Assembly (NCBI GenBank): GCA_018242365.1
Contig: JAFECB010000004.1
Location: 124,001 to 188,000, forward strand
From: Pseudomonadota bacterium
Lineage (GTDB): Bacteria > Pseudomonadota > Gammaproteobacteria > Xanthomonadales > Xanthomonadaceae
Length of the DNA stretch: 64,000 bases
Reading direction: 5' to 3'
Below the pieces are notes generated by a model. The model saw only the letters and a list, made by a program, of their open reading frames with translations. It made no database searches and had not been told where the DNA came from. Below, one piece after another: positions 1 through 64,000 of this stretch; position 1 is the stretch's first letter; each line of letters starts with the position of its first letter. Position numbers and translations under genes: made by a program.

Positions 1-284
1 GCGGCCCCGGCGACCCGGCGATCGCGCACCGCCACCGCCACCGCGCGTCGCCAATCGGTCAACGGCTCGCCATAGCCGCTGACCGTGGCATGTGCGGCCA
101 TGCCGAGCATGCGATCGCGAATCTCCTTCTGGAATCCGCTCATCACCGCCAGCGTAGTGATCAGCGCGGTCACGCCCAGCGCAATACCCAGAATCGAGGC
201 CAGCGAGATAAAGGAGATGAAGCCGTTGCGACGTTTTGCGCGCAAATAGCGCAGGCCGATGGCGACGGGAACGGGTTTGTACAT
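1..284 (-). CDS. Lipoprotein-releasing ABC transporter permease, LolC/LolE family (N-terminal part only)
   Basis: Inner-membrane permease of the Lol system, which extracts mature lipoproteins from the inner membrane for LolA. Only the first 94 codons are present; the gene runs off the left edge. The ATG at 284 opens a sequence starting [19 protein letters not shown], the typical positively charged LolC/E start. A first transmembrane segment (about residues 20-45) contains the family-typical [15 protein letters not shown]. It is the last gene seen of the minus-strand sdh run, 22 bp after the YgfX-like gene, and lolD would be expected next. LolC and LolE cannot be told apart from this fragment. 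Confidence 0.9.
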
Positions 285-306
285 CGGGGGCCCTTGCAGT
301 GACCGC

Positions 307-798
307 CTATCGTGCCACCGATGCGCGGCCCAGTGCAGCCTCGCGGGCACGCATGGCCAGCCGCAGTTCACGTCGCGCGCGGACGTCCAGCACATCCGGC
401 CAGAACACCAGGCGTCGTCGAGGCCCACCGGCGTGCCCGCGCCATTCGAGGAAGGCCAAGGGACCACGCCAGCGCACGCGCAGCTCGATCATCGGATCAC
501 CATCGCAACGCGCTTCAGCACCCGACCCCGGGATCAGCAAGTCGCGAGCGACAGACCGGCGGTAGGTTCGAACGATACGCACGCCGTGGACGGCGGCCAA
601 CAGCGCCAGTGGACAGGCCACGCCCGGAGCCAGCCCGCTTGCGAGCACGGATAAAGGGGCAAGCAGGGTCAATAGCGCCAGTGTCAACGTGCAGATGCGC
701 GATGGTCGCCATTGGTAGTGTCCCGGCAGCGGTACCGCGCAGGGTTCAAGCCCGGATCGGCAGATTGCGGATGTGTTCGACGAGGTCGGCAAGTGCAT
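307..798 (-). CDS. YgfX/CptA-like inner-membrane protein downstream of sdhE
   Basis: Small protein of up to 163 residues with two adjacent hydrophobic segments (roughly residues 36-55 and 57-75) and a basic cytoplasmic C-terminal half, the layout of YgfX. In enterobacteria ygfX also sits directly after sdhE (ygfY). The name is based on layout and position more than on clear sequence identity. The start is uncertain: the ATG at 798 overlaps sdhE by 53 bp, and no ATG, GTG or TTG occurs in frame near the sdhE stop at 746, so either the overlap is real or a rarer codon is used. It is the gene before the Lol permease. Confidence 0.6.
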
Positions 799-1003
799 AA
801 TCGGCAGGTTTCTCGAGACCGGAGAGCCAGCGCCAGAGGATGTCGTCCTCGCACGCCAACAGCCTCAGGAAAACATCCCGCTGCTCACTCGGACTTTGCC
901 GCCATCGCTGATCCAGCCAACGCCCCAGCAGGATGTCCAGCTCCATCATCCCGCGCCGACAGCGCCAGCGCAGTTTCTTCAGTTCGACGTCCTGGTCCAT
1001 CAT
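746..1003 (-). CDS. sdhE: FAD assembly factor SdhE (YgfY/CptB family)
   Basis: Small all-helical protein of 85 residues that promotes covalent attachment of FAD to SdhA. The hallmark RGxxE motif is present as RGMME near residues 17-21, within a [14 protein letters not shown] context typical of the family, and the length is normal. It lies 25 bp after sdhB on the same strand, so the flavinylation factor is co-transcribed with its client. The first two codons are both ATG; the first is used here. Confidence 0.93.
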
Positions 1004-1028
1004 GTTCAGTGGGCCGAATCGGCCCGCA

Positions 1029-1811
1029 TCACAGCCTGCGCGCCAACATCAACTTCTTGATCTCGGCAATTGCCTTCGCCGGATTCAGTCCCTTCGGGCA
1101 GGTGCGGGTGCAGTTCATGATGGTGTGACAGCGGTAGAGCTTGAACGGATCTTCCAGCTCGTCCAGTCGCGTACCGGTGTCCTCGTCGCGGCTGTCGGCG
1201 ATCCAGCGATACGCCTGCAGCAGGATGGCCGGACCGAGGTAGCGGTCGCCATTCCACCAGTAGCTCGGGCAGGAGGTCGAGCAGCATGCGCAAAGGATGC
1301 ACTCGTACAAGCCATCGAGCTTCTTGCGATCTTCCGGCGACTGCAGCCGCTCGCGATCCGCCGGCGGCTGCGACTGGGTGCGGATCCATGGCCGGATGCT
1401 GGCGTACTGGGCGTAGAAATGAGTCAGGTCCGGGACCAGATCCTTCACCACCGGCATGTGCGGCAGCGGATGCACCTTTACGTGGCCCTTGTCGACCGAA
1501 TCGATCGCGCAGATGCAGGCCAGCGTGTTGGTGCCGTCGATGTTCATCGCGCAGGAGCCGCAGATGCCCTCGCGGCAGGAACGGCGGAAGGTCAGGGTCG
1601 GGTCGATCTCGTTCTTGATCTTGATCAGCGCGTCCAGGACCATCGGGCCGCAAGCGGCCATGTCCACCTCGTAGGTGTCCATGCGCGGATTGGCGTCGTC
1701 GTCCGGCGACCAGCGATAGACGTGGAAGGTGCGTGGCTTCTTCGCGCCCGGCGCTGGCCAGTGCTTGCCCTTCTGGATCTTCGAGTTTTTCGGCAGCGAA
1801 AATTCGGCCAT
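1029..1811 (-). CDS. sdhB: Succinate dehydrogenase iron-sulfur subunit
   Basis: Electron-transfer subunit of respiratory complex II (260 residues, normal length). The ferredoxin-like domain has the [2Fe-2S] cysteines C79, C84, C87 and C99 (CREGICGSC...C). The C-terminal domain has the [12 protein letters not shown] cluster motif (C171, C174, C177, C181) and the [14 protein letters not shown] motif (C228, C234, C238), together ligating the [4Fe-4S] and [3Fe-4S] clusters. It follows sdhA by 59 bp and precedes sdhE. All expected ligands are intact. Confidence 0.98.
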
Positions 1812-1870
1812 TGCGTTCTCGGGATGCGTGTTCGTGGATCAGGTACGGAGCTGGCAGTGCATGCCGGGCG

Positions 1871-3658
1871 TCAGTAGACGCGCTTCTTCGGCGGCACCGT
1901 CTCGACCTCGTCGGTCAGGGTCTGGGTGTGCACCGGGCGGAAGTCGAAACCGGTGCGTCCATCGGCATCGATGGTGACCAGGGTGTGCTTCATCCATTCG
2001 GCGTCGTTGCGGTCCGGGAAATCCTCGTGGGCATGGGCACCGCGGCTCTCATGGCGCTGCTCGGCCGAATGCATGGTGACGACGGCCTGATCGAGCAGGT
2101 TGTCCAGCTCGAGCGTTTCAATCAGGTCCGAATTCCATACCAGCGAACGGTCGCTGACTTTGACCTTCTCGAACGACTTGCGCACCGCGTCGATCTTCGT
2201 GCAACCGTCCTTGAGCGACGCCGATGTGCGGAACACCGCCGCATCAGCCTGCATGGTGCGTTGCATATCGAGCCGGATCTGCGCTGTGGACAGCTCGCCA
2301 TTGGCATTGCGGAGGCGATCGAAACGGTCCAGCGCCTTGTCCAGCACGTCGCCCGGCAAGTCCTTGTGCGGCGCATCCGCCGTGTGGGTTTCGGCGCAGC
2401 GGTTGGCGACCGCGCGTCCGAACACCACCAGATCCAGCAGCGAATTCGAGCCGAGCCGGTTGCCGCCGTGCACCGATACGCAGGCTGCCTCGCCGATGGC
2501 GTACAGCCCATGCACCTGGGCATCGTTGTCGCTACCGCGCTTCTGCACCACTTCGCCGTGGTAATTGGTCGGGATGCCGCCCATGTTGTAGTGCACGGTC
2601 GGCAGCACCGGGATCGGTTCCTTGGTGACATCGACGCCGGCGAAGATGCGCGCCGATTCGGCGATGCCCGGCAGGCGCTCGTGGATGACCTCGGGGCCGA
2701 GGTGCATCAGATTGAGGAAGGCGTGGTCCTTGTGTTCGCCGACACCGCGGCCTTCGCGCACTTCGATGGTAATGGCGCGGCTGACCACGTCGCGCGAGGC
2801 GAGGTCCTTGGCGCTGGGCGCGTAGCGCTCCATGAAGCGTTCGCCGGCCGAGTTGGTGAGGTAGCCGCCCTCGCCGCGCACGCCTTCGGTGATCAGGCAG
2901 CCGGCGCCGTAGATGCCGGTGGGATGGAACTGCACGAATTCCATGTCCTGCATCTGCAGGCCCGCGCGCAGCGCCATGCCGCCGCCGTCACCGGTGCAGG
3001 TATGCGCCGAAGTGCAGCTGAAATAGGCGCGGCCGTAGCCGCCGGTCGCCAGCACCACGCCGTGGGCGCGGAAGAAATGCAGGGTACCTTCGTTCATGTC
3101 GAGCGTGAGCACACCGACGCAGGTGCCTTCGTTGTCGAAGATCAGGTCGATGGCGAAGTATTCGACGAAGACCGTCGCGCCGTGCGCCAGCGACTGCTGG
3201 TACAGCGTATGCAGCATGGCGTGGCCGGTGCGGTCGGCGGCGGCGCAGGTGCGCTGCGCGGTACCCTGCCCGTAGCGCGTGGTCATGCCGCCGAACGGAC
3301 GCTGGTAGATGTGCCCGTCCTCGGTGCGCGAGAACGGCACGCCGTAGTGTTCAAGCTCGATCACCGCCTGCGGGGCGTTCTTGCACATGTACTCGATGGC
3401 GTCCTGGTCACCCAGCCAGTCGCCGCCCTTGACGGTGTCGTAGAAGTGGTAGCGCCAGTCGTCCTCGCCCATGTTGCCGAGCGCCGCGGCGATGCCACCC
3501 TGCGCCGCCACGGTGTGGCTGCGGGTGGGGAAGACCTTGCTGATGCACGCGGTCTTCAGCCCCTTCTCGGCGAGGCCGAAGGTGGCACGCAGGCCGGCGC
3601 CACCGGCACCGACCACCAGCATGTCGAACTTGTGTTCCTGGATCTTGTAGGCAGGCAT
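1871..3658 (-). CDS. sdhA: Succinate dehydrogenase flavoprotein subunit
   Basis: Catalytic subunit of complex II (595 residues) that oxidises succinate to fumarate in the TCA cycle. The N-terminal Rossmann motif [11 protein letters not shown] (about residues 15-25) is followed by the SHTVAAQGG segment, where His48 is the residue expected to carry covalently bound FAD. The C-terminal capping motif [16 protein letters not shown] and the final TVPPKKRVY tail are typical. The start lies 6 bp after the sdhD stop. Its dedicated flavinylation factor sdhE and the SDHAF4-like gene are in the same transcription unit. Confidence 0.98.
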
Positions 3659-3664
3659 CGACGA

Positions 3665-4060
3665 TCAACTCCCGAGCGCGATGCGCAGCACCGCAAGCAC
3701 GCTGGCGATTCCGGCCAGCGCGCAGAAAATGAGGGTGGCAAGCTGCAGCACGACCGCGTTGAACGGCGTGTGCACGTAGTCTTCGATCACGACCTGCACG
3801 CCCAGCCGTGCGTGCCAGAACATCGCGATCAGGAACAACACGAGAACCGAGGCGTTGATCGGGTCGGCGACCAGGCCGTGGATGATCGAATAGTCCGCGC
3901 TGCGCAGCGTGAGCAGGATCCCGAGCAGCCACAACGCACACAGGCCGATAGTGACGGCCGTGACGCGCTGCCAGATGAAGTGGTGGACACCATCCTTGGC
4001 CGAACCGAGGCCACGGGCACGCTTGGTCGGCGTGCGCAGATCGTCGATGCGATTGCTCAT
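3665..4060 (-). CDS. sdhD: Succinate dehydrogenase membrane anchor subunit SdhD
   Basis: Hydrophobic anchor (131 residues, three transmembrane helices) that with SdhC binds haem b and ubiquinone. The HFIWQRVTAV segment near the N-terminus and the H-x3-G-x-Q-x-V-I-x-D-Y segment (HARLGVQVVIEDYVH) hold the haem/quinone-site residues typical of the family. I chose the ATG at 4060 rather than an upstream in-frame start because it forms an ATGA overlap with the sdhC stop and gives the usual length. Confidence 0.95.
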   Translation of the reverse strand: MSNRIDDLRTPTKRARGLGSAKDGVHHFIWQRVTAVTIGLCALWLLGILLTLRSADYSIIHGLVADPINASVLVLFLIAMFWHARLGVQVVIEDYVHTPFNAVVLQLATLIFCALAGIASVLAVLRIALGS

Positions 4061-4452
4061 GGCTGCCCCCAACGTGCCAGCAGGATGCCCCAGACGGTCG
4101 CGGTCAGGACCACGCTGCCGATCATCGAGATCAGGCTGCTGCGCACGAACTGCGGGATCGCAAAACCCAGCCCCCCGTCCTGCAGCAAATGGCGGACACC
4201 GTTGATGAGGTGGTAGGACAGTGCCCACGTGAAGGCCAGCAGCACGAACAGGCCGGGAATCGAACCTGCAAGCTTGGTGAAGAAGGCCCAGCGATCAGGG
4301 CCCATCGACAGCGACACCAGCCCGCAGACCAGCAACAGCGAACCCGCCGCCAAAGCCATGCCGGTGGCGCGGTGCAGGATCGAGGACAGCATCTGCGCCT
4401 GCCATTTGTAGATCTGCAGGTGCGGTGAAAGTGGTCGTTCGCGGGTCGCCAT
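4057..4452 (-). CDS. sdhC: Succinate dehydrogenase cytochrome b556 subunit SdhC
   Basis: Membrane anchor of complex II (131 residues, three transmembrane helices). The signature RPLSPHLQIYKW close to the N-terminus and the SSILHRATGMAL segment form the quinone-site face; YHLINGVRHLLQD supplies the haem-ligand histidine. The stop overlaps the sdhD start by ATGA, so the two anchor subunits are translationally coupled. It begins 46 bp after the SDHAF4-like gene. Confidence 0.96.
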   Translation of the reverse strand: MATRERPLSPHLQIYKWQAQMLSSILHRATGMALAAGSLLLVCGLVSLSMGPDRWAFFTKLAGSIPGLFVLLAFTWALSYHLINGVRHLLQDGGLGFAIPQFVRSSLISMIGSVVLTATVWGILLARWGQP

Positions 4453-4498
4453 GGGCGGTCGCTTCTCGGTTGGGCGGCCTGGGCCGCGTGGAGGTCAG

Positions 4499-4690
4499 TC
4501 AGAAGTCGATGCAGCGGCCGTCTTTTTCCCAATCACCGTAGCGTGTGGGTTCCAGACCCTTCTCGCGCCCGCCGAACTCAGGGGGCAGGCCCGGGTTCCC
4601 CGAGGTCGGCGTGACCGGCTTGTGGTCGCCCTGCGCAGGTCCCTGCGGGGCCTTGCTGGCGTCGGAAGCGCTTGCCTGTGGTGCATTCAT
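4499..4690 (-). CDS. SDHAF4-like succinate dehydrogenase assembly factor (DUF1674)
   Basis: Very small protein of 63 residues whose C-terminal half carries the DUF1674 signature: LPPEFGGREKGLEPTRYGDW followed by EKDGRC and a terminal aspartate-phenylalanine. In eukaryotes the homologue (Sdh8/SDHAF4) binds FAD-loaded SdhA and protects it before assembly. The frame is open further upstream, but the ATG at 4690 starts the low-complexity N-terminus typical of the family. It is the promoter-proximal gene of the sdh operon, so the operon starts and ends with SdhA-maturation factors. Confidence 0.88.
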   Translation of the reverse strand: MNAPQASASDASKAPQGPAQGDHKPVTPTSGNPGLPPEFGGREKGLEPTRYGDWEKDGRCIDF

Positions 4691-4917
4691 GACTGCCAAG
4701 TCTACGGCGCAAGGCCTTGTTGCGACAAGCGCGAAGCCCGCACGAAGCCCGTCGCACACGTCGCCCGCGCGCCTTGCGCCCGCGGAAATGGTCTTGCAGC
4801 CGGGCGCGCCAGAGGCGAAGCTGCGAACTTGATCGCATATCCTCCGACTGGGGCGCGGAGTCAGGCTGGCGCAGGACGCCGGCACGCGGGATGATGCGGG
4901 AAAGGGAGAGTTGACGG

Positions 4918-6546
4918 ATGTCGTCCATGCAAACGCCAGTGGGTTCGCCGGTTCAATCTGACGTGCTGGTCATCGGCGGCGGCCTGGCCGGCATCGTGAC
5001 GGCGCTCGAGTGCCTGCGTGCCGGCAAGCGCGTGACCCTGGTCGACCGCGATACGCCGGAGCGCTTCGGCGGGCTGGCGCTGTGGGCGTTCGGTGGCATG
5101 GCACTGGTCGGCACACCGCTGCAGGAACGCGCCGGCATCCCGGACACGCCCGAGCGTGCGCTACGTGACTGGGTGCGCTTCGGTGAGCTCGACCCCAACG
5201 ACACCTGGCCCTACCTGTGGGCGCAGCACTATGTGGAACGCTCGCGCAGCGATGTCCACGATTGGCTGGCGGCACACGGCATCGGCTTCCTGCCGGCAGT
5301 CAACTGGGTGGAACGTGGCCGCTACGGCGAAGGCAACAGCCTGCCGCGCTACCACATCCTCTGGGGCACCGCGCAGCGGATGATCCAGTGCCTGATCGAA
5401 GCACTGCATGAAGCGGGAGCCGGCGGCAAGCTCACCCTCCTGCATCGGCATACCGTGATCGGGCTGGAATACGGCTTCGGTCGCATCGCCGGCGCGGTGG
5501 CGCGCAACGAGGATTCCTCGGTGGAAGTGCAACTGGAAGCACCGGTGGTGGTGCTGGCCACCGGCGGCATCAATGGCAGCCTGCCGCAGGCGCGCCGCAA
5601 TTGGCCGATCCAGCAGCCCTTGCCCAGCGACATGCTCAACGGCGCCAGTCCGCTCTCGGATGGCAAGCTGCACCAGATCGCAACGGGTTTTGGCGCACAG
5701 ATCACCCATGCCGGCGAGATGTGGAACTACGCCGCCGGCGTGCCGCACCCCAAGCCGCATTTCCCCGGCCACGGCCTGTCGCTGATCCCCTGCAAATCGG
5801 CGCTGTGGCTGGATCATCGCGGCCGCCGCATCGGCCCGGAACCCTTGGTCACCGGCTTCGACACCTCGTGGCTGTGCCAACGCGTCGCCGAGCAGGACAA
5901 GCCGTGGACCTGGCAGGTATTGAATCGCCGCATCGCGCTGAAGGAGTTCGCGATCTCGGGCGCCGAGCACAATCCGCGCATCCGTGATCGCCAGTTCGTC
6001 CAGTTCCTGACCGAAACCCTGTTCGGCAATGCGCGACTGGTCGACCAGATGCACCGCGAAGTCCCGCAGTTCCTGGTCGATGACAGCCTCGCCGGGCTCG
6101 CAGTGAAGATGAACGCGCTGGCCGGCACCGACGACATCGATCCGGATGTCCTGCAAGCGACCGTCGACGCCTTCGACACCAATTTCGTCGATGGCAAGAC
6201 GCTGGAGAACGACGCCCAGATCCGCGCGATCATGCACGCCCGCCAGTGGCGGCCCGATCGTCTGCGCACCTGCAAGCCTGCGCCCTTGCAGAAGCTGGGA
6301 GCAGGCCCGTTCATCGCCATCCAGACCCGGCTGATCACCCGCAAGAGCTTGGGTGGCCTGCGCACCGACCTCGACAGCCGCGTGCTGGACGGCAACGACC
6401 AGCCGATCGACGGGCTGTACTGCGTCGGCGAAGCGGCCGGCTTCGGTGGCGGCGGTTCCTGCGGCAAGCGCTCGCTGGAGGGCACCTTCCTGCCTGGCTG
6501 CATTCTCACCGCACGCGCCGCAGCTCGTTCGATCAGCAAGGGCTGA
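4918..6546 (+). CDS. FAD-dependent dehydrogenase, fumarate-reductase/ketosteroid-dehydrogenase-like (COG3573 type)
   Basis: Flavoprotein of 542 residues. The FAD-binding Rossmann motif is VLVIGGGLAGIVTALE (about residues 16-31), and a second FAD-contacting stretch near the C-terminus reads YCVGEAAGFGGGGSCGKR. The organisation resembles ketosteroid delta-1-dehydrogenases and flavocytochrome fumarate reductases, but the substrate is unknown. A purine-rich GGGAGAG lies ahead of the ATG at 4918; the ATG at 4927 is a possible alternative. The gene is divergent from the sdh operon and followed after 2 bp by a ThDP enzyme, implying joint function. Confidence 0.85.
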   Translation: MSSMQTPVGSPVQSDVLVIGGGLAGIVTALECLRAGKRVTLVDRDTPERFGGLALWAFGGMALVGTPLQERAGIPDTPERALRDWVRFGELDPNDTWPYLWAQHYVERSRSDVHDWLAAHGIGFLPAVNWVERGRYGEGNSLPRYHILWGTAQRMIQCLIEALHEAGAGGKLTLLHRHTVIGLEYGFGRIAGAVARNEDSSVEVQLEAPVVVLATGGINGSLPQARRNWPIQQPLPSDMLNGASPLSDGKLHQIATGFGAQITHAGEMWNYAAGVPHPKPHFPGHGLSLIPCKSALWLDHRGRRIGPEPLVTGFDTSWLCQRVAEQDKPWTWQVLNRRIALKEFAISGAEHNPRIRDRQFVQFLTETLFGNARLVDQMHREVPQFLVDDSLAGLAVKMNALAGTDDIDPDVLQATVDAFDTNFVDGKTLENDAQIRAIMHARQWRPDRLRTCKPAPLQKLGAGPFIAIQTRLITRKSLGGLRTDLDSRVLDGNDQPIDGLYCVGEAAGFGGGGSCGKRSLEGTFLPGCILTARAAARSISKG

Positions 6547-6548
6547 AC

Positions 6549-8210
6549 GTGCCGAACGGCGCCCAGGCCCTGCTGCAAACCCTGGCCGATGCCGGCATCG
6601 ACGTCTGCTTCAGCAACCCCGGCACCAGCGAGATGCATTTCGTCGCCGCGCTCGATTCCGAGCCACGGATGCGCGCCGTGTTGTGCCTGTTCGAAGGCGT
6701 GGCCACCGGCGCCGCCGATGGCTATGCGCGGATGGCCGGCAAACCGGCCGCTACCCTGCTCCATCTGGGTTGTGGCCTCGGCAATGGCCTTGCCAACCTG
6801 CACAACGCCCGCAAGGGCAAGGTGCCGGTGGTCAATATCGTCGGCGACCACGCGACCTTTCATGTGCCGCTGGATGCGCAGTTGCAATCGGATATCGAGA
6901 CCGTGGCGCGCAATGTCTCGCCCGGGTTCGTGCGCACCTCGAACCACACGGCCGACCTGTGCCGTGACGCGGCAGATGCGATCACCGCCGCACGCGGCCT
7001 GCCCGGACAGGTCGCCACCCTGATCCTGCCGGCCGACGTGAGTTGGGGCGACGGTGGCCAGCCCTGCCCGCCGCCGCCATTACCGGCACCCGCGGCACCC
7101 GATGATGGGGCGGTGCAGGCGATTGCCGACGCCATACGCAGTGGCGGCAAGGCCGCCCTGCTGTTGGGCGGGCAGGCCTTGCGCGAACCGGCCCTACTGG
7201 CCGCGGCAAAGATCGCCGCGCACTGCGGCATGAAGGTGTTCTGCGAGGTGTTCCCGACGCGGTTGGAACGCGGCGCCGGGTTGCCGGCGGTCGAGCGCAT
7301 TGCCTATCTCGCCGAGATGGCCAGCCTGCAACTTTCCGGCCTCCAGCATCTGGTCCTGGTCGATGCCAAATCACCGGTGTCGTTCTTCGCCTATCCCGGC
7401 AAGGCCAGCGATCTGGTGCCGACGGGCTGCACCGTGCACACGCTGGCAACACCCGCGCAGGACGCCGTTGCCGGGCTCGATAAACTTGCCGCTGCGCTGG
7501 ACGCGACATCGGCCACACCCGTCCTGCAAGCGGCCGCACGTCCATCGCGCCCACGCGGCCGCCTGACCGCCGCCAAAGTCTGCAAGGCCGTTGGCCATCT
7601 GTTGCCCGAGCGCGCGATCCTGATCGATGAAGCCATCACCTCGGGCCTGATGCTGGGCGTGATGACCGCCGGCGGCCCGCGCCACGACCTGCTGACCCTG
7701 ACCGGCGGCGCGATCGGACAAAGCCTGCCCAATGCCGTGGGTGCCGCGATTGCCTGCCCCGATCGCAAGGTGCTTGCATTGGTCGGTGACGGCAGCGCGA
7801 TGTACACGGTGCAGGCGCTATGGACGATGGCGCGCGAACGCCTCGACGTCATCGCGGTGATCTTCAACAACGCCAGCTACTCGGTGCTCAACGTCGAGCT
7901 GGATCGGGTCGGCGCCGGTAGCCGTGGGGGCCCCAAGGCCAAGGCGCAACTCGACCTGCACGGCCCCGTGCTCGATTTCGCATCGCTGGCACGCGGCATG
8001 GGCGTGACGGCGACCCGCTGCGACCGTGCCGATGCCTTCTGCACGGCGCTGGAAACCGCGCTGGCGACACCCGGTCCGCACCTCATCGAGGCCGTGGTGC
8101 CAGAGTCGTTGAACGCCAGCAAGCGCCGCGTCCTGCCTTGGCTGCTGCGCAGCCTTCCCAACCTGCCGAAGCCGGTGGCATTGGCGCTCAAGCGCAAGAT
8201 CGCACCGTAG
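6549..8210 (+). CDS. Thiamine-diphosphate-dependent enzyme, acetolactate synthase/benzoylformate decarboxylase family
   Basis: ThDP enzyme of 553 residues with the usual PYR, central and PP domains. The conserved catalytic glutamate is in LFEGVATGAADGYARM (E49). The ThDP/Mg-binding motif begins VGDGSAMYTVQALW and ends about 25 residues later at the NN of VIFNN. The frame is open upstream inside the preceding gene; the GTG at 6549, 2 bp after that gene's stop, is the sensible start because it begins directly with the PYR domain. It is probably not the branched-chain biosynthetic enzyme, since no small subunit follows. A role in 2-oxoacid decarboxylation or carboligation is inferred. Confidence 0.85.
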   Translation: MPNGAQALLQTLADAGIDVCFSNPGTSEMHFVAALDSEPRMRAVLCLFEGVATGAADGYARMAGKPAATLLHLGCGLGNGLANLHNARKGKVPVVNIVGDHATFHVPLDAQLQSDIETVARNVSPGFVRTSNHTADLCRDAADAITAARGLPGQVATLILPADVSWGDGGQPCPPPPLPAPAAPDDGAVQAIADAIRSGGKAALLLGGQALREPALLAAAKIAAHCGMKVFCEVFPTRLERGAGLPAVERIAYLAEMASLQLSGLQHLVLVDAKSPVSFFAYPGKASDLVPTGCTVHTLATPAQDAVAGLDKLAAALDATSATPVLQAAARPSRPRGRLTAAKVCKAVGHLLPERAILIDEAITSGLMLGVMTAGGPRHDLLTLTGGAIGQSLPNAVGAAIACPDRKVLALVGDGSAMYTVQALWTMARERLDVIAVIFNNASYSVLNVELDRVGAGSRGGPKAKAQLDLHGPVLDFASLARGMGVTATRCDRADAFCTALETALATPGPHLIEAVVPESLNASKRRVLPWLLRSLPNLPKPVALALKRKIAP

Positions 8211-8441
8211 ACGGTTCTGCAACGCAGGCCTGCCCTGCTACGAGGCGGCCCCGCGTCGGCGCGATTCCGCGGCCAGGTTCACCGTGCCTTCCGGCACCGT
8301 CGCTACGCGCAACGCAGGCTTGACGCTACCCATCCCTGCCAGTGATGCGCGGCATCGGTCGCGCCAGTAATACCTTCTCCGCGAGTTCCGACGGATGCGA
8401 CCGCATCGCCACACAACGTACGCACGGCGGCGATTGCTATC

Positions 8442-8460
8442 GATAATCGTTCTCATTATT
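8442..8460 (+). promoter_or_regulatory. Putative Fur box upstream of the TonB-dependent receptor
   Basis: A 19-bp site matching the classical Fur consensus at 14 of 19 positions: GATAAT, a divergent centre, then TCATTAT. It lies about 40 bp before the receptor start, where bound Fe-Fur would block transcription. The three genes that follow (receptor, PiuC, PepSY protein) form a typical iron-starvation cassette. Confidence 0.75.
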
Positions 8461-8501
8461 ATTTCCGGCCATTCTCGCTACTCCTGCTCTTCTCCCCCTC
8501 G

Positions 8502-10841
8502 ATGACACCCATCAAATCGCGCAAACATCCTGTCCAGCGTACGCACAAACACCTGATGGGCACGGCGCTGGGCGCCGGGCTGGCGCTGGCCCTGCCGGCC
8601 GCACATGCCGCGACCGACCCCGCCACCGACGCCACCAAACCCACCGATGCCAAGGTGCTGGAAACCGTCGAGGTCCATGGCATCCCGAGCTTCGTGGTCT
8701 CGCCGAAGTTCACCCAGACCCTGCAGGACACCCCGCAGACCATCCAGGTCATCGGCAAGGAACAACTGCAGCAGCAAGGTGCCACCACCCTGAGCGACGC
8801 GCTGCGCAACAGCCCCGGCGTGGGCACCTTCTATTCCGGCGAAAACGGCAACACCAGCACCGGCGATGCGCTGTACATGCGCGGCTTCGATGCGTCGTCC
8901 AGCATCTTCGTCGACGGCGCGCGCGACCTCGGCAATATTTCGCGTGACCTGTTCAACATCGACCAGGTGGAAGTGGTCAAGGGCCCCGCCAGCACCGATA
9001 CCGGCCGCAGTGCGCCGACCGGCGCGATCAACATGGTCAGCAAGCAGGCGTACCTGCGGGGCCTGCTGTCCGGCAGCGTCTCCGCCGGCAGCGACGGCCA
9101 GGCGCGTGCCAGCCTCGACTGGAATACCCCGCTCGGTGCCACCTCGGCATTGCGCTTGCCGGTGATGTGGCAGGACAGCGACGTACCCGGGCGCGATCAC
9201 GTCAACAACAAGCGCTTGGGCATTGCCCCCTCGCTGGGCTTCGGCCTGAATACCGACACCCGGCTGTGGCTGAACCTGCTGTACGTGAAACAGGACAACA
9301 TCCCGGACGGCTTCGTGCCGACCCTCGGGCTGCAGGCCTGGTCGCCACAGACGGGCCTCGAGCATCTCGTCGGCCACCCGGTCGATCCGGAAAACTTCTA
9401 CGGCACCCGCGCCGACCACGACAACGTCACTGCGCAGATGGCCACGCTGCGCTTCGAACATGACGCCGGCGATACCGTGAAGATCAGCAACACCCTGCGT
9501 TGGGGCAAGACCACGCAGGATTACCTGTTGACCTCGTTCATGGGCACCGGCGGCACCACCGCCAACCCACAGGCCGGCAATATCCACTGGACCGACCCGA
9601 ACGATCTTTCCACCTACACGCTGGCCCGCAGCCAGCCGACCTTCAAGGATCAGGTCAACAGGATCCTCACCGACCAGTTCAACCTGCGTGCGGATGTCAG
9701 CACCGGGGCGGTCGATCACTTCATCAGCGCCGGCGCCGAACTGACCCGTGAAGAGCAGCTGGCGTACGGCATCACCCGTACCGGCACGATCCCGGATGCC
9801 AAACTGTACGCGCCGGACTGGGACGATGTCGGGACCCTCGGCTGGTACCGCAATGGCGGCCTGGCCCATGGCCGCACCGACACCAGCGCGCTGTATGCCT
9901 TCGACACACTCAAGTTCGGCGAGCATTTCCTGCTGACTGCAGGCGTGCGCGCAGATCATTACAACACCCGCTACCACGCCACCGCCGTCTGCGATACCGC
10001 CGGCACCAGCGGTGGCAGCAGTCGCGCCGTCCATTGCGGCACGGCCGCCCTCGGCACACTGGTCCAGACCGCCGACCTGCAGGCTTCCGACACCCTGCTG
10101 GACTGGAAGATCGGTGCGGTCTACAAGCCGGTGGACACCTTGAGCCTGTACGCCAATGCCGCGCTGTCGCAACAGCCGCCGGGCGGCGCGAATTTCACCC
10201 TCAGTACCTCGGCGCGCAGCGCGGACCAGGTCAACAACGCGCCACAGCGCGCCAGGACGTACGAGATTGGCGTGAAGTGGGCGATCAACCCGGCCCTGGC
10301 CTTCAACCTGGCCCTGTTCAACACCCGCGTCAGCAATGAAATCAGCGTCGATCCCACCTCGCCGAACGGCTATTCGCAGATCGGCAGGAAAAGCGTCAAC
10401 GGCGTCGAGACCAGCCTGGTGGGGAATATCAACGACCACTGGAACATCGCGCTGGGCTACCTGCACCAGAACGCCAGCGTGAATGCCGGCGCGGTCGTGT
10501 CGGCCGACGGCACCACCAACCTCGCCTACACCCCCGCCGATGCGTTCACGAGTTGGACCGCCTACACCTTCTCCACTGGCCTGACCGTCGGAGGCGGCGT
10601 GCGCTACACCAGCGGCCTGCATCGCGGCAGCGATGGCGCGGTCGGCACCCCGACACGCACCGATGGCTGGACCGTGGTGGATGCGGTCGTCTCCTACCCG
10701 ATCAACGACCACCTCACCCTGCGCCTGAACGGCTACAACCTGTTCAATCGCAGTTACGTGGCCGCGATCAACAAGAGCGGCTACCGCTATACGCCGGGCA
10801 CGCCGCGCACCTTCCTGCTCTCCGCCGACTTCAACTTCTGA
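8502..10841 (+). CDS. TonB-dependent siderophore receptor (Fiu/PiuA-like)
   Basis: Outer-membrane beta-barrel receptor of 779 residues for ferric siderophores, probably catecholates. A signal peptide is visible (basic n-region, GTALGAGLALALPAAHA, cleavage after AHA near residue 36). A TonB-box-like LETVEVHG follows, then a plug domain with TPQTIQVIGKEQL, LRNSPGV and VVKGPAST. The barrel ends in SADFNF with a terminal phenylalanine, as needed for Bam assembly. No clear Shine-Dalgarno precedes the ATG at 8502, but that start gives the better signal peptide. Pairing with piuC and a Fur box supports iron uptake. Confidence 0.93.
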   Translation: MTPIKSRKHPVQRTHKHLMGTALGAGLALALPAAHAATDPATDATKPTDAKVLETVEVHGIPSFVVSPKFTQTLQDTPQTIQVIGKEQLQQQGATTLSDALRNSPGVGTFYSGENGNTSTGDALYMRGFDASSSIFVDGARDLGNISRDLFNIDQVEVVKGPASTDTGRSAPTGAINMVSKQAYLRGLLSGSVSAGSDGQARASLDWNTPLGATSALRLPVMWQDSDVPGRDHVNNKRLGIAPSLGFGLNTDTRLWLNLLYVKQDNIPDGFVPTLGLQAWSPQTGLEHLVGHPVDPENFYGTRADHDNVTAQMATLRFEHDAGDTVKISNTLRWGKTTQDYLLTSFMGTGGTTANPQAGNIHWTDPNDLSTYTLARSQPTFKDQVNRILTDQFNLRADVSTGAVDHFISAGAELTREEQLAYGITRTGTIPDAKLYAPDWDDVGTLGWYRNGGLAHGRTDTSALYAFDTLKFGEHFLLTAGVRADHYNTRYHATAVCDTAGTSGGSSRAVHCGTAALGTLVQTADLQASDTLLDWKIGAVYKPVDTLSLYANAALSQQPPGGANFTLSTSARSADQVNNAPQRARTYEIGVKWAINPALAFNLALFNTRVSNEISVDPTSPNGYSQIGRKSVNGVETSLVGNINDHWNIALGYLHQNASVNAGAVVSADGTTNLAYTPADAFTSWTAYTFSTGLTVGGGVRYTSGLHRGSDGAVGTPTRTDGWTVVDAVVSYPINDHLTLRLNGYNLFNRSYVAAINKSGYRYTPGTPRTFLLSADFNF

Positions 10842-10886
10842 TACCCGCCTGCGGCGTGCGACGCCGCCTCGCCCCCTGGATACGCC

Positions 10887-11564
10887 ATGCTGCTGCACGT
10901 TCCCGACATCCTCAGCCGCGAGCAAGTCGCCGCGATCCGGCAACGCCTCGACGACACGGCATGGGCCGACGGCCGCGAAACGGTCGGCTCGCTGGGCGCG
11001 CAGGTCAAGCGCAACCTGCAATTGCCGGACCAATCGCCGCTGAAGCGCGAACTGGGTGAGACCATCCTCGCCGCATTGGCGCGCAGCCCGTTGTTCTTCA
11101 ATGCCGCGTTGCCGCTGAAGATCCTGCCCCCGCGCTTCAACTGCTACGTCGCCGGCGGCGAATACGGCTTCCATGTCGACGGAGCGGTGATGGCATTCGT
11201 GCGCGGCGAGCAAATGCGCTCGGACGTCTCCTGCACCCTGTTCCTGTCCGACCCGGAGGAATACGAGGGCGGCGAGCTGATCATCCACGACACCTACGGC
11301 GAACACGAAGTGAATCTCGCCGCCGGTGACGCCATCGTCTATCCCTCCACCAGCCTGCACCGGGTGACGCCGGTGACCCGGGGCGCCCGCGTCGCCGCGT
11401 TCTTCTGGGTGCAGAGCATGGTGCGCGACGAAAGCCAGCGCCGCCTGCTGTTCGAACTCGACGCCTCGATCGAACGCCTGCGCGCCAGTGCTGCCGACGA
11501 AGCCGCGATCCTGCAACTGAGCGGCGTCTACCACAACCTGCTGCGGCGCTGGGCGCAGACCTGA
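10887..11564 (+). CDS. piuC: Fe2+-dependent dioxygenase PiuC (PKHD-type hydroxylase)
   Basis: Cytoplasmic 2-oxoglutarate/Fe(II) dioxygenase of 225 residues that in Pseudomonas and E. coli (YbiX) accompanies catecholate receptors. The metal triad is readable as H96-x-D98 (GFHVDGAVM) and H158 (TSLHRVTPV), with R168 placed to bind 2-oxoglutarate. The location, 45 bp behind the receptor, is the standard piuA-piuC order. Its chemical substrate is not established in the family. Confidence 0.94.
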
Positions 11565-11685
11565 GCAAGGCAACCGGGTGCATGCCCGCCGCCGCCCGGT
11601 AGCGTGCTGTACAGGGCGAGCCGGCATTGCCGGTGCACCAGCAAGACCAAAGCGACCGCCACCCCAACCTTTCGAGCACCCCCGC

Positions 11686-12321
11686 ATGTCCAGCCAACCC
11701 GCTCCCCGCCGCCAACGCAACCTCACCTACCGCTGGGTGCGCCAGCTGCACCTGTGGATCGGCGCATGGGGTGCCCTGGCCGCGATCCTCTATGGCTTGA
11801 CCGGGCTGGTGCTGAACCATCGCATCGGCGAGGGCGCATGGCCGCAGGGTGAAAGCACCGAAACGGCTCGCGTCACGCTGGCTGTTCCGGCCGAGGCGCG
11901 CGCCACACCGGAGCAACTCTCGCTATGGCTGCGGCAACACCAGCAGCTCGATGCCCAGGTCATCCGCAAGGGTGGTCCGGGCGGCAAAGGCAGGGATGCC
12001 GGCGCCACGCCGAAGTGGTCGTTCAGCGGCGGCAACGCAGGTCACTCCTGGTCGGTGGAATACGTCCCGGGTGAGGACCAGGCCACCCTCAAGCGCAACG
12101 ACCACTCCCTGCTCGCGGCATTCAACCGGCTGCACAAGGCCATCGCCGGTGGTGCGTTGTGGACCTTGCTCGCCGACAGCTTCGCCATCGGCATGCTGTT
12201 CCTCGGTATCACCGGCATCTGGATGTGGGCGCGTGGCCGCAGCGCCCGCGAGATGGCGATCAGCGTGATGGGCCTGTCGGTCTTGGTGTTCGTGGCGGTC
12301 GTGGGCTTGGCCATCGCCTGA
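11686..12321 (+). CDS. PepSY-associated transmembrane protein
   Basis: Inner-membrane protein of 211 residues. The N-terminal segment HLWIGAWGALAAILYGLTG is a PepSY_TM-type first helix, followed by a periplasmic domain of about 110 residues and two C-terminal helices (near residues 150-175 and 187-210). Such proteins often accompany siderophore receptors and may act in ferric-siderophore reduction or periplasmic handling; this is inferred from family and context. The ATG at 11686 places a short basic N-terminus ahead of the first helix. It lies 121 bp after piuC and ends at a strong convergent hairpin. Confidence 0.8.
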   Translation: MSSQPAPRRQRNLTYRWVRQLHLWIGAWGALAAILYGLTGLVLNHRIGEGAWPQGESTETARVTLAVPAEARATPEQLSLWLRQHQQLDAQVIRKGGPGGKGRDAGATPKWSFSGGNAGHSWSVEYVPGEDQATLKRNDHSLLAAFNRLHKAIAGGALWTLLADSFAIGMLFLGITGIWMWARGRSAREMAISVMGLSVLVFVAVVGLAIA

Positions 12322-12333
12322 AACGGACTGGCA

Positions 12334-12365
12334 ATGCATCCCGGCCCACCCGTGCCGGGATGCAT
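12334..12365. terminator. Bidirectional terminator hairpin between convergent genes
   Basis: A perfect 12-bp inverted repeat (12334-12345 and 12354-12365) with an 8-base loop sits in the 74-bp gap between the converging PepSY and E1 genes. No long T-run follows on either side, so intrinsic termination is inferred from stem strength and position. Confidence 0.65.
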
Positions 12366-12395
12366 CCGCGCCCCGGCGCGCCTTGCCGCAATGAA

Positions 12396-14666
12396 TCAAG
12401 CCAGCTTTGCTGCCGCCGCCACGATGTCCTCGTCCTTCGGGATCACGAGGAAGGCCGCGCCCGCCAGCGGCGTGTAGGTATCGGCGCCGCAGACCCGTTG
12501 CAGCGGCTTGCCGCCAAAGCCCGCCTCGGTGATCGCGGTGATCACGCCTTCGCCAATGCCGGCGCTGAAGCGCCCCTCATCGACCACAAGAATGCGCGCG
12601 CATTCGCCGGCGTGCCTGGCAATCGCCACGTGATTGAGCGGCACCAGCCAGCGCAGGTCGACCACCCGCACCTTCCAGCCGTGCTTGGCTTCGATCTGCC
12701 GCGCCGCGCGCAGGCTCATCGGCATGCCATTGCCGTAGCTGAAGATCACGCAGTCGCTGGCATCGGCGTTGTAGACGCGCTCCTCGCCCAGCGTGAGCGC
12801 CTGGTCGGGTGCTGGATACTCGGTCAACCACTGGCCATCACCTGCTTCGTACAGATCCTTGGTCATGTACAGCGCGATCGGTTCGAGGAAGGCGGTGACG
12901 CGACCATCCACTTTCGCCAGTGCCGCCAACGTGCGCAGCATCATCGCCGCGTCATCGCCGCGCGAGGGGCAGCCGACCACGAGGCCGGGAATATCGCGCA
13001 ACGCGGTCACCGAATTGTCGTTGTGAAAATGCCCACCAAAGCCGCGCTGGTAGCCGAGGCCGGCGATGCGCACCAGCATCGGGTTGGCGTATTGGTTGTT
13101 GCTGAAGAACTGCAACGAACAGGCCTCGCCGCGAATCTGGTCAATGGCATTGTGCAGATAGGCCAGATATTGAATCTCGGGAATCGGCAGCATCCCCATG
13201 TTGGCAAAGCCCTGCGCCATGCCCAGGATCATGGTCTCGTCCAGCAGGGTGTTGAACACGCGGCGGTTACCGAAGGCCTTGTGTAGGCCCTTGGTGACCG
13301 TGTACACGCCGCCCTTCTGCGCCACGTCTTCGCCGAACAACATGGTTTCCGGGTATTTGGCGAACAGGTCGTGCAACGCTTGATTGATCTGGATCGCCAG
13401 ATGCTTCGGCGCCTGCTTTTCCGGCAATTTCTCTTCGCTGCCGAAGGCCCTGATGCGTGCCTCGTGCGTCGGCATGCGGATGGCTTCTGCCGCCACCTTG
13501 TCCGGCGTGTACGGCGCCAGCGGCGCCATCACCTGCTCCAAGGTTTCGATGCGCGGACGCCGGTCGGCGTCTTCCGCGGCGGCAAAACACTTCTTCCGGG
13601 TCGCTTCGTACAAGTCAAGGATGTCATCCTTGCTCATCGCGCCGGATTCCAGCGCGATGGCCGCACTGCGCAGCAAGGGGTCGGCGGCTTCCACAGCGCA
13701 CAACTCCTCGAACGAACGCCACTCGATCTCGAAGTCGGTGCCGGCGTGGCCCATGATGCGGTTGGTGCGCAGGTGCAGGAAGGTGGGGCGGCGCGTCTGC
13801 CGGCAGTGTTCCACCGCGCGCAACACATCGCCATAGCCGGCGGCAAGGTCCAAGCCATCGGCGAAGAAGTAGTCGAGATCGGGGCGATTCTTGAAGTTCT
13901 CCGCGATCCAGCCACCCGGGGTTTTCACCGAGATGCCGATGCCGTTGTCTTCGCATACGTACAGCACCGGCGCCGGCAGCTTTTGATAGGCCGTCCACGA
14001 CGCCGCATTGAACGCGGTCTGCGCGGTGGCGTGGTTGCTGGAGGCATCGCCAAAACTGCAAATCGCGATGCTGTCATCCGGAATCGGAAGGGCATGGCCG
14101 ATGCGCTTGGCAGCTTCAATCGCCACTGCCGTACCCAGCGCCTTGGGCAGGTGCGAGGCGATCGTCGAGGTCTGTGGCAGCACCCACAAGGGCTTGCTGC
14201 CCCAGACCTTGTGGCGGCCGCCGCTGGCCGGGTCTTCGGCGCTGGCGGCAAAACTCAGCGCCGAATCCATGATCGGGTCCATCCCCGGCAATTTCCTGAA
14301 CCTTTCCGCCATAAAGCCGCCGCTGCGGTAATGCAGGAACGCCGGATCGGTATGGCGGGCGGCACGCGCCACCATCGCGTTGCCTTCGTGGCCGGAAGAA
14401 CCAATGGTGTAGAAAACCTTGTTCTGCACCCGCAGCACCCGCGCCATCAGGTCGAGGTGGCGGCTGATCAATTGCGACTCGAACAGTTCGCGGAAACCAC
14501 GCGCATCGAGCGCACTGCCGTCGAGGATCGCCTCATCGGGTGCGGGCGCAGGTTGCAGCGTGCCGCTCCAGCCCTTCACGAACTCCTGGAAATTGACGTC
14601 GCAGATCTCGGCGCGGTTCAAGCCCTTCATGCGGGCCGGGATCGGGTTGGGAACGGTGTTGAACAT
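12396..14666 (-). CDS. 2-oxoacid dehydrogenase E1 component, alpha and beta fused in one chain
   Basis: ThDP-dependent E1 of 756 residues. The alpha-like half (to about residue 400) contains GSSGHEGNAMVARA and the ThDP/Mg-binding pair FGDASSN ... CEDNGIGIS. The beta-like half begins near KHLAIQINQALHDL and has the E1-beta signatures LFGEDVAQKGGVY and ETMILGMAQGFA, ending in a transketolase C-terminal domain. It resembles branched-chain 2-oxoacid E1 more than pyruvate E1. The two subunits are normally separate genes. No E2 or E3 gene lies nearby, so it must share those subunits from elsewhere. Confidence 0.88.
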   Translation of the reverse strand: MFNTVPNPIPARMKGLNRAEICDVNFQEFVKGWSGTLQPAPAPDEAILDGSALDARGFRELFESQLISRHLDLMARVLRVQNKVFYTIGSSGHEGNAMVARAARHTDPAFLHYRSGGFMAERFRKLPGMDPIMDSALSFAASAEDPASGGRHKVWGSKPLWVLPQTSTIASHLPKALGTAVAIEAAKRIGHALPIPDDSIAICSFGDASSNHATAQTAFNAASWTAYQKLPAPVLYVCEDNGIGISVKTPGGWIAENFKNRPDLDYFFADGLDLAAGYGDVLRAVEHCRQTRRPTFLHLRTNRIMGHAGTDFEIEWRSFEELCAVEAADPLLRSAAIALESGAMSKDDILDLYEATRKKCFAAAEDADRRPRIETLEQVMAPLAPYTPDKVAAEAIRMPTHEARIRAFGSEEKLPEKQAPKHLAIQINQALHDLFAKYPETMLFGEDVAQKGGVYTVTKGLHKAFGNRRVFNTLLDETMILGMAQGFANMGMLPIPEIQYLAYLHNAIDQIRGEACSLQFFSNNQYANPMLVRIAGLGYQRGFGGHFHNDNSVTALRDIPGLVVGCPSRGDDAAMMLRTLAALAKVDGRVTAFLEPIALYMTKDLYEAGDGQWLTEYPAPDQALTLGEERVYNADASDCVIFSYGNGMPMSLRAARQIEAKHGWKVRVVDLRWLVPLNHVAIARHAGECARILVVDEGRFSAGIGEGVITAITEAGFGGKPLQRVCGADTYTPLAGAAFLVIPKDEDIVAAAAKLA

Positions 14667-14728
14667 GGCGATCTCTCATCCGGCGGATTGCAAACCGCCA
14701 CTAACGGAAAACGTAGGCAAACAAGAGC

Positions 14729-14743
14729 CTGCCTTGAAGGCAG
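14729..14743 (-). terminator. Possible weak terminator hairpin after the GNAT gene
   Basis: A short palindrome (CTGCCTT, one base, AAGGCAG on the minus strand) lies 6 bp past the GNAT stop and is followed by a modestly T-rich stretch, before the E1 gene on the same strand. The stem is short, so this is tentative. Confidence 0.3.
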
Positions 14744-14748
14744 AGCAG

Positions 14749-15303
14749 TCAGGTCGTTGCGGTGGCGCGACGCGCGTTCCACTGCGCGACAGTCTGGCCC
14801 CACACATCCACCACGACATCCTGAAACGGGGGCGGCAATTGGCCGGGGCCTTGCAAGGTCGAACCGAGTCGCTTGGCCAGATTCTGCGAAGCGGCATTTT
14901 CGGGGTCGATGCAATGGATGATGGCATCCCAACCGAGGTTGGCAAACGCCCAATCGACCGCAGCGATGCCGGCCTCGGTGGCGTAGCCCTTGCCCCAGGC
15001 GCGCGGGTGAAAGGCGTAGCCAATCTCATTCCCTGGCCAGCCTTCCGGCTTCCACGGCCCGATCTGCCCTAGCCACAAGCCACTGGACTTCTCGACCACG
15101 CCGAACATGCCGAAGCCCTGCACCAGCCACGCGCCCGGCTGCCACAGAAAGCGTCGCCACGCCTCGGCGCGCGTCACCGCGCCGCCAATGAAACGGGCCG
15201 CATCAGCGTCACCTTGCAGTTCCGCAAAGCCGTCGAAATCCTCGGCACGCGGTGGGCGCAGGATCAGGCGTTCGGTCTCGATGCGGATGTCGGCGATAGA
15301 CAA
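14749..15303 (-). CDS. GNAT family N-acetyltransferase (RimJ/RimL-like)
   Basis: Acetyl-CoA-dependent acetyltransferase of 184 residues. It opens with TERLILRPPRAEDFDGFAEL, the classic RimJ/RimL beginning. The acetyl-CoA-binding motif A region reads EIGYAFHPRAWGKGYATEAG (R-x2-G-x-G/A type), followed by the typical NxASxNLAKRLG segment. The frame is open upstream into repeat DNA. I chose the TTG at 15303 because TAGGAG sits 7-8 bases ahead of it and family homology begins there. Substrate unknown. Confidence 0.85.
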   Translation of the reverse strand: MSIADIRIETERLILRPPRAEDFDGFAELQGDADAARFIGGAVTRAEAWRRFLWQPGAWLVQGFGMFGVVEKSSGLWLGQIGPWKPEGWPGNEIGYAFHPRAWGKGYATEAGIAAVDWAFANLGWDAIIHCIDPENAASQNLAKRLGSTLQGPGQLPPPFQDVVVDVWGQTVAQWNARRATATT

Positions 15304-15319
15304 GGTGTGGCTCCTAAAG

Positions 15320-15482
15320 CCCCTCTCCCACCGGGAGAGGGGTTGGGGTGAGGGTCGGTGTGCGCGATGACGTAAACGTGCGGCACCCTCATCCGGCGCT
15401 GCGCGCCACATACACTCGGCACATCCCTGTGCCTCGCCCTTCGGGCGGCTTACGCCGTGCAAATCGGCAGTCCTGCCGATTT
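15320..15482. repeat. Composite palindromic intergenic element
   Basis: The gap between the GNAT and gcdH genes is filled by nested inverted repeats: a 10-bp stem at 15320-15329/15333-15342 (CCCCTCTCCC type), a CGCCC-TTC-GGGCG hairpin near 15435-15447, and a 9-bp stem at 15461-15469/15474-15482. The CCCTCTCCC/GGGAGAGGG motif is a common dispersed intergenic sequence in xanthomonads. It may serve as terminator for gcdH-side transcripts or be a small mobile repeat. Confidence 0.55.
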
Positions 15483-15506
15483 GTCTCCCGGAGGGAAAAT
15501 AGACAA

Positions 15507-16670
15507 TCAGAACGCGCTGATACCGGTCAACTCACGGCCGATCACCAGCTGGTGCACGGTCTCGGTGCCTTCGTAGGTGATCACGGATTCGAGATTCAAC
15601 GCGTGGCGGATCGCGGCGTGCTCGGTGGTGATGCCGGCGCCGCCGAGCAGATCGCGACATTCGCGCGCGATATCGATCGCCATCCGGCAGTTGTTCCACT
15701 TCGCCAAGGAAACCTGCTGCGGCGCCATCGTCCCGGCATCCTTCAGCCGACCCAGTTGCAGCACCAGCAGTTGCGCGAGGGTGATGCGCCGGGCCATGTC
15801 GGCCATCTTCAGCTGCGCGCTCTGGGTGGCGGCCACCGGGCGATCGAACAGGATGCGCTCCTTGGTGTAGGCGAGCACTTCCTGCAGGCAGGCGATCGCC
15901 GCGCCGATCGGACCCCAGGTGATGCCGTAGCGGGCCTGGGTCAGGCAGCCCAGCGGCCCCTTCAAGCCCTTCACGTTCGGCAGGCGGCTGGAATCGGGCA
16001 CCCGCACGTTGTCGAAGAACAGCGCGCTGGTGACAGAGGCGCGCAGGCTCATCTTGTGCTTGATCTCCTGCGCAGTGAATCCGGGCATGCCCTTTTCCAG
16101 CAGGAAGCCCTGGATGCCGTCGTCGGTCTGCGCCCACACGATTGCGATGTCGGCGAGGTTGCCGTTGGTGATCCACATCTTGCTGCCATTGATCACCCAA
16201 TCATCGCCATCGCGCTTGGCGTGGGTCTTCATGTTGGCCGGGTCAGAGCCGCCGTGCGGTTCGGTCAGGCCGAAGCAGCCGATCACCTTGCCCGCCGCCA
16301 TGTCCGGCAACCAGCGCTGGCGCTGCTCTTCGCTGCCATAGGCGTAGATGGGATACATGCACAGCGAGCTTTGCACGCTGACGAAACTGCGGATGCCGGA
16401 GTCGCCGCGTTCCAGTTCCTGGCAGATCAGGCCGTAGCTCACGCCGTTCAAACCGGCGCAACCGTACTGCTCCGGCAGCGACGAACCGAGCAGGCCCATC
16501 TCCGCGATTTCCGGGATCAACTCACGCGGGAAACGACCTTGGTCGAAGGCCTCGCCGATGATCGGGATGACGCGCTCGTCGGTGAATCGGGCAACGCTGT
16601 CCTGGATGGCCCGCTCCTCGTCGCTGAGGAGGGAACGGACATCGAACAGATCAACGGGATTGAGGGCCAT
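15507..16670 (-). CDS. gcdH: Glutaryl-CoA dehydrogenase
   Basis: Acyl-CoA dehydrogenase of 387 residues that oxidatively decarboxylates glutaryl-CoA to crotonyl-CoA in lysine and tryptophan degradation. FAD-contact motifs CFGLTEPHGGSDPANMKT and KMWITNG are present. The terminal segment YEGTETVHQLVIGRELTG carries the catalytic glutamate of the YEG motif (E367) and closely matches the GCDH subgroup. The gene stands alone, divergent from the DUF6116 gene. Confidence 0.93.
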   Translation of the reverse strand: MALNPVDLFDVRSLLSDEERAIQDSVARFTDERVIPIIGEAFDQGRFPRELIPEIAEMGLLGSSLPEQYGCAGLNGVSYGLICQELERGDSGIRSFVSVQSSLCMYPIYAYGSEEQRQRWLPDMAAGKVIGCFGLTEPHGGSDPANMKTHAKRDGDDWVINGSKMWITNGNLADIAIVWAQTDDGIQGFLLEKGMPGFTAQEIKHKMSLRASVTSALFFDNVRVPDSSRLPNVKGLKGPLGCLTQARYGITWGPIGAAIACLQEVLAYTKERILFDRPVAATQSAQLKMADMARRITLAQLLVLQLGRLKDAGTMAPQQVSLAKWNNCRMAIDIARECRDLLGGAGITTEHAAIRHALNLESVITYEGTETVHQLVIGRELTGISAF

Positions 16671-16844
16671 GGCCGCACTCGGTCTGGTGAAACCGCCATT
16701 TTACCCGTGCACTGCGCCCAGCCGGTACATGCGAATCGACCATTGCATCGCGCAAAACGTCGAACCTGCCCGTTGCGGCGTGCGATTCGCAAGCCCGCCG
16801 CCGCGTCCACACCACCGTGCGCCAGCCCGTGCTAGTTTTCCGGG

Positions 16845-17072
16845 ATGGCCAATCCCCTGCTCGCCCCGTTGCTCGGCTGGTTCGGCAAACTCAGCTTCCC
16901 GCGGCTGTTCGTACTGACCGCCGTGCTGTTCCTGGTCGACCTGCTGATCCCCGATTTCATTCCGTTCGTGGACGAAATCCTGCTGGGTCTGGGCACCTTG
17001 CTGCTGGCGCGCTGGAAGAGGCCCGACGACACCGGCAAACCACCCATCGAAGGCGAATCGCATCGGCCGTGA
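16845..17072 (+). CDS. Small membrane protein, DUF6116 family
   Basis: Protein of 75 residues with hydrophobic segments at about residues 15-34 and 40-55 (LFVLTAVLFLVDLLIP; EILLGLGTLLLARW) and a polar C-terminal tail. It matches the short DUF6116 proteins known from Xanthomonadaceae; function unknown. Its stop is 1 bp from the GTG start proposed for the TatD gene, so the two are probably translated together. Confidence 0.75.
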   Translation: MANPLLAPLLGWFGKLSFPRLFVLTAVLFLVDLLIPDFIPFVDEILLGLGTLLLARWKRPDDTGKPPIEGESHRP

Positions 17073-17073
17073 T

Positions 17074-17859
17074 GTGCCGATGCCGGCCATGCGCCTGATC
17101 GATAGCCACAGCCATTTCGACGCCGCGGAGTTCGACGCTGATCGCGACGCTGCGTTTGCCCGCGCCGTCGAAGCGGGTGTGGCGATGCAGATCGTCCCCG
17201 CCGTGGATGCCGCCAGTTGGCCGAAACTCAAACAGGTCTGCACGGCCTATCCAGGTCTGTTCCCCGCCTACGGCCTGCACCCGATGTTCCTTGCCGCGCA
17301 TCGCCCCGAGTACCTCGTTGAACTGCGCACGTGGATCGAGCGCGAGCGTCCGCTGGCCCTAGGCGAGTGCGGGCTGGATCATTTCGTCGAAGGCCTGGAC
17401 CCCGATCTCCAGCAACCGTATTTCGAAGCCCAACTGAAACTTGCGCGTGAATTCGACCTGCCGGTGATCGTGCATGCACGGCGCGCGGTGGATGCGGTGA
17501 TCGCCTGCATCCGAAACATCGGTGGCCTGCGCGGGGTCATCCACAGCTTTCCCGGCAGCGCCGAACAGGCCGCGCAACTGCACAAGCTCGGCTTCCTGCT
17601 CGGTATCGGCGGGCCGGTGACTTACGAACGTGCGAAACGGTTACGCAGCATCGTGGCGAGCGTGCCACTGGAACAATTGCTGCTGGAAACCGACAGCCCT
17701 GATCAACCCGGCGCGACACACCGAGGTCAACGCAATGAACCGGCGCATCTCATCGACGTGCTGACCACGGTTGCCGACCTGCGTGGGATGACCCACGACG
17801 AACTCGCCGCAGCCACCACGGCAAATGCGGAGCGTATGTTCCGCCTATCCATCGCGTAG
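17074..17859 (+). CDS. TatD family metal-dependent hydrolase/DNase
   Basis: TIM-barrel metallohydrolase of 261 residues, probably a 3'-5' exonuclease or deoxyribonuclease acting in the cytoplasm. Metal ligands are visible in order: DSHSHFD (HxH), LGECGLDH (E), VIVHARRA (H), VIHSFPG (H) and LLETDSP (D). Candidate starts are the GTG at 17074 and ATGs at 17080 and 17089; the last opens directly at MRLIDSHSHF. The TAG stop lies within the first arm of a REP palindrome. Confidence 0.92.
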   Translation: MPMPAMRLIDSHSHFDAAEFDADRDAAFARAVEAGVAMQIVPAVDAASWPKLKQVCTAYPGLFPAYGLHPMFLAAHRPEYLVELRTWIERERPLALGECGLDHFVEGLDPDLQQPYFEAQLKLAREFDLPVIVHARRAVDAVIACIRNIGGLRGVIHSFPGSAEQAAQLHKLGFLLGIGGPVTYERAKRLRSIVASVPLEQLLLETDSPDQPGATHRGQRNEPAHLIDVLTTVADLRGMTHDELAAATTANAERMFRLSIA

Positions 17860-17917
17860 GAGCGCACCGCAGGGGCGCGATCCACATCGAAATCGCGCCC
17901 CTGCGGTGCGCTCTTAC
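17856..17917. repeat. GTAG-headed REP doublet (REPIN) 1
   Basis: Two 25-bp arms (17856-17880 and 17893-17917) form an inverted repeat with one mismatch and a 12-base loop. Each arm begins GTAGGAGCGCACCG. It fills the gap between the converging TatD and exporter genes and contains the TatD stop codon. The same arm recurs at 31987 and 35700, and a variant at 27495. GTAG-headed REPs are known in Stenotrophomonas and are mobilised by RAYT transposases, none of which is in this window. Confidence 0.88.
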
Positions 17918-17981
17918 GGTGCTGTACCGATGTGCGCACCCGCGCAAATTGATCCGCCCTCATCCGCATGGTCACCACACG

Positions 17982-19652
17982 TCACAGCAATCGCCCGCCC
18001 TCCAACCGCAGCACGCGATCGGCCAGCGCCAAGCTGGCCGGTCGATGGGTAATCATGATGACCGTGCGCTTGGCGAGGATGTCGCGGCAGGCCTCGATGA
18101 ACTCGGCCTCGCCCTCGGGATCGAACATCGCGGTCGCTTCATCGAGGATCAGGATGGCCGGATCGCGCAGCAGCGCGCGCGCAAGCGCGATCCGCTGGCG
18201 CTGCCCGCCGGACAGCCGCACGCCTTGATCGCCAACCACGGTGGCATAGCCGTCGGGTAGCGCCGCGATGAAATCATGTGCCCGCGCGGCGCGCGCCGCT
18301 GCCTCGATGGCCTCGCGCGTGGCGTCGGTACGACCGTACGCGATGTTGTCGGCAATCGTGGCGTTGAACAGCAACACCTGCTGGGCCACCAATCCGATCT
18401 GGCTGCGCAGCGCCTGCAACCGATACGCACGCACATCGAACGGCCCAATCACCACCTTGCCACCCTGCGGTTCGACCAAGCGCAGCAGCAGGTGGACGAG
18501 GGTGCTCTTGCCTGCGCCGTTGATTCCCGTAAGCGCCACCGTCTCGCCGGCGCGGATGCACAGGTTCAAGCCGCGAAACAGCGGCTCGCGGCCTGGGTAC
18601 GTGAAATCCACGCCCTCGAAGACGACGTCCGCGTGGGCCGGAATCTGCTCCTGCTCGCCCTCATCGACCTCGGGGCTTGCCGTCATCGCCTCCTGCAAGC
18701 GCCGCAAGGAACCCGCCGCCGCCAGCGTGCTGCCAAACACCGATGCCAAGGTGCTGACCGGCGCGATCAGCACCATCCCGTACAGGAACAGGCTCACCAG
18801 CTGCCCCATCCGCAACTGTTCTCCCACCACCCAATGCCCGCCAAGCCCGAGCAGCAACAGGATCGCCCCGGCACCGACCACATGCACGACCGGATTGATC
18901 ACGCCCTCGCGTCGTGCCAGTCGCAGGTCCACGTCGAAAATCGCATCGGCTCGCGCCCGGTAGTTCGCGCGTTCCGCCTGCTCGGTCGCGAACGCCTTGA
19001 TCAACGGGAGTGATTCCAGGTTCTGTTCCGCCGTCGCGCTCTGGTCCGCCCAAGCCTGCGCGGAGGCATGCGCCAAGGGTCGCAACCCACGCCCGTACAA
19101 TTTCAGCACGATGAACATCAGCGGCAACAGCGCCGCCACCATTACTGCAATCGCCGGGGCCAGTTGCCACATCATCACCAACGCACCCACCAAGGTGAAC
19201 AGCAGCGGCAGCAAGGGCAGGACAATCCCGGTCAGATAGCCGGTCAGTCGATGCACATCACCACTGAGCAAGGCCAGCACGTCGCCGCGTTGGCGGGCGT
19301 GGTGCCAGGCAAGCGGCAAGGCCTGCAGGTGCGCGTAAAGTTCCGCACTGGCATCGGCGACGAGCTTTCCGGAAACCTTCTGCAACTGGATCGAGGTGAT
19401 GTAACCCAAGCCCTGCTGGGCGCAGATCAGCCCAAACAGCAGCCACAGCAGGGTGCCGAGGTGCTGGTCGAGCAAGAGGCGGTCGGTCAGCACTCCCGCC
19501 AGCCAGGGTTGCACCAGGGTCGCCCCGCTTTGCAACAGCATCAGGCCCAGTGCCAGCAATAGCACTGGCAGGTGCGGACGCAGCCACGCTTTCAGGCGGC
19601 CCTGAACCGCCTGTGCCTGCGGCCCCACCTCGCTTTCCCCTTTACCCGGCAT
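17982..19652 (-). CDS. Lasso-type RiPP ABC exporter (D protein)
   Basis: Fused permease-ATPase of 556 residues: six transmembrane helices in the N-terminal about 300 residues, then a nucleotide-binding domain with Walker A GINGAGKST, signature LSGGQRQRIALARAL and Walker B ILILDEATAMFD. It is probably the exporter and immunity protein of the RiPP, as McjD is for microcin J25. The ATG at 19652 has GAGGGA just upstream; a longer frame begins at 19742 but would overlap the B1 gene. It is divergent from B1 with 46 bp between. A generic lipid or peptide exporter cannot be excluded by sequence alone. Confidence 0.85.
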   Translation of the reverse strand: MPGKGESEVGPQAQAVQGRLKAWLRPHLPVLLLALGLMLLQSGATLVQPWLAGVLTDRLLLDQHLGTLLWLLFGLICAQQGLGYITSIQLQKVSGKLVADASAELYAHLQALPLAWHHARQRGDVLALLSGDVHRLTGYLTGIVLPLLPLLFTLVGALVMMWQLAPAIAVMVAALLPLMFIVLKLYGRGLRPLAHASAQAWADQSATAEQNLESLPLIKAFATEQAERANYRARADAIFDVDLRLARREGVINPVVHVVGAGAILLLLGLGGHWVVGEQLRMGQLVSLFLYGMVLIAPVSTLASVFGSTLAAAGSLRRLQEAMTASPEVDEGEQEQIPAHADVVFEGVDFTYPGREPLFRGLNLCIRAGETVALTGINGAGKSTLVHLLLRLVEPQGGKVVIGPFDVRAYRLQALRSQIGLVAQQVLLFNATIADNIAYGRTDATREAIEAAARAARAHDFIAALPDGYATVVGDQGVRLSGGQRQRIALARALLRDPAILILDEATAMFDPEGEAEFIEACRDILAKRTVIMITHRPASLALADRVLRLEGGRLL

Positions 19653-19698
19653 CGTCCCTCGCCTACGCTGTCGCACCTGATCCACGAACCCGACAAGC

Positions 19699-19992
19699 AT
19701 GACCGCAACGCCCGTCGCCGTCACCCTCGCCAAGCACCTCACGCCCTCCGACGATGTCCTGGCGCAGGAAGTGGGCGACGAAGTCGTGCTATTGGACCTG
19801 GCCAGCGAGCGCTATTTCGGACTGGATCCAGTCGGCACCCGGATCTGGACCTTGCTGCCCGACTGCTCGAACCTGGGCGCGGTGTTGACCCAGCTGTGCG
19901 CGGAATTCGACGCTCCGCGTGAGCAGATCGAATCCGACCTGCTGGCTCTCGCCAATTCGCTGGCCGAAGCCGGCTTGGTCACGGTGGACTGA
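19699..19992 (+). CDS. Lasso RiPP leader-binding protein B1 (PqqD/RRE family)
   Basis: Stand-alone RiPP recognition element of 97 residues with the PqqD-like winged-helix fold: an N-terminal strand region EVGDEVVLLDLASERYFGLD and the family-typical VGTRIWTLL helix. In lasso systems B1 binds the leader through the YxxP and LxxxG motifs, both of which are in the nearby precursor. It is followed after one base by the B2 protease gene, the standard split-B arrangement. It heads the plus-strand half of the locus. Confidence 0.92.
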   Translation: MTATPVAVTLAKHLTPSDDVLAQEVGDEVVLLDLASERYFGLDPVGTRIWTLLPDCSNLGAVLTQLCAEFDAPREQIESDLLALANSLAEAGLVTVD

Positions 19993-19993
19993 A

Positions 19994-20437
19994 ATGGGCC
20001 GCCGGCTGGCCGGCTGGCGTGCGTTGGGCTGGGGAGATCGCTGGCGATTGCTTGCCTGCATGGCAGCCCTGCCGCTTTTGCACGCCAGTCTCGCCACGCT
20101 GGGCTACAAACGCACCCGGCGCGTCATCGAAGTGCTGAGCCGCCGCCCCGCACCGCGCACCGCCAGCCCCGCTGACGTCGCTGCCGCACAGCGCTTGGCC
20201 CGACTGGCCGCCATCGCTGGACGCTACGGGTTTGTGGACGCCACCTGCCTGCGCCAATCCTTGCTGCTGTACTGCTGGCTACGCCGGCGCGGGTTCAACC
20301 CGCAGTTGCAATTGGGGATGAAACCGGATCCACAAGCAACCTTCGGTGCCCACGCGTGGGTCGAACTGGATTGCCAGCGGCTGATGCCAGGGGATTCGGG
20401 ACACAGGGCATTCCAGCGCCCAGGCGATACCCACTGA
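19994..20437 (+). CDS. Lasso peptide leader protease B2 (transglutaminase-like)
   Basis: Cysteine protease of 147 residues that removes the leader. The catalytic triad of the Transglut_core3 family is readable: C85 in VDATCLRQSLLLYCWL, H120 in FGAHAWVEL, and D126 in VELDCQ. The RRRGFNPQL stretch between them is also family-typical. The ATG at 19994 follows the B1 stop directly. In lasso systems B2 acts with B1 and cleaves two residues after a conserved threonine, which is T29 in the adjacent precursor. Confidence 0.92.
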   Translation: MGRRLAGWRALGWGDRWRLLACMAALPLLHASLATLGYKRTRRVIEVLSRRPAPRTASPADVAAAQRLARLAAIAGRYGFVDATCLRQSLLLYCWLRRRGFNPQLQLGMKPDPQATFGAHAWVELDCQRLMPGDSGHRAFQRPGDTH

Positions 20438-20487
20438 GGTCCCTCGCGCCCACGGTCGTATGCCTTGAAGAACGCCAACCCTTGTAA

Positions 20488-20516
20488 TTGCGAATGTGAC
20501 CGAGTTAACTTATCAT
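20488..20516 (+). promoter_or_regulatory. Candidate sigma-70 promoter for the RiPP precursor
   Basis: TTGCGA (20488-20493, 4/6 to the -35 consensus) and TATCAT (20511-20516, 5/6 to the -10 consensus) are separated by exactly 17 bp in the 176-bp gap between B2 and the precursor. This gap is locally more AT-rich than its surroundings. Transcription would start near 20523, leaving about 90 nt of untranslated leader. Confidence 0.55.
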
Positions 20517-20613
20517 CGTCACGTCGGTGTCTGGCCGAAGCAACGGTTGACTGACCTCACCACGTGTTTCACCGTCCGGATTCCACTACGATGCCATTTA
20601 CTCAGGGGACGCC

Positions 20614-20811
20614 ATGGAAAGCTTGAACGCCCAAACGCAATCGCAGAAGCCCTACGCCGCGCCGCGCCTGAAGGTGTATGGCAGCGTGCTCGAGTTGACC
20701 TCCGCATCCACCGGCCCGGTCATCGAAGTCGGCAACGCGGGCATGGGCATCATGAGCTGCTACGACGGCCTCAACAACGGCACCAGCATGACCCGCAAGC
20801 ACTGCGTCTGA
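20614..20811 (+). CDS. Lasso-type RiPP precursor peptide, 65 residues
   Basis: The leader (residues 1-30) contains YAAPRLKVYGSVLELT, matching the lasso leader consensus YxxPxLxxxGxxxxLT at every conserved position. If T29 is the conserved -2 threonine, cleavage after S30 gives a 35-residue core starting Ala-Ser-Thr-Gly. Glu38 is then core residue 8, in register for an 8-residue macrolactam from Ala1. The core also has Cys19 and Cys34, Arg31, several Ser/Thr near the C-terminus, and is glycine- and asparagine-rich. AGGGGA precedes the ATG at 20614. Known lasso cores are mostly 15-26 residues, so this one is long. Other RiPP topologies are possible. Confidence 0.85.
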   Translation: MESLNAQTQSQKPYAAPRLKVYGSVLELTSASTGPVIEVGNAGMGIMSCYDGLNNGTSMTRKHCV

Positions 20812-20828
20812 CGCGGTACGCCAGCGCT

Positions 20829-20854
20829 CGTCTCCCGTGTGAATCCGGGAGGCG
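20829..20854 (+). terminator. Stem-loop between precursor and kinase (attenuator or RNA stabiliser)
   Basis: A 9-bp stem (20829-20837/20846-20854, one G-U pair) with an 8-base loop lies 17 bp after the precursor stop and 22 bp before the kinase start. No U-run follows. Such hairpins often let precursor mRNA accumulate above that of downstream enzymes. Confidence 0.5.
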
Positions 20855-20876
20855 TGGCGATTCATCGAAGAATGCA

Positions 20877-21872
20877 ATGATCGAGCCCGCCGGCCCCGTG
20901 TTTGCGGGCTATTTTCTGTCCACCGATATCCCGTTGCCGGCATTGCCCGCAGGCGCGCGGGATGCCTCGCGCCCATGGCTGCGCGTCTACAGGGCCAGTT
21001 CCGCATCCGTCCCGATGGCGGAGCCCCTGCACTGGGACCACCAGTGGCGGGGGAACGACGGCAGCATGAACCTGCAAGTGCTGCGCTTACCGCAGGCACG
21101 CCACGACGACCCCGCACGCTACTGGCTGCAGGTCCCTGGCTTGTGCGATTTCGTGCTCAGTCCGGCCATCGGCGATGTTGCGGTGGCAGCCCCCGACAAC
21201 ATTGCAGCGAACACGTTGGAGCACCTGTTGCTGGACCAGGCCATCCCGCGCTTGCTCGCCGGAGCTGGCCATCTGGTCGTGCACGCGAGCCTGGTCCGGA
21301 TTGGCGATCAGGTCATTGCCTTTCTCGGCCACAGCGGCTGGGGAAAATCCACCCTCGCCGCCCTGTTCCACCAACGCCGCTACCCTGCACTGTGCGACGA
21401 CTGCATCATCCTGGAAACGGACGCCGAGCATACCTCCGCAACCCCGAGCTATCCGGGCCTGCGGCTGTTTTCGGACAGTATCGAACAGGCGCTGGCCAAT
21501 GCCGGCCCCAGCGACTCGGTTTCCGATTACAGCAACAAGCAGCGCATCATCCGGCTGGGCATTCCACCCGAGGCATTGGGCGCGCATCCACTCGCGGCGA
21601 TCTTCCTGCTGGATGACCCGCAGCAAGGCGGCGACCGCCTGCGCATCGAACCCATCACTGCCGCGGCAGCGTGCATGGCGATCATCGAGCACGGCTTCCG
21701 GCTGAACCCCGCCGAGCCGGCCGAATCCGTTCGTCAACTGCAATCGGCGAGTACGGTGGCGCGCAATACCCCCGCCTACCTGCTGCACAATCCGCGCGAC
21801 TTCGGCCAGCAGGACGCCTTGGTCGACGGTATCCTCGACCATCTCGCAAATCCGCATCACGCCGCGCGATGA
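20877..21872 (+). CDS. HPr-kinase-like protein, candidate RiPP kinase
   Basis: Protein of 331 residues. The C-terminal half has an HprK-type P-loop, GHSGWGKST (residues 151-159), preceded by LVVHASLVRIGDQVIAFL and followed by ALCDDCIILE with the paired aspartates (173-174) of HPr kinases. The N-terminal 110 residues are not recognised. Homologues next to lasso precursors (paeninodin type) phosphorylate a core serine, so phosphorylation of a core Ser/Thr is inferred here. The ATG at 20877 has GAAG upstream. The stop overlaps the methyltransferase start as ATGA. Confidence 0.83.
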   Translation: MIEPAGPVFAGYFLSTDIPLPALPAGARDASRPWLRVYRASSASVPMAEPLHWDHQWRGNDGSMNLQVLRLPQARHDDPARYWLQVPGLCDFVLSPAIGDVAVAAPDNIAANTLEHLLLDQAIPRLLAGAGHLVVHASLVRIGDQVIAFLGHSGWGKSTLAALFHQRRYPALCDDCIILETDAEHTSATPSYPGLRLFSDSIEQALANAGPSDSVSDYSNKQRIIRLGIPPEALGAHPLAAIFLLDDPQQGGDRLRIEPITAAAACMAIIEHGFRLNPAEPAESVRQLQSASTVARNTPAYLLHNPRDFGQQDALVDGILDHLANPHHAAR

Positions 21873-23035
21873 GCTACAACGACAACTATTCCCTCATCGC
21901 CTATGGCCAGATGATCGAGGACCTCGGCCGTTTCCAGCCATGGCTGGATGCCCTGCGCCGCCACATCCACGAGGACAGCGTGGTGCTGGATATCGGCTGT
22001 GGCCCCGGTGCCATGTCCTTCCTCGCCTGCCGCTTCGGCGCCCGCAAGGTGTATGCCATCGAACCGGACGGCAGCATCGAGGTGGCCAAGCGTTGCGCGG
22101 CCGGCATCCCGGGCGCGGATCGGATCGAATGGATCCGAGGGATGTCGACCCAAATCGACCTGCCTGAACAGGCCGACATCGTGGTCGGCGATCTGCACGG
22201 CAATCTGCCGTTCTACACCAGCAACATCGCCTCACTGGCCGACGCCCGCAAGCGCCACCTGAAGCCAGGTGGCATCCTGCTACCGCGCCGCGACCAACTG
22301 TACGCCGTGCCGGCATCGGCACCGTGGGAGATCGATGCCATCGAAGCCCCGTGGCGCCGCAATGCCCTGGATCTCGATCTGACGCCGGCCCTGTCGATGC
22401 TGGTCAACCAATTCTGGCGAGCACGCGGCAAGGAAACCGATGCCGAGAGACTGCTTGCCGAACCGGCCCACTGGGGCACGGTGGACTACCATGCCGCCGA
22501 AGAAACGCGCGGCCTGGACAGCACCCTCGACTGGACGCTGGACTGCGGTGGCCGCGTCGATGGACTGTATGTGTGGTTCGACGGCGAAGTGGATACAGGC
22601 TTGGGCTTCAGCAACTCGCCCTTGCTGCCGGAGTTGCAGTACGGGCGGGCGTTCTTCCCGCTGGAACATCCGGTGGACGTGCATGCCGGTGATCGCATGC
22701 AAACCCGCTTATCGGTTCGACGCATGCTCGATAACTGGGTGTTCCGCTGGGATACCCGGATCACGGATGCGGCATCGGTGACGAAGGCCAGCTTCAAGCA
22801 ATCCACCTTCCGCATGCAGCCCGAGGATCTGGCGCTGCTGCGCAAATCGGATGCCAGCCACGCACCCGTGCTCGCCGAAGATGGCCAGATCCGCTTGATG
22901 GTCCTCTCCATGATGGATGGCCAGCACAGCCTGTCGGACATCGCAAACGTACTGCTTGCCCGCCACCCGAAACAGTTCCGCAATTTCGAAATGGCGCTGG
23001 CGGAAGCTGCATCCTGTTCGCGCCGGTTTGGCTGA
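21869..23035 (+). CDS. PRMT-like SAM methyltransferase with PqqD-like C-terminal tail
   Basis: Protein of 388 residues. SAM motif I is VVLDIGCGPGAMS (residues 38-50) with the ribose-binding acidic residue E65 in VYAIEPD. The order of motifs and the beta-barrel-like region after LKPGGILLP follow the protein arginine methyltransferase layout. The double-glutamate loop of true PRMTs is not intact: the expected SE position reads VGDLHG and no second glutamate follows at the usual distance. Residues about 319-388 (MMDGQHSLSDIANVLLARHP) resemble PqqD/RRE winged helices. It is coupled to the kinase, so RiPP or leader-guided methylation is inferred. Confidence 0.78.
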   Translation: MSYNDNYSLIAYGQMIEDLGRFQPWLDALRRHIHEDSVVLDIGCGPGAMSFLACRFGARKVYAIEPDGSIEVAKRCAAGIPGADRIEWIRGMSTQIDLPEQADIVVGDLHGNLPFYTSNIASLADARKRHLKPGGILLPRRDQLYAVPASAPWEIDAIEAPWRRNALDLDLTPALSMLVNQFWRARGKETDAERLLAEPAHWGTVDYHAAEETRGLDSTLDWTLDCGGRVDGLYVWFDGEVDTGLGFSNSPLLPELQYGRAFFPLEHPVDVHAGDRMQTRLSVRRMLDNWVFRWDTRITDAASVTKASFKQSTFRMQPEDLALLRKSDASHAPVLAEDGQIRLMVLSMMDGQHSLSDIANVLLARHPKQFRNFEMALAEAASCSRRFG

Positions 23036-23140
23036 GCCAAGCGGGTCTTGGTCAACAGGTCAACGCCGTCCATGCACGCGCCGTCGCCGCCTCACGATGG
23101 TCTGCGCGCAACGTCACCTGCAACTGCGCCACCCTCGCTG

Positions 23141-25063
23141 TCAGGACGCCTGCAATTGGTGGCGTTCAATCCAGCCTGAGAGTGTCGCGAGCAACAGCAC
23201 GCTGTCACCGTTCTCCTGAGCGCAACGTGTCGGATCAGCACGCCAAGCATCGCACAGCCGGCCCAGCGCACCGGCATCGACCACGCCACTCAGGCGCTCG
23301 CCCGCAGCGACCAGCAATTCCGAGACACGCGGCTGGGCCGCAGCGAGCAGCCGCTCACCAAGATGCTGACCGACATGCGACTTGCCTGAGTACCACGCAA
23401 TGTCGTCGCCCAGTTCCGGCGCGCAGGCGGCACGGACGATCCATTTCGTCCAACCATCGCGGGACAGAAGCTCGTCCGGCAGTCTCATGAGCAAATCGAT
23501 GACGCGTTGATCGCACCAAGGGTGCCAAGCCTCAAGGCCATACTGCGCATAGGTGCGGTCGGTGCCTTCCATCGCACGCATGAATCCCGGATTCCACCAG
23601 ATCCAAGCCAAGCGATCCTGTCGCAAGTCGTCGCGCCGGAGCTTGCGCGCCGCAAGGGCAGCGTCCAACCGGCGCTCGCGCAAGCGCAATCGCGTCGAAA
23701 ATCCCGGATCCAGCCACGATTCCGATTCCTGGGCGTGCAGGGCACGCCGCCGATAACGGTGACGCGCCAGCCAGTCCGGCTGCATGTTGGCTGCGACGCC
23801 TTGCCAAAGGATGCGCATTGGGGAGACGCCTTGCTGATAGGTATTCACGCGACTGGCCATGCGTGCTTCACGGACCGCGCTGAGCACCCGCCCGGAGATG
23901 AACAACTGTGCTGCGCGGCGGTTGGTGGACGCAGTGGCCACATCACCATCCGCGCCATCGATGACCACCCTGCATCCAGCCGCTCTGGCGTGAAAGCAGC
24001 TCAGTGTCGCGTAGGACAGGGAATTGTCGATCGGGTGGGCGTGATGCCAGTAGCGTTCCAGCAGGCCTGCGAACCCTGCTTGTCCCTCCAAATCCTCGAT
24101 CGGGATCTGGATGCCATCACTACCTGCATGAAGGCGTTGGATATTGGCGGTCTCGCTCGACACTGGCTCATGCGTCTCGACCAACGAGATCGGCAACAGC
24201 GGCAATGGTGCTCCGTCGTCACGCAGACGTCGCGCAGACGCCAACACGCAGCCGGAATCGATTCCACCGCTGAGCAGCAGCGCCGGTCGCGCCACGCCAC
24301 GGACACGGCAGGCGACTGCCGCATCGAATGCCTCGCGAAACTCCACGATATGCTCGCGCGGATCGCGGGTCGGTGGCATCGATTGCGTGAGTGGCTGCCA
24401 ATAGCGGCTTAGCTGCACCCGACCATCCGCCTCGACCTCCAACCGCCACCCAGGCTGCAGCCTGGTCACATCGCGATAGAACGTCCGACTGAAGTCATCG
24501 AAATCGAAGCCCGTGGCCAGCAGGTACGCCAAGCCGTCCTCGTCGCAACGGCGCGAGATGCCATCCAGCCCAAGCAGGGCCTCAGGCTCCGATGCAAACG
24601 CCAACAAACGACGGGAACGTGCATAGAACAACGGGCGAACGCCGATGCGGTCGCGCATCAAGGTCAAGCGCTGCTCGCGACGATCCCAAGCCGCAAGTGC
24701 AAAATCACCTTCGACGTGCCGCCAGAACTCCGCCTGCCAACGGCCCCAGGCCATGCCAAACAGACCGCCATCACTGGTGACCGCAAGCGTGGCCGTATCC
24801 ACGCCCAGGACTTTGGCAAGTGTGTCGCGATTGTCGATGCGACCATCGACTACCAGCATCCAACGTTCACCCAGCGCAACGGGCTGGCGCTCGAAAGCGG
24901 CTTCGGGCGTGACCTGTAGCGCACCATGCCCAAGCCCGACCTGGCGTTCGACCCACGTTGAAACACCATCAGGCGTACGGTGCGCCTGCGCTCCAAGCAC
25001 CGTCGCCAGATCGTGGTTTGCCGGACCTTGATCCAGCCGCGAAACACCTGCAATCGCCGCCAC
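23141..25063 (-). CDS. Lasso cyclase, asparagine-synthetase-like (C protein)
   Basis: Protein of 640 residues homologous to AsnB. It would adenylate the core acidic side chain and form the macrolactam. The N-terminal glutaminase-like domain is retained but begins MAAIAG, so the Cys2 nucleophile of real glutaminases is absent, as in McjC-type cyclases. The ATP-pyrophosphatase motif LSGGIDS (residues 264-270) is intact. The GTG at 25063 is the start. The gene lies on the opposite strand to the precursor and converges on the methyltransferase. Confidence 0.88.
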   Translation of the reverse strand: MAAIAGVSRLDQGPANHDLATVLGAQAHRTPDGVSTWVERQVGLGHGALQVTPEAAFERQPVALGERWMLVVDGRIDNRDTLAKVLGVDTATLAVTSDGGLFGMAWGRWQAEFWRHVEGDFALAAWDRREQRLTLMRDRIGVRPLFYARSRRLLAFASEPEALLGLDGISRRCDEDGLAYLLATGFDFDDFSRTFYRDVTRLQPGWRLEVEADGRVQLSRYWQPLTQSMPPTRDPREHIVEFREAFDAAVACRVRGVARPALLLSGGIDSGCVLASARRLRDDGAPLPLLPISLVETHEPVSSETANIQRLHAGSDGIQIPIEDLEGQAGFAGLLERYWHHAHPIDNSLSYATLSCFHARAAGCRVVIDGADGDVATASTNRRAAQLFISGRVLSAVREARMASRVNTYQQGVSPMRILWQGVAANMQPDWLARHRYRRRALHAQESESWLDPGFSTRLRLRERRLDAALAARKLRRDDLRQDRLAWIWWNPGFMRAMEGTDRTYAQYGLEAWHPWCDQRVIDLLMRLPDELLSRDGWTKWIVRAACAPELGDDIAWYSGKSHVGQHLGERLLAAAQPRVSELLVAAGERLSGVVDAGALGRLCDAWRADPTRCAQENGDSVLLLATLSGWIERHQLQAS

Positions 25064-25251
25064 TCAGCCCGTCCTTGCCATCACAAAAATCACATCGCAC
25101 GCTTTCGTCGACGCCATTCGGCCCGCAACGATCACTCTCTGGGACAATATACCCATGATGTCGTCATTGCCTCTCACCACATGCCCGTGGGAAGCCACCC
25201 ACGTTCGCCGCGCCTGCAGCCTCGGCTGACGCGATCGATCATCGGACTCGC

Positions 25252-27498
25252 ATGGATCACTACACATTCCTTGAAGCGCTGCGCCTGATCAACCAACGGG
25301 CAAAGGATCGCCCGCGGGAAGCCGCGCAACCGAATGCGGCCGATGCGGACACCACGCCGTGCGATGCCAAAGGATGGCACAAGCGTGCGCTTGAGTGCGC
25401 GAATGCGCAGGATGAAGCCGGTGCATTGGCCGCTTGGACACAAGCATTGTCCTGTCCGATTCGCAAGCTGGCGTTGGTGGTGGACATCAGCAAGGCACTG
25501 CGGGAGTTCGGGCACGACCCCGCGGACATCCTCAACGCCAGCGCAATGCTGGCACCGCCCGCCGCCGACGCGGAGGGCGGCGCGGATCCGTCTATGTTGC
25601 CAGCATCAGTGATCGCCCAAGCACTGCAAGGTGACTGGCGCGCAGCCCTGCCCCATCTTGATGATGACCTTGCCGCGCATCCCAAGAGTCAGCGTCGCGC
25701 CGACAACTTGGCCTTGGCTTTGACAGAACTCGGGCAGGAAACAAGGGCTCGTTGCGTGCTCGCGACCACGATGGGCGAACGCGAGGACTGGCACGGTGCG
25801 GCAGACGCCTTCCTCACGCTGCCGATAGAAACAGTGATCAAGTGCGAGGCGATGACAATGATGCTGATCGCGCTGCACTATTCTGGCAAAGAGTTGCAGG
25901 CGTTGGAGGCTGCGGAAGAAGCCGCCAGACTCGGTAGATGCGATGCGCGCGCACGCATCCAATGGGCATGGATTCTGATGGATCTCGGGCGCACGCCCGA
26001 GGCGCTCGCGGTGTTGAAAACTGGCGCGCAAGCTCTAGATGATCCCTATCTAGACATGCAGTCCGGCCTGATCGTTACCCCAGTCCCTGAATCACTGGAG
26101 ACGGTCGCGTCGGATGATGCCCGGGCCACCGCATTTACCCGGACGCTGCCCGCCCGTCCCCTCCCGGAAACACACGACGCACTTATCAAGCTCGCATCGG
26201 TCATGGAACCGAACTTCTACGCGACATATCGCGACCATCCAAATCTAGCACTTCTCCGCGATCACGCAGGGTATGTTTCGCGCGTACTCAACGCTTGTTA
26301 TGCAACATCTGTACCGCTCAAGAAACCACTACCGCTCGCGGACCGAAGATTGCGGATTGGCTTTGTGTTTCGACAGGCGACAAACCATACCGTGGCTCGG
26401 CATTTTGCCGGCTGGTTGAACAGTATGGACACAAGCCAGTTCGAAACCCATCTGTTTCCACTGACCCACAGGCGGGACTGGATGAGCCTGTACTTGCGTG
26501 GACAAGTCGATGTTTGCCACCCTGCCACCGAGGATTTCACGACCGCGGTCAATGCCATCCGCGAGGCAAATCTCGACCTTCTCATGCATATCGCCATCGG
26601 CATGGATCCGCTGACCCTGCAGATCAGTGCACTGCGGCTCGCACCTGTGCAGTGCGCCACGTGGGGACACCCAGTCAGCACGGGTTTGCCCTCGATCGAC
26701 TATTTCATTAGTGCGGGTGGCATGGAGCCTGACGACGGGAACACCCACTATTCAGAGCGGCTGGTGACCTTGCCAGGCACCGGCGTGACCATGCCAGAGA
26801 CGGTGCTACCCAAGGTCACCGCAACTCGCGCCGAACTTGGGATGCCAGAACGCTCTCCTGTCTATGTTTCCGCGCAATCGCTGTTTAAATACATGCCGCA
26901 GTACGACGACCTCTACGCACGGATTGCGTGCGAGGTCGACGATGCCGTGTTCGTGTTTGCAGAAGGAGAGATCCCCGCGTGGACGCGCACGTTTCGAAAG
27001 CGGATTGAGACGCCGTTCCGGTCGCTCGGCTTATCGCCAGAGAATCACATTCGCGTGTTGCCGCAACGCCAGCTAGAGGAATACTTCGCTCTACTTCGCT
27101 GCTGCGATGTAATGCTCGACACGCTAGGCTGGTCCGGGGGACAGACATCTTATGACGCCCTCGCGGTTGACCTGCCGATCGTGACCCTACCCGGCAAGAT
27201 GATGCGCGGCCGCCAGACACTCGGCATGCTCAGGCAAATCGGCGTCGAAGACACCATCGCAAAGGATCGCGACGATTACATCAGAATCGCGATTCGACTT
27301 GGACAGGATCGCGCGTGGCGGGAGGATGTGGCTAGGTGCATTCACGAGCGCAAGCACCTGCTTTACGACAATCAGCTTCCCGTACGTGCGCTCGAGGCGT
27401 TTTTCCGCTTCGCAGTCGGCGCTGCAAAACCGGGCGATACCGAACTGTTCAAACTGTGGCCGCCGAATCCCGGCGATTCCTCCCGCGATTCGGCGTAG
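25252..27498 (+). CDS. SPINDLY/OGT-like glycosyltransferase (GT41) with TPR-like N-terminus
   Basis: Protein of 748 residues. The N-terminal about 350 residues are helical and TPR-like (repeated WKRALE/LALALTELG-type segments). The C-terminal half has the GT41 signatures: RRLRIGFVFRQATNHTV, a DLLMHIAIGMDPL segment, VQCATWGHPVSTGLPSIDYF, HYSERLVTLPG, QSLFKYMP and LDTLGWSGGQTSYDAL. GT41 enzymes transfer GlcNAc, fucose or other sugars to Ser/Thr of proteins, and bacterial versions modify adhesins or flagellin. It is divergent from the cyclase by 188 bp. Codon use from about 26 kb looks less GC-biased than its neighbours. Its stop lies in a REP arm. Confidence 0.82.
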   Translation: MDHYTFLEALRLINQRAKDRPREAAQPNAADADTTPCDAKGWHKRALECANAQDEAGALAAWTQALSCPIRKLALVVDISKALREFGHDPADILNASAMLAPPAADAEGGADPSMLPASVIAQALQGDWRAALPHLDDDLAAHPKSQRRADNLALALTELGQETRARCVLATTMGEREDWHGAADAFLTLPIETVIKCEAMTMMLIALHYSGKELQALEAAEEAARLGRCDARARIQWAWILMDLGRTPEALAVLKTGAQALDDPYLDMQSGLIVTPVPESLETVASDDARATAFTRTLPARPLPETHDALIKLASVMEPNFYATYRDHPNLALLRDHAGYVSRVLNACYATSVPLKKPLPLADRRLRIGFVFRQATNHTVARHFAGWLNSMDTSQFETHLFPLTHRRDWMSLYLRGQVDVCHPATEDFTTAVNAIREANLDLLMHIAIGMDPLTLQISALRLAPVQCATWGHPVSTGLPSIDYFISAGGMEPDDGNTHYSERLVTLPGTGVTMPETVLPKVTATRAELGMPERSPVYVSAQSLFKYMPQYDDLYARIACEVDDAVFVFAEGEIPAWTRTFRKRIETPFRSLGLSPENHIRVLPQRQLEEYFALLRCCDVMLDTLGWSGGQTSYDALAVDLPIVTLPGKMMRGRQTLGMLRQIGVEDTIAKDRDDYIRIAIRLGQDRAWREDVARCIHERKHLLYDNQLPVRALEAFFRFAVGAAKPGDTELFKLWPPNPGDSSRDSA

Positions 27499-27585
27499 GA
27501 GTGCGCCGAGGCCGTAGGCGGAGGGTCGCGATCGGGGCCCCGAAGTCATCGCACCCCTCGGCCTACGGTCTCAGTATGCTCCTAC
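27495..27585. repeat. GTAG-headed REP doublet 2, variant subfamily
   Basis: Two imperfect 38-bp arms (27495-27532 and 27548-27585) in inverted orientation, both beginning GTAGGAG on their own strand and ending near GCGAT, with an internal CCGTAGGC core absent from the other three elements. It occupies the gap between the converging GT41 and nucleotidyltransferase genes and provides the GT41 stop codon. Confidence 0.75.
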
Positions 27586-28733
27586 CGGGAAGGATGACCG
27601 AACACGCGCACCACACCCCGACCCAGCCGACGCAGCCACAATCGCCACAGCGGACCATCGCCGTACAAGGCCCGCAATTGCGCCGCACCCGGTAACAGCC
27701 GTTGGCGCAGCCAATGCAGGCGTGCGCCAAGCGTCGGCAGTGCGCGTAGATGCTGCCACTGCATGTAACGCCAGTCACCGATACGACGATAGTCCGTTGG
27801 CTCTTGGACGGCCAGCGCTTGCAGGCGCTCGGCGACGCTGGGAGGCACAACCGCGCCGACGTCACGCACGGCATCCTGCAAGGAACGCAGGCAGACGCCG
27901 GCGATCTTTTTGTCGGCAGCCAGCGCGCACAGTGCTCGCCAGTCCGCGTCCTCGTTGTGGGCGGACATCAAGCGCAGGTCGTAGAGCAACTTGAGCCGAT
28001 CCGGAATCGCGTTTTGCATATCCAATGCGCGGTTCAAGCAGGCATGCGCCAACGCGTGGGTTGGCGACAATGCGCGCATGCATGGTCCAACGCCGCACAG
28101 GTTTTGCGCCTCGACCCAGAGCTCATCGAACGAAAACAACTCCGCATACGCAGCCGCATTGAGCAGGCGCGAGTGCACGTCCAACTCACAGCGCAGGGTA
28201 TCGTCCACATGCCGCCGCAAGGTCAGCTCGAAATGGGTGTCGCCGGGATCAAATGCACGTACATAACCCATCGGTGCGAGCAACGCCTCCGCCTGGCTTG
28301 ACGCATCGGCAGATTCCAGCAGCAAGTCGACATCACCGCCCATCCGCAGAAAAGGTTGCGGATAAAGCCACAGCGCAAGCGCACTACCTTTCAATAGCAG
28401 CACACGCATGCCGGCGGCAGAGAGCACCTGCTCGATTCGCCGCAATTCGTCGAGACGTAGAAGCCAATGCGCTGCCACCCCGCGCACATGCGACTGCAAG
28501 GCATCCCGTTGGCGTTCGGACAGCGCCTCCCAGCCACCTTCCGAGCGCAAACGCGCCTCAAGAAGCGCGGCCACGCCTTCGCGCTCTGCAGCGTCCAGCA
28601 ACTGTTGCGCTGTCACCGCATCGTCCAGCGGCGGCGGTCGCCCGCTGCGTAATGCGGTGGCGAGCCAATCGCGCAGCGAGGTGGAGTCAGTGGTGCTGGA
28701 CAAGCAAGGTCCCGGAATTGATCGGAGCGCCAC
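27582..28733 (-). CDS. NTP_transf_5 family nucleotidyltransferase
   Basis: Protein of 383 residues with a nucleotidyltransferase core of the Pol-beta type: VLLLKGSALALWLYP followed by RMGGDVDLLL, in which GG and D-x-D are the expected nucleotide- and metal-binding residues. The rest is helical. Families of this type recur beside lasso and PqqD-linked loci and in polysaccharide loci; the reaction is unknown. The GTG at 28733 directly abuts the stop of the upstream epimerase, so it is translated as the last gene of the polysaccharide operon while sitting next to the RiPP genes. Confidence 0.78.
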   Translation of the reverse strand: MALRSIPGPCLSSTTDSTSLRDWLATALRSGRPPPLDDAVTAQQLLDAAEREGVAALLEARLRSEGGWEALSERQRDALQSHVRGVAAHWLLRLDELRRIEQVLSAAGMRVLLLKGSALALWLYPQPFLRMGGDVDLLLESADASSQAEALLAPMGYVRAFDPGDTHFELTLRRHVDDTLRCELDVHSRLLNAAAYAELFSFDELWVEAQNLCGVGPCMRALSPTHALAHACLNRALDMQNAIPDRLKLLYDLRLMSAHNEDADWRALCALAADKKIAGVCLRSLQDAVRDVGAVVPPSVAERLQALAVQEPTDYRRIGDWRYMQWQHLRALPTLGARLHWLRQRLLPGAAQLRALYGDGPLWRLWLRRLGRGVVRVFGHPSR

Positions 28734-29753
28734 TCACACCCGGTAATACTCCCGATACCACGCGACGAAACGCGCGACGCCCTCCTCTACTGACACGCCT
28801 GGCGCGATGCCGATGTCCTCTGCCAGATCCGAGGTATCTGCTTCGGTATCCGGGACATCACCCGCTTGCAGCGGCAGCAGTTCCATCTTCGCCTTGCGGC
28901 CGAGGCAGTGTTCAAGGATTTCGATGTAACGCAACAATTCCACCGGCTCGGCATTGCCGATGTTGTAGAGGCGGTACGGCGCCACGCCGCTGGTGGCCGG
29001 GTCCGGCGCGGCACTGCGCCAATTCGGGTCGCGCGCGGGCGGATGATCGAGCGCAGCGACCACGCCGGCAGCAACGTCATCGACATAGGTGAAACTGCGC
29101 CGATGGTGGCCATGGTTGAACACCTTGATCGGCTCGCCGGCAAGGATCGCCTTGGTGAACAGGAACAGCGCCATGTCCGGGCGGCCCCACGGGCCATAGA
29201 CGGTGAAGAAACGCAGCCCCGTGCACGGGATGCCGTACAGATGCGCGTAGGCGTGCGCCATCATCTCATTGGATTTCTTTGTCGCCGCGTACAGCGTCAA
29301 CGGATGCTCGGTGCTGGCGTGTTCGGAGAACGGCATCTTGGTGTTCGCACCATAGACCGAGCTGGTCGAGGCATAGACCAAATGCTCAACGCTGTGCTGG
29401 CGGCAGCCTTCCAGCACATGCAGGAAGCCGGTCACATTGCTGGCCACGTACACGTGTGGATTCTCGGCGGCGTAGCGCACGCCTGCCTGCGCGGCCAGGT
29501 TGACCACCTTGGCGGGCTTGTGCGTATCGAACACCGCTTCAACCGCAGCGCGATCAGCAAGGTCGACGCGCGCATCGATGAAATTCGGATGATCGATGAA
29601 GCGCGCCAACCGCGCCTTCTTCAGCGCGACATCGTAATAGTCATTGAGGCAGTCCAGCCCAACCACGGTTTCGCCACGCTCCAGCAAGCACTGGACGACG
29701 TGCGAACCGATGAATCCGGCGCTGCCGGTGACGAGGGTGGTCATGGTTGGCAT
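28734..29753 (-). CDS. UDP-glucuronate 4-epimerase-like NAD-dependent epimerase
   Basis: Short-chain dehydrogenase/reductase of 339 residues predicted to interconvert UDP-glucuronate and UDP-galacturonate. NAD motif GSAGFIGSHV, catalytic serine in STSSVYG and Y-x3-K as YAATKK are all present. The LNDYYDVALKKARL stretch and VYGPWGRPDMALF with NHGHHRRSFTYVDDV are characteristic of the uronate epimerase subgroup. An internal ATG at 29744 is an alternative start. It supplies an acidic sugar nucleotide to the polysaccharide operon. Confidence 0.87.
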   Translation of the reverse strand: MPTMTTLVTGSAGFIGSHVVQCLLERGETVVGLDCLNDYYDVALKKARLARFIDHPNFIDARVDLADRAAVEAVFDTHKPAKVVNLAAQAGVRYAAENPHVYVASNVTGFLHVLEGCRQHSVEHLVYASTSSVYGANTKMPFSEHASTEHPLTLYAATKKSNEMMAHAYAHLYGIPCTGLRFFTVYGPWGRPDMALFLFTKAILAGEPIKVFNHGHHRRSFTYVDDVAAGVVAALDHPPARDPNWRSAAPDPATSGVAPYRLYNIGNAEPVELLRYIEILEHCLGRKAKMELLPLQAGDVPDTEADTSDLAEDIGIAPGVSVEEGVARFVAWYREYYRV

Positions 29754-29764
29754 CTCAAGGGGAA

Positions 29765-30982
29765 TCAGGGCGAGGTCTGGATCGAAGTGAGCATCGTATC
29801 CCAGCGTTGGAACGTCGCATCGCGCGTGAAATGCGCATCCAGCAGTCGACGTGCCCGTGCGCCCATGGCGGAAACCAGTTCAGGATCGCCCGCCAGTCGT
29901 TCGATGCCTGCGCAAGCGCCATCGACATCGCCAGGAGCCACCGCATGGCCAATTTGGGAGGCGTGCAAGCGCTGCGCGACCTCGCCATCCAGCTTGCCGA
30001 TGAACAACGACGGTCGACCCGCGGCAAGAATCCCGTACCACTTGCTCGGGAAGATGCAGCCTTCCAGCGCAGGCGCAAGGGTCAGCCAATGCAGGTCCGG
30101 TAGCGACAGGCTGTGCGCAAGCGCCTCGCGCGGCTGATACGGCTTCAGGATGACATTGTCCAGCTTCCGCACCGTGGCTTCGTCCGAAAACTCGTGCAGG
30201 CCGCGACCGCCTCCGATCAACACGAAACGAATGTCATCGCGATCACGCAAACGCGTGGCGACCTCCAGCATGGTGCGCCAGTCGTGGGCGCGGCCGAGAT
30301 TGCCGGAATAGCCGATGACGAACTTGCCTTCCAGTCCCCACTCGCGACGCAACGGATTGTCCTGCGCAGCCAAGGGACGGATCGACTCGGCATCGGTCCA
30401 GTTCTCGATGACCATGATGCGCTCACGAGGTACACCCAGCGCGGCGATCCGCACCGCCATGCCTTCGGAAATCACCACCACCTGCGCGCTGCGGCGCAGG
30501 CCACGGTTGCGCCACCCGCGCAGCGGTGCGGCAGCCATGCGCACGGCACCACCGAACACGGCCTCGGCGACTTCCGGAAACAGATCCTGCAACCAGTGCA
30601 CGCAATGCGCACCGCGCCGGGCCGCAATCCTGCCCAGCGCAGACCCCAGCAATGGCGGATCGGTCATCGCCACCACCACATCGCCGGGCTGAAGTCGCTC
30701 CGTCAATTCACGCCTGACGCCGCGCGAATAATCCAGATAGTCCAGCGCACGCCCGGCCAATCCATCGCGACCGAATCGGCTGTTGCCGACGCGCAGCACA
30801 TCCACACCGTCGATTCGCTCCGTCTCCGGCAGGGTTGCCTGGGCATCGTCATAGCGCTGCCGGGAACCAACCAGAGTGACCTGCATCCCGCGTGTCGCCA
30901 AATGCGTGGACAGATCCGTCAACAGCTGGCTGGTCGCGGACAGGTCGGGCGTAACGTAGCGATTGCAGAAGTAGATACGCAC
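29765..30982 (-). CDS. Glycosyltransferase family 4 (WbuB-like)
   Basis: GT-B retaining glycosyltransferase of 405 residues. The N-terminal acceptor domain begins RIYFCNRYVTPDLSATSQLL, and the C-terminal nucleotide-sugar domain contains KFVIGYSGNLGRAHDW and PSKWYGILAAGRPSLF, the WbuB/WcaI type of ending. These enzymes add N-acetylated amino sugars or fucose to lipid-linked intermediates; the sugar here is not known. It sits between the uronate epimerase and fcl with 11-bp gaps. Confidence 0.85.
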   Translation of the reverse strand: MRIYFCNRYVTPDLSATSQLLTDLSTHLATRGMQVTLVGSRQRYDDAQATLPETERIDGVDVLRVGNSRFGRDGLAGRALDYLDYSRGVRRELTERLQPGDVVVAMTDPPLLGSALGRIAARRGAHCVHWLQDLFPEVAEAVFGGAVRMAAAPLRGWRNRGLRRSAQVVVISEGMAVRIAALGVPRERIMVIENWTDAESIRPLAAQDNPLRREWGLEGKFVIGYSGNLGRAHDWRTMLEVATRLRDRDDIRFVLIGGGRGLHEFSDEATVRKLDNVILKPYQPREALAHSLSLPDLHWLTLAPALEGCIFPSKWYGILAAGRPSLFIGKLDGEVAQRLHASQIGHAVAPGDVDGACAGIERLAGDPELVSAMGARARRLLDAHFTRDATFQRWDTMLTSIQTSP

Positions 30983-30993
30983 GTCGTGCGTGC

Positions 30994-31926
30994 TCAGGCT
31001 CCGCGCCGTTCGTCGGCGTGCTGCAGGTACCAGGCGTAGGTGTTGCGCACGCCATCCTCCAGCCCGATCCGAGCCTGCCAGCCCAAGGCGTGGATGCGCG
31101 AGACGTCCAGCAATTTGCGCGGCGTGCCGTCGGGCTTGCTTGGGTCCGTCGAAATCGTGCCTTCGAAGCCGACCACCCGCGCCACCAACTCGGCCAGTTC
31201 GAGGATGGCCAGATCGTCACCGACGCCGACGTTCACGATGGCATCGGAGCTGTAGCCCTGCATCAGGAACACCGCCGCCGCCGCAAGATCATCGACATGC
31301 AGGAACTCGCGTCGTGGCGTGCCGGTGCCCCAGATCGTCACCGCTGCATCGCCGCGCAGCTTGGCTTCGTGGAAGCGCCGGATCAGCGCGGGGAGCACGT
31401 GTGACGACGTGAGATCGAAATTGTCACCGGGGCCGTACAGATTGGTCGGCATCAAGGAGATGGCATCGAACCCGTATTGCTTGCGATAGGCCTGGCAAAG
31501 CTTGATCCCGGCGATCTTGGCGATCGCATACCACTCATTGGTCGGCTCCAGCGCGCCGGTCAGCAGCACATCCTCGTGCATCGGCTGCGGTGCAAACTTC
31601 GGATAGATGCAGGAGGAGCCGAGGAAGCACAGCTTGTTCACGCCATGCCGCCACGCCGCGTGGATGACGTTGGTTTCGATCACCAGGTTGTCGCGGATGA
31701 ACTCGGCCGGGCGGGTGTCGTTGGCATGGATGCCGCCGACTTTCGCGGCTGCCAGATACACCTGATCGGGGCGCTCGCGCTCGAAAAAGCGCTCGACTTG
31801 TTCCTGCGAGGTGAGATCGAGCTCGGCGCGCGAAGGCAACAGCAGATCGCCATCACCCTGCGCCTGCAAACGGCGCACGATGGCAGAGCCGACCAGACCG
31901 CGGTGGCCTGCAACGTAGATTTTCAT
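30994..31926 (-). CDS. fcl: GDP-L-fucose synthase
   Basis: NADPH-dependent 3,5-epimerase-4-reductase (310 residues) that makes GDP-L-fucose from GDP-4-keto-6-deoxymannose. The cofactor motif is [10 protein letters not shown]. The catalytic serine is in GSSCIYPK and the Tyr-Lys pair is in [11 protein letters not shown], all as in E. coli WcaG. It acts directly after Gmd, whose gene is next upstream in the operon, separated by a REP element. Confidence 0.95.
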
Positions 31927-31986
31927 TCGAAGATGCCTTGCAATTTCGGTTTCATCTGGAATGCCAATTGGTGATGCTGAGAATGG

Positions 31987-32050
31987 TCGCGCCCCTGCGG
32001 TGCACTCCTACAGGCGTGTGACCCTCGCAGGTGTAACGCAGGGGCGCGAT
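31987..32050. repeat. GTAG-headed REP doublet 3, partly decayed
   Basis: Arm 31987-32011 matches the common 25-bp arm with one change; the second arm (32026-32050, inverted) keeps only its last 13 bases intact. It lies inside the polysaccharide operon in the 140-bp gap between gmd and fcl, one of only two large gaps there. Confidence 0.8.
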
Positions 32051-32066
32051 CCACCACAAACCTCCC

Positions 32067-33176
32067 TCACTCCGCGTGCTTGTACGTGCGGAAACCAGCC
32101 TCGCTGACCATGGCGTCGCGACGCGCGTGCGCCAGGTCTTCGGTCACCATTTCATGGACGAGTTGCTCGAACGACGTCTTCAGCGTCCAGCCCAGCTTGG
32201 TCTTTGCCTTGGTCGGATCGCCCAGCAGCGTTTCCACCTCGGCGGGGCGGAAATAGCGGCTGTCGACCGCCACGATCCGCTGGCCGGACTTCAGCGGAGA
32301 ACCTTCCGGCGCACACGCGACAAAGCCTTGCTCATCGACGCCACTGCCGCGCCATTCCAATTCAATCCCCAGTTCGCCCGCTGCCCGGGTCACGAATTCG
32401 CGCACCGCGTACTGCTCGCCGGTGGCGATCACGAAGTCCTCTGCCTGTTCCTGCTGCAACATCAACCACTGCGCTTCGACATAGTCGCGTGCATGGCCCC
32501 AGTCACGTCGCGCATCAAGATTGCCCAGATACAGGCAATCCTGCAGGCCCAGCGAAATGCGCGCCAGCGCGCGGGTGATCTTGCGGGTGACGAAGGTCTC
32601 GCCGCGCAACGGCGACTCATGGTTGAACAGGATGCCGTTGCAAGCATACATGCCGTAGGACTCGCGATAATTCACCACGATCCAGTAGGCATACAACTTG
32701 GCCACGCCGTAGGGCGAACGCGGATAGAACGGCGTGGTCTCCTTTTGCGGAATCTCCTGCACCTTGCCGTACAGCTCCGAGGTCGAGGCCTGGTAGAAGC
32801 GGGTCTTTTTTTCCAGCCCGAGGATGCGGATCGCCTCCAGCAGCCGCAGCGTGCCCAGCGCATCCGAATTGGCGGTGTATTCCGGGGTCTCGAACGAGAC
32901 CTGCACATGGCTTTGCGCGCCGAGGTTGTAGACCTCGTCCGGCTGCACCTGCTGGAGGATGCGGATCAGGTTGGTAGCGTCGGTGAGATCGCCGTAATGA
33001 AGGAACAGGCGGCGATCCGGCGCGTGCGGATCCTGGTAGAGATGGTCGATGCGATCGGTATTGAACGACGAGGCACGGCGCTTGATGCCATGCACCTCGT
33101 AGCCCTTTGCCAACAGCAATTCGGCCAGATAGGCACCGTCCTGGCCGGTGATGCCGGTGATCAGGGCTCGCTTCAT
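32067..33176 (-). CDS. gmd: GDP-mannose 4,6-dehydratase
   Basis: First committed enzyme of GDP-fucose synthesis (369 residues), converting GDP-mannose to GDP-4-keto-6-deoxymannose. NAD motif [17 protein letters not shown], catalytic STSELYGKV (T-x-E) and Y-x3-K as [10 protein letters not shown] are intact, as is the GMD-specific [15 protein letters not shown]. The ATG at 33176 is preferred because it makes an ATGA overlap with the acyltransferase stop. Its product feeds fcl. Confidence 0.97.
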
Positions 33177-34282
33177 GACACTACTCCAATGTTCTGCGCG
33201 CCAGTCTCCCTGCGGGGATTGGCGGACGCGGTGAAATACCTTTTCAATGACAGGAACGGGCTTTCGATGAACCGGAAGCTGGCCCATGCGCACAGGAAGC
33301 TGAGCCCAACGGCAAGCACGATGTATTGCAGGGTGGTGCCCATTGGAAAGACATCTGCGATGACGGTGTAACACGCTGGATGGAAGACGTAGAGGCCGAA
33401 ACTGATGCTGCCAACCCAGCGCAGCCAACGCAGTTCGAGCAATCTCCGGATTGGCGCCATTTTCTCATCGATCAGGCAAAGTACGACGAACGCGGCATAG
33501 AACAGGGGAATCAACGAGAGCTTGCACGCTTGCAGCAACGCGCCGTGAGAGCCGGAATACATCACGAACAGCGGCAGCAGCAGGCACGGCAGGACGAGGA
33601 AGAGCGCTCTTGCCAACCGCAGCAACCAGCCCGGGCCCCCGGTTGGTTGCGCAAGCAGGATGGCCAGCCCCGCCCCGAGGCTCAATCCATCCAGTCGGGT
33701 CGGTGTCAGGAAAAAGACGCTTTGACCCTGGCTTGCCACGACGAACCTGAGTATCGGGGACAACACCAGGACCGCGACGACGATGCGCAGCAAGCTGCGT
33801 CGAGTGACGCTCGCGACGATGAAGGGCCAGACCAGATAGAAATGCTCTTCGACAGCCAGGGACCAGTAGTGTGCCGGGCCCAGGCTGCCGAGCGACGGAA
33901 AGGTCTGGCCCACGTTTTCCAGGAAGAACCATGACCAGACCTGCGTCATGAAATCCGGGGTCTCGCGACCAAGTACGCCCGGAAGAACGAAGAAATAGAT
34001 GACGAGGAAGACGAAGTACAGGGGGAAAATCCGCAGCACCCGGCGCCCGTAAAACGCGCGGTAGTATCCCTTGGCACCTGCGGTGTCCAGCAGGATGCGG
34101 GTAATCAGATACCCGGAAAGGACAAAGAACAGGTCCACGCCGGTTTGACCCACCACCGAGGCTTGCCGAACCCACGCGGGACTGTGTCCACCGAATTGGC
34201 CGATGAAGTGAAATCCCATGACCAACAGCGCCGCCAGCGCACGCACGCCGTCCAGCGACGCGACCCGGTTCAATTGGGTCAT
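33173..34282 (-). CDS. Membrane acyltransferase 3 family protein
   Basis: Polytopic inner-membrane O-acyltransferase of 369 residues with about ten transmembrane helices. The N-terminal [20 protein letters not shown] has the R...H pattern of the family, and [16 protein letters not shown] is the conserved acyltransferase-3 loop motif. It probably O-acetylates a sugar of the repeating unit. ATGA overlaps couple it to the gene before and after it. Confidence 0.88.
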
Positions 34283-35097
34283 CCGCCTGCCTTCCGTTCG
34301 CTCACCATGAGATCGATGAACTGCTGGTAGATCGCCAGCATGCGTGCGTAGCGCAGGCCAGCCATCCCGTCCAGAAACCCACCGCGCAGGACACCTGCGT
34401 AGACGAACCGCAGCCATGGTCGCATGGGCAGGCGACCGGCGAGCCGCTTGAGTGCGCGACGACGCATGGTGGCATCGGCACTGAACAATCCAAGTGGTCG
34501 CAGCGGCTGCGCGCGCTCGGCCAGCAGCAGCCGTGCCTCTCGATCCGCATAGCGCAGGTGCCGCGCGAACCAGTCGTTCACGCCCTTGGAGAAATTGTAG
34601 TGCTCCAGCGGTTCAATCAGGGTGCCCACCTGCCCGGGCGGCTGCACTTCGCGCTGGCCGTGGCCATGGTCGACGAAGCGCAACGCTTCGGCGCGACCGA
34701 AGCGCACCTGGTAGGACGGGTACATGCCTGCGTGCTTCAGCCAGCGGCCCATGAAGATGATCTTCGCCGCCACCCGATAGACCGGGTAGGCCGCCGATGC
34801 CGCCTCCGCGATCGCCACCAGTTCATCGCGCAACGCCGGTGTCACCACTTCATCGGCATCCAGATGCAAGACCCATGGATGACGGAAACCCGCGTGCTCC
34901 ATCGCATGGTTGCGCTGGCCGGCAAACGAATCGAACGCGCGCGTCAGCACTCGCACACCATGCGCCTGTGCGACCTCGACGGTGGCGTCGGTGCTCCCGG
35001 AATCAAGCACCACCACGTCGTCCGACCATGCCACGCTGGCGAGGCAGCGCGGCAGGTTGGTCGCCTCGTTCAGGGTCAGGATGACAACCGAGATCAC
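34279..35097 (-). CDS. Glycosyltransferase family 2 (WaaE/KdtX-like)
   Basis: GT-A glycosyltransferase of 272 residues. It opens with ISVVILTLNEATNLPRCLAS, has the nucleotide-binding VVVLDSGSTDAT and the metal-binding HLDADEV, then FMGRWLKHAGMYP and the RHLRYADREARLLL segment found in WaaE-type enzymes. The frame is open upstream through wcaF. The GTG at 35097 is chosen because it sits one base after the wcaF stop and begins the domain. Confidence 0.85.
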   Translation of the reverse strand: MISVVILTLNEATNLPRCLASVAWSDDVVVLDSGSTDATVEVAQAHGVRVLTRAFDSFAGQRNHAMEHAGFRHPWVLHLDADEVVTPALRDELVAIAEAASAAYPVYRVAAKIIFMGRWLKHAGMYPSYQVRFGRAEALRFVDHGHGQREVQPPGQVGTLIEPLEHYNFSKGVNDWFARHLRYADREARLLLAERAQPLRPLGLFSADATMRRRALKRLAGRLPMRPWLRFVYAGVLRGGFLDGMAGLRYARMLAIYQQFIDLMVSERKAGG

Positions 35098-35098
35098 G

Positions 35099-35653
35099 TC
35101 AATCCGCCTGCCGCAGTTCGCGCCGCTTGACCATCCGCGCCGGATTGCCCGCCACCACTGTCCACGGTTCGACGTCACGCATTGCCACCGCCGCCGCGCC
35201 GACCACGGCACCTTCGCCGACAGTGACGCCGGGACCGACGAACGCATCACTGCATACCCAGGCATCAGCGCCGACGCACAATCCGGTGCGCTGCAACGGC
35301 AGGTTCGGATCGCTGTAATCATGCGTCCCGCCACACAGGTGCGCACGGTGCGACACTGTCGCCCGCGCACCGATGCGGATCGGGCCAAGGCTGTAGACCC
35401 ACACCCCGGCACCAATCGCCGCGTGATCACCCATTTCCAGATTCCACGGAATCTCGATCCGCGCCCCCGGATCCACGTGCACGCCGTGCCCGAGCCTGGC
35501 ACCAAACACACGCAGCAGCAGGTTGCGCCAGCCGAACAGCGGTCGCGGGCTGCAGCGGAACAGCGGTGAGACCAACGCCCACAGTGCGCGACCGAGATAC
35601 TCGCGACGCGAATACGGGCGGGCAGAGCGGGCAGTGGTGATGTCGAGGGTCAT
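35099..35653 (-). CDS. wcaF: Hexapeptide-repeat acetyltransferase, WcaF-like
   Basis: Left-handed beta-helix O-acetyltransferase of 184 residues. It begins with a short hydrophobic-basic region (YLGRALWALVSPLFRCSP), and the hexapeptide repeats run from about residue 55 to 165. Catalytic-type histidines are in VSHRAHLCGGTHDY, and the C-terminus has VVAGNPARMVKRR. It resembles the colanic acid WcaF acetyltransferase. The next gene starts one base after its stop. Confidence 0.87.
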   Translation of the reverse strand: MTLDITTARSARPYSRREYLGRALWALVSPLFRCSPRPLFGWRNLLLRVFGARLGHGVHVDPGARIEIPWNLEMGDHAAIGAGVWVYSLGPIRIGARATVSHRAHLCGGTHDYSDPNLPLQRTGLCVGADAWVCSDAFVGPGVTVGEGAVVGAAAVAMRDVEPWTVVAGNPARMVKRRELRQAD

Positions 35654-35699
35654 GGGGCCGCGTCAAATGAGGTCCAAAGCCATGCCATCGGGCAAGACG

Positions 35700-35764
35700 T
35701 CGCGCCCCTGCGGTGCGCTCCTACAAGTACATATCCAATGTAGGAGCGCACCGCAGGGGCGCGA
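35700..35764. repeat. GTAG-headed REP doublet 4, perfect palindrome
   Basis: Two exact 25-bp arms (35700-35724 and 35740-35764) face each other across a 15-base spacer, the most intact copy in the window. The arms are in the opposite relative order to element 1: the GTAG ends point inward. It sits in the 124-bp gap between the GT4 gene and wcaF inside the polysaccharide operon. Confidence 0.92.
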
Positions 35765-35777
35765 CTGGAGATCGGCA

Positions 35778-36878
35778 TCACCGACTGGCTCCTGCTTCCA
35801 CGGCCACACGATACGCAGCGCTGGTTTCCCTGGCAAAGCGCTGCATGCCGAACTCTTCCGCACGCAAGCGGACCGCCTCGCTGCAGGAAGCATGCAGCCG
35901 GGAATCACGCAGCAGCGCCTCAATTCGACCAACAAAACCGGCGATGTCATCCGGTGCAAAGCAAGGTGCGCTCGCGCCCACCACCTCCGGCAGCGACCCG
36001 GCATTGCTGCACACCACCGGAAGCCCGAACGTCATCGCCTCCAGGACCGGCCAGCCGAATCCCTCGTACAGCGATGGGAACACCAGCGCTGAAGCGCGTG
36101 CATACCAGTCGGCAACCACCACATCGTCCGCATCCACGACCCATTCGACTACGACCTCGATCCCCAACTCCACGGACAACGCCCGTAGCTCCTCCGAGGG
36201 TGGCGCCCCGGCCATCACCAGCCGCCGCGCCAATGTCTTGTCCAATGCCGCAAAGATACGCAATACCTGCTGGCGATTCTTGTAGAAACTGTTGTTGCCG
36301 ACGTGCAGGATGACACCGTCATCGCGGCGACTGATGGCAGCGCGAGAAGCAAGCGCCGCCAGTTGCGAACGTACCGGCAATGGCACGACTTGCGCCGCCC
36401 TGATCGGCCCGACAGTGGCATCCACATCCCGCCGAGTACTCTCGCTGACGCAAATCAACGCCTGCGCCTTGCGAAGTTCAGCGCCATTGCGATGCCACAG
36501 CCAGCGTGCTGCGCGACCAACCGGCGGCGCGCCCGGGAATCGACCCTGTTGCTGCAACACCGGAATGATGTCATGGGCCGTGATCACCACCGGAGCGGCA
36601 TGCAAACCTGCCGCGACGTAGGCGCGGCTTCCATCGAGCACATGCCAGAGATCAGGGTTGAGGCCGCGTGATCGTCGTGCTCGCCAAGGCAGAGCCAATG
36701 TGGTCGCCCGCTGGCGCCAACCGCCCATGGGCGGATGCGGTTCCAGCTCAAGCACCTGCACCTCGATCTCCGGCACGTGGCGCGCCAATGCCTGCAACAG
36801 CACGTCGGCGTAGGCCCGCATGCTGCCGGGAACCGAAATTGCGGCCGTACTGATCAAGCCGATCCGCATTCCACCCAT
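35778..36878 (-). CDS. Glycosyltransferase family 4
   Basis: GT-B glycosyltransferase of 366 residues. MRIGLISTAAISVPGSMRAY starts the acceptor domain; the donor domain has ILHVGNNSFYKNRQQVL and PSLYEGFGWPVLEAMTFGLP, the E-x7-E signature of retaining GT4 enzymes. The ATG at 36878 overlaps the upstream stop as TGATG; an ATG at 36869 with GGTGG ahead of it is also possible. Sugar specificity unknown. Transcription reaches the REP palindrome after its stop. Confidence 0.86.
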   Translation of the reverse strand: MGGMRIGLISTAAISVPGSMRAYADVLLQALARHVPEIEVQVLELEPHPPMGGWRQRATTLALPWRARRSRGLNPDLWHVLDGSRAYVAAGLHAAPVVITAHDIIPVLQQQGRFPGAPPVGRAARWLWHRNGAELRKAQALICVSESTRRDVDATVGPIRAAQVVPLPVRSQLAALASRAAISRRDDGVILHVGNNSFYKNRQQVLRIFAALDKTLARRLVMAGAPPSEELRALSVELGIEVVVEWVVDADDVVVADWYARASALVFPSLYEGFGWPVLEAMTFGLPVVCSNAGSLPEVVGASAPCFAPDDIAGFVGRIEALLRDSRLHASCSEAVRLRAEEFGMQRFARETSAAYRVAVEAGASR

Positions 36879-38278
36879 CAGGCGTAGGCCAGATGCATCG
36901 CCCGCGCTTCGGCGCGCGCCCTCGCTGTCGCCTGCAACCGAGGAATCGACAGGACTGTACCCGAGAGGAAGCCGAGGAAGCTGGCGATAAAGGGATCCGC
37001 GAGGATCTGCCCGGAAACCGTCAGGCTGCCCACATTGGCCAGGAAGTAGGCGAACAGGCCGGCCGCAACGGGGGCCGCCGTGGTTCGCGCGCGCACTTGG
37101 GCCAGGGTTGTCCGCCACATCGCAAGACCCAGGCAGAGCATCACGAACAGGAAGCCCGCCATGCCGGGGACACCCAGTTCGACCATGATCCGGCTGGGTG
37201 CGCTTTCCTGCCAGATTCTCGGGTGAGCGGCACTCAGGTTGTGCGCACCGGGCGTTGCGAATCCGATGCCTTCACCGAAGAAGCCGGATTGGCGGAACGT
37301 TTCCATCACCGAGGCAAAGCCTTCACCCTGGATGCTTTCGGCTGCATCCATGCGGAGGCCCTTCCCGGAGTAGTAGCGCATGTTGGCCGAATCCTCGGAG
37401 ATCACGTCGCCGGTGACATACACCGCCAGCAACGGGATCATCAGCAGGCCCAGGATCGCCACCGCACGCGCAGCACGCCCCGCCTGCCAATTGATCCACA
37501 CCAGGGCAAGCGCGAACACCGGCAGCATGTACACCATTTTGCGGCGTCCGCACAGCAGGAGGGCCACGACTGCGAACGCGCTGAGCGCAGCCCACGCGTA
37601 TCGCCGGATCCCCTTGCCGCTTGAAAGGGCCAGAATGAACGACAGGATGCAGACCGAAGCCGCATGCCAGCCCATCACGTCGGCCGATCGGTAGAAGCCG
37701 GCGATCATGTCCACCGTGTAACCATCGGCCCAACGCACCCACTTGTAGCCGAACATGTCGCTGCCGAGGATGGGCGAGTTCGGGAACCAGTGGTAGAACT
37801 GGAGGATGCCACCCGTCAGCATGACGCCATTGATCAGGCAGTACGCCGCCAGCATCGCGCGCAATGCCTTCTCGTCACGCGCGAAATGGAAGCCCGCGAT
37901 GATCGCCAGCAGGATCAACGAATACGAGAACACGCCGAACAACGTGTACATCCACGACCCAGGCCCGTAGGTTGCGGACAGGATCACCGCCGGGAAGATC
38001 AAGGGCAGGAGGATCAGCATCGCCTTGGCGATGCGCGGGTAGGGTTTGCCGAAGCGCTGCCACCAGCCACGCTGGTGCACCATGCTGGAAAAGATCATTG
38101 CGATGAAGATCGGCGCCGTGGCCAGCACCAGCCAACCTGCCGTACCGGGCACCATCTTGCGCATCGGATCCTGCACCGCAGCCAGCAGGATCATCAGCAC
38201 GATGCCCCAGCGCCATTGCGCGAAGGACAGGCAGGCGAACACCAAGGCCAAGCCGAGCAACACATACTGCCAGATCAT
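36878..38278 (-). CDS. Wzy-like polysaccharide polymerase / O-antigen ligase family protein
   Basis: Integral membrane protein of 466 residues with about eleven hydrophobic segments and one large polar loop (about residues 285-350, containing GEGIGFATPGAHNL). This is the O-antigen ligase/Wzy plan: two blocks of helices flanking a periplasmic loop. As the only such gene in the window, it is the best candidate for the repeat-unit polymerase. ATGA and TGATG overlaps bind it to its neighbours. Confidence 0.8.
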   Translation of the reverse strand: MIWQYVLLGLALVFACLSFAQWRWGIVLMILLAAVQDPMRKMVPGTAGWLVLATAPIFIAMIFSSMVHQRGWWQRFGKPYPRIAKAMLILLPLIFPAVILSATYGPGSWMYTLFGVFSYSLILLAIIAGFHFARDEKALRAMLAAYCLINGVMLTGGILQFYHWFPNSPILGSDMFGYKWVRWADGYTVDMIAGFYRSADVMGWHAASVCILSFILALSSGKGIRRYAWAALSAFAVVALLLCGRRKMVYMLPVFALALVWINWQAGRAARAVAILGLLMIPLLAVYVTGDVISEDSANMRYYSGKGLRMDAAESIQGEGFASVMETFRQSGFFGEGIGFATPGAHNLSAAHPRIWQESAPSRIMVELGVPGMAGFLFVMLCLGLAMWRTTLAQVRARTTAAPVAAGLFAYFLANVGSLTVSGQILADPFIASFLGFLSGTVLSIPRLQATARARAEARAMHLAYA

Positions 38279-39450
38279 CGCGGGATCTCCGTAACGCGTT
38301 CGAGCGCCGCCATGACACCGTCAACGACACGGTCGAAATTGTAGCCTTCCAGCACCTGTCGCCGTGCGTTTTCCCCCATCGTCGCCAGTGCTGGCCGCTG
38401 ACCGGCATGGGACACCAGCAGGGCGGCAAGGGCTTCCACATTCGTGCAGGGAAACACCTCGCCGGTGACCCCCGGCTGGATGAGATTGGCGGCGCAGCCC
38501 ACCTGGTCGCTGACGATGGCCGGCAAACCGCTGGCCATCGCTTCATTGACCACCAGGCCCCAGGTTTCCCCGGCATCGGAGGGCAGCAGCAGGCAATCGC
38601 TCGCCGCGTAGGCGGCACCAATTTCAGACTGGTTGAGGAAGCCGGCGAAATGAACCGGAAGCTCCCTCGCCTGTTGCTCCAGTTCAGCGCGCAAGGGGCC
38701 ATCCCCGACCAGCAGCAACTGGATGCCATCAGCACCCTGCTGCCTGGCCAGGCGCAAGGCCTCGATCAGGTCGCCGGGGCGTTTCTTCTCGACCAGCTTG
38801 CCGGAGAACAGGAAGGTGGTGGCCTGCGAATTCATCCCGAATCGTTGGGCGACAAGCTCACGCCCGGGATCGGCACGCGCTGCATCGGCCATCGCGGCAA
38901 ACCGCTGGTTGTCGACACAGTAAGGCGTGTTGAACAATTTCGCCGCATCCACCCCTTGCTGGATGCAGTAGGTGCGATTGTTGGCGCCAATGGTCAAGAC
39001 CGCGGCGTATCGCGACAACAGCATGCGATGCCCGAGCCGCTTCCAGCCAACGCGATGGCGCAGCCCGTTGACTTCCCCGCGAACGATGCAGGGCACACCT
39101 GCGCGCCTGCACGCCCACAACGCCTGCAGGCAGGTCTTCGAGCCCCAGCCATTGACGATCACGGCATCGAAGCGCCCATCGCGCAGGGCCTTGCCGATCC
39201 CCGGCGTATCGCACCCGGCAAACTCGGTCAGCGATGGCCGCTTGGACACGTTCTGCAGCACCGAGTGGTCGTAGCCGCCAAGCAAAGGCACATCCCAATC
39301 GAAGGCGACGCCAAATTCCCTGCCTTGCTCCGAGGCGTCCGGGACCATCGCGAAAAACACATGCAGATCGATCCCGGGCTTCTGCCCCAGCAGGCGCAAC
39401 CACGGCACCTGGTACTGGATCGGGTGCGTGGTGACCATCGCAACGCGCAT
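38275..39450 (-). CDS. Glycosyltransferase family 4
   Basis: GT-B glycosyltransferase of 391 residues. The acceptor domain starts RVAMVTTHPIQYQVPWLRLL, a beginning seen in exopolysaccharide GT4 enzymes. The donor domain has FSGKLVEKKRPGDLIEAL, LLLVGDGPLR and SDAGETWGLVVNEAMASGLP (E-x7-E). The ATG at 39450 is chosen over upstream frames because it forms TGATG with the upstream acyltransferase stop. Confidence 0.88.
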   Translation of the reverse strand: MRVAMVTTHPIQYQVPWLRLLGQKPGIDLHVFFAMVPDASEQGREFGVAFDWDVPLLGGYDHSVLQNVSKRPSLTEFAGCDTPGIGKALRDGRFDAVIVNGWGSKTCLQALWACRRAGVPCIVRGEVNGLRHRVGWKRLGHRMLLSRYAAVLTIGANNRTYCIQQGVDAAKLFNTPYCVDNQRFAAMADAARADPGRELVAQRFGMNSQATTFLFSGKLVEKKRPGDLIEALRLARQQGADGIQLLLVGDGPLRAELEQQARELPVHFAGFLNQSEIGAAYAASDCLLLPSDAGETWGLVVNEAMASGLPAIVSDQVGCAANLIQPGVTGEVFPCTNVEALAALLVSHAGQRPALATMGENARRQVLEGYNFDRVVDGVMAALERVTEIPR

Positions 39451-40598
39451 CAGGCAGTCCTCTTGCCGAAGGCAAAGGCGTCCACAAGCCGGGTGCGACC
39501 GGGCCGCCAGATCATGAAGGGTCGCTCGATCAACAGGTAAGGCACGACGCAGGCGGCCAGCACGAGTGGCAAGCCCACGCCTGCCATCAGCCACATCGCG
39601 TGGTCAGGATCAACGGGCCAGCCTGCCACCCGGTGAATGATCTTGCCCACCATCGAAACGACGAAGAAATGATAGAGGTAGATCGAGTAACACATTGCGC
39701 CGATGCAATGGATCGGCCACCAGCCGAGCACGGCCTTGAGCAAGGGGCCGCGCAATGCTGCGAACAGCAGCAGGGCCACCAGCACCGGCAGCAGGAATTG
39801 TCCGCGCGCTTGCAGCAGTATCCACAGGGTCAAGGCAGCGGCGGCGACCCCGAGTACGTCATGCAGCCAAGTGCCTGACGCACGCGGCCAGCGCGCATCG
39901 CAGGTCGCCACCCATACACCCGCCACGAAATAGCCGAAGTAGCACAGCACCGACAGCGCCAGGGCATTGGGCAGCGCATGCCCGGAAGCAAACACGAACC
40001 CGCCCGCGAGGATCAGGCCCCACAGGCCCGCATGTCGCCAGCCTGAGGGCAGGCGCACGACCAGCAGCAACAGCAGCGGTGCCAGCAGATAGAACTGCCA
40101 CTCGACCTCAAGCGACCATGCGACACCGTTGACCAGGCTGTGCTCGCCATACACCGCGTTGTGCATGTAGCCGAAACTCGCCAGCAGGTGCGGGAACAAG
40201 GCACCTGCCGCCATGCCCAGCACCGCGACCTTCATCGTGAAAACCAGCAAGAGATTGATGAAGTACGGCGGCTCCAGCCGCGTCACCCTGCGCAGCAGGT
40301 AGCGCCGCAAGGTCGGTGGCTTCGGCCCGAGGAAGGGCATGGTGATGATGTAGCCGCTCAGCGAGAAGAACAGCGGCACGCCGAATGCGCCCTCGGCAAA
40401 CAGGCGATGCAGCAAGGTGCTCGGATGCGGCTGGCCGATGGCCGCGGCGATATAGCCCTGCATGTGATAGAAAATGACCGAGCAAATCGCCACGCAGCGA
40501 AGACCGTCGATCTGCGGCACGAACACCTGTGCCGGCTGCGGTCGCGCAAGGTGTCGCAGCGACCATTCGCGCATGCGGGCGATCAGTGCGTTCATCAT
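39450..40598 (-). CDS. Membrane acyltransferase 3 family protein
   Basis: Polytopic O-acyltransferase of 382 residues. The N-terminal FVPQIDGLRCVAICSVIFYH gives the family R...H pattern, and SLVNGVAWSLEVEWQFYLLA corresponds to the conserved E-x-x-F-Y-L loop. About ten hydrophobic helices follow. It probably adds an acetyl or another short acyl group to a sugar. It is linked by ATGA to the GT4 gene upstream and TGATG to the GT4 downstream. Confidence 0.88.
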   Translation of the reverse strand: MMNALIARMREWSLRHLARPQPAQVFVPQIDGLRCVAICSVIFYHMQGYIAAAIGQPHPSTLLHRLFAEGAFGVPLFFSLSGYIITMPFLGPKPPTLRRYLLRRVTRLEPPYFINLLLVFTMKVAVLGMAAGALFPHLLASFGYMHNAVYGEHSLVNGVAWSLEVEWQFYLLAPLLLLLVVRLPSGWRHAGLWGLILAGGFVFASGHALPNALALSVLCYFGYFVAGVWVATCDARWPRASGTWLHDVLGVAAAALTLWILLQARGQFLLPVLVALLLFAALRGPLLKAVLGWWPIHCIGAMCYSIYLYHFFVVSMVGKIIHRVAGWPVDPDHAMWLMAGVGLPLVLAACVVPYLLIERPFMIWRPGRTRLVDAFAFGKRTA

Positions 40599-41707
40599 GC
40601 GGGACCTTCAGCAGCGAACAAGTCCAGCAATTCGACCAGTGGCTGTGAACAGGCCGGCCAGTGGTAGCGCTCGGCATTCTGACGCGCGGCATTCGAGCGA
40701 TTGATCCACTCAACATCGTCATCCAACAGGTGCGCCAGTGCGGCGGAAGTGGCCTCGGTATCGCCCTGCGCGACCACGCATCCGCCCTGCCCGATGATTT
40801 CCGGTGCCGCCGTTCCCGCCGCCACCACCACCGGCGTCCCTGTGACCTGCGCTTCCACAGCGGGAATCCCGAACGATTCGCAACGGCTTGGCAGGCAGAA
40901 CACGCGTGCGCGCCGGAAGCTGGCACGCAGCGTCGCAGCGTCGACATGCCCCTGGACCTCGATCCGATCCGCCACGCCGCTTGCGGCAATCCTGGCATCG
41001 ACCAGCGCGCGGTAGTCGCCATCCGGCCAGCCGCCGATCAGTCGCAGTTTCGCCAGCGGGCGCGTCCTGGCCAGGTTTGCGAATGCATCAACCAGAATTT
41101 CTATCCCCTTGTGCGCCGCCATCACCGAGACAGCGAGGATTTCACTCGATCTGCCCGACAGGTCGCCTGCACCCCGCATCGTGAACAGATCTTCATCCAC
41201 GCCCTGCAGGACCACCACCGATGGTCGCGTCGGCAGGCCGAGTTGCTCTGCATACAGCGTTTGCATGTAGGCCGAGTTGAACGTCATGCGCCAAGCCAGC
41301 TGCTGTGCTCGCGCGAACTCGCGCTTTTGCAGGCGCAGGCGCAGCCCCGCAGCAGCAGGCATCAACGGCCATGGATTCTGCGCCAGAACGATCTGCGGCA
41401 GCGAGCATCCCGGGCTGAGCATGCCGGCCGGCGACAACACCAGATCGACACCGTTTCTGCGCGCCAAACGATCAAACTGCAGCCGCCCCCAGGCAGCGCG
41501 CTGCCACCATGCGCCACCGATGCCCGCTTGCACATGGGTGACGCCCTGCGGGAGATCGGATGCCAGAGAGGCATTGTCACGATGGGTCAGGCAAGTGAAC
41601 CGCCACCTGCCGGAACGTGCCGCATGCAATTCGCGCAGATGCCCCATCAATACATGCCGGCCCGACAGGTTGTTGACCGAGAGCGCATCGACCAGAAGAT
41701 GCTTCAT
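40595..41707 (-). CDS. Glycosyltransferase family 4
   Basis: GT-B glycosyltransferase of 370 residues. The first strand KHLLVDALSVNNLSGRHVLM includes a glycine-rich acceptor loop. The donor domain has ILAVSVMAAHKGIEILVDAF, RLIGGWPDG and PSRCESFGIPAVEAQVTGTP with the E-x7-E motif. The ATG at 41707 overlaps the upstream stop as ATGA. Sugar specificity unknown. Confidence 0.87.
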   Translation of the reverse strand: MKHLLVDALSVNNLSGRHVLMGHLRELHAARSGRWRFTCLTHRDNASLASDLPQGVTHVQAGIGGAWWQRAAWGRLQFDRLARRNGVDLVLSPAGMLSPGCSLPQIVLAQNPWPLMPAAAGLRLRLQKREFARAQQLAWRMTFNSAYMQTLYAEQLGLPTRPSVVVLQGVDEDLFTMRGAGDLSGRSSEILAVSVMAAHKGIEILVDAFANLARTRPLAKLRLIGGWPDGDYRALVDARIAASGVADRIEVQGHVDAATLRASFRRARVFCLPSRCESFGIPAVEAQVTGTPVVVAAGTAAPEIIGQGGCVVAQGDTEATSAALAHLLDDDVEWINRSNAARQNAERYHWPACSQPLVELLDLFAAEGPA

Positions 41708-43767
41708 GGCCGCGCTCCGCCGACGACATGTGCCGCAGGTGCACTCGATTCCAGCATCGGCAGAAATGCGGGCAGCAAGTGCATGGCACCTGCCACGGTC
41801 AGGTGGTGTCGGTCCGAATAGAGCACGGCGTTGCCGGAGACCGCCGGGCAGGCATCACGATCACAAAGCACGCGCATCGGGTCCAGCAGCTGGACGCCCT
41901 CCATCCTTGCTGCACGCTGGAGCATTGAGAACGCTGCCTGTCTGTTCGCCTGCGCAGCCACCCGCGTGGTTTCGCACAGCTCCGCAGGTTCGCGGGCCAG
42001 GCAGGCGGGCACCTCGTGCGGTTGGTCGACACCCGGGGCGACCAGAACCACGTGCAAGCCCACTTGGCGCAACTGGCTGACGGTGCGCATGAGTGATGTG
42101 CTCGCAGAGTGCAATGCTTCCGGCGTGCCGACATACGCCGGCCAATGCGCTTCCAGCACCACCGTGGCAAGCCCATCGTGCTTCAACCGCAGGGCTTCCG
42201 CGAGCACATCCGCATTGTAGGCAGCGCAGCCACCATCCTCGCCGCTCCCTCGCGGGAATTGCACGCCTGCAAGCACGGTCGAAAATCCGGGCAGCGGCGG
42301 ACATTCCGGCGAGTAACGCAAGCGCATCCGGATACCGCGTTGCCGCGCAGCCGCATCCACCATCGCCGCCATGGCATCCGCATGTGAATCGCCCCACAGC
42401 AGGATCGACGGCTTGCCGTTGGCCGTCGCAAGATCGCAGCCTTGTTCATTGCGCAAGGTCCGGCTGTAAGGCCGATCCTGCCCGCATGTCGTGCGTGACT
42501 TGCGCATCCCGGCCAAGGCCGTCTGCAAGCTTGCCTGTGCGCCATCGCCGCGCCAGCCGACGTGCGCCCAGGCCCCCAATCCCGCCGCCAGCAAGATGAC
42601 GCCGACACTGCCCGCCACGCCCGTCGCGAACGTGCTGCGCCGCGTGGCCATCAGCGCAATGCGGCGATGACGCAGTGGATTTTCGACAAAGCGATAGGTG
42701 AGCCAGGCCAGCACGAACGACAACAGGCAGATTCCTGCAATTCCCCACGGCCCGATTTCGCCCAAGCTGTCCAGGCGCGCCACCACCAGCAGCGGCCAAT
42801 GCCACAGGTACAGCGAATACGAAATCAGGCCGACGAACACCATCGGCTGCCACGACAGCATCCTCGTGCACAGGCCTTTTGCATCGTGCTCGCCGCCGAG
42901 AATGACCAATGCCGCACCCAGCGCAGGAATCCCGGCACGCCATCCCGGAAATGGCGTCGCGGTTTCGGAAAAGCTCGCGCAGGACCACAGGATCGCCGCA
43001 AGCCCCGCCCATGACAGCACCTGTGACCACGGCAGTGGCGTGCTTCGTCTGGACACGACGTAGAAGGCCAGTCCGCCGATGGCGAACTCCCAGGCCCGCG
43101 TTGGTGCGCCATAGAACGCGAAATCGGGATGCGTCGGTGTAGACGCAATCGACAGCCCCAACGAAGCCAGCCCGACCACGGCCAATACCAGCGCCATGAC
43201 TCGCGCAGGTTCGCGATCACGACGCGACGCCCAGCGCGTTGCCAACAGCAACAGGCTCGGCCAGACCAGATAAAACTGCTCCTCGACCGACAGCGACCAA
43301 GTGTGCAGCAAGGGTTGCGACGCCGCTGGCGCATCGAAATAGCCACCGGTCGCGTGGGCCAACCAGATGTTCGAGGCCAGCAAGACCGTGGCGATGGCGG
43401 ACTTCGCCAAGCCCTGCTGCTCCCCGCCGATGGGCACGAGGAATACGGCACCCAGCACGAGCGTGACCACCAGCACCAGCAGCAATGCCGGTGCCAGCCG
43501 CCGCACGCGGCGCTCGTAGAAGCCGATCAGGGAGATGTCAGCGCGTGTTTCGAATTCCCGCAGCAACAATCCGGTGATCAGGAAGCCGGAAATGACGAAA
43601 AAAACATCCACGCCGACATAGCCACCTGGCAGGAATGGCACTCCGGCATGGAATGCGACGACCGCAAGCACGGCGACGGCACGCAGACCGTCGACGTGGC
43701 GACGATAACTGATCCCGGCCTGCGTTGGAGGCGCAGGAGTCGCGTCAGCCAAGGGCGCGATCCCCAT
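41704..43767 (-). CDS. OafA-like acyltransferase 3 fused to SGNH hydrolase-like domain
   Basis: Two-domain O-acetyltransferase of 687 residues. The membrane domain (about residues 15-390) opens YRRHVDGLRAVAVLAVVAFH and has HTWSLSVEEQFYLVWPSLLL. The periplasmic SGNH domain has the block-I motif LLWGDSHADA (nucleophile serine) and the block-V motif DRHHLTVAG (D-x2-H). This fused form acetylates O-antigen or exopolysaccharide sugars outside the inner membrane. The ATG at 43767 overlaps galE by 23 bp, unusual here, but no later start precedes the domain. Confidence 0.9.
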   Translation of the reverse strand: MGIAPLADATPAPPTQAGISYRRHVDGLRAVAVLAVVAFHAGVPFLPGGYVGVDVFFVISGFLITGLLLREFETRADISLIGFYERRVRRLAPALLLVLVVTLVLGAVFLVPIGGEQQGLAKSAIATVLLASNIWLAHATGGYFDAPAASQPLLHTWSLSVEEQFYLVWPSLLLLATRWASRRDREPARVMALVLAVVGLASLGLSIASTPTHPDFAFYGAPTRAWEFAIGGLAFYVVSRRSTPLPWSQVLSWAGLAAILWSCASFSETATPFPGWRAGIPALGAALVILGGEHDAKGLCTRMLSWQPMVFVGLISYSLYLWHWPLLVVARLDSLGEIGPWGIAGICLLSFVLAWLTYRFVENPLRHRRIALMATRRSTFATGVAGSVGVILLAAGLGAWAHVGWRGDGAQASLQTALAGMRKSRTTCGQDRPYSRTLRNEQGCDLATANGKPSILLWGDSHADAMAAMVDAAARQRGIRMRLRYSPECPPLPGFSTVLAGVQFPRGSGEDGGCAAYNADVLAEALRLKHDGLATVVLEAHWPAYVGTPEALHSASTSLMRTVSQLRQVGLHVVLVAPGVDQPHEVPACLAREPAELCETTRVAAQANRQAAFSMLQRAARMEGVQLLDPMRVLCDRDACPAVSGNAVLYSDRHHLTVAGAMHLLPAFLPMLESSAPAAHVVGGARP

Positions 43768-44776
43768 CCGGACGCGCCCAGCGCCAGGCGTCCGCGCACA
43801 TCTCGGCCAGCCCACGCCGCGCCGACCAATCAAGCATTCGCCGGGCCTCGCTCACATCTGCAAACAGACTGGCGACGTCGCCCTGCCTGCGCGCTTCGAT
43901 GGTGTACGGCACATCCACACCGGTGACCTCGGTGAACGTGCGCAACAGCTGAAGCACGCTGGTTCCGCACCCGGTGCCGATGTTCAGCATGGCAGAACCA
44001 TGGCCGGCGGCGAGGTAGCGCAGTGCGGCCACATGCGCATCGGCAACGTCCGCAACATGGACGTAATCACGCACACCCGTGCCATCCGGCGTGTCGTAGT
44101 CGTTGCCGAATATCTGCAGTGGATCGGACTTCCCGGCAGCCGCCAGGCAAATGCGCGGCATCAGATTGCTGGGGGGTGTCGCCGCATCCTCGCCGAGTTT
44201 GCCGCTTGCATCCGCGCCGACGGGGTTGAAATAACGCAGCGCCACACAATCGAGCCGACCACTGTTGACGACATCGGAGATGATCTGCTCGGCCATGAGC
44301 TTGCTGCGGCCGTAGGGGCTGGCACAGGACAAGCGCCCGGTTTCCGTCACGGGTGACGGCTGACTGGCGTCGTAGACAGTCGCCGAGGAACTGAACACGA
44401 GGCGACGAACCCCAGAAACCTCCATCGCCGCGAGCAGGCGCAAGGTTCCGATCAGGTTGCTGTCGTAATAGGCCAGCGGCAGGCGGCACGACTCTTCGAC
44501 CGACTTTCGCGCCGCGAAATGGATGACGGCCTCGACACCCTGGCTTGCGAGCACGGCCTCGACGGTCGCCTGATCACGCACGTCCGCTTCCACCCACTGC
44601 ACATCGCCAGCACACAGGCGAGCGACCCGCGTCGGCACATCGCGCTGCGCATTCGAATAGTCATCGAGTGCGATCACCGCGTGTCCTTCCCGCAACAGGG
44701 CCAGCACGGTATGTGAACCGATGTAGCCTGCCGCCCCGGTCACCAGAACGGCTCCGCCAGGCTTGCGGAGACTCAT
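43745..44776 (-). CDS. galE: UDP-glucose 4-epimerase
   Basis: NAD-dependent SDR epimerase of 343 residues that makes UDP-galactose. NAD motif VTGAAGYIGSHTVLALL, catalytic serine in FSSSATVYD and Y-x3-K in SPYGRSKLMAEQ are present, with the GalE-typical FAARKSVEES, RYFNPVGA and GTGVRDYVHVADVA. The ATG at 44776 forms ATGA with the stop of the upstream glycosyltransferase. It indicates galactose in the polymer. Confidence 0.95.
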   Translation of the reverse strand: MSLRKPGGAVLVTGAAGYIGSHTVLALLREGHAVIALDDYSNAQRDVPTRVARLCAGDVQWVEADVRDQATVEAVLASQGVEAVIHFAARKSVEESCRLPLAYYDSNLIGTLRLLAAMEVSGVRRLVFSSSATVYDASQPSPVTETGRLSCASPYGRSKLMAEQIISDVVNSGRLDCVALRYFNPVGADASGKLGEDAATPPSNLMPRICLAAAGKSDPLQIFGNDYDTPDGTGVRDYVHVADVADAHVAALRYLAAGHGSAMLNIGTGCGTSVLQLLRTFTEVTGVDVPYTIEARRQGDVASLFADVSEARRMLDWSARRGLAEMCADAWRWARPDGDRALG

Positions 44777-45768
44777 CGCACCGTCCCGTTGCCCGACGCC
44801 GCCGGAGTCGCCGATGCGGCTTGCACCGCGCCCGCATCGTGCTGTTCGTTCGGGATGAGCCGTGGTCCCTTGCGCAACAAACGCAGTGCAGACACGAATG
44901 CGCGCAACTCGCCCAGCAATTTCACCGGGATCCACCACGGATGGCGCAGATGAAAGCGCGTCCGAACCTCGCGCCATGGCCGTCGCAGGATGTAGCGCAC
45001 CACGTCGCCATGCCATCCCTGCAACAACGCAAAGTAATAGTCACCTGCGCCATGCAGTGGCGACATCGAGGTCAGATGACTGCCAACCGAACGGGTGCCG
45101 CCACGCGCGGCGCGCAGGTGGTAAATGCGTGCCTCGGGCACGAAGCGGATGCGTCCTCCGGCGCGCACGAGGCGCTTGCAGAATTCGGTGTCGAATCGAT
45201 AGGACACCGGCGGCTCGAAGTTCTCGTCGAATCCACCCAGCGTGAGTGCGCGTTCGAGGCGCACCGTCATGTTGCCGGACATGCCGTTCTCGATGAAGGT
45301 GCCGGCATTGCTGCGAAACGGAAACGCCAGATCGGCCATGGGACTCGTTGACGCGGGCCGCGCGTAGCCCTCCAGCGGCGATTCCTCCGGCTGCAGCACC
45401 TGCCCGATCACCGCCCAGATGGCTGGATCGTCAAAGCCCGCGCAATGCGCCGCGAGAAAACCCGGCTCGATGCGGATGTCATCATCCAGCATCAACAGGA
45501 AGGGCTGCGAAGCCGCCTGCATGGCGACATTGAGCGCCCCCGGCTGCGAGGGCTGCTGACGGCGGATCCAGCGAATCCTGCCGTGGTCATGCCATGCCTG
45601 CAGCTGCGCCTCGGTTGCAGCGTCGTGGGTCGGTGTCTGGTCGACGATCAGCAACTCGGCCGCCGGCGGCGACTGTTGCAGCAATTGCCCGATGGTATTC
45701 GTCAGCACCTCGTCGCGGCCGAAGGTCGGAATGGCGACACTGAGCGGAAGCACGGCAGGATCGGTCAT
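44773..45768 (-). CDS. Glycosyltransferase family 2
   Basis: GT-A glycosyltransferase of 331 residues. SVAIPTFGRDEVLTNTIGQL begins the nucleotide-binding domain, LLMLDDDIRIEPG is the D-x-D metal site, and NMTVRLERALTLGGFDENF plus DTEFCKRLVRAG form the acceptor-side motifs. I prefer the ATG at 45768, which overlaps the FkbM stop as ATGA like the rest of the operon; an ATG at 45777 is the alternative. The C-terminal 30 residues are low-complexity. Confidence 0.86.
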   Translation of the reverse strand: MTDPAVLPLSVAIPTFGRDEVLTNTIGQLLQQSPPAAELLIVDQTPTHDAATEAQLQAWHDHGRIRWIRRQQPSQPGALNVAMQAASQPFLLMLDDDIRIEPGFLAAHCAGFDDPAIWAVIGQVLQPEESPLEGYARPASTSPMADLAFPFRSNAGTFIENGMSGNMTVRLERALTLGGFDENFEPPVSYRFDTEFCKRLVRAGGRIRFVPEARIYHLRAARGGTRSVGSHLTSMSPLHGAGDYYFALLQGWHGDVVRYILRRPWREVRTRFHLRHPWWIPVKLLGELRAFVSALRLLRKGPRLIPNEQHDAGAVQAASATPAASGNGTVR

Positions 45769-46637
45769 GCGCGACATACCGCCCAGAACGTGTGCTGGAC
45801 TTCGCCCCGATCGCAGCCTGATACCAATCGCTCACGATCCGCCACCATTCGCAGGGGATCCTTGCCCAGATAGCGTTCCGCGAATTTGTCGGTGAACGTC
45901 TTGCCGGCGTCGGGTGCCCACTCGTACAACACGATGGATGCGTAGTGCCGGGCAAGCGAATCGAGGATGCCACGGATGGAGTAGCCGAACTTGCCCACGG
46001 TCTGCGGATGCAGTTCGAGGAACATGACCGGGCGGCTGTTGGCGAGCATGTTTTCCGCACCCGAAAGTACCTGCCCTTCGTAACCTTCGACGTCGATCTT
46101 GATGAAATCCACGCGCTCGGTGATCAGCGAATCCAGTCGCCGCAGGTCAACGGTGTAGGCGGCACTGCCGACATCCTCGACCCCGCTGTTGATGCCCGTG
46201 CGCAAGCCTGTTTCGCCGTCATGGTCTCCGAGGGCAACGGTATGCAGCTCGACATTGCCGAATCGGTTGATCTCGATATTGCGTTGCAACTCGGGCAGGT
46301 TCTCGGTCGATGGCTCGATGCAGATGACGCGACCCTGCGGCCCGACTGCCTGCTCGATCAGCAGCAGGTAGTAGCCGATGTTGGCCCCCACATCGACCGC
46401 CGTCATTCCCGGCTTCAACAGGGTACGCAGCAGATGGCGCTCCTCGACGAAGCGTTCGCCTTCGACATACAGAAGTTGCTGCGCATTGCTGCGCGAGACA
46501 TCCAGCTCAAGCGTGTGACCGAACATGGGGCGCTGTTCCCGCGTTCCGGCCGGCACGCCAGCGAATGCGCGCTCGACCCGGCGCAGCATGCCAAACCGAT
46601 TGACGCCCCCATAACTACGCAGCCATCGATAGTCCAT
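45765..46637 (-). CDS. FkbM family SAM-dependent methyltransferase
   Basis: O-methyltransferase of 290 residues. Motif I is AVDVGANIGYYLLL, followed by VICIEPSTENLPEL and the FkbM hallmark DFIKIDVEGYEGQVL. Genes of this family in polysaccharide clusters methylate sugar hydroxyls. It lies 6 bp after the hexapeptide acetyltransferase on the genome but is transcribed after it. A second FkbM gene is at 58757. Confidence 0.88.
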   Translation of the reverse strand: MDYRWLRSYGGVNRFGMLRRVERAFAGVPAGTREQRPMFGHTLELDVSRSNAQQLLYVEGERFVEERHLLRTLLKPGMTAVDVGANIGYYLLLIEQAVGPQGRVICIEPSTENLPELQRNIEINRFGNVELHTVALGDHDGETGLRTGINSGVEDVGSAAYTVDLRRLDSLITERVDFIKIDVEGYEGQVLSGAENMLANSRPVMFLELHPQTVGKFGYSIRGILDSLARHYASIVLYEWAPDAGKTFTDKFAERYLGKDPLRMVADRERLVSGCDRGEVQHTFWAVCRA

Positions 46638-46643
46638 GGTGCC

Positions 46644-47204
46644 CTATCCCCTGTATTTGATGACGCGCGCCGGCACCCCACCGACGATTGCTCGTGCCTC
46701 GACGGAATGGGTCACCACTGCACCCGCTCCGATGACCGCACCCTCCCCGACGCGGACGCCAGGCAAGATCACCGCATTCGCGCCGATCCACACATCGTCG
46801 CCAATCTCGACCTCGGCGGCGATGCAGGGCTGCTCGAACATCGGCGTGCCTGTGCCCATCGCATGGTTATGATCCGTGATGTACACCCCCGGGGCAATCA
46901 GGCAACCTCGCCCGATCGATACCCGCTGGCTGGCCTCGATTGCGACCCCACGACCAAGGAAGGTGGACGCTCCGATATCGACACTTGCCGTGTCGTTGAC
47001 GATATTGATCCAGACATCGGGATGAAGCACGCAACGCGCGCCCATGCTGGCCAGCCAGGGACGCTCGATACGGACCCCGCGGCCGAACAGGCACTTTGGA
47101 TCGATTTTCCGCCCGCCAGACAGTCGGAACGCATGGACACGCAGGCGGCAACCGACGATGCGGCGGACCTCTATCAGCCGATGGATCCACTGGAAGATGT
47201 TCAT
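46644..47204 (-). CDS. Hexapeptide-repeat acetyltransferase (maltose/galactoside O-acetyltransferase-like)
   Basis: Left-handed beta-helix protein of 186 residues. An N-terminal basic region is followed by hexapeptide repeats from about residue 50. The catalytic-type histidine is in [10 protein letters not shown], and the C-terminal coil contains [20 protein letters not shown] and [12 protein letters not shown], typical of sugar O-acetyltransferases. The ATG at 47204 overlaps the upstream GT4 stop as ATGA. Confidence 0.88.
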
Positions 47205-48370
47205 GCCACCTGGCCTTCGGGATACTTGTGTGCAGACAGACGCTCGTAAAACGCTTCGGTGTCACGTGCAACGCGGTCCCACGAATATGCGTTCGCCCGT
47301 GCTGCAGCATGTGCCGACAATGCTGCAGCGGCCGCCGGATTGCACCACAAGGCCTCGATGCGCTGCACGATGGCGTCCGCATCGTTGAAGCCGACCAGAT
47401 ACCCGCTGCGGCCGTCCTCGATCACGTCCGGCATGCCACCGGCATGGGTTCCGATCACGCACATCCCGCGCGCCATGGCTTCGATGAAGACCTTGCCGAA
47501 GCCCTCGAACAGGGACGGGCTGAGGAAGATTCCATGCTGATCGTAGATACGGCAAAGCTGCTGTTGCGTCACCCAAGCCACCAGCTCAAGGCGATCACGC
47601 ACGTCCGGTGACAACAGCTGCAGGACGTGTGCTTGCTCTTCCGACCGGCAGACCCAGGTCATGCGCCAATCCACATGACGCCTGGCCAGACGATTCAGGC
47701 TCTCGGCGACGGCATGCACGCCCTTCCAATAGGCGAATCCACCTACATGCAGCAACCGCTTCAGCCGCTCGCCACCCATCGGGCTTGCGGGTGTGGCCAC
47801 AAATGCCGCCGCGGGTGCCTGGGCAATCCTGCCGATTCTCTCCGCTGTGACATGCATCTGATCGCGAAGATAAGCCTCATCGATGCTGCTACTGACGAGC
47901 ACCCCATCCGCATCGCGGTAGGCGAGGCGATCATGCCGATGCAGCAGACGGTCGATGGCCTCACCTGTCAGCGCCTTCGGGCCGCTGCGCCCACGCACGC
48001 CAAGTCGACTGCGCCACGGTTTCAGCACACGCTCCATATGGTCATCGAGACCATGGCTGCGGCAGACAAAGACACCTGGCCGCCGCTCATGCCGATGCCG
48101 TGCAGCCGCCAGATAGCAATGCCCCTGATTGACGTGGATGACATCGAAGCGCTTGCTTGCGCAGCGTTCACCGATGACGTCACGATACCGATAGGGCAGT
48201 TCGAGCAGGTAATGCAGATTGCCGTGGCGAATCCTGCGCCCCAGGTCGCCAGCCCAGATTTCGTCCACTTCGTGGCCACGCGCACGCAAGGCGTGGATGG
48301 TCTGCCATTCCGTCCCGGCCGCGCCGGAATCGGGATCGGGAGGCACGTCGGCGGCGAACAGGATCTTCAG
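47201..48370 (-). CDS. Glycosyltransferase family 4, probable CTG start
   Basis: GT-B glycosyltransferase of 389 residues if started at 48370. The donor domain has [20 protein letters not shown] and [20 protein letters not shown] (E-x7-E). The first ordinary start is a GTG at 48346, but it would begin at [10 protein letters not shown] and lose the first strand. The codons just upstream read LKILFAAD, an ideal GT4 first strand, preceded by a CTG (48370-48368) that overlaps the upstream TGA as CTGA, mimicking the ATGA junctions elsewhere. I therefore favour a CTG start. Confidence 0.85.
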
Positions 48371-49335
48371 GACAGTCCCAGCCCTTGTGGCTTCCAGAAT
48401 GGCGCCGCGACCATGGCGATCACATACATCAGCCAGGCCCGCGGATTGCTGCGATCCTGTTGCATCGAGGCACGCAAATATTTCCGTGCACGGGGATCAC
48501 GGCGTGCCATCAGGCAGCGACCGATGAAATAGTGGGTCATTCCGGACGATGGTTTCGCCTCGCCGGCATTGCCGGCACCCGGCCCCGGCAACACCGCCGC
48601 CGCAAGCAATGCGGCATCGTCTTCACCACGCTGACGTGCTGCATGCAAATCATCGATGAGGCGCGCATACGGCAGCTTGCGCGCATGCAATCGACCGCTG
48701 ATCGAATCGGCCGCCAACCGATAGCGGTAGAGCACGCGCTGGACGTAATCCAACGTGCCGACCTGAGCAAGGCGCAGCCACAGGTCGCTGTCCTGCGCGT
48801 AATAGAATTTTTCGCGATAGCCGCCGACCTTCATGTACGCGTCGCGTCGCATCATCACACTGCCATGCCCGGGCGGACCGATGCGATCAACAGTCAGTTG
48901 TCGGGTTGCCGCATCCGCACCCGCCGGTCTTCGGTACAGCAGCAGCGGCTCATCCTCCGGCCCCATCACTTCCGACCAGCAGGAGACGAACGCGAGCGTG
49001 TCATCGGCATCCAGCATCTCTTTCTGCGCCAGCAAGCGGCCCGGCATCGACAGATCGTCCGCGTCCTGACGCGCGATGTATCGCCCTCGTGCCGCCTCGC
49101 AGCCGACGATCAACGCACGCGTCAGTCCGGCATTGGGCTGGGTGATCACGCGCAGCCTGCCGTCGCGCGTCGCGTAGTCCCGCAGGATCGCCGCCGTCGC
49201 ATCGGTGGAACCATCATCGACCGCGATGACCTCCAGCGCCACGCCTTGCTGCGCAAGGACGCTGTCCAGCGATGCGCGCAGGTAGCGCTCGGCATTGAAC
49301 ACGCCAATGACCACCGAGATGTCGGGCGCCGACAT
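48367..49335 (-). CDS. Glycosyltransferase family 2
   Basis: GT-A glycosyltransferase of 322 residues. ISVVIGVFNAERYLRASLDS starts the domain; AVDDGSTDAT and the metal site ARQDADDLSMP follow, then DLWLRLAQVG in the acceptor region. The ATG at 49335 is 2 bases past the upstream stop and begins directly at the domain; an in-frame GTG at 49350 is the alternative. A short hydrophobic segment near the C-terminus may associate it with the membrane. Confidence 0.87.
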   Translation of the reverse strand: MSAPDISVVIGVFNAERYLRASLDSVLAQQGVALEVIAVDDGSTDATAAILRDYATRDGRLRVITQPNAGLTRALIVGCEAARGRYIARQDADDLSMPGRLLAQKEMLDADDTLAFVSCWSEVMGPEDEPLLLYRRPAGADAATRQLTVDRIGPPGHGSVMMRRDAYMKVGGYREKFYYAQDSDLWLRLAQVGTLDYVQRVLYRYRLAADSISGRLHARKLPYARLIDDLHAARQRGEDDAALLAAAVLPGPGAGNAGEAKPSSGMTHYFIGRCLMARRDPRARKYLRASMQQDRSNPRAWLMYVIAMVAAPFWKPQGLGLS

Positions 49336-49337
49336 CG

Positions 49338-50330
49338 TCAGGTCATCCACGACTGCTTGCGGGTGTCATCGCCCACCGACTTGCCCAGCAAGCTCCGCGC
49401 CCTCTCGCTCCAGCGGGCCACGCGCGACCAGCCGAGGATGGCAGCGGCTCGTCGATACAGCTTCAATTCGATGGAATCCTTCCCCTGAGCTTGCATGACC
49501 AGCCGACACAACGCGTCCGCCGCCTGATCATCGCCAAGCCGCCCGCACTCGCGCACATGTGAAAACACCCAGCGCGCGAAATGGCGCATTTCCGGGGCCT
49601 CCGTGGTGACACCTGCCGCCAGCGCACATCGGTGCAAGCTGGTAAAGAAGCGCACGCGATCCGGTGGCGCCAGCCAGCGCCCGTGGCCCGTCTGGCGTGC
49701 CTGCGCGTGGTGCCATTGGTCGGTAACGAACTGCGGGCAATACGCCAGGCGGATCCCCAGGGCGCCGGCTCGCGCGTCATAGTCCCAATCCTGCGAATAG
49801 CGAAGATCCGACCACGGGCCGACGGCATCACACACCGAGCGTCGCCACAAGGGTGCATCGGTATTCCACCAACGATCCACCAGCAAGGCGGGGAACAGAC
49901 TGCGCATTTCCCTGCCCGACCATTTGTGTGCCGTTTCGGCGGGTGGTGAATCGGTCCGGCAAAGACGAATCCAGCCATACGCCGCCCCACACTCCGGCTG
50001 TGCACGCAAGGCTGCGATCTGCACTTCGAATTTGCGCGACCACAGGGTGTCGTCGCTGTCGAGGTATTGGATGAACTCGCCCCGCGCCAACTGGCGCCCC
50101 GCTTCGCGCGCAACACCTGCGCCCCGGCTCGGATTCCAGATGTAGTGGACGACGCCCGGATGCGCCGCCACCAACTCAGGCCCAAGCTCGCGCGTATCGT
50201 CATCCGAACCATCGTCGCTGATGATGATTTCGATCGCGCGCCAAGTCTGTGCCAGCACGCTATCGACGGCCCTGCGCAGCATGTCGGCACGATTCTTGAC
50301 CGGGATGATGGTGGATACCAGGCCGGGCAC
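49338..50330 (-). CDS. Glycosyltransferase family 2
   Basis: GT-A glycosyltransferase of 330 residues. VSTIIPVKNRADMLRRAVDS, ISDDGSDDDT and the metal site QYLDSDDTLWSRK are clear. The acceptor-side segment RYSQDWDYDARAG is characteristic of GT2 enzymes with a W-D motif. The open frame extends far upstream through the deacetylase gene in another frame. The GTG at 50330, 4 bases past the upstream stop, is the natural start. Confidence 0.86.
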   Translation of the reverse strand: MPGLVSTIIPVKNRADMLRRAVDSVLAQTWRAIEIIISDDGSDDDTRELGPELVAAHPGVVHYIWNPSRGAGVAREAGRQLARGEFIQYLDSDDTLWSRKFEVQIAALRAQPECGAAYGWIRLCRTDSPPAETAHKWSGREMRSLFPALLVDRWWNTDAPLWRRSVCDAVGPWSDLRYSQDWDYDARAGALGIRLAYCPQFVTDQWHHAQARQTGHGRWLAPPDRVRFFTSLHRCALAAGVTTEAPEMRHFARWVFSHVRECGRLGDDQAADALCRLVMQAQGKDSIELKLYRRAAAILGWSRVARWSERARSLLGKSVGDDTRKQSWMT

Positions 50331-50334
50331 GATG

Positions 50335-51156
50335 TCAGTGATGGTTTGTCTCCTGCTGCAACACCCGCACGGCATCCACGAACGGCAACACCTGTACGGA
50401 CTGCTCGCCTGAGAGCCGCCGCAACAAATGGTCAAGCACATCCAGACCCACCGACAGATGGTGGCCACCGCCAACGCCGTGGAACACGAATGCCGCGAAC
50501 GCCTTGCGCTCGATGGCCATGTCCAGTGCCTCGTCCAGAGCAGCGATCGTCGCCCCATCGCCATCGATACCGCGCACCCGATGCCAATCACCCGGTCGCG
50601 CTGGCAAGTCGACAGCGGCAACACCGCCGCAGCGGGCGGACGGGAATATCTCGCGCACCAATGGCGTGTAATCGACCAGGCGGGAGCCGACGTCGAGGTT
50701 GTGGCGGTCCACGAAGCCCATCAAGCGCGTGCGATCCAGCCCCATTTTCGCCAGAATCCGGCGCGGCAAGCCGGGTCTGCCGAGGTTCGGATTGCTGCAG
50801 GGAAAGGCGAAGCTACGGGACGTGCGGCCATCCAGCATGTGCAGGATACGATCCGCGGCCAGCAGCTCGATCCGCATCCGGTCGAGATTGTAGGTATCCA
50901 GCGCGATCCCTTCGGTCACCCATGGCTTGCTGGACACGCCGGGATGGAACACGGTGTGATTGCCCAGCTCGTGTCCACGCTGTGCGGCGGCAATCCACTC
51001 GCCGGATCGTTTGGCGAAGGGTTCGGCTCCCGGGCTGACGTAGAACGTCCCGCGCATGCCATGCGCTTCCAGCATCGGCATGGCGACATCGAGATGGACA
51101 TCAAGCCCATCGTCGAAGGTCAGGCTGACCAGGGTTTGCGCGGCGTGTTCGGTCAT
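50335..51156 (-). CDS. Polysaccharide deacetylase family protein
   Basis: NodB-fold protein of 273 residues. SLTFDDGLDVHLDVAMPMLE carries the TFDDG motif with the catalytic-base and metal-binding aspartates, and GHELGNHTVFHPG provides the metal histidines in a shortened H-x-x-x-H form. FVFHGVGGGHH near the C-terminus corresponds to the last motif. It could N-deacetylate sugars of the polymer or its precursors. No signal peptide is evident from the ATG at 51156, so action in the cytoplasm is suggested. Confidence 0.82.
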   Translation of the reverse strand: MTEHAAQTLVSLTFDDGLDVHLDVAMPMLEAHGMRGTFYVSPGAEPFAKRSGEWIAAAQRGHELGNHTVFHPGVSSKPWVTEGIALDTYNLDRMRIELLAADRILHMLDGRTSRSFAFPCSNPNLGRPGLPRRILAKMGLDRTRLMGFVDRHNLDVGSRLVDYTPLVREIFPSARCGGVAAVDLPARPGDWHRVRGIDGDGATIAALDEALDMAIERKAFAAFVFHGVGGGHHLSVGLDVLDHLLRRLSGEQSVQVLPFVDAVRVLQQETNHH

Positions 51157-51181
51157 TGTGACGTGTTCCGGCAAGCGTGGA

Positions 51182-51928
51182 TCAGCGGAGGCCGGCCCGA
51201 CAGGCATGCAGCACTTCCTGCTTCAACGCTGCCTTGCGCACCTGCGCATCCGGAAGACTGGTGGCGCGAACGCATTCCACGATGAATCCGGATGCCTGCA
51301 AGCGCTGCTCATAGTCGGCATTGGTGTAACAGCGATAGATGCCATCGTCGGCAAACACGCGCATGCGCTCATCATGCCCTTGGGTTTCGATGGTGTCGTT
51401 TGCGGTGCAGAACGCAGGCACCTGCAGGACGGCCACGCCATCCGGGTGCAGGACCCGACGCACCTCGCGCATCGCCGCGCGATCCTCCTGCAGGCTGTTG
51501 AGGACGTGGCAGGCGTACAGCATGTGGATGCTGCCGTCCGCGAACGGCAGGGCGAGCAAGTCCAGGTGCGAATCGCCGACGCCTTTGATGTCGCCTGATC
51601 GATAGTGCATTCCGCGGCCCCGCGCCAACTGCGCCAGGTACGGCCCCAACCCGGATTCTGGCGCGATGTGGACGAAGGTCCCGCCCTCGCGGTAAATCTC
51701 GGGGTGGTCGTTGAAATAGTAGGCGGCCAGCCGGTGCGGCGGCTTCGAGTGGCAAACCGGGCAACGGAAGTCGGTTTCCGGCGGCTCACCGTGGGTGAGG
51801 AAACCCTTCAGGCGACTGTCGCAGATCAGGCAATAGCGCTGCCAGCCGAAACTCCGCAGGCGCGTGAATGCGGCCCGGATTCCTGGCCGTAGCCGCTCCG
51901 GGACCACGCGCTTCAGTGCATCCTTCAC
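51182..51928 (-). CDS. Class I SAM-dependent methyltransferase with zinc-ribbon-like N-terminus
   Basis: Protein of about 248 residues. An N-terminal Cys4 knuckle (CLICDSR ... RCPVCHS) is followed by the methyltransferase core: FVHIAPESGLGPYLAQL in place of the usual glycine-rich motif I, then DLLALPFADGSIHMLYACHV and EVRRVLHPDGVAVLQVP. The start is uncertain: GTG at 51928 is used, with TTG at 51934 and GTG at 51997 also in frame. It probably methylates a sugar. Confidence 0.77.
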   Translation of the reverse strand: MKDALKRVVPERLRPGIRAAFTRLRSFGWQRYCLICDSRLKGFLTHGEPPETDFRCPVCHSKPPHRLAAYYFNDHPEIYREGGTFVHIAPESGLGPYLAQLARGRGMHYRSGDIKGVGDSHLDLLALPFADGSIHMLYACHVLNSLQEDRAAMREVRRVLHPDGVAVLQVPAFCTANDTIETQGHDERMRVFADDGIYRCYTNADYEQRLQASGFIVECVRATSLPDAQVRKAALKQEVLHACRAGLR

Positions 51929-51998
51929 GCTCAAGACGATTGCCCCCGGCCCATGCCTGTCGCTCCTGCAAAACGGATGTCCCGACTGGATTCGCACA

Positions 51999-53063
51999 TC
52001 ATGTGTAGCGCTCGACCGGATCTGGTCGCGCCGCGTCGCCCCAGGCGCGTGCGTTCAACTGGGCGACCCGATCCTCCCTCGGGATCGCAAACCGCACCGG
52101 CAACACGCGTGTCGTATTGATGTTGTCGGCGGCATGACGCTTTGCCTGCGGCGCGTGCCAGAGATGCACGAAGGGCAGGTATCCGGCACGACAATGCCCG
52201 ACAAGCTGGCAGCGATCGTAGAATTCATCGTCCTCGCCTCCCCAGTCAACGAAGCCCTCGTCGAAGCCGCCAATCGCCTTGAATGCATCCTTGCGGATCG
52301 CGATCGTGCCACCTTTCCAGTTCTGGAGGGCCGGGGATGGGACGCCGTCGTCGGGCACCGCATCTCCCACCAGCAGCCGCGCCGTGTCCTCGCAGGTCAA
52401 ATAGAAAAGCACGCGTTGCAACGAGGCCGCGGTATACCTGCCCTCGCCCATCACCTGCAGCAGTTCACGCGCATACCCGGCCGGGGCGCAGATATCACCG
52501 TCGTGGAACACCAGAATATCTGCGCGAGCAAGCCGCGCGCCCACGTTGAATGCCCAGGATTTGCGCCAGCCTGGCGTCATGCCGGATTTGTCGAGGTGGC
52601 GATACACGATGCCGTGCGGCAAGCGATCCAGCAGCGGTACGGGCGATTGATCGACCACGATGCATTCGCAGCTGACGCCTTCCTGCGCAAACAAGGAACG
52701 CAGGGTCTGGATCAGTTGCGACAGACGTGCTTCGCCGGAATGTGCGATCACGAAGGAAATTCGTGGCTGATCATCGAGCGACGATGGTTGATCTGCAAAA
52801 CGAATCGGCCACTCGTGCAGCGCCGTCTGCATCAGCTTTCGACCGAGCGACGGCAAGACCAGCGGCGCGTGCAATTCACTGCCCCATTGCCACTGGCATT
52901 GGTAGCCCCTGCTTCCTTCCACCTGCAGCAGCGTTTCGTTGCGATTGCACAGCGATGCCCATGCACCCACATGCCCACCAGTAGCCGACAGTGCGACGCG
53001 ATAGCGCGGCAGGTCGCGCACCAGCACGCCCGGCAAATCATGCAGCCGTCGCAGCAGGTTCAT
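51999..53063 (-). CDS. Glycosyltransferase family 2, galactosyltransferase-like
   Basis: GT-A glycosyltransferase of 354 residues. The N-terminal about 100 residues are not recognised; the catalytic domain starts ISFVIAHSGEARLSQLIQTL. The metal site is DILVFHDGDICAP, and the C-terminal GGFDEGFVDWGGEDDEFYDR matches the Glyco_transf_7C segment of galactosyl- and N-acetylgalactosaminyl-transferases. The ATG at 53063 overlaps the asnB stop as ATGA. Confidence 0.85.
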   Translation of the reverse strand: MNLLRRLHDLPGVLVRDLPRYRVALSATGGHVGAWASLCNRNETLLQVEGSRGYQCQWQWGSELHAPLVLPSLGRKLMQTALHEWPIRFADQPSSLDDQPRISFVIAHSGEARLSQLIQTLRSLFAQEGVSCECIVVDQSPVPLLDRLPHGIVYRHLDKSGMTPGWRKSWAFNVGARLARADILVFHDGDICAPAGYARELLQVMGEGRYTAASLQRVLFYLTCEDTARLLVGDAVPDDGVPSPALQNWKGGTIAIRKDAFKAIGGFDEGFVDWGGEDDEFYDRCQLVGHCRAGYLPFVHLWHAPQAKRHAADNINTTRVLPVRFAIPREDRVAQLNARAWGDAARPDPVERYT

Positions 53064-54889
53064 GCGGCCTTCCGCGCCGGATACAGCCAGCGCATCGCCC
53101 ACTGCTCCATGACGTACAACAGCCACAGCTTCAATGGATGATTGCTGCCCTGTGCGGCCGCCAGCCATGTCGCGAGGGCTTGTCGATCCAGCAGGCCATT
53201 GTCCACGAGCACGCCCGTGGAAACCGCGGCAGCCATCTGTTCCGGACGAAGGTAGCGGTGCAAGGGGAACGAGAATCCCTGCTTGGGTTTGTCGAGCAAT
53301 TCACGTGGCAAACGATTGCCTGCGATCCGCCGCAGCAACAACTTGCCACCCTCCGATGCCGGGTTCAATGCTGCCGGCAAGGCGAGTGCGAGTTCGACGA
53401 TTCGATGATCCAGCATCGGTACCCGGACTTCGAGCCCATGTGCCATCGAGCCACGATCCATGCGGGCAAGATTGTTGTCGACCAGATAGGTATCGATATC
53501 CATCAACTGCCAGTCGCGGACATCGCGTCTCGCGCGTGCAGCGTCGTTTTCCCGATCCGGCGATCCGGCATCGATCGCGTCCCGCCACGCCGGGAACAAT
53601 GCGTGCAATTCGTCCGAGGAAAACGCCGGGGCCATGAGGAATCGGAAATACTCGCCCGAACCTGCGCAGCCTTGTGGCCATTGACGCCCCAGCCCGAAAC
53701 GCCGACGCATGGCCTCGACCTGCCACGCCAACCGGCGGCGAGGCGTCGGCATGATCGCCGCGTAGCGCTTGTATCCCGCGAACAATTCGTCGCCACCGTC
53801 CCCGGAGAGTGCGACCTTGACATGACGGCTGATCGCACGCGAAAGATGCCAGGTCGGGATGATGGCTTCATCGCCATTGGGTTCGTCATACGCATCGAAC
53901 ACGTCCCCCTCGTCAGCACCGCCGGATCCCGTGAACAGGCCACCGATGTTTTCGACGTGATGGTTCGTCCCCAGCCATTCGGACACGCGTTGCGCATCGC
54001 CGCGCTCGGATCCTTGCCATCCCTCGAAATCCGCGAAATAGGTTCGGATTCTCGGCGAATGCGCCGCAGCGAAACTGCTCACCAGCGATGAATCCAGGCT
54101 GCCACTGAGGAAGCATCCCACCGGCACATCCGCCACCAGCTCCTCGCGCACGGCGTCGTCGAGCAGTGCCGTGAGCTCCGACAGCGCGTCCGTGGCCGAT
54201 GTCGATGAATCGATGACGGGCTTGCTCCAATACCGCGTCAGCGTCGTCGCGCCGGTAGCCACGTCGAATGTCATCATCGTCGCGGGTGGCAGCCGATGAA
54301 TGCCCTGCCATGCACTCTGGCTGCCCTGGATATAGCCGTGGTGCAGGAACTGCACCAGCGCCGACGGACTGGCTGCGCGCAGGCTTGGGCTTGCCGCAAG
54401 CAAGGCCCGCGTTTCCGATGCGAACGCCAGCTCGCCGCCACGCAATGCGTAGTACAGCGGCTTGACGCCCAGGCGATCCCGCGCCAGCAGGAGCTTGCCC
54501 TTGCGCGAATCCCAGATCGCAAATGCGAAGATCCCGCGGAGCCGCTCGACGATGCCCTCGCCCCATTGCTGGTAGCCGAGGACGATCGTCTCCGTGTCGG
54601 TGTGCGACTGAAAGCGATGCCCGGCGGCTTCGAGTTCGGTACGCAGTTCGCGAAAGTTGTAGATCTCGCCGTTGTAGGTGATCTGGATGCTGCCGTCGGC
54701 ATTGGCCATCGGCTGCCGGCCGGCCTCGCTCAGGTCGATGATCGCAAGACGGCAGTGCGCGAGGTAGACCGGCGCGGTTGCCGATGCCCATTCACCGAAG
54801 CCGTCCGGCCCTCGATGCCGCAACGTCAGCGCGGCATCACGCAATCCCGTGTGATCCCGACGTCCCGCGACACCGAAGAGTCCGCACAT
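53060..54889 (-). CDS. asnB: Asparagine synthetase-type amidotransferase, variant ATP loop
   Basis: Glutamine-hydrolysing AsnB homologue of 609 residues. Cys2 (MCGLFGVAG) and LRHRGPDGFGEW, YNGEIYNFRELR show an active glutaminase domain. In the ATP-pyrophosphatase domain the normally invariant SGGxDSS loop reads SGSLDSS, a glycine-to-serine change supported directly by the codons. In polysaccharide clusters such enzymes amidate sugar carboxylates, for example uronamides. The ATG at 54889 makes TGATG with the upstream stop. Whether it still makes asparagine is unclear. Confidence 0.88.
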   Translation of the reverse strand: MCGLFGVAGRRDHTGLRDAALTLRHRGPDGFGEWASATAPVYLAHCRLAIIDLSEAGRQPMANADGSIQITYNGEIYNFRELRTELEAAGHRFQSHTDTETIVLGYQQWGEGIVERLRGIFAFAIWDSRKGKLLLARDRLGVKPLYYALRGGELAFASETRALLAASPSLRAASPSALVQFLHHGYIQGSQSAWQGIHRLPPATMMTFDVATGATTLTRYWSKPVIDSSTSATDALSELTALLDDAVREELVADVPVGCFLSGSLDSSLVSSFAAAHSPRIRTYFADFEGWQGSERGDAQRVSEWLGTNHHVENIGGLFTGSGGADEGDVFDAYDEPNGDEAIIPTWHLSRAISRHVKVALSGDGGDELFAGYKRYAAIMPTPRRRLAWQVEAMRRRFGLGRQWPQGCAGSGEYFRFLMAPAFSSDELHALFPAWRDAIDAGSPDRENDAARARRDVRDWQLMDIDTYLVDNNLARMDRGSMAHGLEVRVPMLDHRIVELALALPAALNPASEGGKLLLRRIAGNRLPRELLDKPKQGFSFPLHRYLRPEQMAAAVSTGVLVDNGLLDRQALATWLAAAQGSNHPLKLWLLYVMEQWAMRWLYPARKAA

Positions 54890-55806
54890 CAGCGCAGACC
54901 CACCCAGCGTGCGACGCGGGAGGCGGCAGCGCGGCATTGGTAACCACCAGGGATCAAGGCACTGATCGGTTGCCGCTTCAGGATGCTCGGGCAGGAAAGT
55001 GCAGCGCGCCACAGGCGGCCCGTGCGCGCGATTTCATTGCTCGCAGGGACGTAACGATTCGCCATCAACAACTTGCCTGCGCGAGCTGCTCCGGAAAGCC
55101 CCTTTGATGCGAATTGCGGCAGCAGTGAATCGACCATCCCCGAATAGTCGCGCAGGATTTTCTGTCCCTGGGTGTCGCGCTGGGCCTCATGCATGGAGCG
55201 TTGTGCCATCAAGCGATCAATCTTGAGGGCCGGATGCTGCAAGGCCATGCGCATCCACAGGTCGGTATCCGCCGCATAGGGATGCGCGTTGCGCCAGCCA
55301 CCCAGCGTCCTGGCCAAATCCATGCGAAAGAAGGTCGAAGGCTGCGGAATCCATGTTTCCATGGTCAGCACGCCTTTCAACGAATACGGTGCAAGATGCG
55401 AGCGCGCCAACTCCACGCCATCGGCATCGACGGTGGCGATATCACCGAACACGAAGGCCAGCGCGGTGTCGGCCTGCAATGCCGCCACGCCCGCGCCGAT
55501 CGCCCCCGGCAGGTAGAAATCATCGGAACTCTGGATGCCACCGATCACGCCGCGCGCGCACGCGAATCCCTTGTTGACGGCCTCGACCACGCCGCTATCG
55601 GGTTCGGAAACCCATTCGAACCCTGGTGTCCCATCAAAGCTACGCAGAACGTCCACGGTTTCATCCGTCGACGCGCCATCGACCACGATGACCTGCAACG
55701 GCTGGTAATCCTGCGTGAAGATCGATTCAAGCGTGCGCCGGATGAAACGGCCCTGGTTGTAGCTGGGCACGATGATCGAGACCAGCGGCTGCGCTGCTGC
55801 CTGCAC
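54889..55806 (-). CDS. Glycosyltransferase family 2
   Basis: GT-A glycosyltransferase of 305 residues. VSIIVPSYNQGRFIRRTLES, VDGASTDETVDVL and the metal site GIQSSDDFYLPG are visible, followed by TFFRMDLARTLGGW and ADTDLWMRMAL. The chosen GTG at 55806 lies 1 base after the upstream stop with GAGGTGG 6 bases ahead; a GTG at 55815 is also possible. Sugar unknown. Confidence 0.86.
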   Translation of the reverse strand: MQAAAQPLVSIIVPSYNQGRFIRRTLESIFTQDYQPLQVIVVDGASTDETVDVLRSFDGTPGFEWVSEPDSGVVEAVNKGFACARGVIGGIQSSDDFYLPGAIGAGVAALQADTALAFVFGDIATVDADGVELARSHLAPYSLKGVLTMETWIPQPSTFFRMDLARTLGGWRNAHPYAADTDLWMRMALQHPALKIDRLMAQRSMHEAQRDTQGQKILRDYSGMVDSLLPQFASKGLSGAARAGKLLMANRYVPASNEIARTGRLWRAALSCPSILKRQPISALIPGGYQCRAAASRVARWVGLR

Positions 55807-55807
55807 T

Positions 55808-56824
55808 TCAGCCACCTCGACGCGCCTGCGCGAGCCCCGATCGCCACGCGGAGAGCAGGTCGAGTTCGTCGCGGGCAAAGAACGCATGACGCACCAATGC
55901 GTCATAGCACCGCTGGAGGTTGTCCTCGACCGCATCGACGCCCGGCAACAGCGGCGTATCGGCCAGCACCTGCGCCAACTCACGATTGCGCTGATAGCCG
56001 GGAATCTCGTCGTTGAAATCGCGCATCAGGTCGTGTTCGTTGCGATCCTGCACGACTTCAGCCGCATGGAACACCACGCCCAGCCCCAATTCCCACAGGC
56101 AGCGTTGGGCAATGAAGCTGCGCCAGATGTCGGTCATGCGGAAGCTGCAGTGGCTGGGCAGGTACAGCAGCGGAAATGCGTCGGGCCACCACCAGGTGCT
56201 CTGGCTGTTGAACGGGCACCAACTGCCCGCCGTCAGCAGCACGCTGGGGCCATCGTCGAAGTCGAACGGTGCATCCAGCACCAGCCGCCACACCGCGTCC
56301 ACATCAGGCGAACCATTGGCCAGACCCTGCTGGATCGGTGCACGCACCGATTCCGCTTGCGCCGCCATCGGCACCGGCGCATGCATCGATGCCACCACCG
56401 AATCCAGCGGCAGGCCGCGCGGCCAGATGCGTTGGTCGCTGAAGCAGCGATAGGCATTGACCCAACCCGTCGCGTCGATGCGGTGGGCCTCCACATGCTC
56501 CTCGCGCAGCGACCACGACGTCAGCGGTGCATTGTCGTCGTCGGTTTCGTACAGGCAGGTGGCGCCGCGCCGGATCGCTTCCAGATAGGCGATGTTCTTG
56601 CGCGTGTAGTGGCCTACAGGCCCCAGCCGCGCAAGCTCGAACGGCGATGCCAACTGGGCTTGGAGGTCGAGGAATATCGCCCCTTCAGCCTCGAAACGTA
56701 CCGGCCCCTTGCGGTCGCCCGCCACGATCAGTGGCGCAGCCAACGGCCGGAGGCGATCCAGCAAGGTGTGGACCGCGGCGGTTGGCGGCTGGATCGTGGT
56801 GATGATCGAATACAGGCCCGTCAT
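55808..56824 (-). CDS. STELLO-type glycosyltransferase (DUF288)
   Basis: Protein of 338 residues resembling the glycosyltransferase-like domain of plant STELLO proteins and nematode relatives. Key stretches are YSIITTIQPP at the start, GHYTRKNIAYLEAI and the acidic YETDDDNAPL, a candidate D-x-D metal site, then FRMTDIWRSFIAQRCLW. In plants STELLO acts in cellulose synthase assembly; the bacterial reaction is not established. The ATG at 56824 begins the domain, 16 bp after the upstream gene. Confidence 0.8.
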   Translation of the reverse strand: MTGLYSIITTIQPPTAAVHTLLDRLRPLAAPLIVAGDRKGPVRFEAEGAIFLDLQAQLASPFELARLGPVGHYTRKNIAYLEAIRRGATCLYETDDDNAPLTSWSLREEHVEAHRIDATGWVNAYRCFSDQRIWPRGLPLDSVVASMHAPVPMAAQAESVRAPIQQGLANGSPDVDAVWRLVLDAPFDFDDGPSVLLTAGSWCPFNSQSTWWWPDAFPLLYLPSHCSFRMTDIWRSFIAQRCLWELGLGVVFHAAEVVQDRNEHDLMRDFNDEIPGYQRNRELAQVLADTPLLPGVDAVEDNLQRCYDALVRHAFFARDELDLLSAWRSGLAQARRGG

Positions 56825-56840
56825 CGACTCGGAACACGCG

Positions 56841-57578
56841 TCAGCGGACACGCACCACTCCGATCCCGAAGCCATCCTGCTCCGGGTTTTCGACCAAATC
56901 CTCGCAGTCGTAGCGTTCCTTCAATTCCTGCCAGAACTGATGCACTTCGCCGGCATAGCAGCCGGTTTCACGACCGTAGCGCGTGCGGTGGTCGGCCACG
57001 ATGTCATGCAGTGCGATGATGCCACCCGGACGCACCAACGGCGCGTACAGATCGAAGTCGGCCTTCACGCCCTTGTAGCTGTGGTCGCCATCGATGAACA
57101 GGAAATCGACTGCGCGCCCACCCAGCTTCGCCTGCACGCGTGCCTTCATCGCCTCGGTCTGCGAATCCCCGTGCAAGGGGTAATAACGCTGTCCCTTGCG
57201 GGTGAAGTGAACCAGTTTGTCGCCATTCTGCACGCACAGATCGACCCCGACGACCAACTGCCCGCTGGTCACGGCATTGCAGAACAGGAAGGAGTTGCCG
57301 CCCTTGTGGGTACCGACCTCGACGATGACCTGCGGTTGCAGCGCACGCAGGCGATCGATCAGGGCGGAAATCTCGGTGCGCACCTGGGTGATCCCGAATT
57401 CGTCCTGGGCCATGCCAAGCAACACGTCGAAATCGGTTTCGCGATGCGCGCGCTCGCGCACCGGCTTCCATTCCGCCGGGGTGGGCGAGGCAGGATTTTC
57501 ACGCCAGTTTCGCCGCATGGTCTGCCATGTCGGTCGCAGCTGGTTGCGGATGGGCATGGGCAACAGGTTCTTCAACAT
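56841..57578 (-). CDS. Class I SAM-dependent methyltransferase (CmcI/Methyltransf_24-like)
   Basis: Protein of 245 residues. VIVEVGTHKGGNSFLFCNAV is the cofactor motif of the cephalosporin-hydroxylase/Methyltransf_24 group, and DFLFIDGDHSYKGVKADFDL plus GGIIALHDIV are its characteristic later motifs. Aspartates and histidine in IDGDHSY could bind a metal. It probably O-methylates a sugar. It lies 12 bp downstream of an unrecognised glycosyltransferase-like gene. Confidence 0.85.
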   Translation of the reverse strand: MLKNLLPMPIRNQLRPTWQTMRRNWRENPASPTPAEWKPVRERAHRETDFDVLLGMAQDEFGITQVRTEISALIDRLRALQPQVIVEVGTHKGGNSFLFCNAVTSGQLVVGVDLCVQNGDKLVHFTRKGQRYYPLHGDSQTEAMKARVQAKLGGRAVDFLFIDGDHSYKGVKADFDLYAPLVRPGGIIALHDIVADHRTRYGRETGCYAGEVHQFWQELKERYDCEDLVENPEQDGFGIGVVRVR

Positions 57579-57590
57579 TGCAGGGGATCC

Positions 57591-58760
57591 TCAGCGGCGG
57601 GACTTACGTTCCATGGTGGCGTGCCAAGCATCAATCAGATCATTGGCCGGGCGCAGGTAACACAGGTAATCGAGCAGTCGTTGTTGGTGGTCGAGGCTGC
57701 GTTGATACAGGGCTTGATCATCTTCCATGGCTTGCAGCCTCGTGATCAAGCCATCGAATCCGTCGAAGGAGCAGGCCTTGCCTTGCAGAAACGTGGAGCC
57801 GTCATTGCGGGTTTCGACCAGCGCCAGACAACCGGCAGCAATGGCTTCCACTTTCGCGGTGCCGAAGGTTTTCCGGCCATTCCACTTGACGTGGTATTTG
57901 CAGCGCATCAATGCTTCGAAGCCCTCCGGCGACATGCTGCGCTCGGGAATGCGCTCGCCGGTCGCAGCATCCGCTTTGTCATCCGCCAGACGCTTGGCAT
58001 AGACCGGCCCGAACGCCTCCAGCCGCGCCAACTCCGCGTCGGTGGCCTCGCGGGCCGAATGATAGTCAACGAAGACACCCCGCCTCTCCGACCCAGGCCA
58101 TGCCCTGCCCGCGATCTGGTGGAACAGGCCGGCATGATGGAAGTGGTATGGGAAATCGACGACATGGCGCTTGCCACGCGTGCGACTTGGCATGAAGCCA
58201 TGGGTCAGGTACAGGTCTTGCCCGCTGATCGGCGCGTCGAACGAAGCCGCGTAACTCGGCATCTTGATCTCGCGCACGTAATAGGCCCAGACCACGCCGG
58301 GAAACTGCCGGGTGATCCTCGCCGGGACCGATACATCGATGCTGATCACGATGTCGTATTTGCTCCAGTCCACTTGATCCGCCGCCTGCGCGAACCACGA
58401 TTGGCCATGGTCCCGGCCTGGCACGTGGTCACGGAAAGACTCGAACCACTCCACCGGGCACCAGCGCAATGGGTCCCACTTCTCACGCCAGATGTTGCAC
58501 TCGGGATCCGGCTCGGTACGAAGGATGAGAAAATCGGTCTCGAACGTGGTGAACAGGCCAATAGGCCCGGAGCGCAGGAGGGTCGACTGCAGCATCTCGA
58601 ACGCATCCGTCCCCGGGGCACAGCAATACAGATCCTCGTTGCAGTCCTGCTTGACCAAGGCAATGCGCGGCAGACCACCCTCGCGCTTGAGTCGCTCCAG
58701 CCGGCTGCGTGCCTGCCTTGCAGCCGCACGAATACGCCATTGGTCGAACAATCCGATCAC
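57591..58760 (-). CDS. Unrecognised protein, possible GT-B glycosyltransferase
   Basis: Protein of 389 residues that I cannot assign with confidence. The middle contains alternating strand-like segments (YDIVISIDVSVPARI, VVWAYYVREI). The C-terminal third has KYHVKWNGRKTFGTAKVEAI followed by AAGCLALVETRNDGS, which resembles the donor-binding E-containing helix of GT-B glycosyltransferases. Position between two methyltransferases in the polymer operon, and ATGA coupling to the FkbM gene, support a role in polysaccharide synthesis. Confidence 0.7.
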   Translation of the reverse strand: MIGLFDQWRIRAAARQARSRLERLKREGGLPRIALVKQDCNEDLYCCAPGTDAFEMLQSTLLRSGPIGLFTTFETDFLILRTEPDPECNIWREKWDPLRWCPVEWFESFRDHVPGRDHGQSWFAQAADQVDWSKYDIVISIDVSVPARITRQFPGVVWAYYVREIKMPSYAASFDAPISGQDLYLTHGFMPSRTRGKRHVVDFPYHFHHAGLFHQIAGRAWPGSERRGVFVDYHSAREATDAELARLEAFGPVYAKRLADDKADAATGERIPERSMSPEGFEALMRCKYHVKWNGRKTFGTAKVEAIAAGCLALVETRNDGSTFLQGKACSFDGFDGLITRLQAMEDDQALYQRSLDHQQRLLDYLCYLRPANDLIDAWHATMERKSRR

Positions 58761-59668
58761 CCCGCGAGAACTGCCGCATCACGACGACGGAACACGACAT
58801 CAACCTGATCCTCCGGCACATTGCCGGCGGCGGCGGAGAACAATGTTCCGACCGGCCCATGCCTGCCGTCCATGATCGAAAGGCACGCATAACCAAGGCC
58901 TTCCATGAACTGCACCAGCTCCGTGGCCGACTGCCCGACCTCGCGCAGGAACGCATCGGTCAATTCGCACACCACGACAGGGCCATGGCCCTGGAGCGTC
59001 CGCTCCATGCCCCGCAATGCTTCCAGCTCGAATCCTTCCACGTCGATCTTGATGAAATCCGGAACCAGTCCGTGTCGCTCGAAGACATCATCCAGCGCCA
59101 CCACCATGGCCCGCTGCGATTGCACGGTGCTCATCGGCCGCAAGGTGGCGGCACCGGCATTGTTGTAGGTCGGGAAATTGATGCTCGCCCAGTCTGTGCG
59201 ACGGCCCGCAGCCACCGACAGCACCGCGACCTGACTGCACTGGTTCATCCACAGGTGTTCGCACAGGCGACCCAGGTTGCGCTGGGTGGGCTCGATGCTG
59301 AGCACCTGCCCCGCAGGACCGACCCGGGACGCAGCAAGCAGGCTGAAATAGCCGATGTTCGCGCCGACATCGACAACCGTTGCACCGGGGCCGACCGCAT
59401 CCATCAGCACACGCGCCACAGACTCGTCCCACTGCCCATGGACGAGCAGATTGCGCTCGATGACATCCACCAGGCCGAGCTTCATCGAGAAACCCGGCCC
59501 CAGAGTACGCTTCACCATGAATGGCTGGTCCGAAAAAATTGCCGGCCAGCGCCTGATGAAGTCGGCCCAATCGTCTGCCTGCTGTTCGCTGAGTGGCAAC
59601 CAGCGCAGACGGGCACTGATGGCATGACGGACGGCCCCTCTCACCATTGCCTTGATCTGCTTGATCAT
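58757..59668 (-). CDS. FkbM family SAM-dependent methyltransferase
   Basis: O-methyltransferase of 303 residues. Motif I is VVDVGANIGYFSLLAASRVG, followed by VLSIEPTQRNLGRL and the family hallmark DFIKIDVEGFELEAL. The ATG at 59668 forms ATGA with the upstream GT2 stop; the frame stays open much further upstream but that part is antisense noise. It and the FkbM gene at 45765 are distinct paralogues, so at least two sugar positions may be O-methylated. Confidence 0.88.
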   Translation of the reverse strand: MIKQIKAMVRGAVRHAISARLRWLPLSEQQADDWADFIRRWPAIFSDQPFMVKRTLGPGFSMKLGLVDVIERNLLVHGQWDESVARVLMDAVGPGATVVDVGANIGYFSLLAASRVGPAGQVLSIEPTQRNLGRLCEHLWMNQCSQVAVLSVAAGRRTDWASINFPTYNNAGAATLRPMSTVQSQRAMVVALDDVFERHGLVPDFIKIDVEGFELEALRGMERTLQGHGPVVVCELTDAFLREVGQSATELVQFMEGLGYACLSIMDGRHGPVGTLFSAAAGNVPEDQVDVVFRRRDAAVLAG

Positions 59669-60666
59669 GCGTGCCTGCCCTTGTCGGGATTTGCAGGCCG
59701 CGTTCGAGACACGCCATCCCGCAGCAATCCAGTCACTTGCCTGAGTGTCTTCGTCGACAAGAGGAATCTCCATTTGCGGGCATTTGCCATCATGCGCAGC
59801 AAGGCCCGCGCTATGTCCGGATGCCCCGCTTCGCGCATGGCGATGATGCTGCGTTCGACGTAGGCAGGCACGCTGTCTTCGAAAGCTGCCAGCCGGTCGC
59901 CATCGACTTGATGCAACAACGCCCAATGCCAGGCATCCAGCATCGCCCGCACCATCGCGATCCGGTGCTCCGGACGATAGGTGTAGGTATTGTCGGCATG
60001 TCGCCAGTACACGCTGACCGGTTGCTCCAGCGATCCGGAGACCACCTGCCCTGCTGCAGCGATCCGAAACCACAGATCGCAGTCTTCGGCGATTGCCTTG
60101 CCCGGATCGAACAAGCCGGTCCGTTCCAGCAGCGATCGCCGCAGGGTAATGGCACTGGTTGCCCAGCAAGTTCCGTTCAGCAATTCCCGCAACAAGGCCG
60201 CACCGCAGACATCCACGTCGATCCCGAAACGGGATCGACCGGTTCCGGGAGCAGGCTCGATTCCGTCTGCATCCCCGCGGATTTCGCAGATCTCGTAAAG
60301 ACCGTCGAATGCCGCATCGGCTTGCTGCCGCCGGATGAAGGCATCAAAACGGTTTGGCAAGAAGAAGTCATCCGCGTCCAGGAAGGCCAGCCATTCCGAA
60401 TCGCTGGACGCGATCCCGAGATTGCGGCTGGCGCTGACGCCATGATTCCTTCCATCCGCGTGGCGCACCCATCGGCATTTCACGTCCCACCGCTGGCACA
60501 GTTGCGCGGCAATGCTCGCCGTGCCATCGGCTGAACCGTCATCAACAATCACGACCTCGATGCCCGGGTAGCCGGTCGCGAATATCGATTCCACTGCACG
60601 CCCGAGGAAGCGCTTGGCGTTGTATGCCGGAACCACCACCACGAGCGAGGCGAGTTTCGGGGTCAT
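59665..60666 (-). CDS. Glycosyltransferase family 2
   Basis: GT-A glycosyltransferase of 333 residues. LVVVVPAYNAKRFLGRAVES, VDDGSADGTAS and the metal site LAFLDADDFFLPNRF are typical, with KAIAEDCDLWFRIAAAG in the acceptor region. Both ends are ATGA overlaps. Sugar and linkage unknown. Confidence 0.88.
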   Translation of the reverse strand: MTPKLASLVVVVPAYNAKRFLGRAVESIFATGYPGIEVVIVDDGSADGTASIAAQLCQRWDVKCRWVRHADGRNHGVSASRNLGIASSDSEWLAFLDADDFFLPNRFDAFIRRQQADAAFDGLYEICEIRGDADGIEPAPGTGRSRFGIDVDVCGAALLRELLNGTCWATSAITLRRSLLERTGLFDPGKAIAEDCDLWFRIAAAGQVVSGSLEQPVSVYWRHADNTYTYRPEHRIAMVRAMLDAWHWALLHQVDGDRLAAFEDSVPAYVERSIIAMREAGHPDIARALLRMMANARKWRFLLSTKTLRQVTGLLRDGVSRTRPANPDKGRHA

Positions 60667-61928
60667 TGCATGGTCCCGACAGCCCTGTGATAGAGATCGA
60701 GGTAATGACCGGTGACGTCGTTCTGATCAAACGACGCGCGCACATGGTCCCGCCCGCCCGCAGCCAGTCGAGTACACAGGTCGGTATCCGTCGCCAGTCG
60801 AGACAATGCGGCAGTCAGTGCCGGCGTATCCCGCCGAGGCACGACCAATCCGCCGACGTCATGCCTCACCACTTCCGGTATGCCACCGGAATCGAACGCC
60901 ACCACCGGCGTGCCGCAGGCCTGCGACTCGGCACCGATGCGGCCGAAGGCTTCGACCTCGGATGTGACGAGGGTGATGTCGGCGGCCTGATAACAACGCG
61001 CCATCCCGGTCGGATCGGACTGGAACGGCAGCACGATGGTGGGCACCAGGAGTTGCTCGGCGACCTGCACAGCAGATTTTCCGATCACCAGCGCTTTCAG
61101 CCCAGTGACACCACGATTGGCATTGATCGCCGCAACCGCATGATGCGTGGCGATGCCCTGGTGCATGCCTTCCACGGTCTGGCCGGCCAACAGCACGACG
61201 ACATCGGATGTCTCGATCCCGAGCGACTTGCGGATGTCCTCCCGCTTCACCGCCTCCGCGGATTGGAACACGTCGAGATCGATGCCGTTGTAAATCCGGT
61301 TGACGGGCTTTCCCGCGAAAATCGGGCTCGCTTCGACCTGTTGCTTCAGGTCATCGGAAATCGCGACAACGTGCAAGTTGGCGTCGGCAACGGCGCGCTG
61401 CTTGCGGCGCCAGTTGAATCGCGTACCGTCCGCCGGCACCGCGGGCTGGATGGACAGGTCCGGGCATTGGCCGCAGCCGGATTTCCAGCGCATGCAATCG
61501 AAGTACACGGCGCAATGCCCGGTCAACATCCAGTAGTCGCGCAGCGTGAGCACGCCCGGTACATCACGGGTCAAGGCCGGCAGCGCGGCGATATCCGCGT
61601 AACCGGCCGATCCCCACAGGGTATTGAAATGGACGACATCGAAGTTGTCGCGCAGACGTTGACGCAGGGCGCGGAAGCTCGGGTTGTAGATGTCCTGCCA
61701 GCCGTACTTGCGCTCCAATGCACGCGCGGCCCGTCGTGTGCCCGGCATGCCGCGCACATAGGGAATCACTTCGACGCCTGGCTCATCGGTGCGTTTCTCG
61801 CCGACGAGCAGAGTGGATGCATGGCCGGCAGCCCGCAGCCCGCGGTGCAAGGACACCACGCTGCGCTCGGCTCCGCCGCCCAGATCGGAGGCGTGGACCA
61901 GGGCGATGCGCAGCGCCTGTCCGCTCAT
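60663..61928 (-). CDS. Glycosyltransferase family 4 (WcaC-like)
   Basis: GT-B glycosyltransferase of 421 residues. LRIALVHASDLGGGAERSVV opens the acceptor domain with the glycine-rich loop. A Cys cluster near the middle (GHCAVYFDCMRWKSGCGQCP) is typical of WcaC/colanic-acid-type enzymes. The donor domain has VEAFGRIGAESQACGTPVVA with the E-x7-E pattern. The ATG at 61928 makes ATGA with the asnB stop. Confidence 0.88.
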   Translation of the reverse strand: MSGQALRIALVHASDLGGGAERSVVSLHRGLRAAGHASTLLVGEKRTDEPGVEVIPYVRGMPGTRRAARALERKYGWQDIYNPSFRALRQRLRDNFDVVHFNTLWGSAGYADIAALPALTRDVPGVLTLRDYWMLTGHCAVYFDCMRWKSGCGQCPDLSIQPAVPADGTRFNWRRKQRAVADANLHVVAISDDLKQQVEASPIFAGKPVNRIYNGIDLDVFQSAEAVKREDIRKSLGIETSDVVVLLAGQTVEGMHQGIATHHAVAAINANRGVTGLKALVIGKSAVQVAEQLLVPTIVLPFQSDPTGMARCYQAADITLVTSEVEAFGRIGAESQACGTPVVAFDSGGIPEVVRHDVGGLVVPRRDTPALTAALSRLATDTDLCTRLAAGGRDHVRASFDQNDVTGHYLDLYHRAVGTMQ

Positions 61929-63793
61929 TCCGCTTCCGCGCTCCGCCATTCGGCCAGTACCAGCAAGGCCCACAGGCGATGGCCGTGGTCACGTCCGCTG
62001 CCTTCCGACGCATCGTGCTCGTCGATCAGCTCACGCACCACGTCCATGTCGAACCATTCGGCCAAACCCGCGTCCTCACCCAACAGGCGTTCGCGCAGGA
62101 ACGGCTTGGCATCGCCATCCAGCCACTTGCCGACAGGGACGGAGAAGCCGCGCTTGGTGGTGGTCAGCATGTCCCAGGGATGGAACTGGCTTGCGACTTT
62201 CTTGAGCGCGTATTTGCCACACCAGGCACCGCCCTGCGCTTCATCCAGCTTGCGCAGGCGCAGGTCGGCCGGCATCGAAGCGATGAGTTCCAACAGGCGG
62301 TGATCGAGCAGCGGCACGCGCACTTCCAGGCCGTGCGCCATGCTGGCGATATCCACCTTGGCCAGGTTGTCGTTGGTCAGGTAGGTGGCGATATCGACCG
62401 ATTGTGCGCGGCTCAGGGTATCGCTGCCGCTGGCCTGCGCGAAATGGCGCTCGATCAAGCTGCGTGTCGCCCCCAACCGCCCGCGGTGCTGTTGCAGCCA
62501 CAGGCGACCACGCAAGCCGTCATCGAAAAAGGGCGACCGTCCGTACCATGCCTGCGGCAGGCCAGGCGCACCTTGAAGCAGGCCGGAGGCGCGCAGCAGG
62601 TTGCCTGCGAGGCGGCGCAGGCGACGCGTGCGACCCTGCACCGGCGGATAGGCCTCCACCAATCTCGGGAAGTACGAATACCCGGCAAGCACTTCATCGC
62701 CGCCATCGCCGGACAGCACCATCGGCACTTCACGTCTGGCCGCCTCGCATACGCGCCAGGTGCAGACGGCGGAACTGTCGGCGAACGGCTCGCCGTAATG
62801 GCGCACCAGCTTCGGCAGCAATTCAATGGCATCCAGCCCGACGATTTCCTCACTGTGCCGGGTTGCGGAGATCTCCGCGAATCGGCGCGCGGGTTCGCGC
62901 TCGTCGAACTCGGGGACATCGAAGCCGATCGTGAAGGTCCGCAGCGGCGTCTCAAGCTGGCGCGCCGCATAGGCGACCACCGTGCTCGAATCGACGCCGC
63001 CGGACAGGAAAGCCCCGAACGGCACATCGGCCACCAGGTGCGATCCGACCGCATCCTTCAAACCCGCATCGAGCGCAGCCAGCCATTCGGTCTCGCTGCG
63101 GTGCGTGTCGGGCCGCCATTCCAGTTTCCAGTATCGACGCGGGCCATCAACCTTGCCGTCCGCATCCACCGAGAGCCAATGACCAGCTTCGAGTTTGCGG
63201 ATGCCCCGGTAGATGCTCAGCGGTGCCGGAATGTATTGCAGATGGAGATAGTGGTCCAGCGCGTCGAGGTCCACGCCTCTGTCCACGTGTGGCCATGCAC
63301 GCAATGCCTGCAACTCCGAGGCGAAGGCAATCCCGTCGTGGCCCAGCGCGTAACACAACGGCTTGATGCCGACCCGGTCACGCGCCAGATACAGGCGCTG
63401 GTTGCAACCATCCCATAGTGCGAACGCGAACATGCCGCGCAGGCGCTGCAGCACCTCGATGCCCCACTCCTGATAACCCACCAGGATGGTTTCGCAATCG
63501 CCATTGGTCGCGAAGGCGTGGCCGCGCGCCACCAGCTCTGCGCGCAGCTCCCGATAGTTGTAGATCTCGCCATTGGCGACCAGTGCGATCCGGCCGTCCC
63601 GGCTCAACAGCGGCTGCCTGCCGGTTGCAGGATCGATGATGGCGAGCCGACGATGCGCCAGTGCCAGCGGCCCGTCAACATGGATATCGCCGCCGTCCGG
63701 GCCACGATGCAGCAGACGCGCGTTCATCGCCTCCGCGATGCTTCGTTGCGCAGGCTTGCGGTCGAAATTCAGAAAGCCGGAGATGCCACACAT
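61925..63793 (-). CDS. asnB: Asparagine synthetase (glutamine-hydrolysing)-type amidotransferase
   Basis: AsnB homologue of 622 residues with intact motifs: Cys2 (MCGISGF), LLHRGPDGGD, VANGEIYNYRELRAEL in the glutaminase domain; FLSGGVDSSTVVAYAA and VLSGDGGDEVLAGYSYF in the synthetase domain. Such genes often head polysaccharide loci and may amidate a uronic acid. It is the first complete gene of the operon within the window. No Shine-Dalgarno-like sequence precedes its ATG at 63793, so it may be coupled to an upstream frame. Confidence 0.92.
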   Translation of the reverse strand: MCGISGFLNFDRKPAQRSIAEAMNARLLHRGPDGGDIHVDGPLALAHRRLAIIDPATGRQPLLSRDGRIALVANGEIYNYRELRAELVARGHAFATNGDCETILVGYQEWGIEVLQRLRGMFAFALWDGCNQRLYLARDRVGIKPLCYALGHDGIAFASELQALRAWPHVDRGVDLDALDHYLHLQYIPAPLSIYRGIRKLEAGHWLSVDADGKVDGPRRYWKLEWRPDTHRSETEWLAALDAGLKDAVGSHLVADVPFGAFLSGGVDSSTVVAYAARQLETPLRTFTIGFDVPEFDEREPARRFAEISATRHSEEIVGLDAIELLPKLVRHYGEPFADSSAVCTWRVCEAARREVPMVLSGDGGDEVLAGYSYFPRLVEAYPPVQGRTRRLRRLAGNLLRASGLLQGAPGLPQAWYGRSPFFDDGLRGRLWLQQHRGRLGATRSLIERHFAQASGSDTLSRAQSVDIATYLTNDNLAKVDIASMAHGLEVRVPLLDHRLLELIASMPADLRLRKLDEAQGGAWCGKYALKKVASQFHPWDMLTTTKRGFSVPVGKWLDGDAKPFLRERLLGEDAGLAEWFDMDVVRELIDEHDASEGSGRDHGHRLWALLVLAEWRSAEAE

Positions 63794-64000
63794 GATTTGG
63801 GGATGTTTACGGGATTTCTTGACTGGATACCCAGAAAAGCATCCACGGAAGAGTTGAAAACGGACCGGCTGAAATGCAGGCTGGCAACTTTCAATGCGTC
63901 CGTACTGGCTGACTCATAGAGGCTTGGCTCAAGAAAAATTCGTTCCAGGGCGGACAGAATTCTCTCCGACTCCAATGAATTGGCCTGTACTCCGATCGGG
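63769..64000 (-). CDS. Possible C-terminal end of a further gene, at the window edge
   Basis: An open frame enters from beyond position 64000 and ends at 63769, overlapping asnB by 25 bp. The readable peptide (about 77 residues) has protein-like stretches such as SERILSALERIFLEPSLYES and VASLHFSRSV, and no stop up to the edge. Its third codon positions are clearly less GC-rich than in the operon, so it may equally be a non-coding leader or promoter region. No family recognised. Confidence 0.3.
   Translation of the reverse strand, partial: PIGVQANSLESERILSALERIFLEPSLYESASTDALKVASLHFSRSVFNSSVDAFLGIQSRNPVNIPKSCVASPAF

Follow-up and report, generated by a model that had tools for sequence, protein, structure and literature searches.

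Genes and precursor of the lasso-peptide locus

The analysed window is a stretch of 64,000 nucleotides from a bacterium of the family Xanthomonadaceae, and the nine genes of interest are given in Table 1. The initial annotation had listed all nine, and all of them were found to be present, open and on the strands that it named. Gene calls, profile matches and the sequence also bore out the lasso machinery, the perfect leader motif, the operon of kinase and methyltransferase and the split organisation that it had described. Genes for B1 (PqqD), B2 and an asparagine synthetase-like cyclase occur together and, with the exporter and a precursor carrying a canonical leader, the locus is, as read from its sequence, a complete lasso-peptide cluster. 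The same genes were found together in dozens of loci and the precursor core is kept in a homologue, and therefore the locus goes beyond chance.

Table 1. Genes of the lasso locus, with positions in the window
Gene product	Position	Strand	Basis
ABC exporter (lasso D protein; membrane and ATPase domain)	17982..19652	-	Pfam ABC_membrane and ABC_tran, above cut-offs
B1, PqqD-family RiPP recognition element, 97 aa	19699..19992	+	Pfam PqqD 8e-17, above cut-off
B2 leader peptidase (transglutaminase-like), 147 aa	19994..20437	+	NCBIfam lasso_biosyn_B2, Pfam Transglut_core3
Precursor, 65 aa	20614..20811	+	Sequence, close homologues P0121 and P0122
HprK-type peptide kinase	20877..21872	+	Invariant columns of a 23-sequence alignment
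PRMT-related methyltransferase, 388 aa	21869..23035	+	Profile, predicted fold, motif alignment
Lasso cyclase (asparagine synthetase-like), 640 aa	23141..25063	-	Pfam Asn_synthase and GATase_7, above cut-offs
GT41-family glycosyltransferase, TPR-like N-terminal part	25252..27498	+	Pfam Glyco_transf_41 5.8e-22, above cut-off
NTP_transf_5 (PF14907) nucleotidyltransferase-fold protein	27582..28733	-	Pfam 7.2e-37, above cut-off

Regarding the curated models, B2 reached 74.9 bits against NCBIfam lasso_biosyn_B2 (cut-off 33), and its Transglut_core3 match was above the Pfam cut-off. The best NCBIfam matches of B1 were lasso PqqD models and that of the cyclase was lass_lactam_cya (2.9e-88), in both cases under the cut-offs of the models, and the precursor scored 18.5 bits against lasso_cyano, also under its cut-off. 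Aligned with its counterparts in four congeneric loci, the exporter showed 71-77% identity along most of the protein.

The leader reads YAAPRLKVYGSVLELT-S and the predicted core A1-S-T3-G-P-V-I-E8-VGNAGMGIMSCYDGLNNGTSMTRKHC-V35, where the start of the core is inferred by the Thr(-2) rule. The precursor shows the YxxPxL...G...Tx leader pattern and an acidic residue within core positions 7-9, namely the ring acceptor E8. Three methionines (Met14, Met17 and Met29), two cysteines and a single arginine (Arg31) are found in the predicted core, whose tail ends in KHCV. Its calculated mass as a lasso without further modification is 3551.609 Da, or 3549.593 Da if a disulfide is formed. The homologue P0122, which is 92% identical, has an unchanged core and all five differences in the leader; P0121 differs at one place only, where a core Ala is replaced by Met. 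Promoters and terminators at the locus showed no excess over shuffled sequence, and the window gave no matches in scans for Rfam families or tRNAs.

Recurrence of the gene set and the kinase

The combination of tailoring genes had been considered unfamiliar in the initial annotation. Actually, a kinase with an annotated nucleotidyltransferase is already published as a lasso pair, psmK/psmN and bsfK/bsfN (PMC9266682, PMC10368454), and the kinase with this methyltransferase recurs in other lasso loci, which rules out the uniqueness of the gene set. The neighbourhood comparison that had been proposed gave a divided answer: kinase, methyltransferase and NTP_transf_5 do co-occur with lasso genes, whereas GT41 is mostly absent.

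Using the methyltransferase as bait we obtained 80 loci. No cyclase was seen in 30 of them, and among the 50 cyclase-bearing loci the kinase was present in 48, NTP_transf_5 in 29 and GT41 in 2. Twenty of the 134 loci fetched by B2 had the methyltransferase, 19 of these together with the kinase (Fisher p 1.3e-4). For Acidobacteriota, the 55 stretches fetched covered 57 of the 58 B2 places over the cut-off; G677 was left out, as were four B2 places under the cut-off. Overall, the lasso clusters that have both the kinase and the PRMT-related methyltransferase come from at least seven phyla, and no description of a kinase-methyltransferase-NTP_transf_5 lasso subtype was found in the open literature searched. 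The set marks a widely spread lasso subtype even if methionine, discussed below, is not the target of the methyltransferase.

One could see here an ordinary phosphorylated cluster of the pseudomycoidin type in which the methyltransferase is a passenger, because kinase and nucleotidyltransferase are a published pair and the methyltransferase also occurs in the 30 loci where no cyclase was seen. We consider this unlikely, since the methyltransferase accompanies kinase and cyclase in different phyla and is also associated with methionine in the cores.

In the genus, GT41 was found in 3 of 25 genomes, always beside this cyclase and divergent from the cyclase start, with 45-47% identity. We regard it as an accessory gene and a possible tailoring enzyme. 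The cultured relative Thermomonas carbonis (P0014) has every gene of the set except GT41.

The kinase keeps H136, GxxGxGK157ST, D174-D175 and K221 as invariant columns of the alignment; its matches to HprK-related NCBIfam models are weak (25.9 of 200 bits), with the catalytic residues intact. H136, K157, D174 and D175 form the His-Lys-Asp-Asp signature of the lasso kinases PadeK, ThcoK and BsfK, with the same spacing as in BsfK (PMC10368454). Like the window, pseudomycoidin (psmK, psmN) and paeninodin (padeK) have a lasso cluster with split B1/B2 and an HprK-like kinase (PMC9266682), and psm also shares the nucleotidyltransferase gene, assigned by annotation in PsmN and by PF14907 in the window. 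However, their phosphate site is the C-terminal Ser, whereas the window core ends in Val, and the available text of that paper mentions no methyltransferase for these clusters. The bsf cluster of Bradymonas sediminis resembles the window in the kinase motif, in the Ser/Thr at core position 3 and in the nucleotidyltransferase gene bsfN, and there BsfK phosphorylates the ring Ser3; on the other hand, BsfA has Ile(-2) where the window precursor has Thr(-2), and the available text names no methyltransferase for that cluster (PMC10368454).

The kinase would act on the precursor while it is still linear, phosphorylating a Ser or Thr. BsfK acts on Ser3, and position 3 is Ser/Thr in 8 of the 9 congeneric cores linked to the methyltransferase; Thr3 of the ring is therefore the best candidate in the genus. 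Over all cores, Ser/Thr at this position is not enriched beside the methyltransferase (17/58 against 10/33 without it). PsmN was proposed to add a hexose to the phosphate (PMC9266682), and the window cluster has the gene for such PsmN-type sugar transfer, and NTP_transf_5 would cap the phosphate with a sugar in the same way.

A PRMT relative with a changed pocket

In the predicted model the methyltransferase consists of a SAM domain and a beta barrel, up to about residue 314, followed by a helical C-terminal domain. Model and profile thus give the fold of the PRMTs, with the SAM motifs kept, and the enzyme shares with eukaryotic PRMTs (PRMT1, 2, 6, 8 and CARM1) the sequence profile, the predicted fold, the SAM motifs and the helix of Met15 and Arg21. 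It differs from them in the arginine pocket, where D108 and T117 align with the two Glu of the substrate loop and L256-Q257-Y258, which lacks the His, with the THW loop, and also in the additional C-terminal domain. A Glu at or beside the second loop position was found in 10 of 46 other enzymes.

The C-terminal helical domain is tentatively PqqD-like. PqqD was the commonest Pfam family among its relatives (11 of 31 members, best E 7e-4, with the window's own row unmatched), hhalign to PqqD gave P 2.4e-4 and a probability of 44%, or 15% with a narrower alignment, and the top Foldseek match was PqqD 3g2b, a weak one (E 0.75).

SAM enzymes are already described in lasso pathways, namely StspM/LasF, acting at the C-terminus, and the LihM type, acting on aspartate (PMC9266682, PMC13352647). 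By their descriptions they are set apart from the PRMT-matching window enzyme, because a mitomycin O-methyltransferase served as the template for the StspM model and LihM is homologous to PIMT; a Pfam search at E 0.01 gave no PCMT match for the window methyltransferase. No relevant paper joining lasso peptides with PRMTs or arginine methyltransferases was found in the open literature searched.

The sequence and predicted fold, together with the single Arg of the window core, would suggest that the enzyme methylates arginine like its PRMT relatives, at Arg31. We consider this quite improbable: the enzyme has neither the second loop Glu nor the THW His, 35 of the 58 methyltransferase-linked cores are free of Arg, and the reading fits only the lineage of L196, L200 and L202, which has the double Glu and whose Met-free cores contain 20-25% arginine.

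Methionine in the linked cores and the possible target

Methionine was present in 49 of the 58 cores beside the methyltransferase, whereas among 31 cores from kinase clusters lacking the enzyme only 2 had it (p 2e-13), in loci of several phyla, although the absence of the methyltransferase is weaker for the kinase-bait loci, which extend just 1.5 kb past the kinase. Once these were excluded, 1 of 16 methyltransferase-free cores had methionine. From this core set L174 and L224 were dropped as not being precursors, and L270, whose core has one Met, because its contig was too short to assign the methyltransferase; the window's core, L075 and the first of L069 were added by hand. The association also holds within the genus and within Acidobacteriota. 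On the kinase tree only four independent pairs lie on supported branches, and the raw p-values therefore overstate independence; on average 2.7 of these pairs show methionine going with the methyltransferase, and none shows the opposite (median p 0.25). The relatedness-corrected test thus goes in the same direction and falls short of significance.

The difference between the two sets of cores argues that the enzyme likely methylates methionine and not arginine. Our tentative reading, somewhat short of probable, is that the window encodes a lasso peptide which is phosphorylated, probably sugar-capped and likely S-methylated on Met. B1 would bind the leader, probably with the methyltransferase's own C-terminal domain, and the methyltransferase would convert one Met of the loop or tail, most often 5-8 residues past the ring acid, into a sulfonium. 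B2 would then cleave one residue beyond Thr(-2), the cyclase would close the ring between Ala1 and Glu8, and the ABC protein would export the ring-closed peptide; a disulfide could form between the two tail Cys. GT41, where present, may attach a further sugar. S-methyltransferases are described as rare among RiPP methyltransferases, and the one sulfonium Met named, in longipeptin A, which is not a lasso peptide, has an enzyme, LopH, that is proposed only (PMC11285071). MmtN S-methylates free Met (PMC9135737), the kind of methylation that is proposed here for a core Met. Searches joining lasso peptides and methionine-rich sequences gave nothing relevant in the open literature, among the matches listed.

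Nine linked cores lack methionine, three in the double-Glu lineage and six elsewhere (L031, L034, L040, L045, L067 and L245), the latter in five places of the methyltransferase tree. No second Met-bearing precursor was obvious among the small ORFs of seven Met-less loci, and in the residue table no pocket residues set the six apart from the rest. These six cores favour another reading, possible though somewhat doubtful, in which the target is not Met and could be the phosphate added by the kinase, the C-terminal carboxylate or a Lys or His of the tail. Methionine would then be enriched for its bulk, which would keep the tail threaded through the ring, and it may serve as a structural plug and not as the substrate. 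The kinase accompanies the methyltransferase nearly always, as counted above, StspM is a precedent for C-terminal methylation (PMC9266682), and before curation the motif [KR]x(0,1)[ST] was commoner in the last eight residues with the methyltransferase (27/58) than without it (5/33, p 0.003). Nevertheless, the linked cores have no Lys, His or C-terminal residue in common, and the double-Glu lineage, where cores are rich in Arg and free of Met, suggests that the make-up of a core goes with the pocket of its enzyme.

As common targets, Lys and the C-terminal motif were both rejected: fewer than half of the cores carry the motif despite its enrichment, and among the 58 linked cores Lys is missing from 14 and both Lys and Arg from 6.

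The near-strict company of the kinase (19/20) is not required for methylation of methionine, and we count it against the S-methylation reading. The Glu at or beside the second loop position in some of the other enzymes (10 of 46, as given above) also weighs against it, and so does the position of methionine, which is not fixed across the linked cores.

Regarding the whole family, it is conceivable, though rather doubtful, that PRMT-derived enzymes in these lasso clusters swapped the arginine pocket for S-methylation of Met, making sulfonium lasso peptides, while the double-Glu lineage would serve arginine-rich cores, so that the pairs of enzyme and core would record a natural switch of target residue. 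If true, this would be a class of lasso peptides in which methionine, a residue seldom modified, bears a permanent charge as a sulfonium. It would also be a second route of divergence for the PRMT fold, with the same scaffold and a different acceptor atom. The pairing of core and enzyme makes the question of the target residue directly testable.

The initial annotation did not note how rich the cores are in methionine or that the arginine pocket has changed, and we judge these the most telling observations at this locus.

Some cores have runs such as GMMTMMMMP and GGGMGMGMMGMM, and the Thermomonas tails combine Cys, His and Met, which could point to binding of a metal such as copper, tuned by the methyltransferase or the kinase. 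However, in many linked cores Cys and His are absent and Met is limited to one or two residues, and we consider this reading very unlikely.

The gene cluster and its surroundings

The window genome belongs to the Xanthomonadaceae, with Thermomonas as its nearest named relatives. The cluster consists of nine open genes, in agreement with the gene list of the initial annotation. The B2 protein is above the curated lasso cut-off in the profile match, and the precursor does carry the lasso leader motif that had been read in it (YxxPxL...G...T), with an acid at position 8 of the core, the predicted part after the leader. The window kinase retains His136, Lys157, Asp174 and Asp175; the residues matching these four are reported as essential in lasso kinases (PMC9266682, PMC10368454).

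The 5' side of the cluster is occupied by TatD, acyl-CoA dehydrogenase and E1/transketolase-type dehydrogenase genes. Nucleotide-sugar and glycosyltransferase genes follow on the 3' side, which places the cluster on the margin of a sugar locus.

Positions of the cluster and related features in the window
Feature	Position	Remark
Lasso-type cluster	17982-28733	nine open genes
GT41 gene	25252-27498	starts back to back with the cyclase gene
Nucleotide-sugar epimerases, GDP-mannose dehydratase, one glycosyltransferase	28737-33170	directly downstream of NTP_transf_5

Gene neighbourhoods of the methyltransferase and of GT41

Using the methyltransferase as bait we found 264 relatives in the genome collection and kept the best 80. 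A lasso-type cyclase was present in 50 of these best 80 loci. Among the 50, some of them on short contigs, B1 was found in 38 and B2 in 33. Regarding the tailoring genes, whose co-occurrence the initial annotation had proposed to check, the kinase (48 of the 50) and NTP_transf_5 (29) do recur with the methyltransferase and the cyclase, whereas GT41 is present in only 2. The loci combining kinase, methyltransferase and cyclase were labelled in their record titles as Acidobacteria, Gamma- and Deltaproteobacteria/Myxococcales, Cyanobacteria, Gemmatimonadetes, Verrucomicrobia and KSB1. No cyclase was seen in 30 of the best 80 loci, and therefore the methyltransferase family extends beyond lasso loci.

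With B2 as bait we annotated 134 loci (15 from the genus of the window, 64 from a phylum sample and 55 from Acidobacteriota). The kinase was present in 77 of them, the methyltransferase in 20 and both in 19 (p 1.3e-4), and GT41 in 2 (L103 and L154).

GT41 is carried by 3 of the 25 genus genomes, including that of the window, and in all three (the window, L022/L103 and L329) the starts of GT41 and the cyclase are back to back; in L329 the cyclase is represented by residues 1-129 at the contig end. One of the three GT41 copies, that of genome G021, has a stop within the matched stretch. C-Y-[DN]-G is common to the cores of the three GT41 clusters and absent from the other congeneric cores. Because GT41 is divergent from the cyclase in each case and this motif occurs only in those cores, a link between GT41 and the peptide is, as far as the sequences go, plausible at most.

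A related cluster is found in a congener (L108), where the methyltransferase and the kinase are each in two pieces and the precursor was not recognised; this locus entered our counts as methyltransferase-free. Eight loci with methyltransferase relatives (L039, L049, L051-L054, L060 and L061) were labelled in their records as Anaerolineae, Anaerolineales or Chloroflexi, and kinase, B1/B2 and cyclase were not detected in them. Four others (L074, L084, L090 and L091) group a B1-like and a kinase-like gene with a methyltransferase and NTP_transf_5 at close range, B2 and a precursor are absent, and in L084 a cyclase-like match lies a long way from the group. These four gene sets may represent a non-lasso peptide system.

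Methionine in the methyltransferase-linked cores

Every small ORF with the leader motif near a kinase, cyclase, B1 or methyltransferase gene was parsed into leader and core, with inferred core starts. This gave 58 methyltransferase-linked cores (within 6 kb) from 52 loci and 31 methyltransferase-free cores from 26 loci. Met was present in 49 of the 58 linked cores versus 2 of the 31 methyltransferase-free ones (p 2.5e-13, although the raw p-values of this association are inflated by shared ancestry), and in 49/58 versus 1/16 when the methyltransferase-free set was restricted to longer loci. Within the genus the counts were 9/9 versus 1/5, and within Acidobacteriota 16/22 versus 0/6. Met stands far above the other residues; the next one is Pro, which is rarer with the methyltransferase (37/58 versus 29/31, p 0.002).

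The presence of the methyltransferase changes 11 times on the kinase tree, and only 4 independent pairs lie on supported branches. In these 4 pairs Met follows the methyltransferase in 2.7 on average and opposes it in none (median p 0.25); the direction is consistent, and the power of the test is too low.

The position of Met peaks at 5-8 residues past the ring acid, the residue closing the ring (11, 12, 15 and 8 cores respectively), and at two residues before it (11 cores). Among the 58 linked cores we found no fixed Met site, and Arg is missing in 35 of them.

Met is absent from 9 of the 58 linked cores. Three of these cores (L196, L200 and L202) belong to a single lineage; its enzymes carry the two Glu of the double-Glu loop that binds arginine in PRMTs, and T-S-W at the position aligned with the THW of PRMTs. 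Their cores contain 20-25% Arg and no Met, the maximum among the other 46 being 9% Arg. The enzyme looks like one that still reads arginine, though this is a single lineage. The remaining six (L031, L034, L040, L045, L067 and L245) fall in five places on the methyltransferase tree and speak against Met being the sole target. The main rival explanation is that the methyltransferase targets the phosphate or another site instead of Met. It is favoured by the fact that the methyltransferase is almost always accompanied by the kinase (19 of 20 B2-bait loci, and 48 of the 50 cyclase-bearing loci among the best 80 of 264).

Proposed order of modification

Taking Met as the target, we infer all the chemical steps of the following pathway. 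B1 would bind the leader and the kinase would phosphorylate a Ser or Thr; Thr3 is the likeliest site in the genus, because 8 of the 9 genus cores have Ser/Thr at core position 3. NTP_transf_5 would then cap the phosphate with a sugar and the methyltransferase would act on Met through proximity, a neutral thioether requiring no base (MmtN, PMC9135737). B2, the cyclase and finally export would follow. Precedents for the kinase and sugar steps are the pseudomycoidin enzymes PsmK/PsmN (PMC9266682) and BsfK, the lasso kinase of Bradymonas sediminis (PMC10368454). A further precedent is longipeptin A, which has a sulfonium at Met13, the responsible enzyme being proposed only (PMC11285071).

The methyltransferase-linked clusters L033, L021, L029, L044 and L069 have two or three different precursors each.
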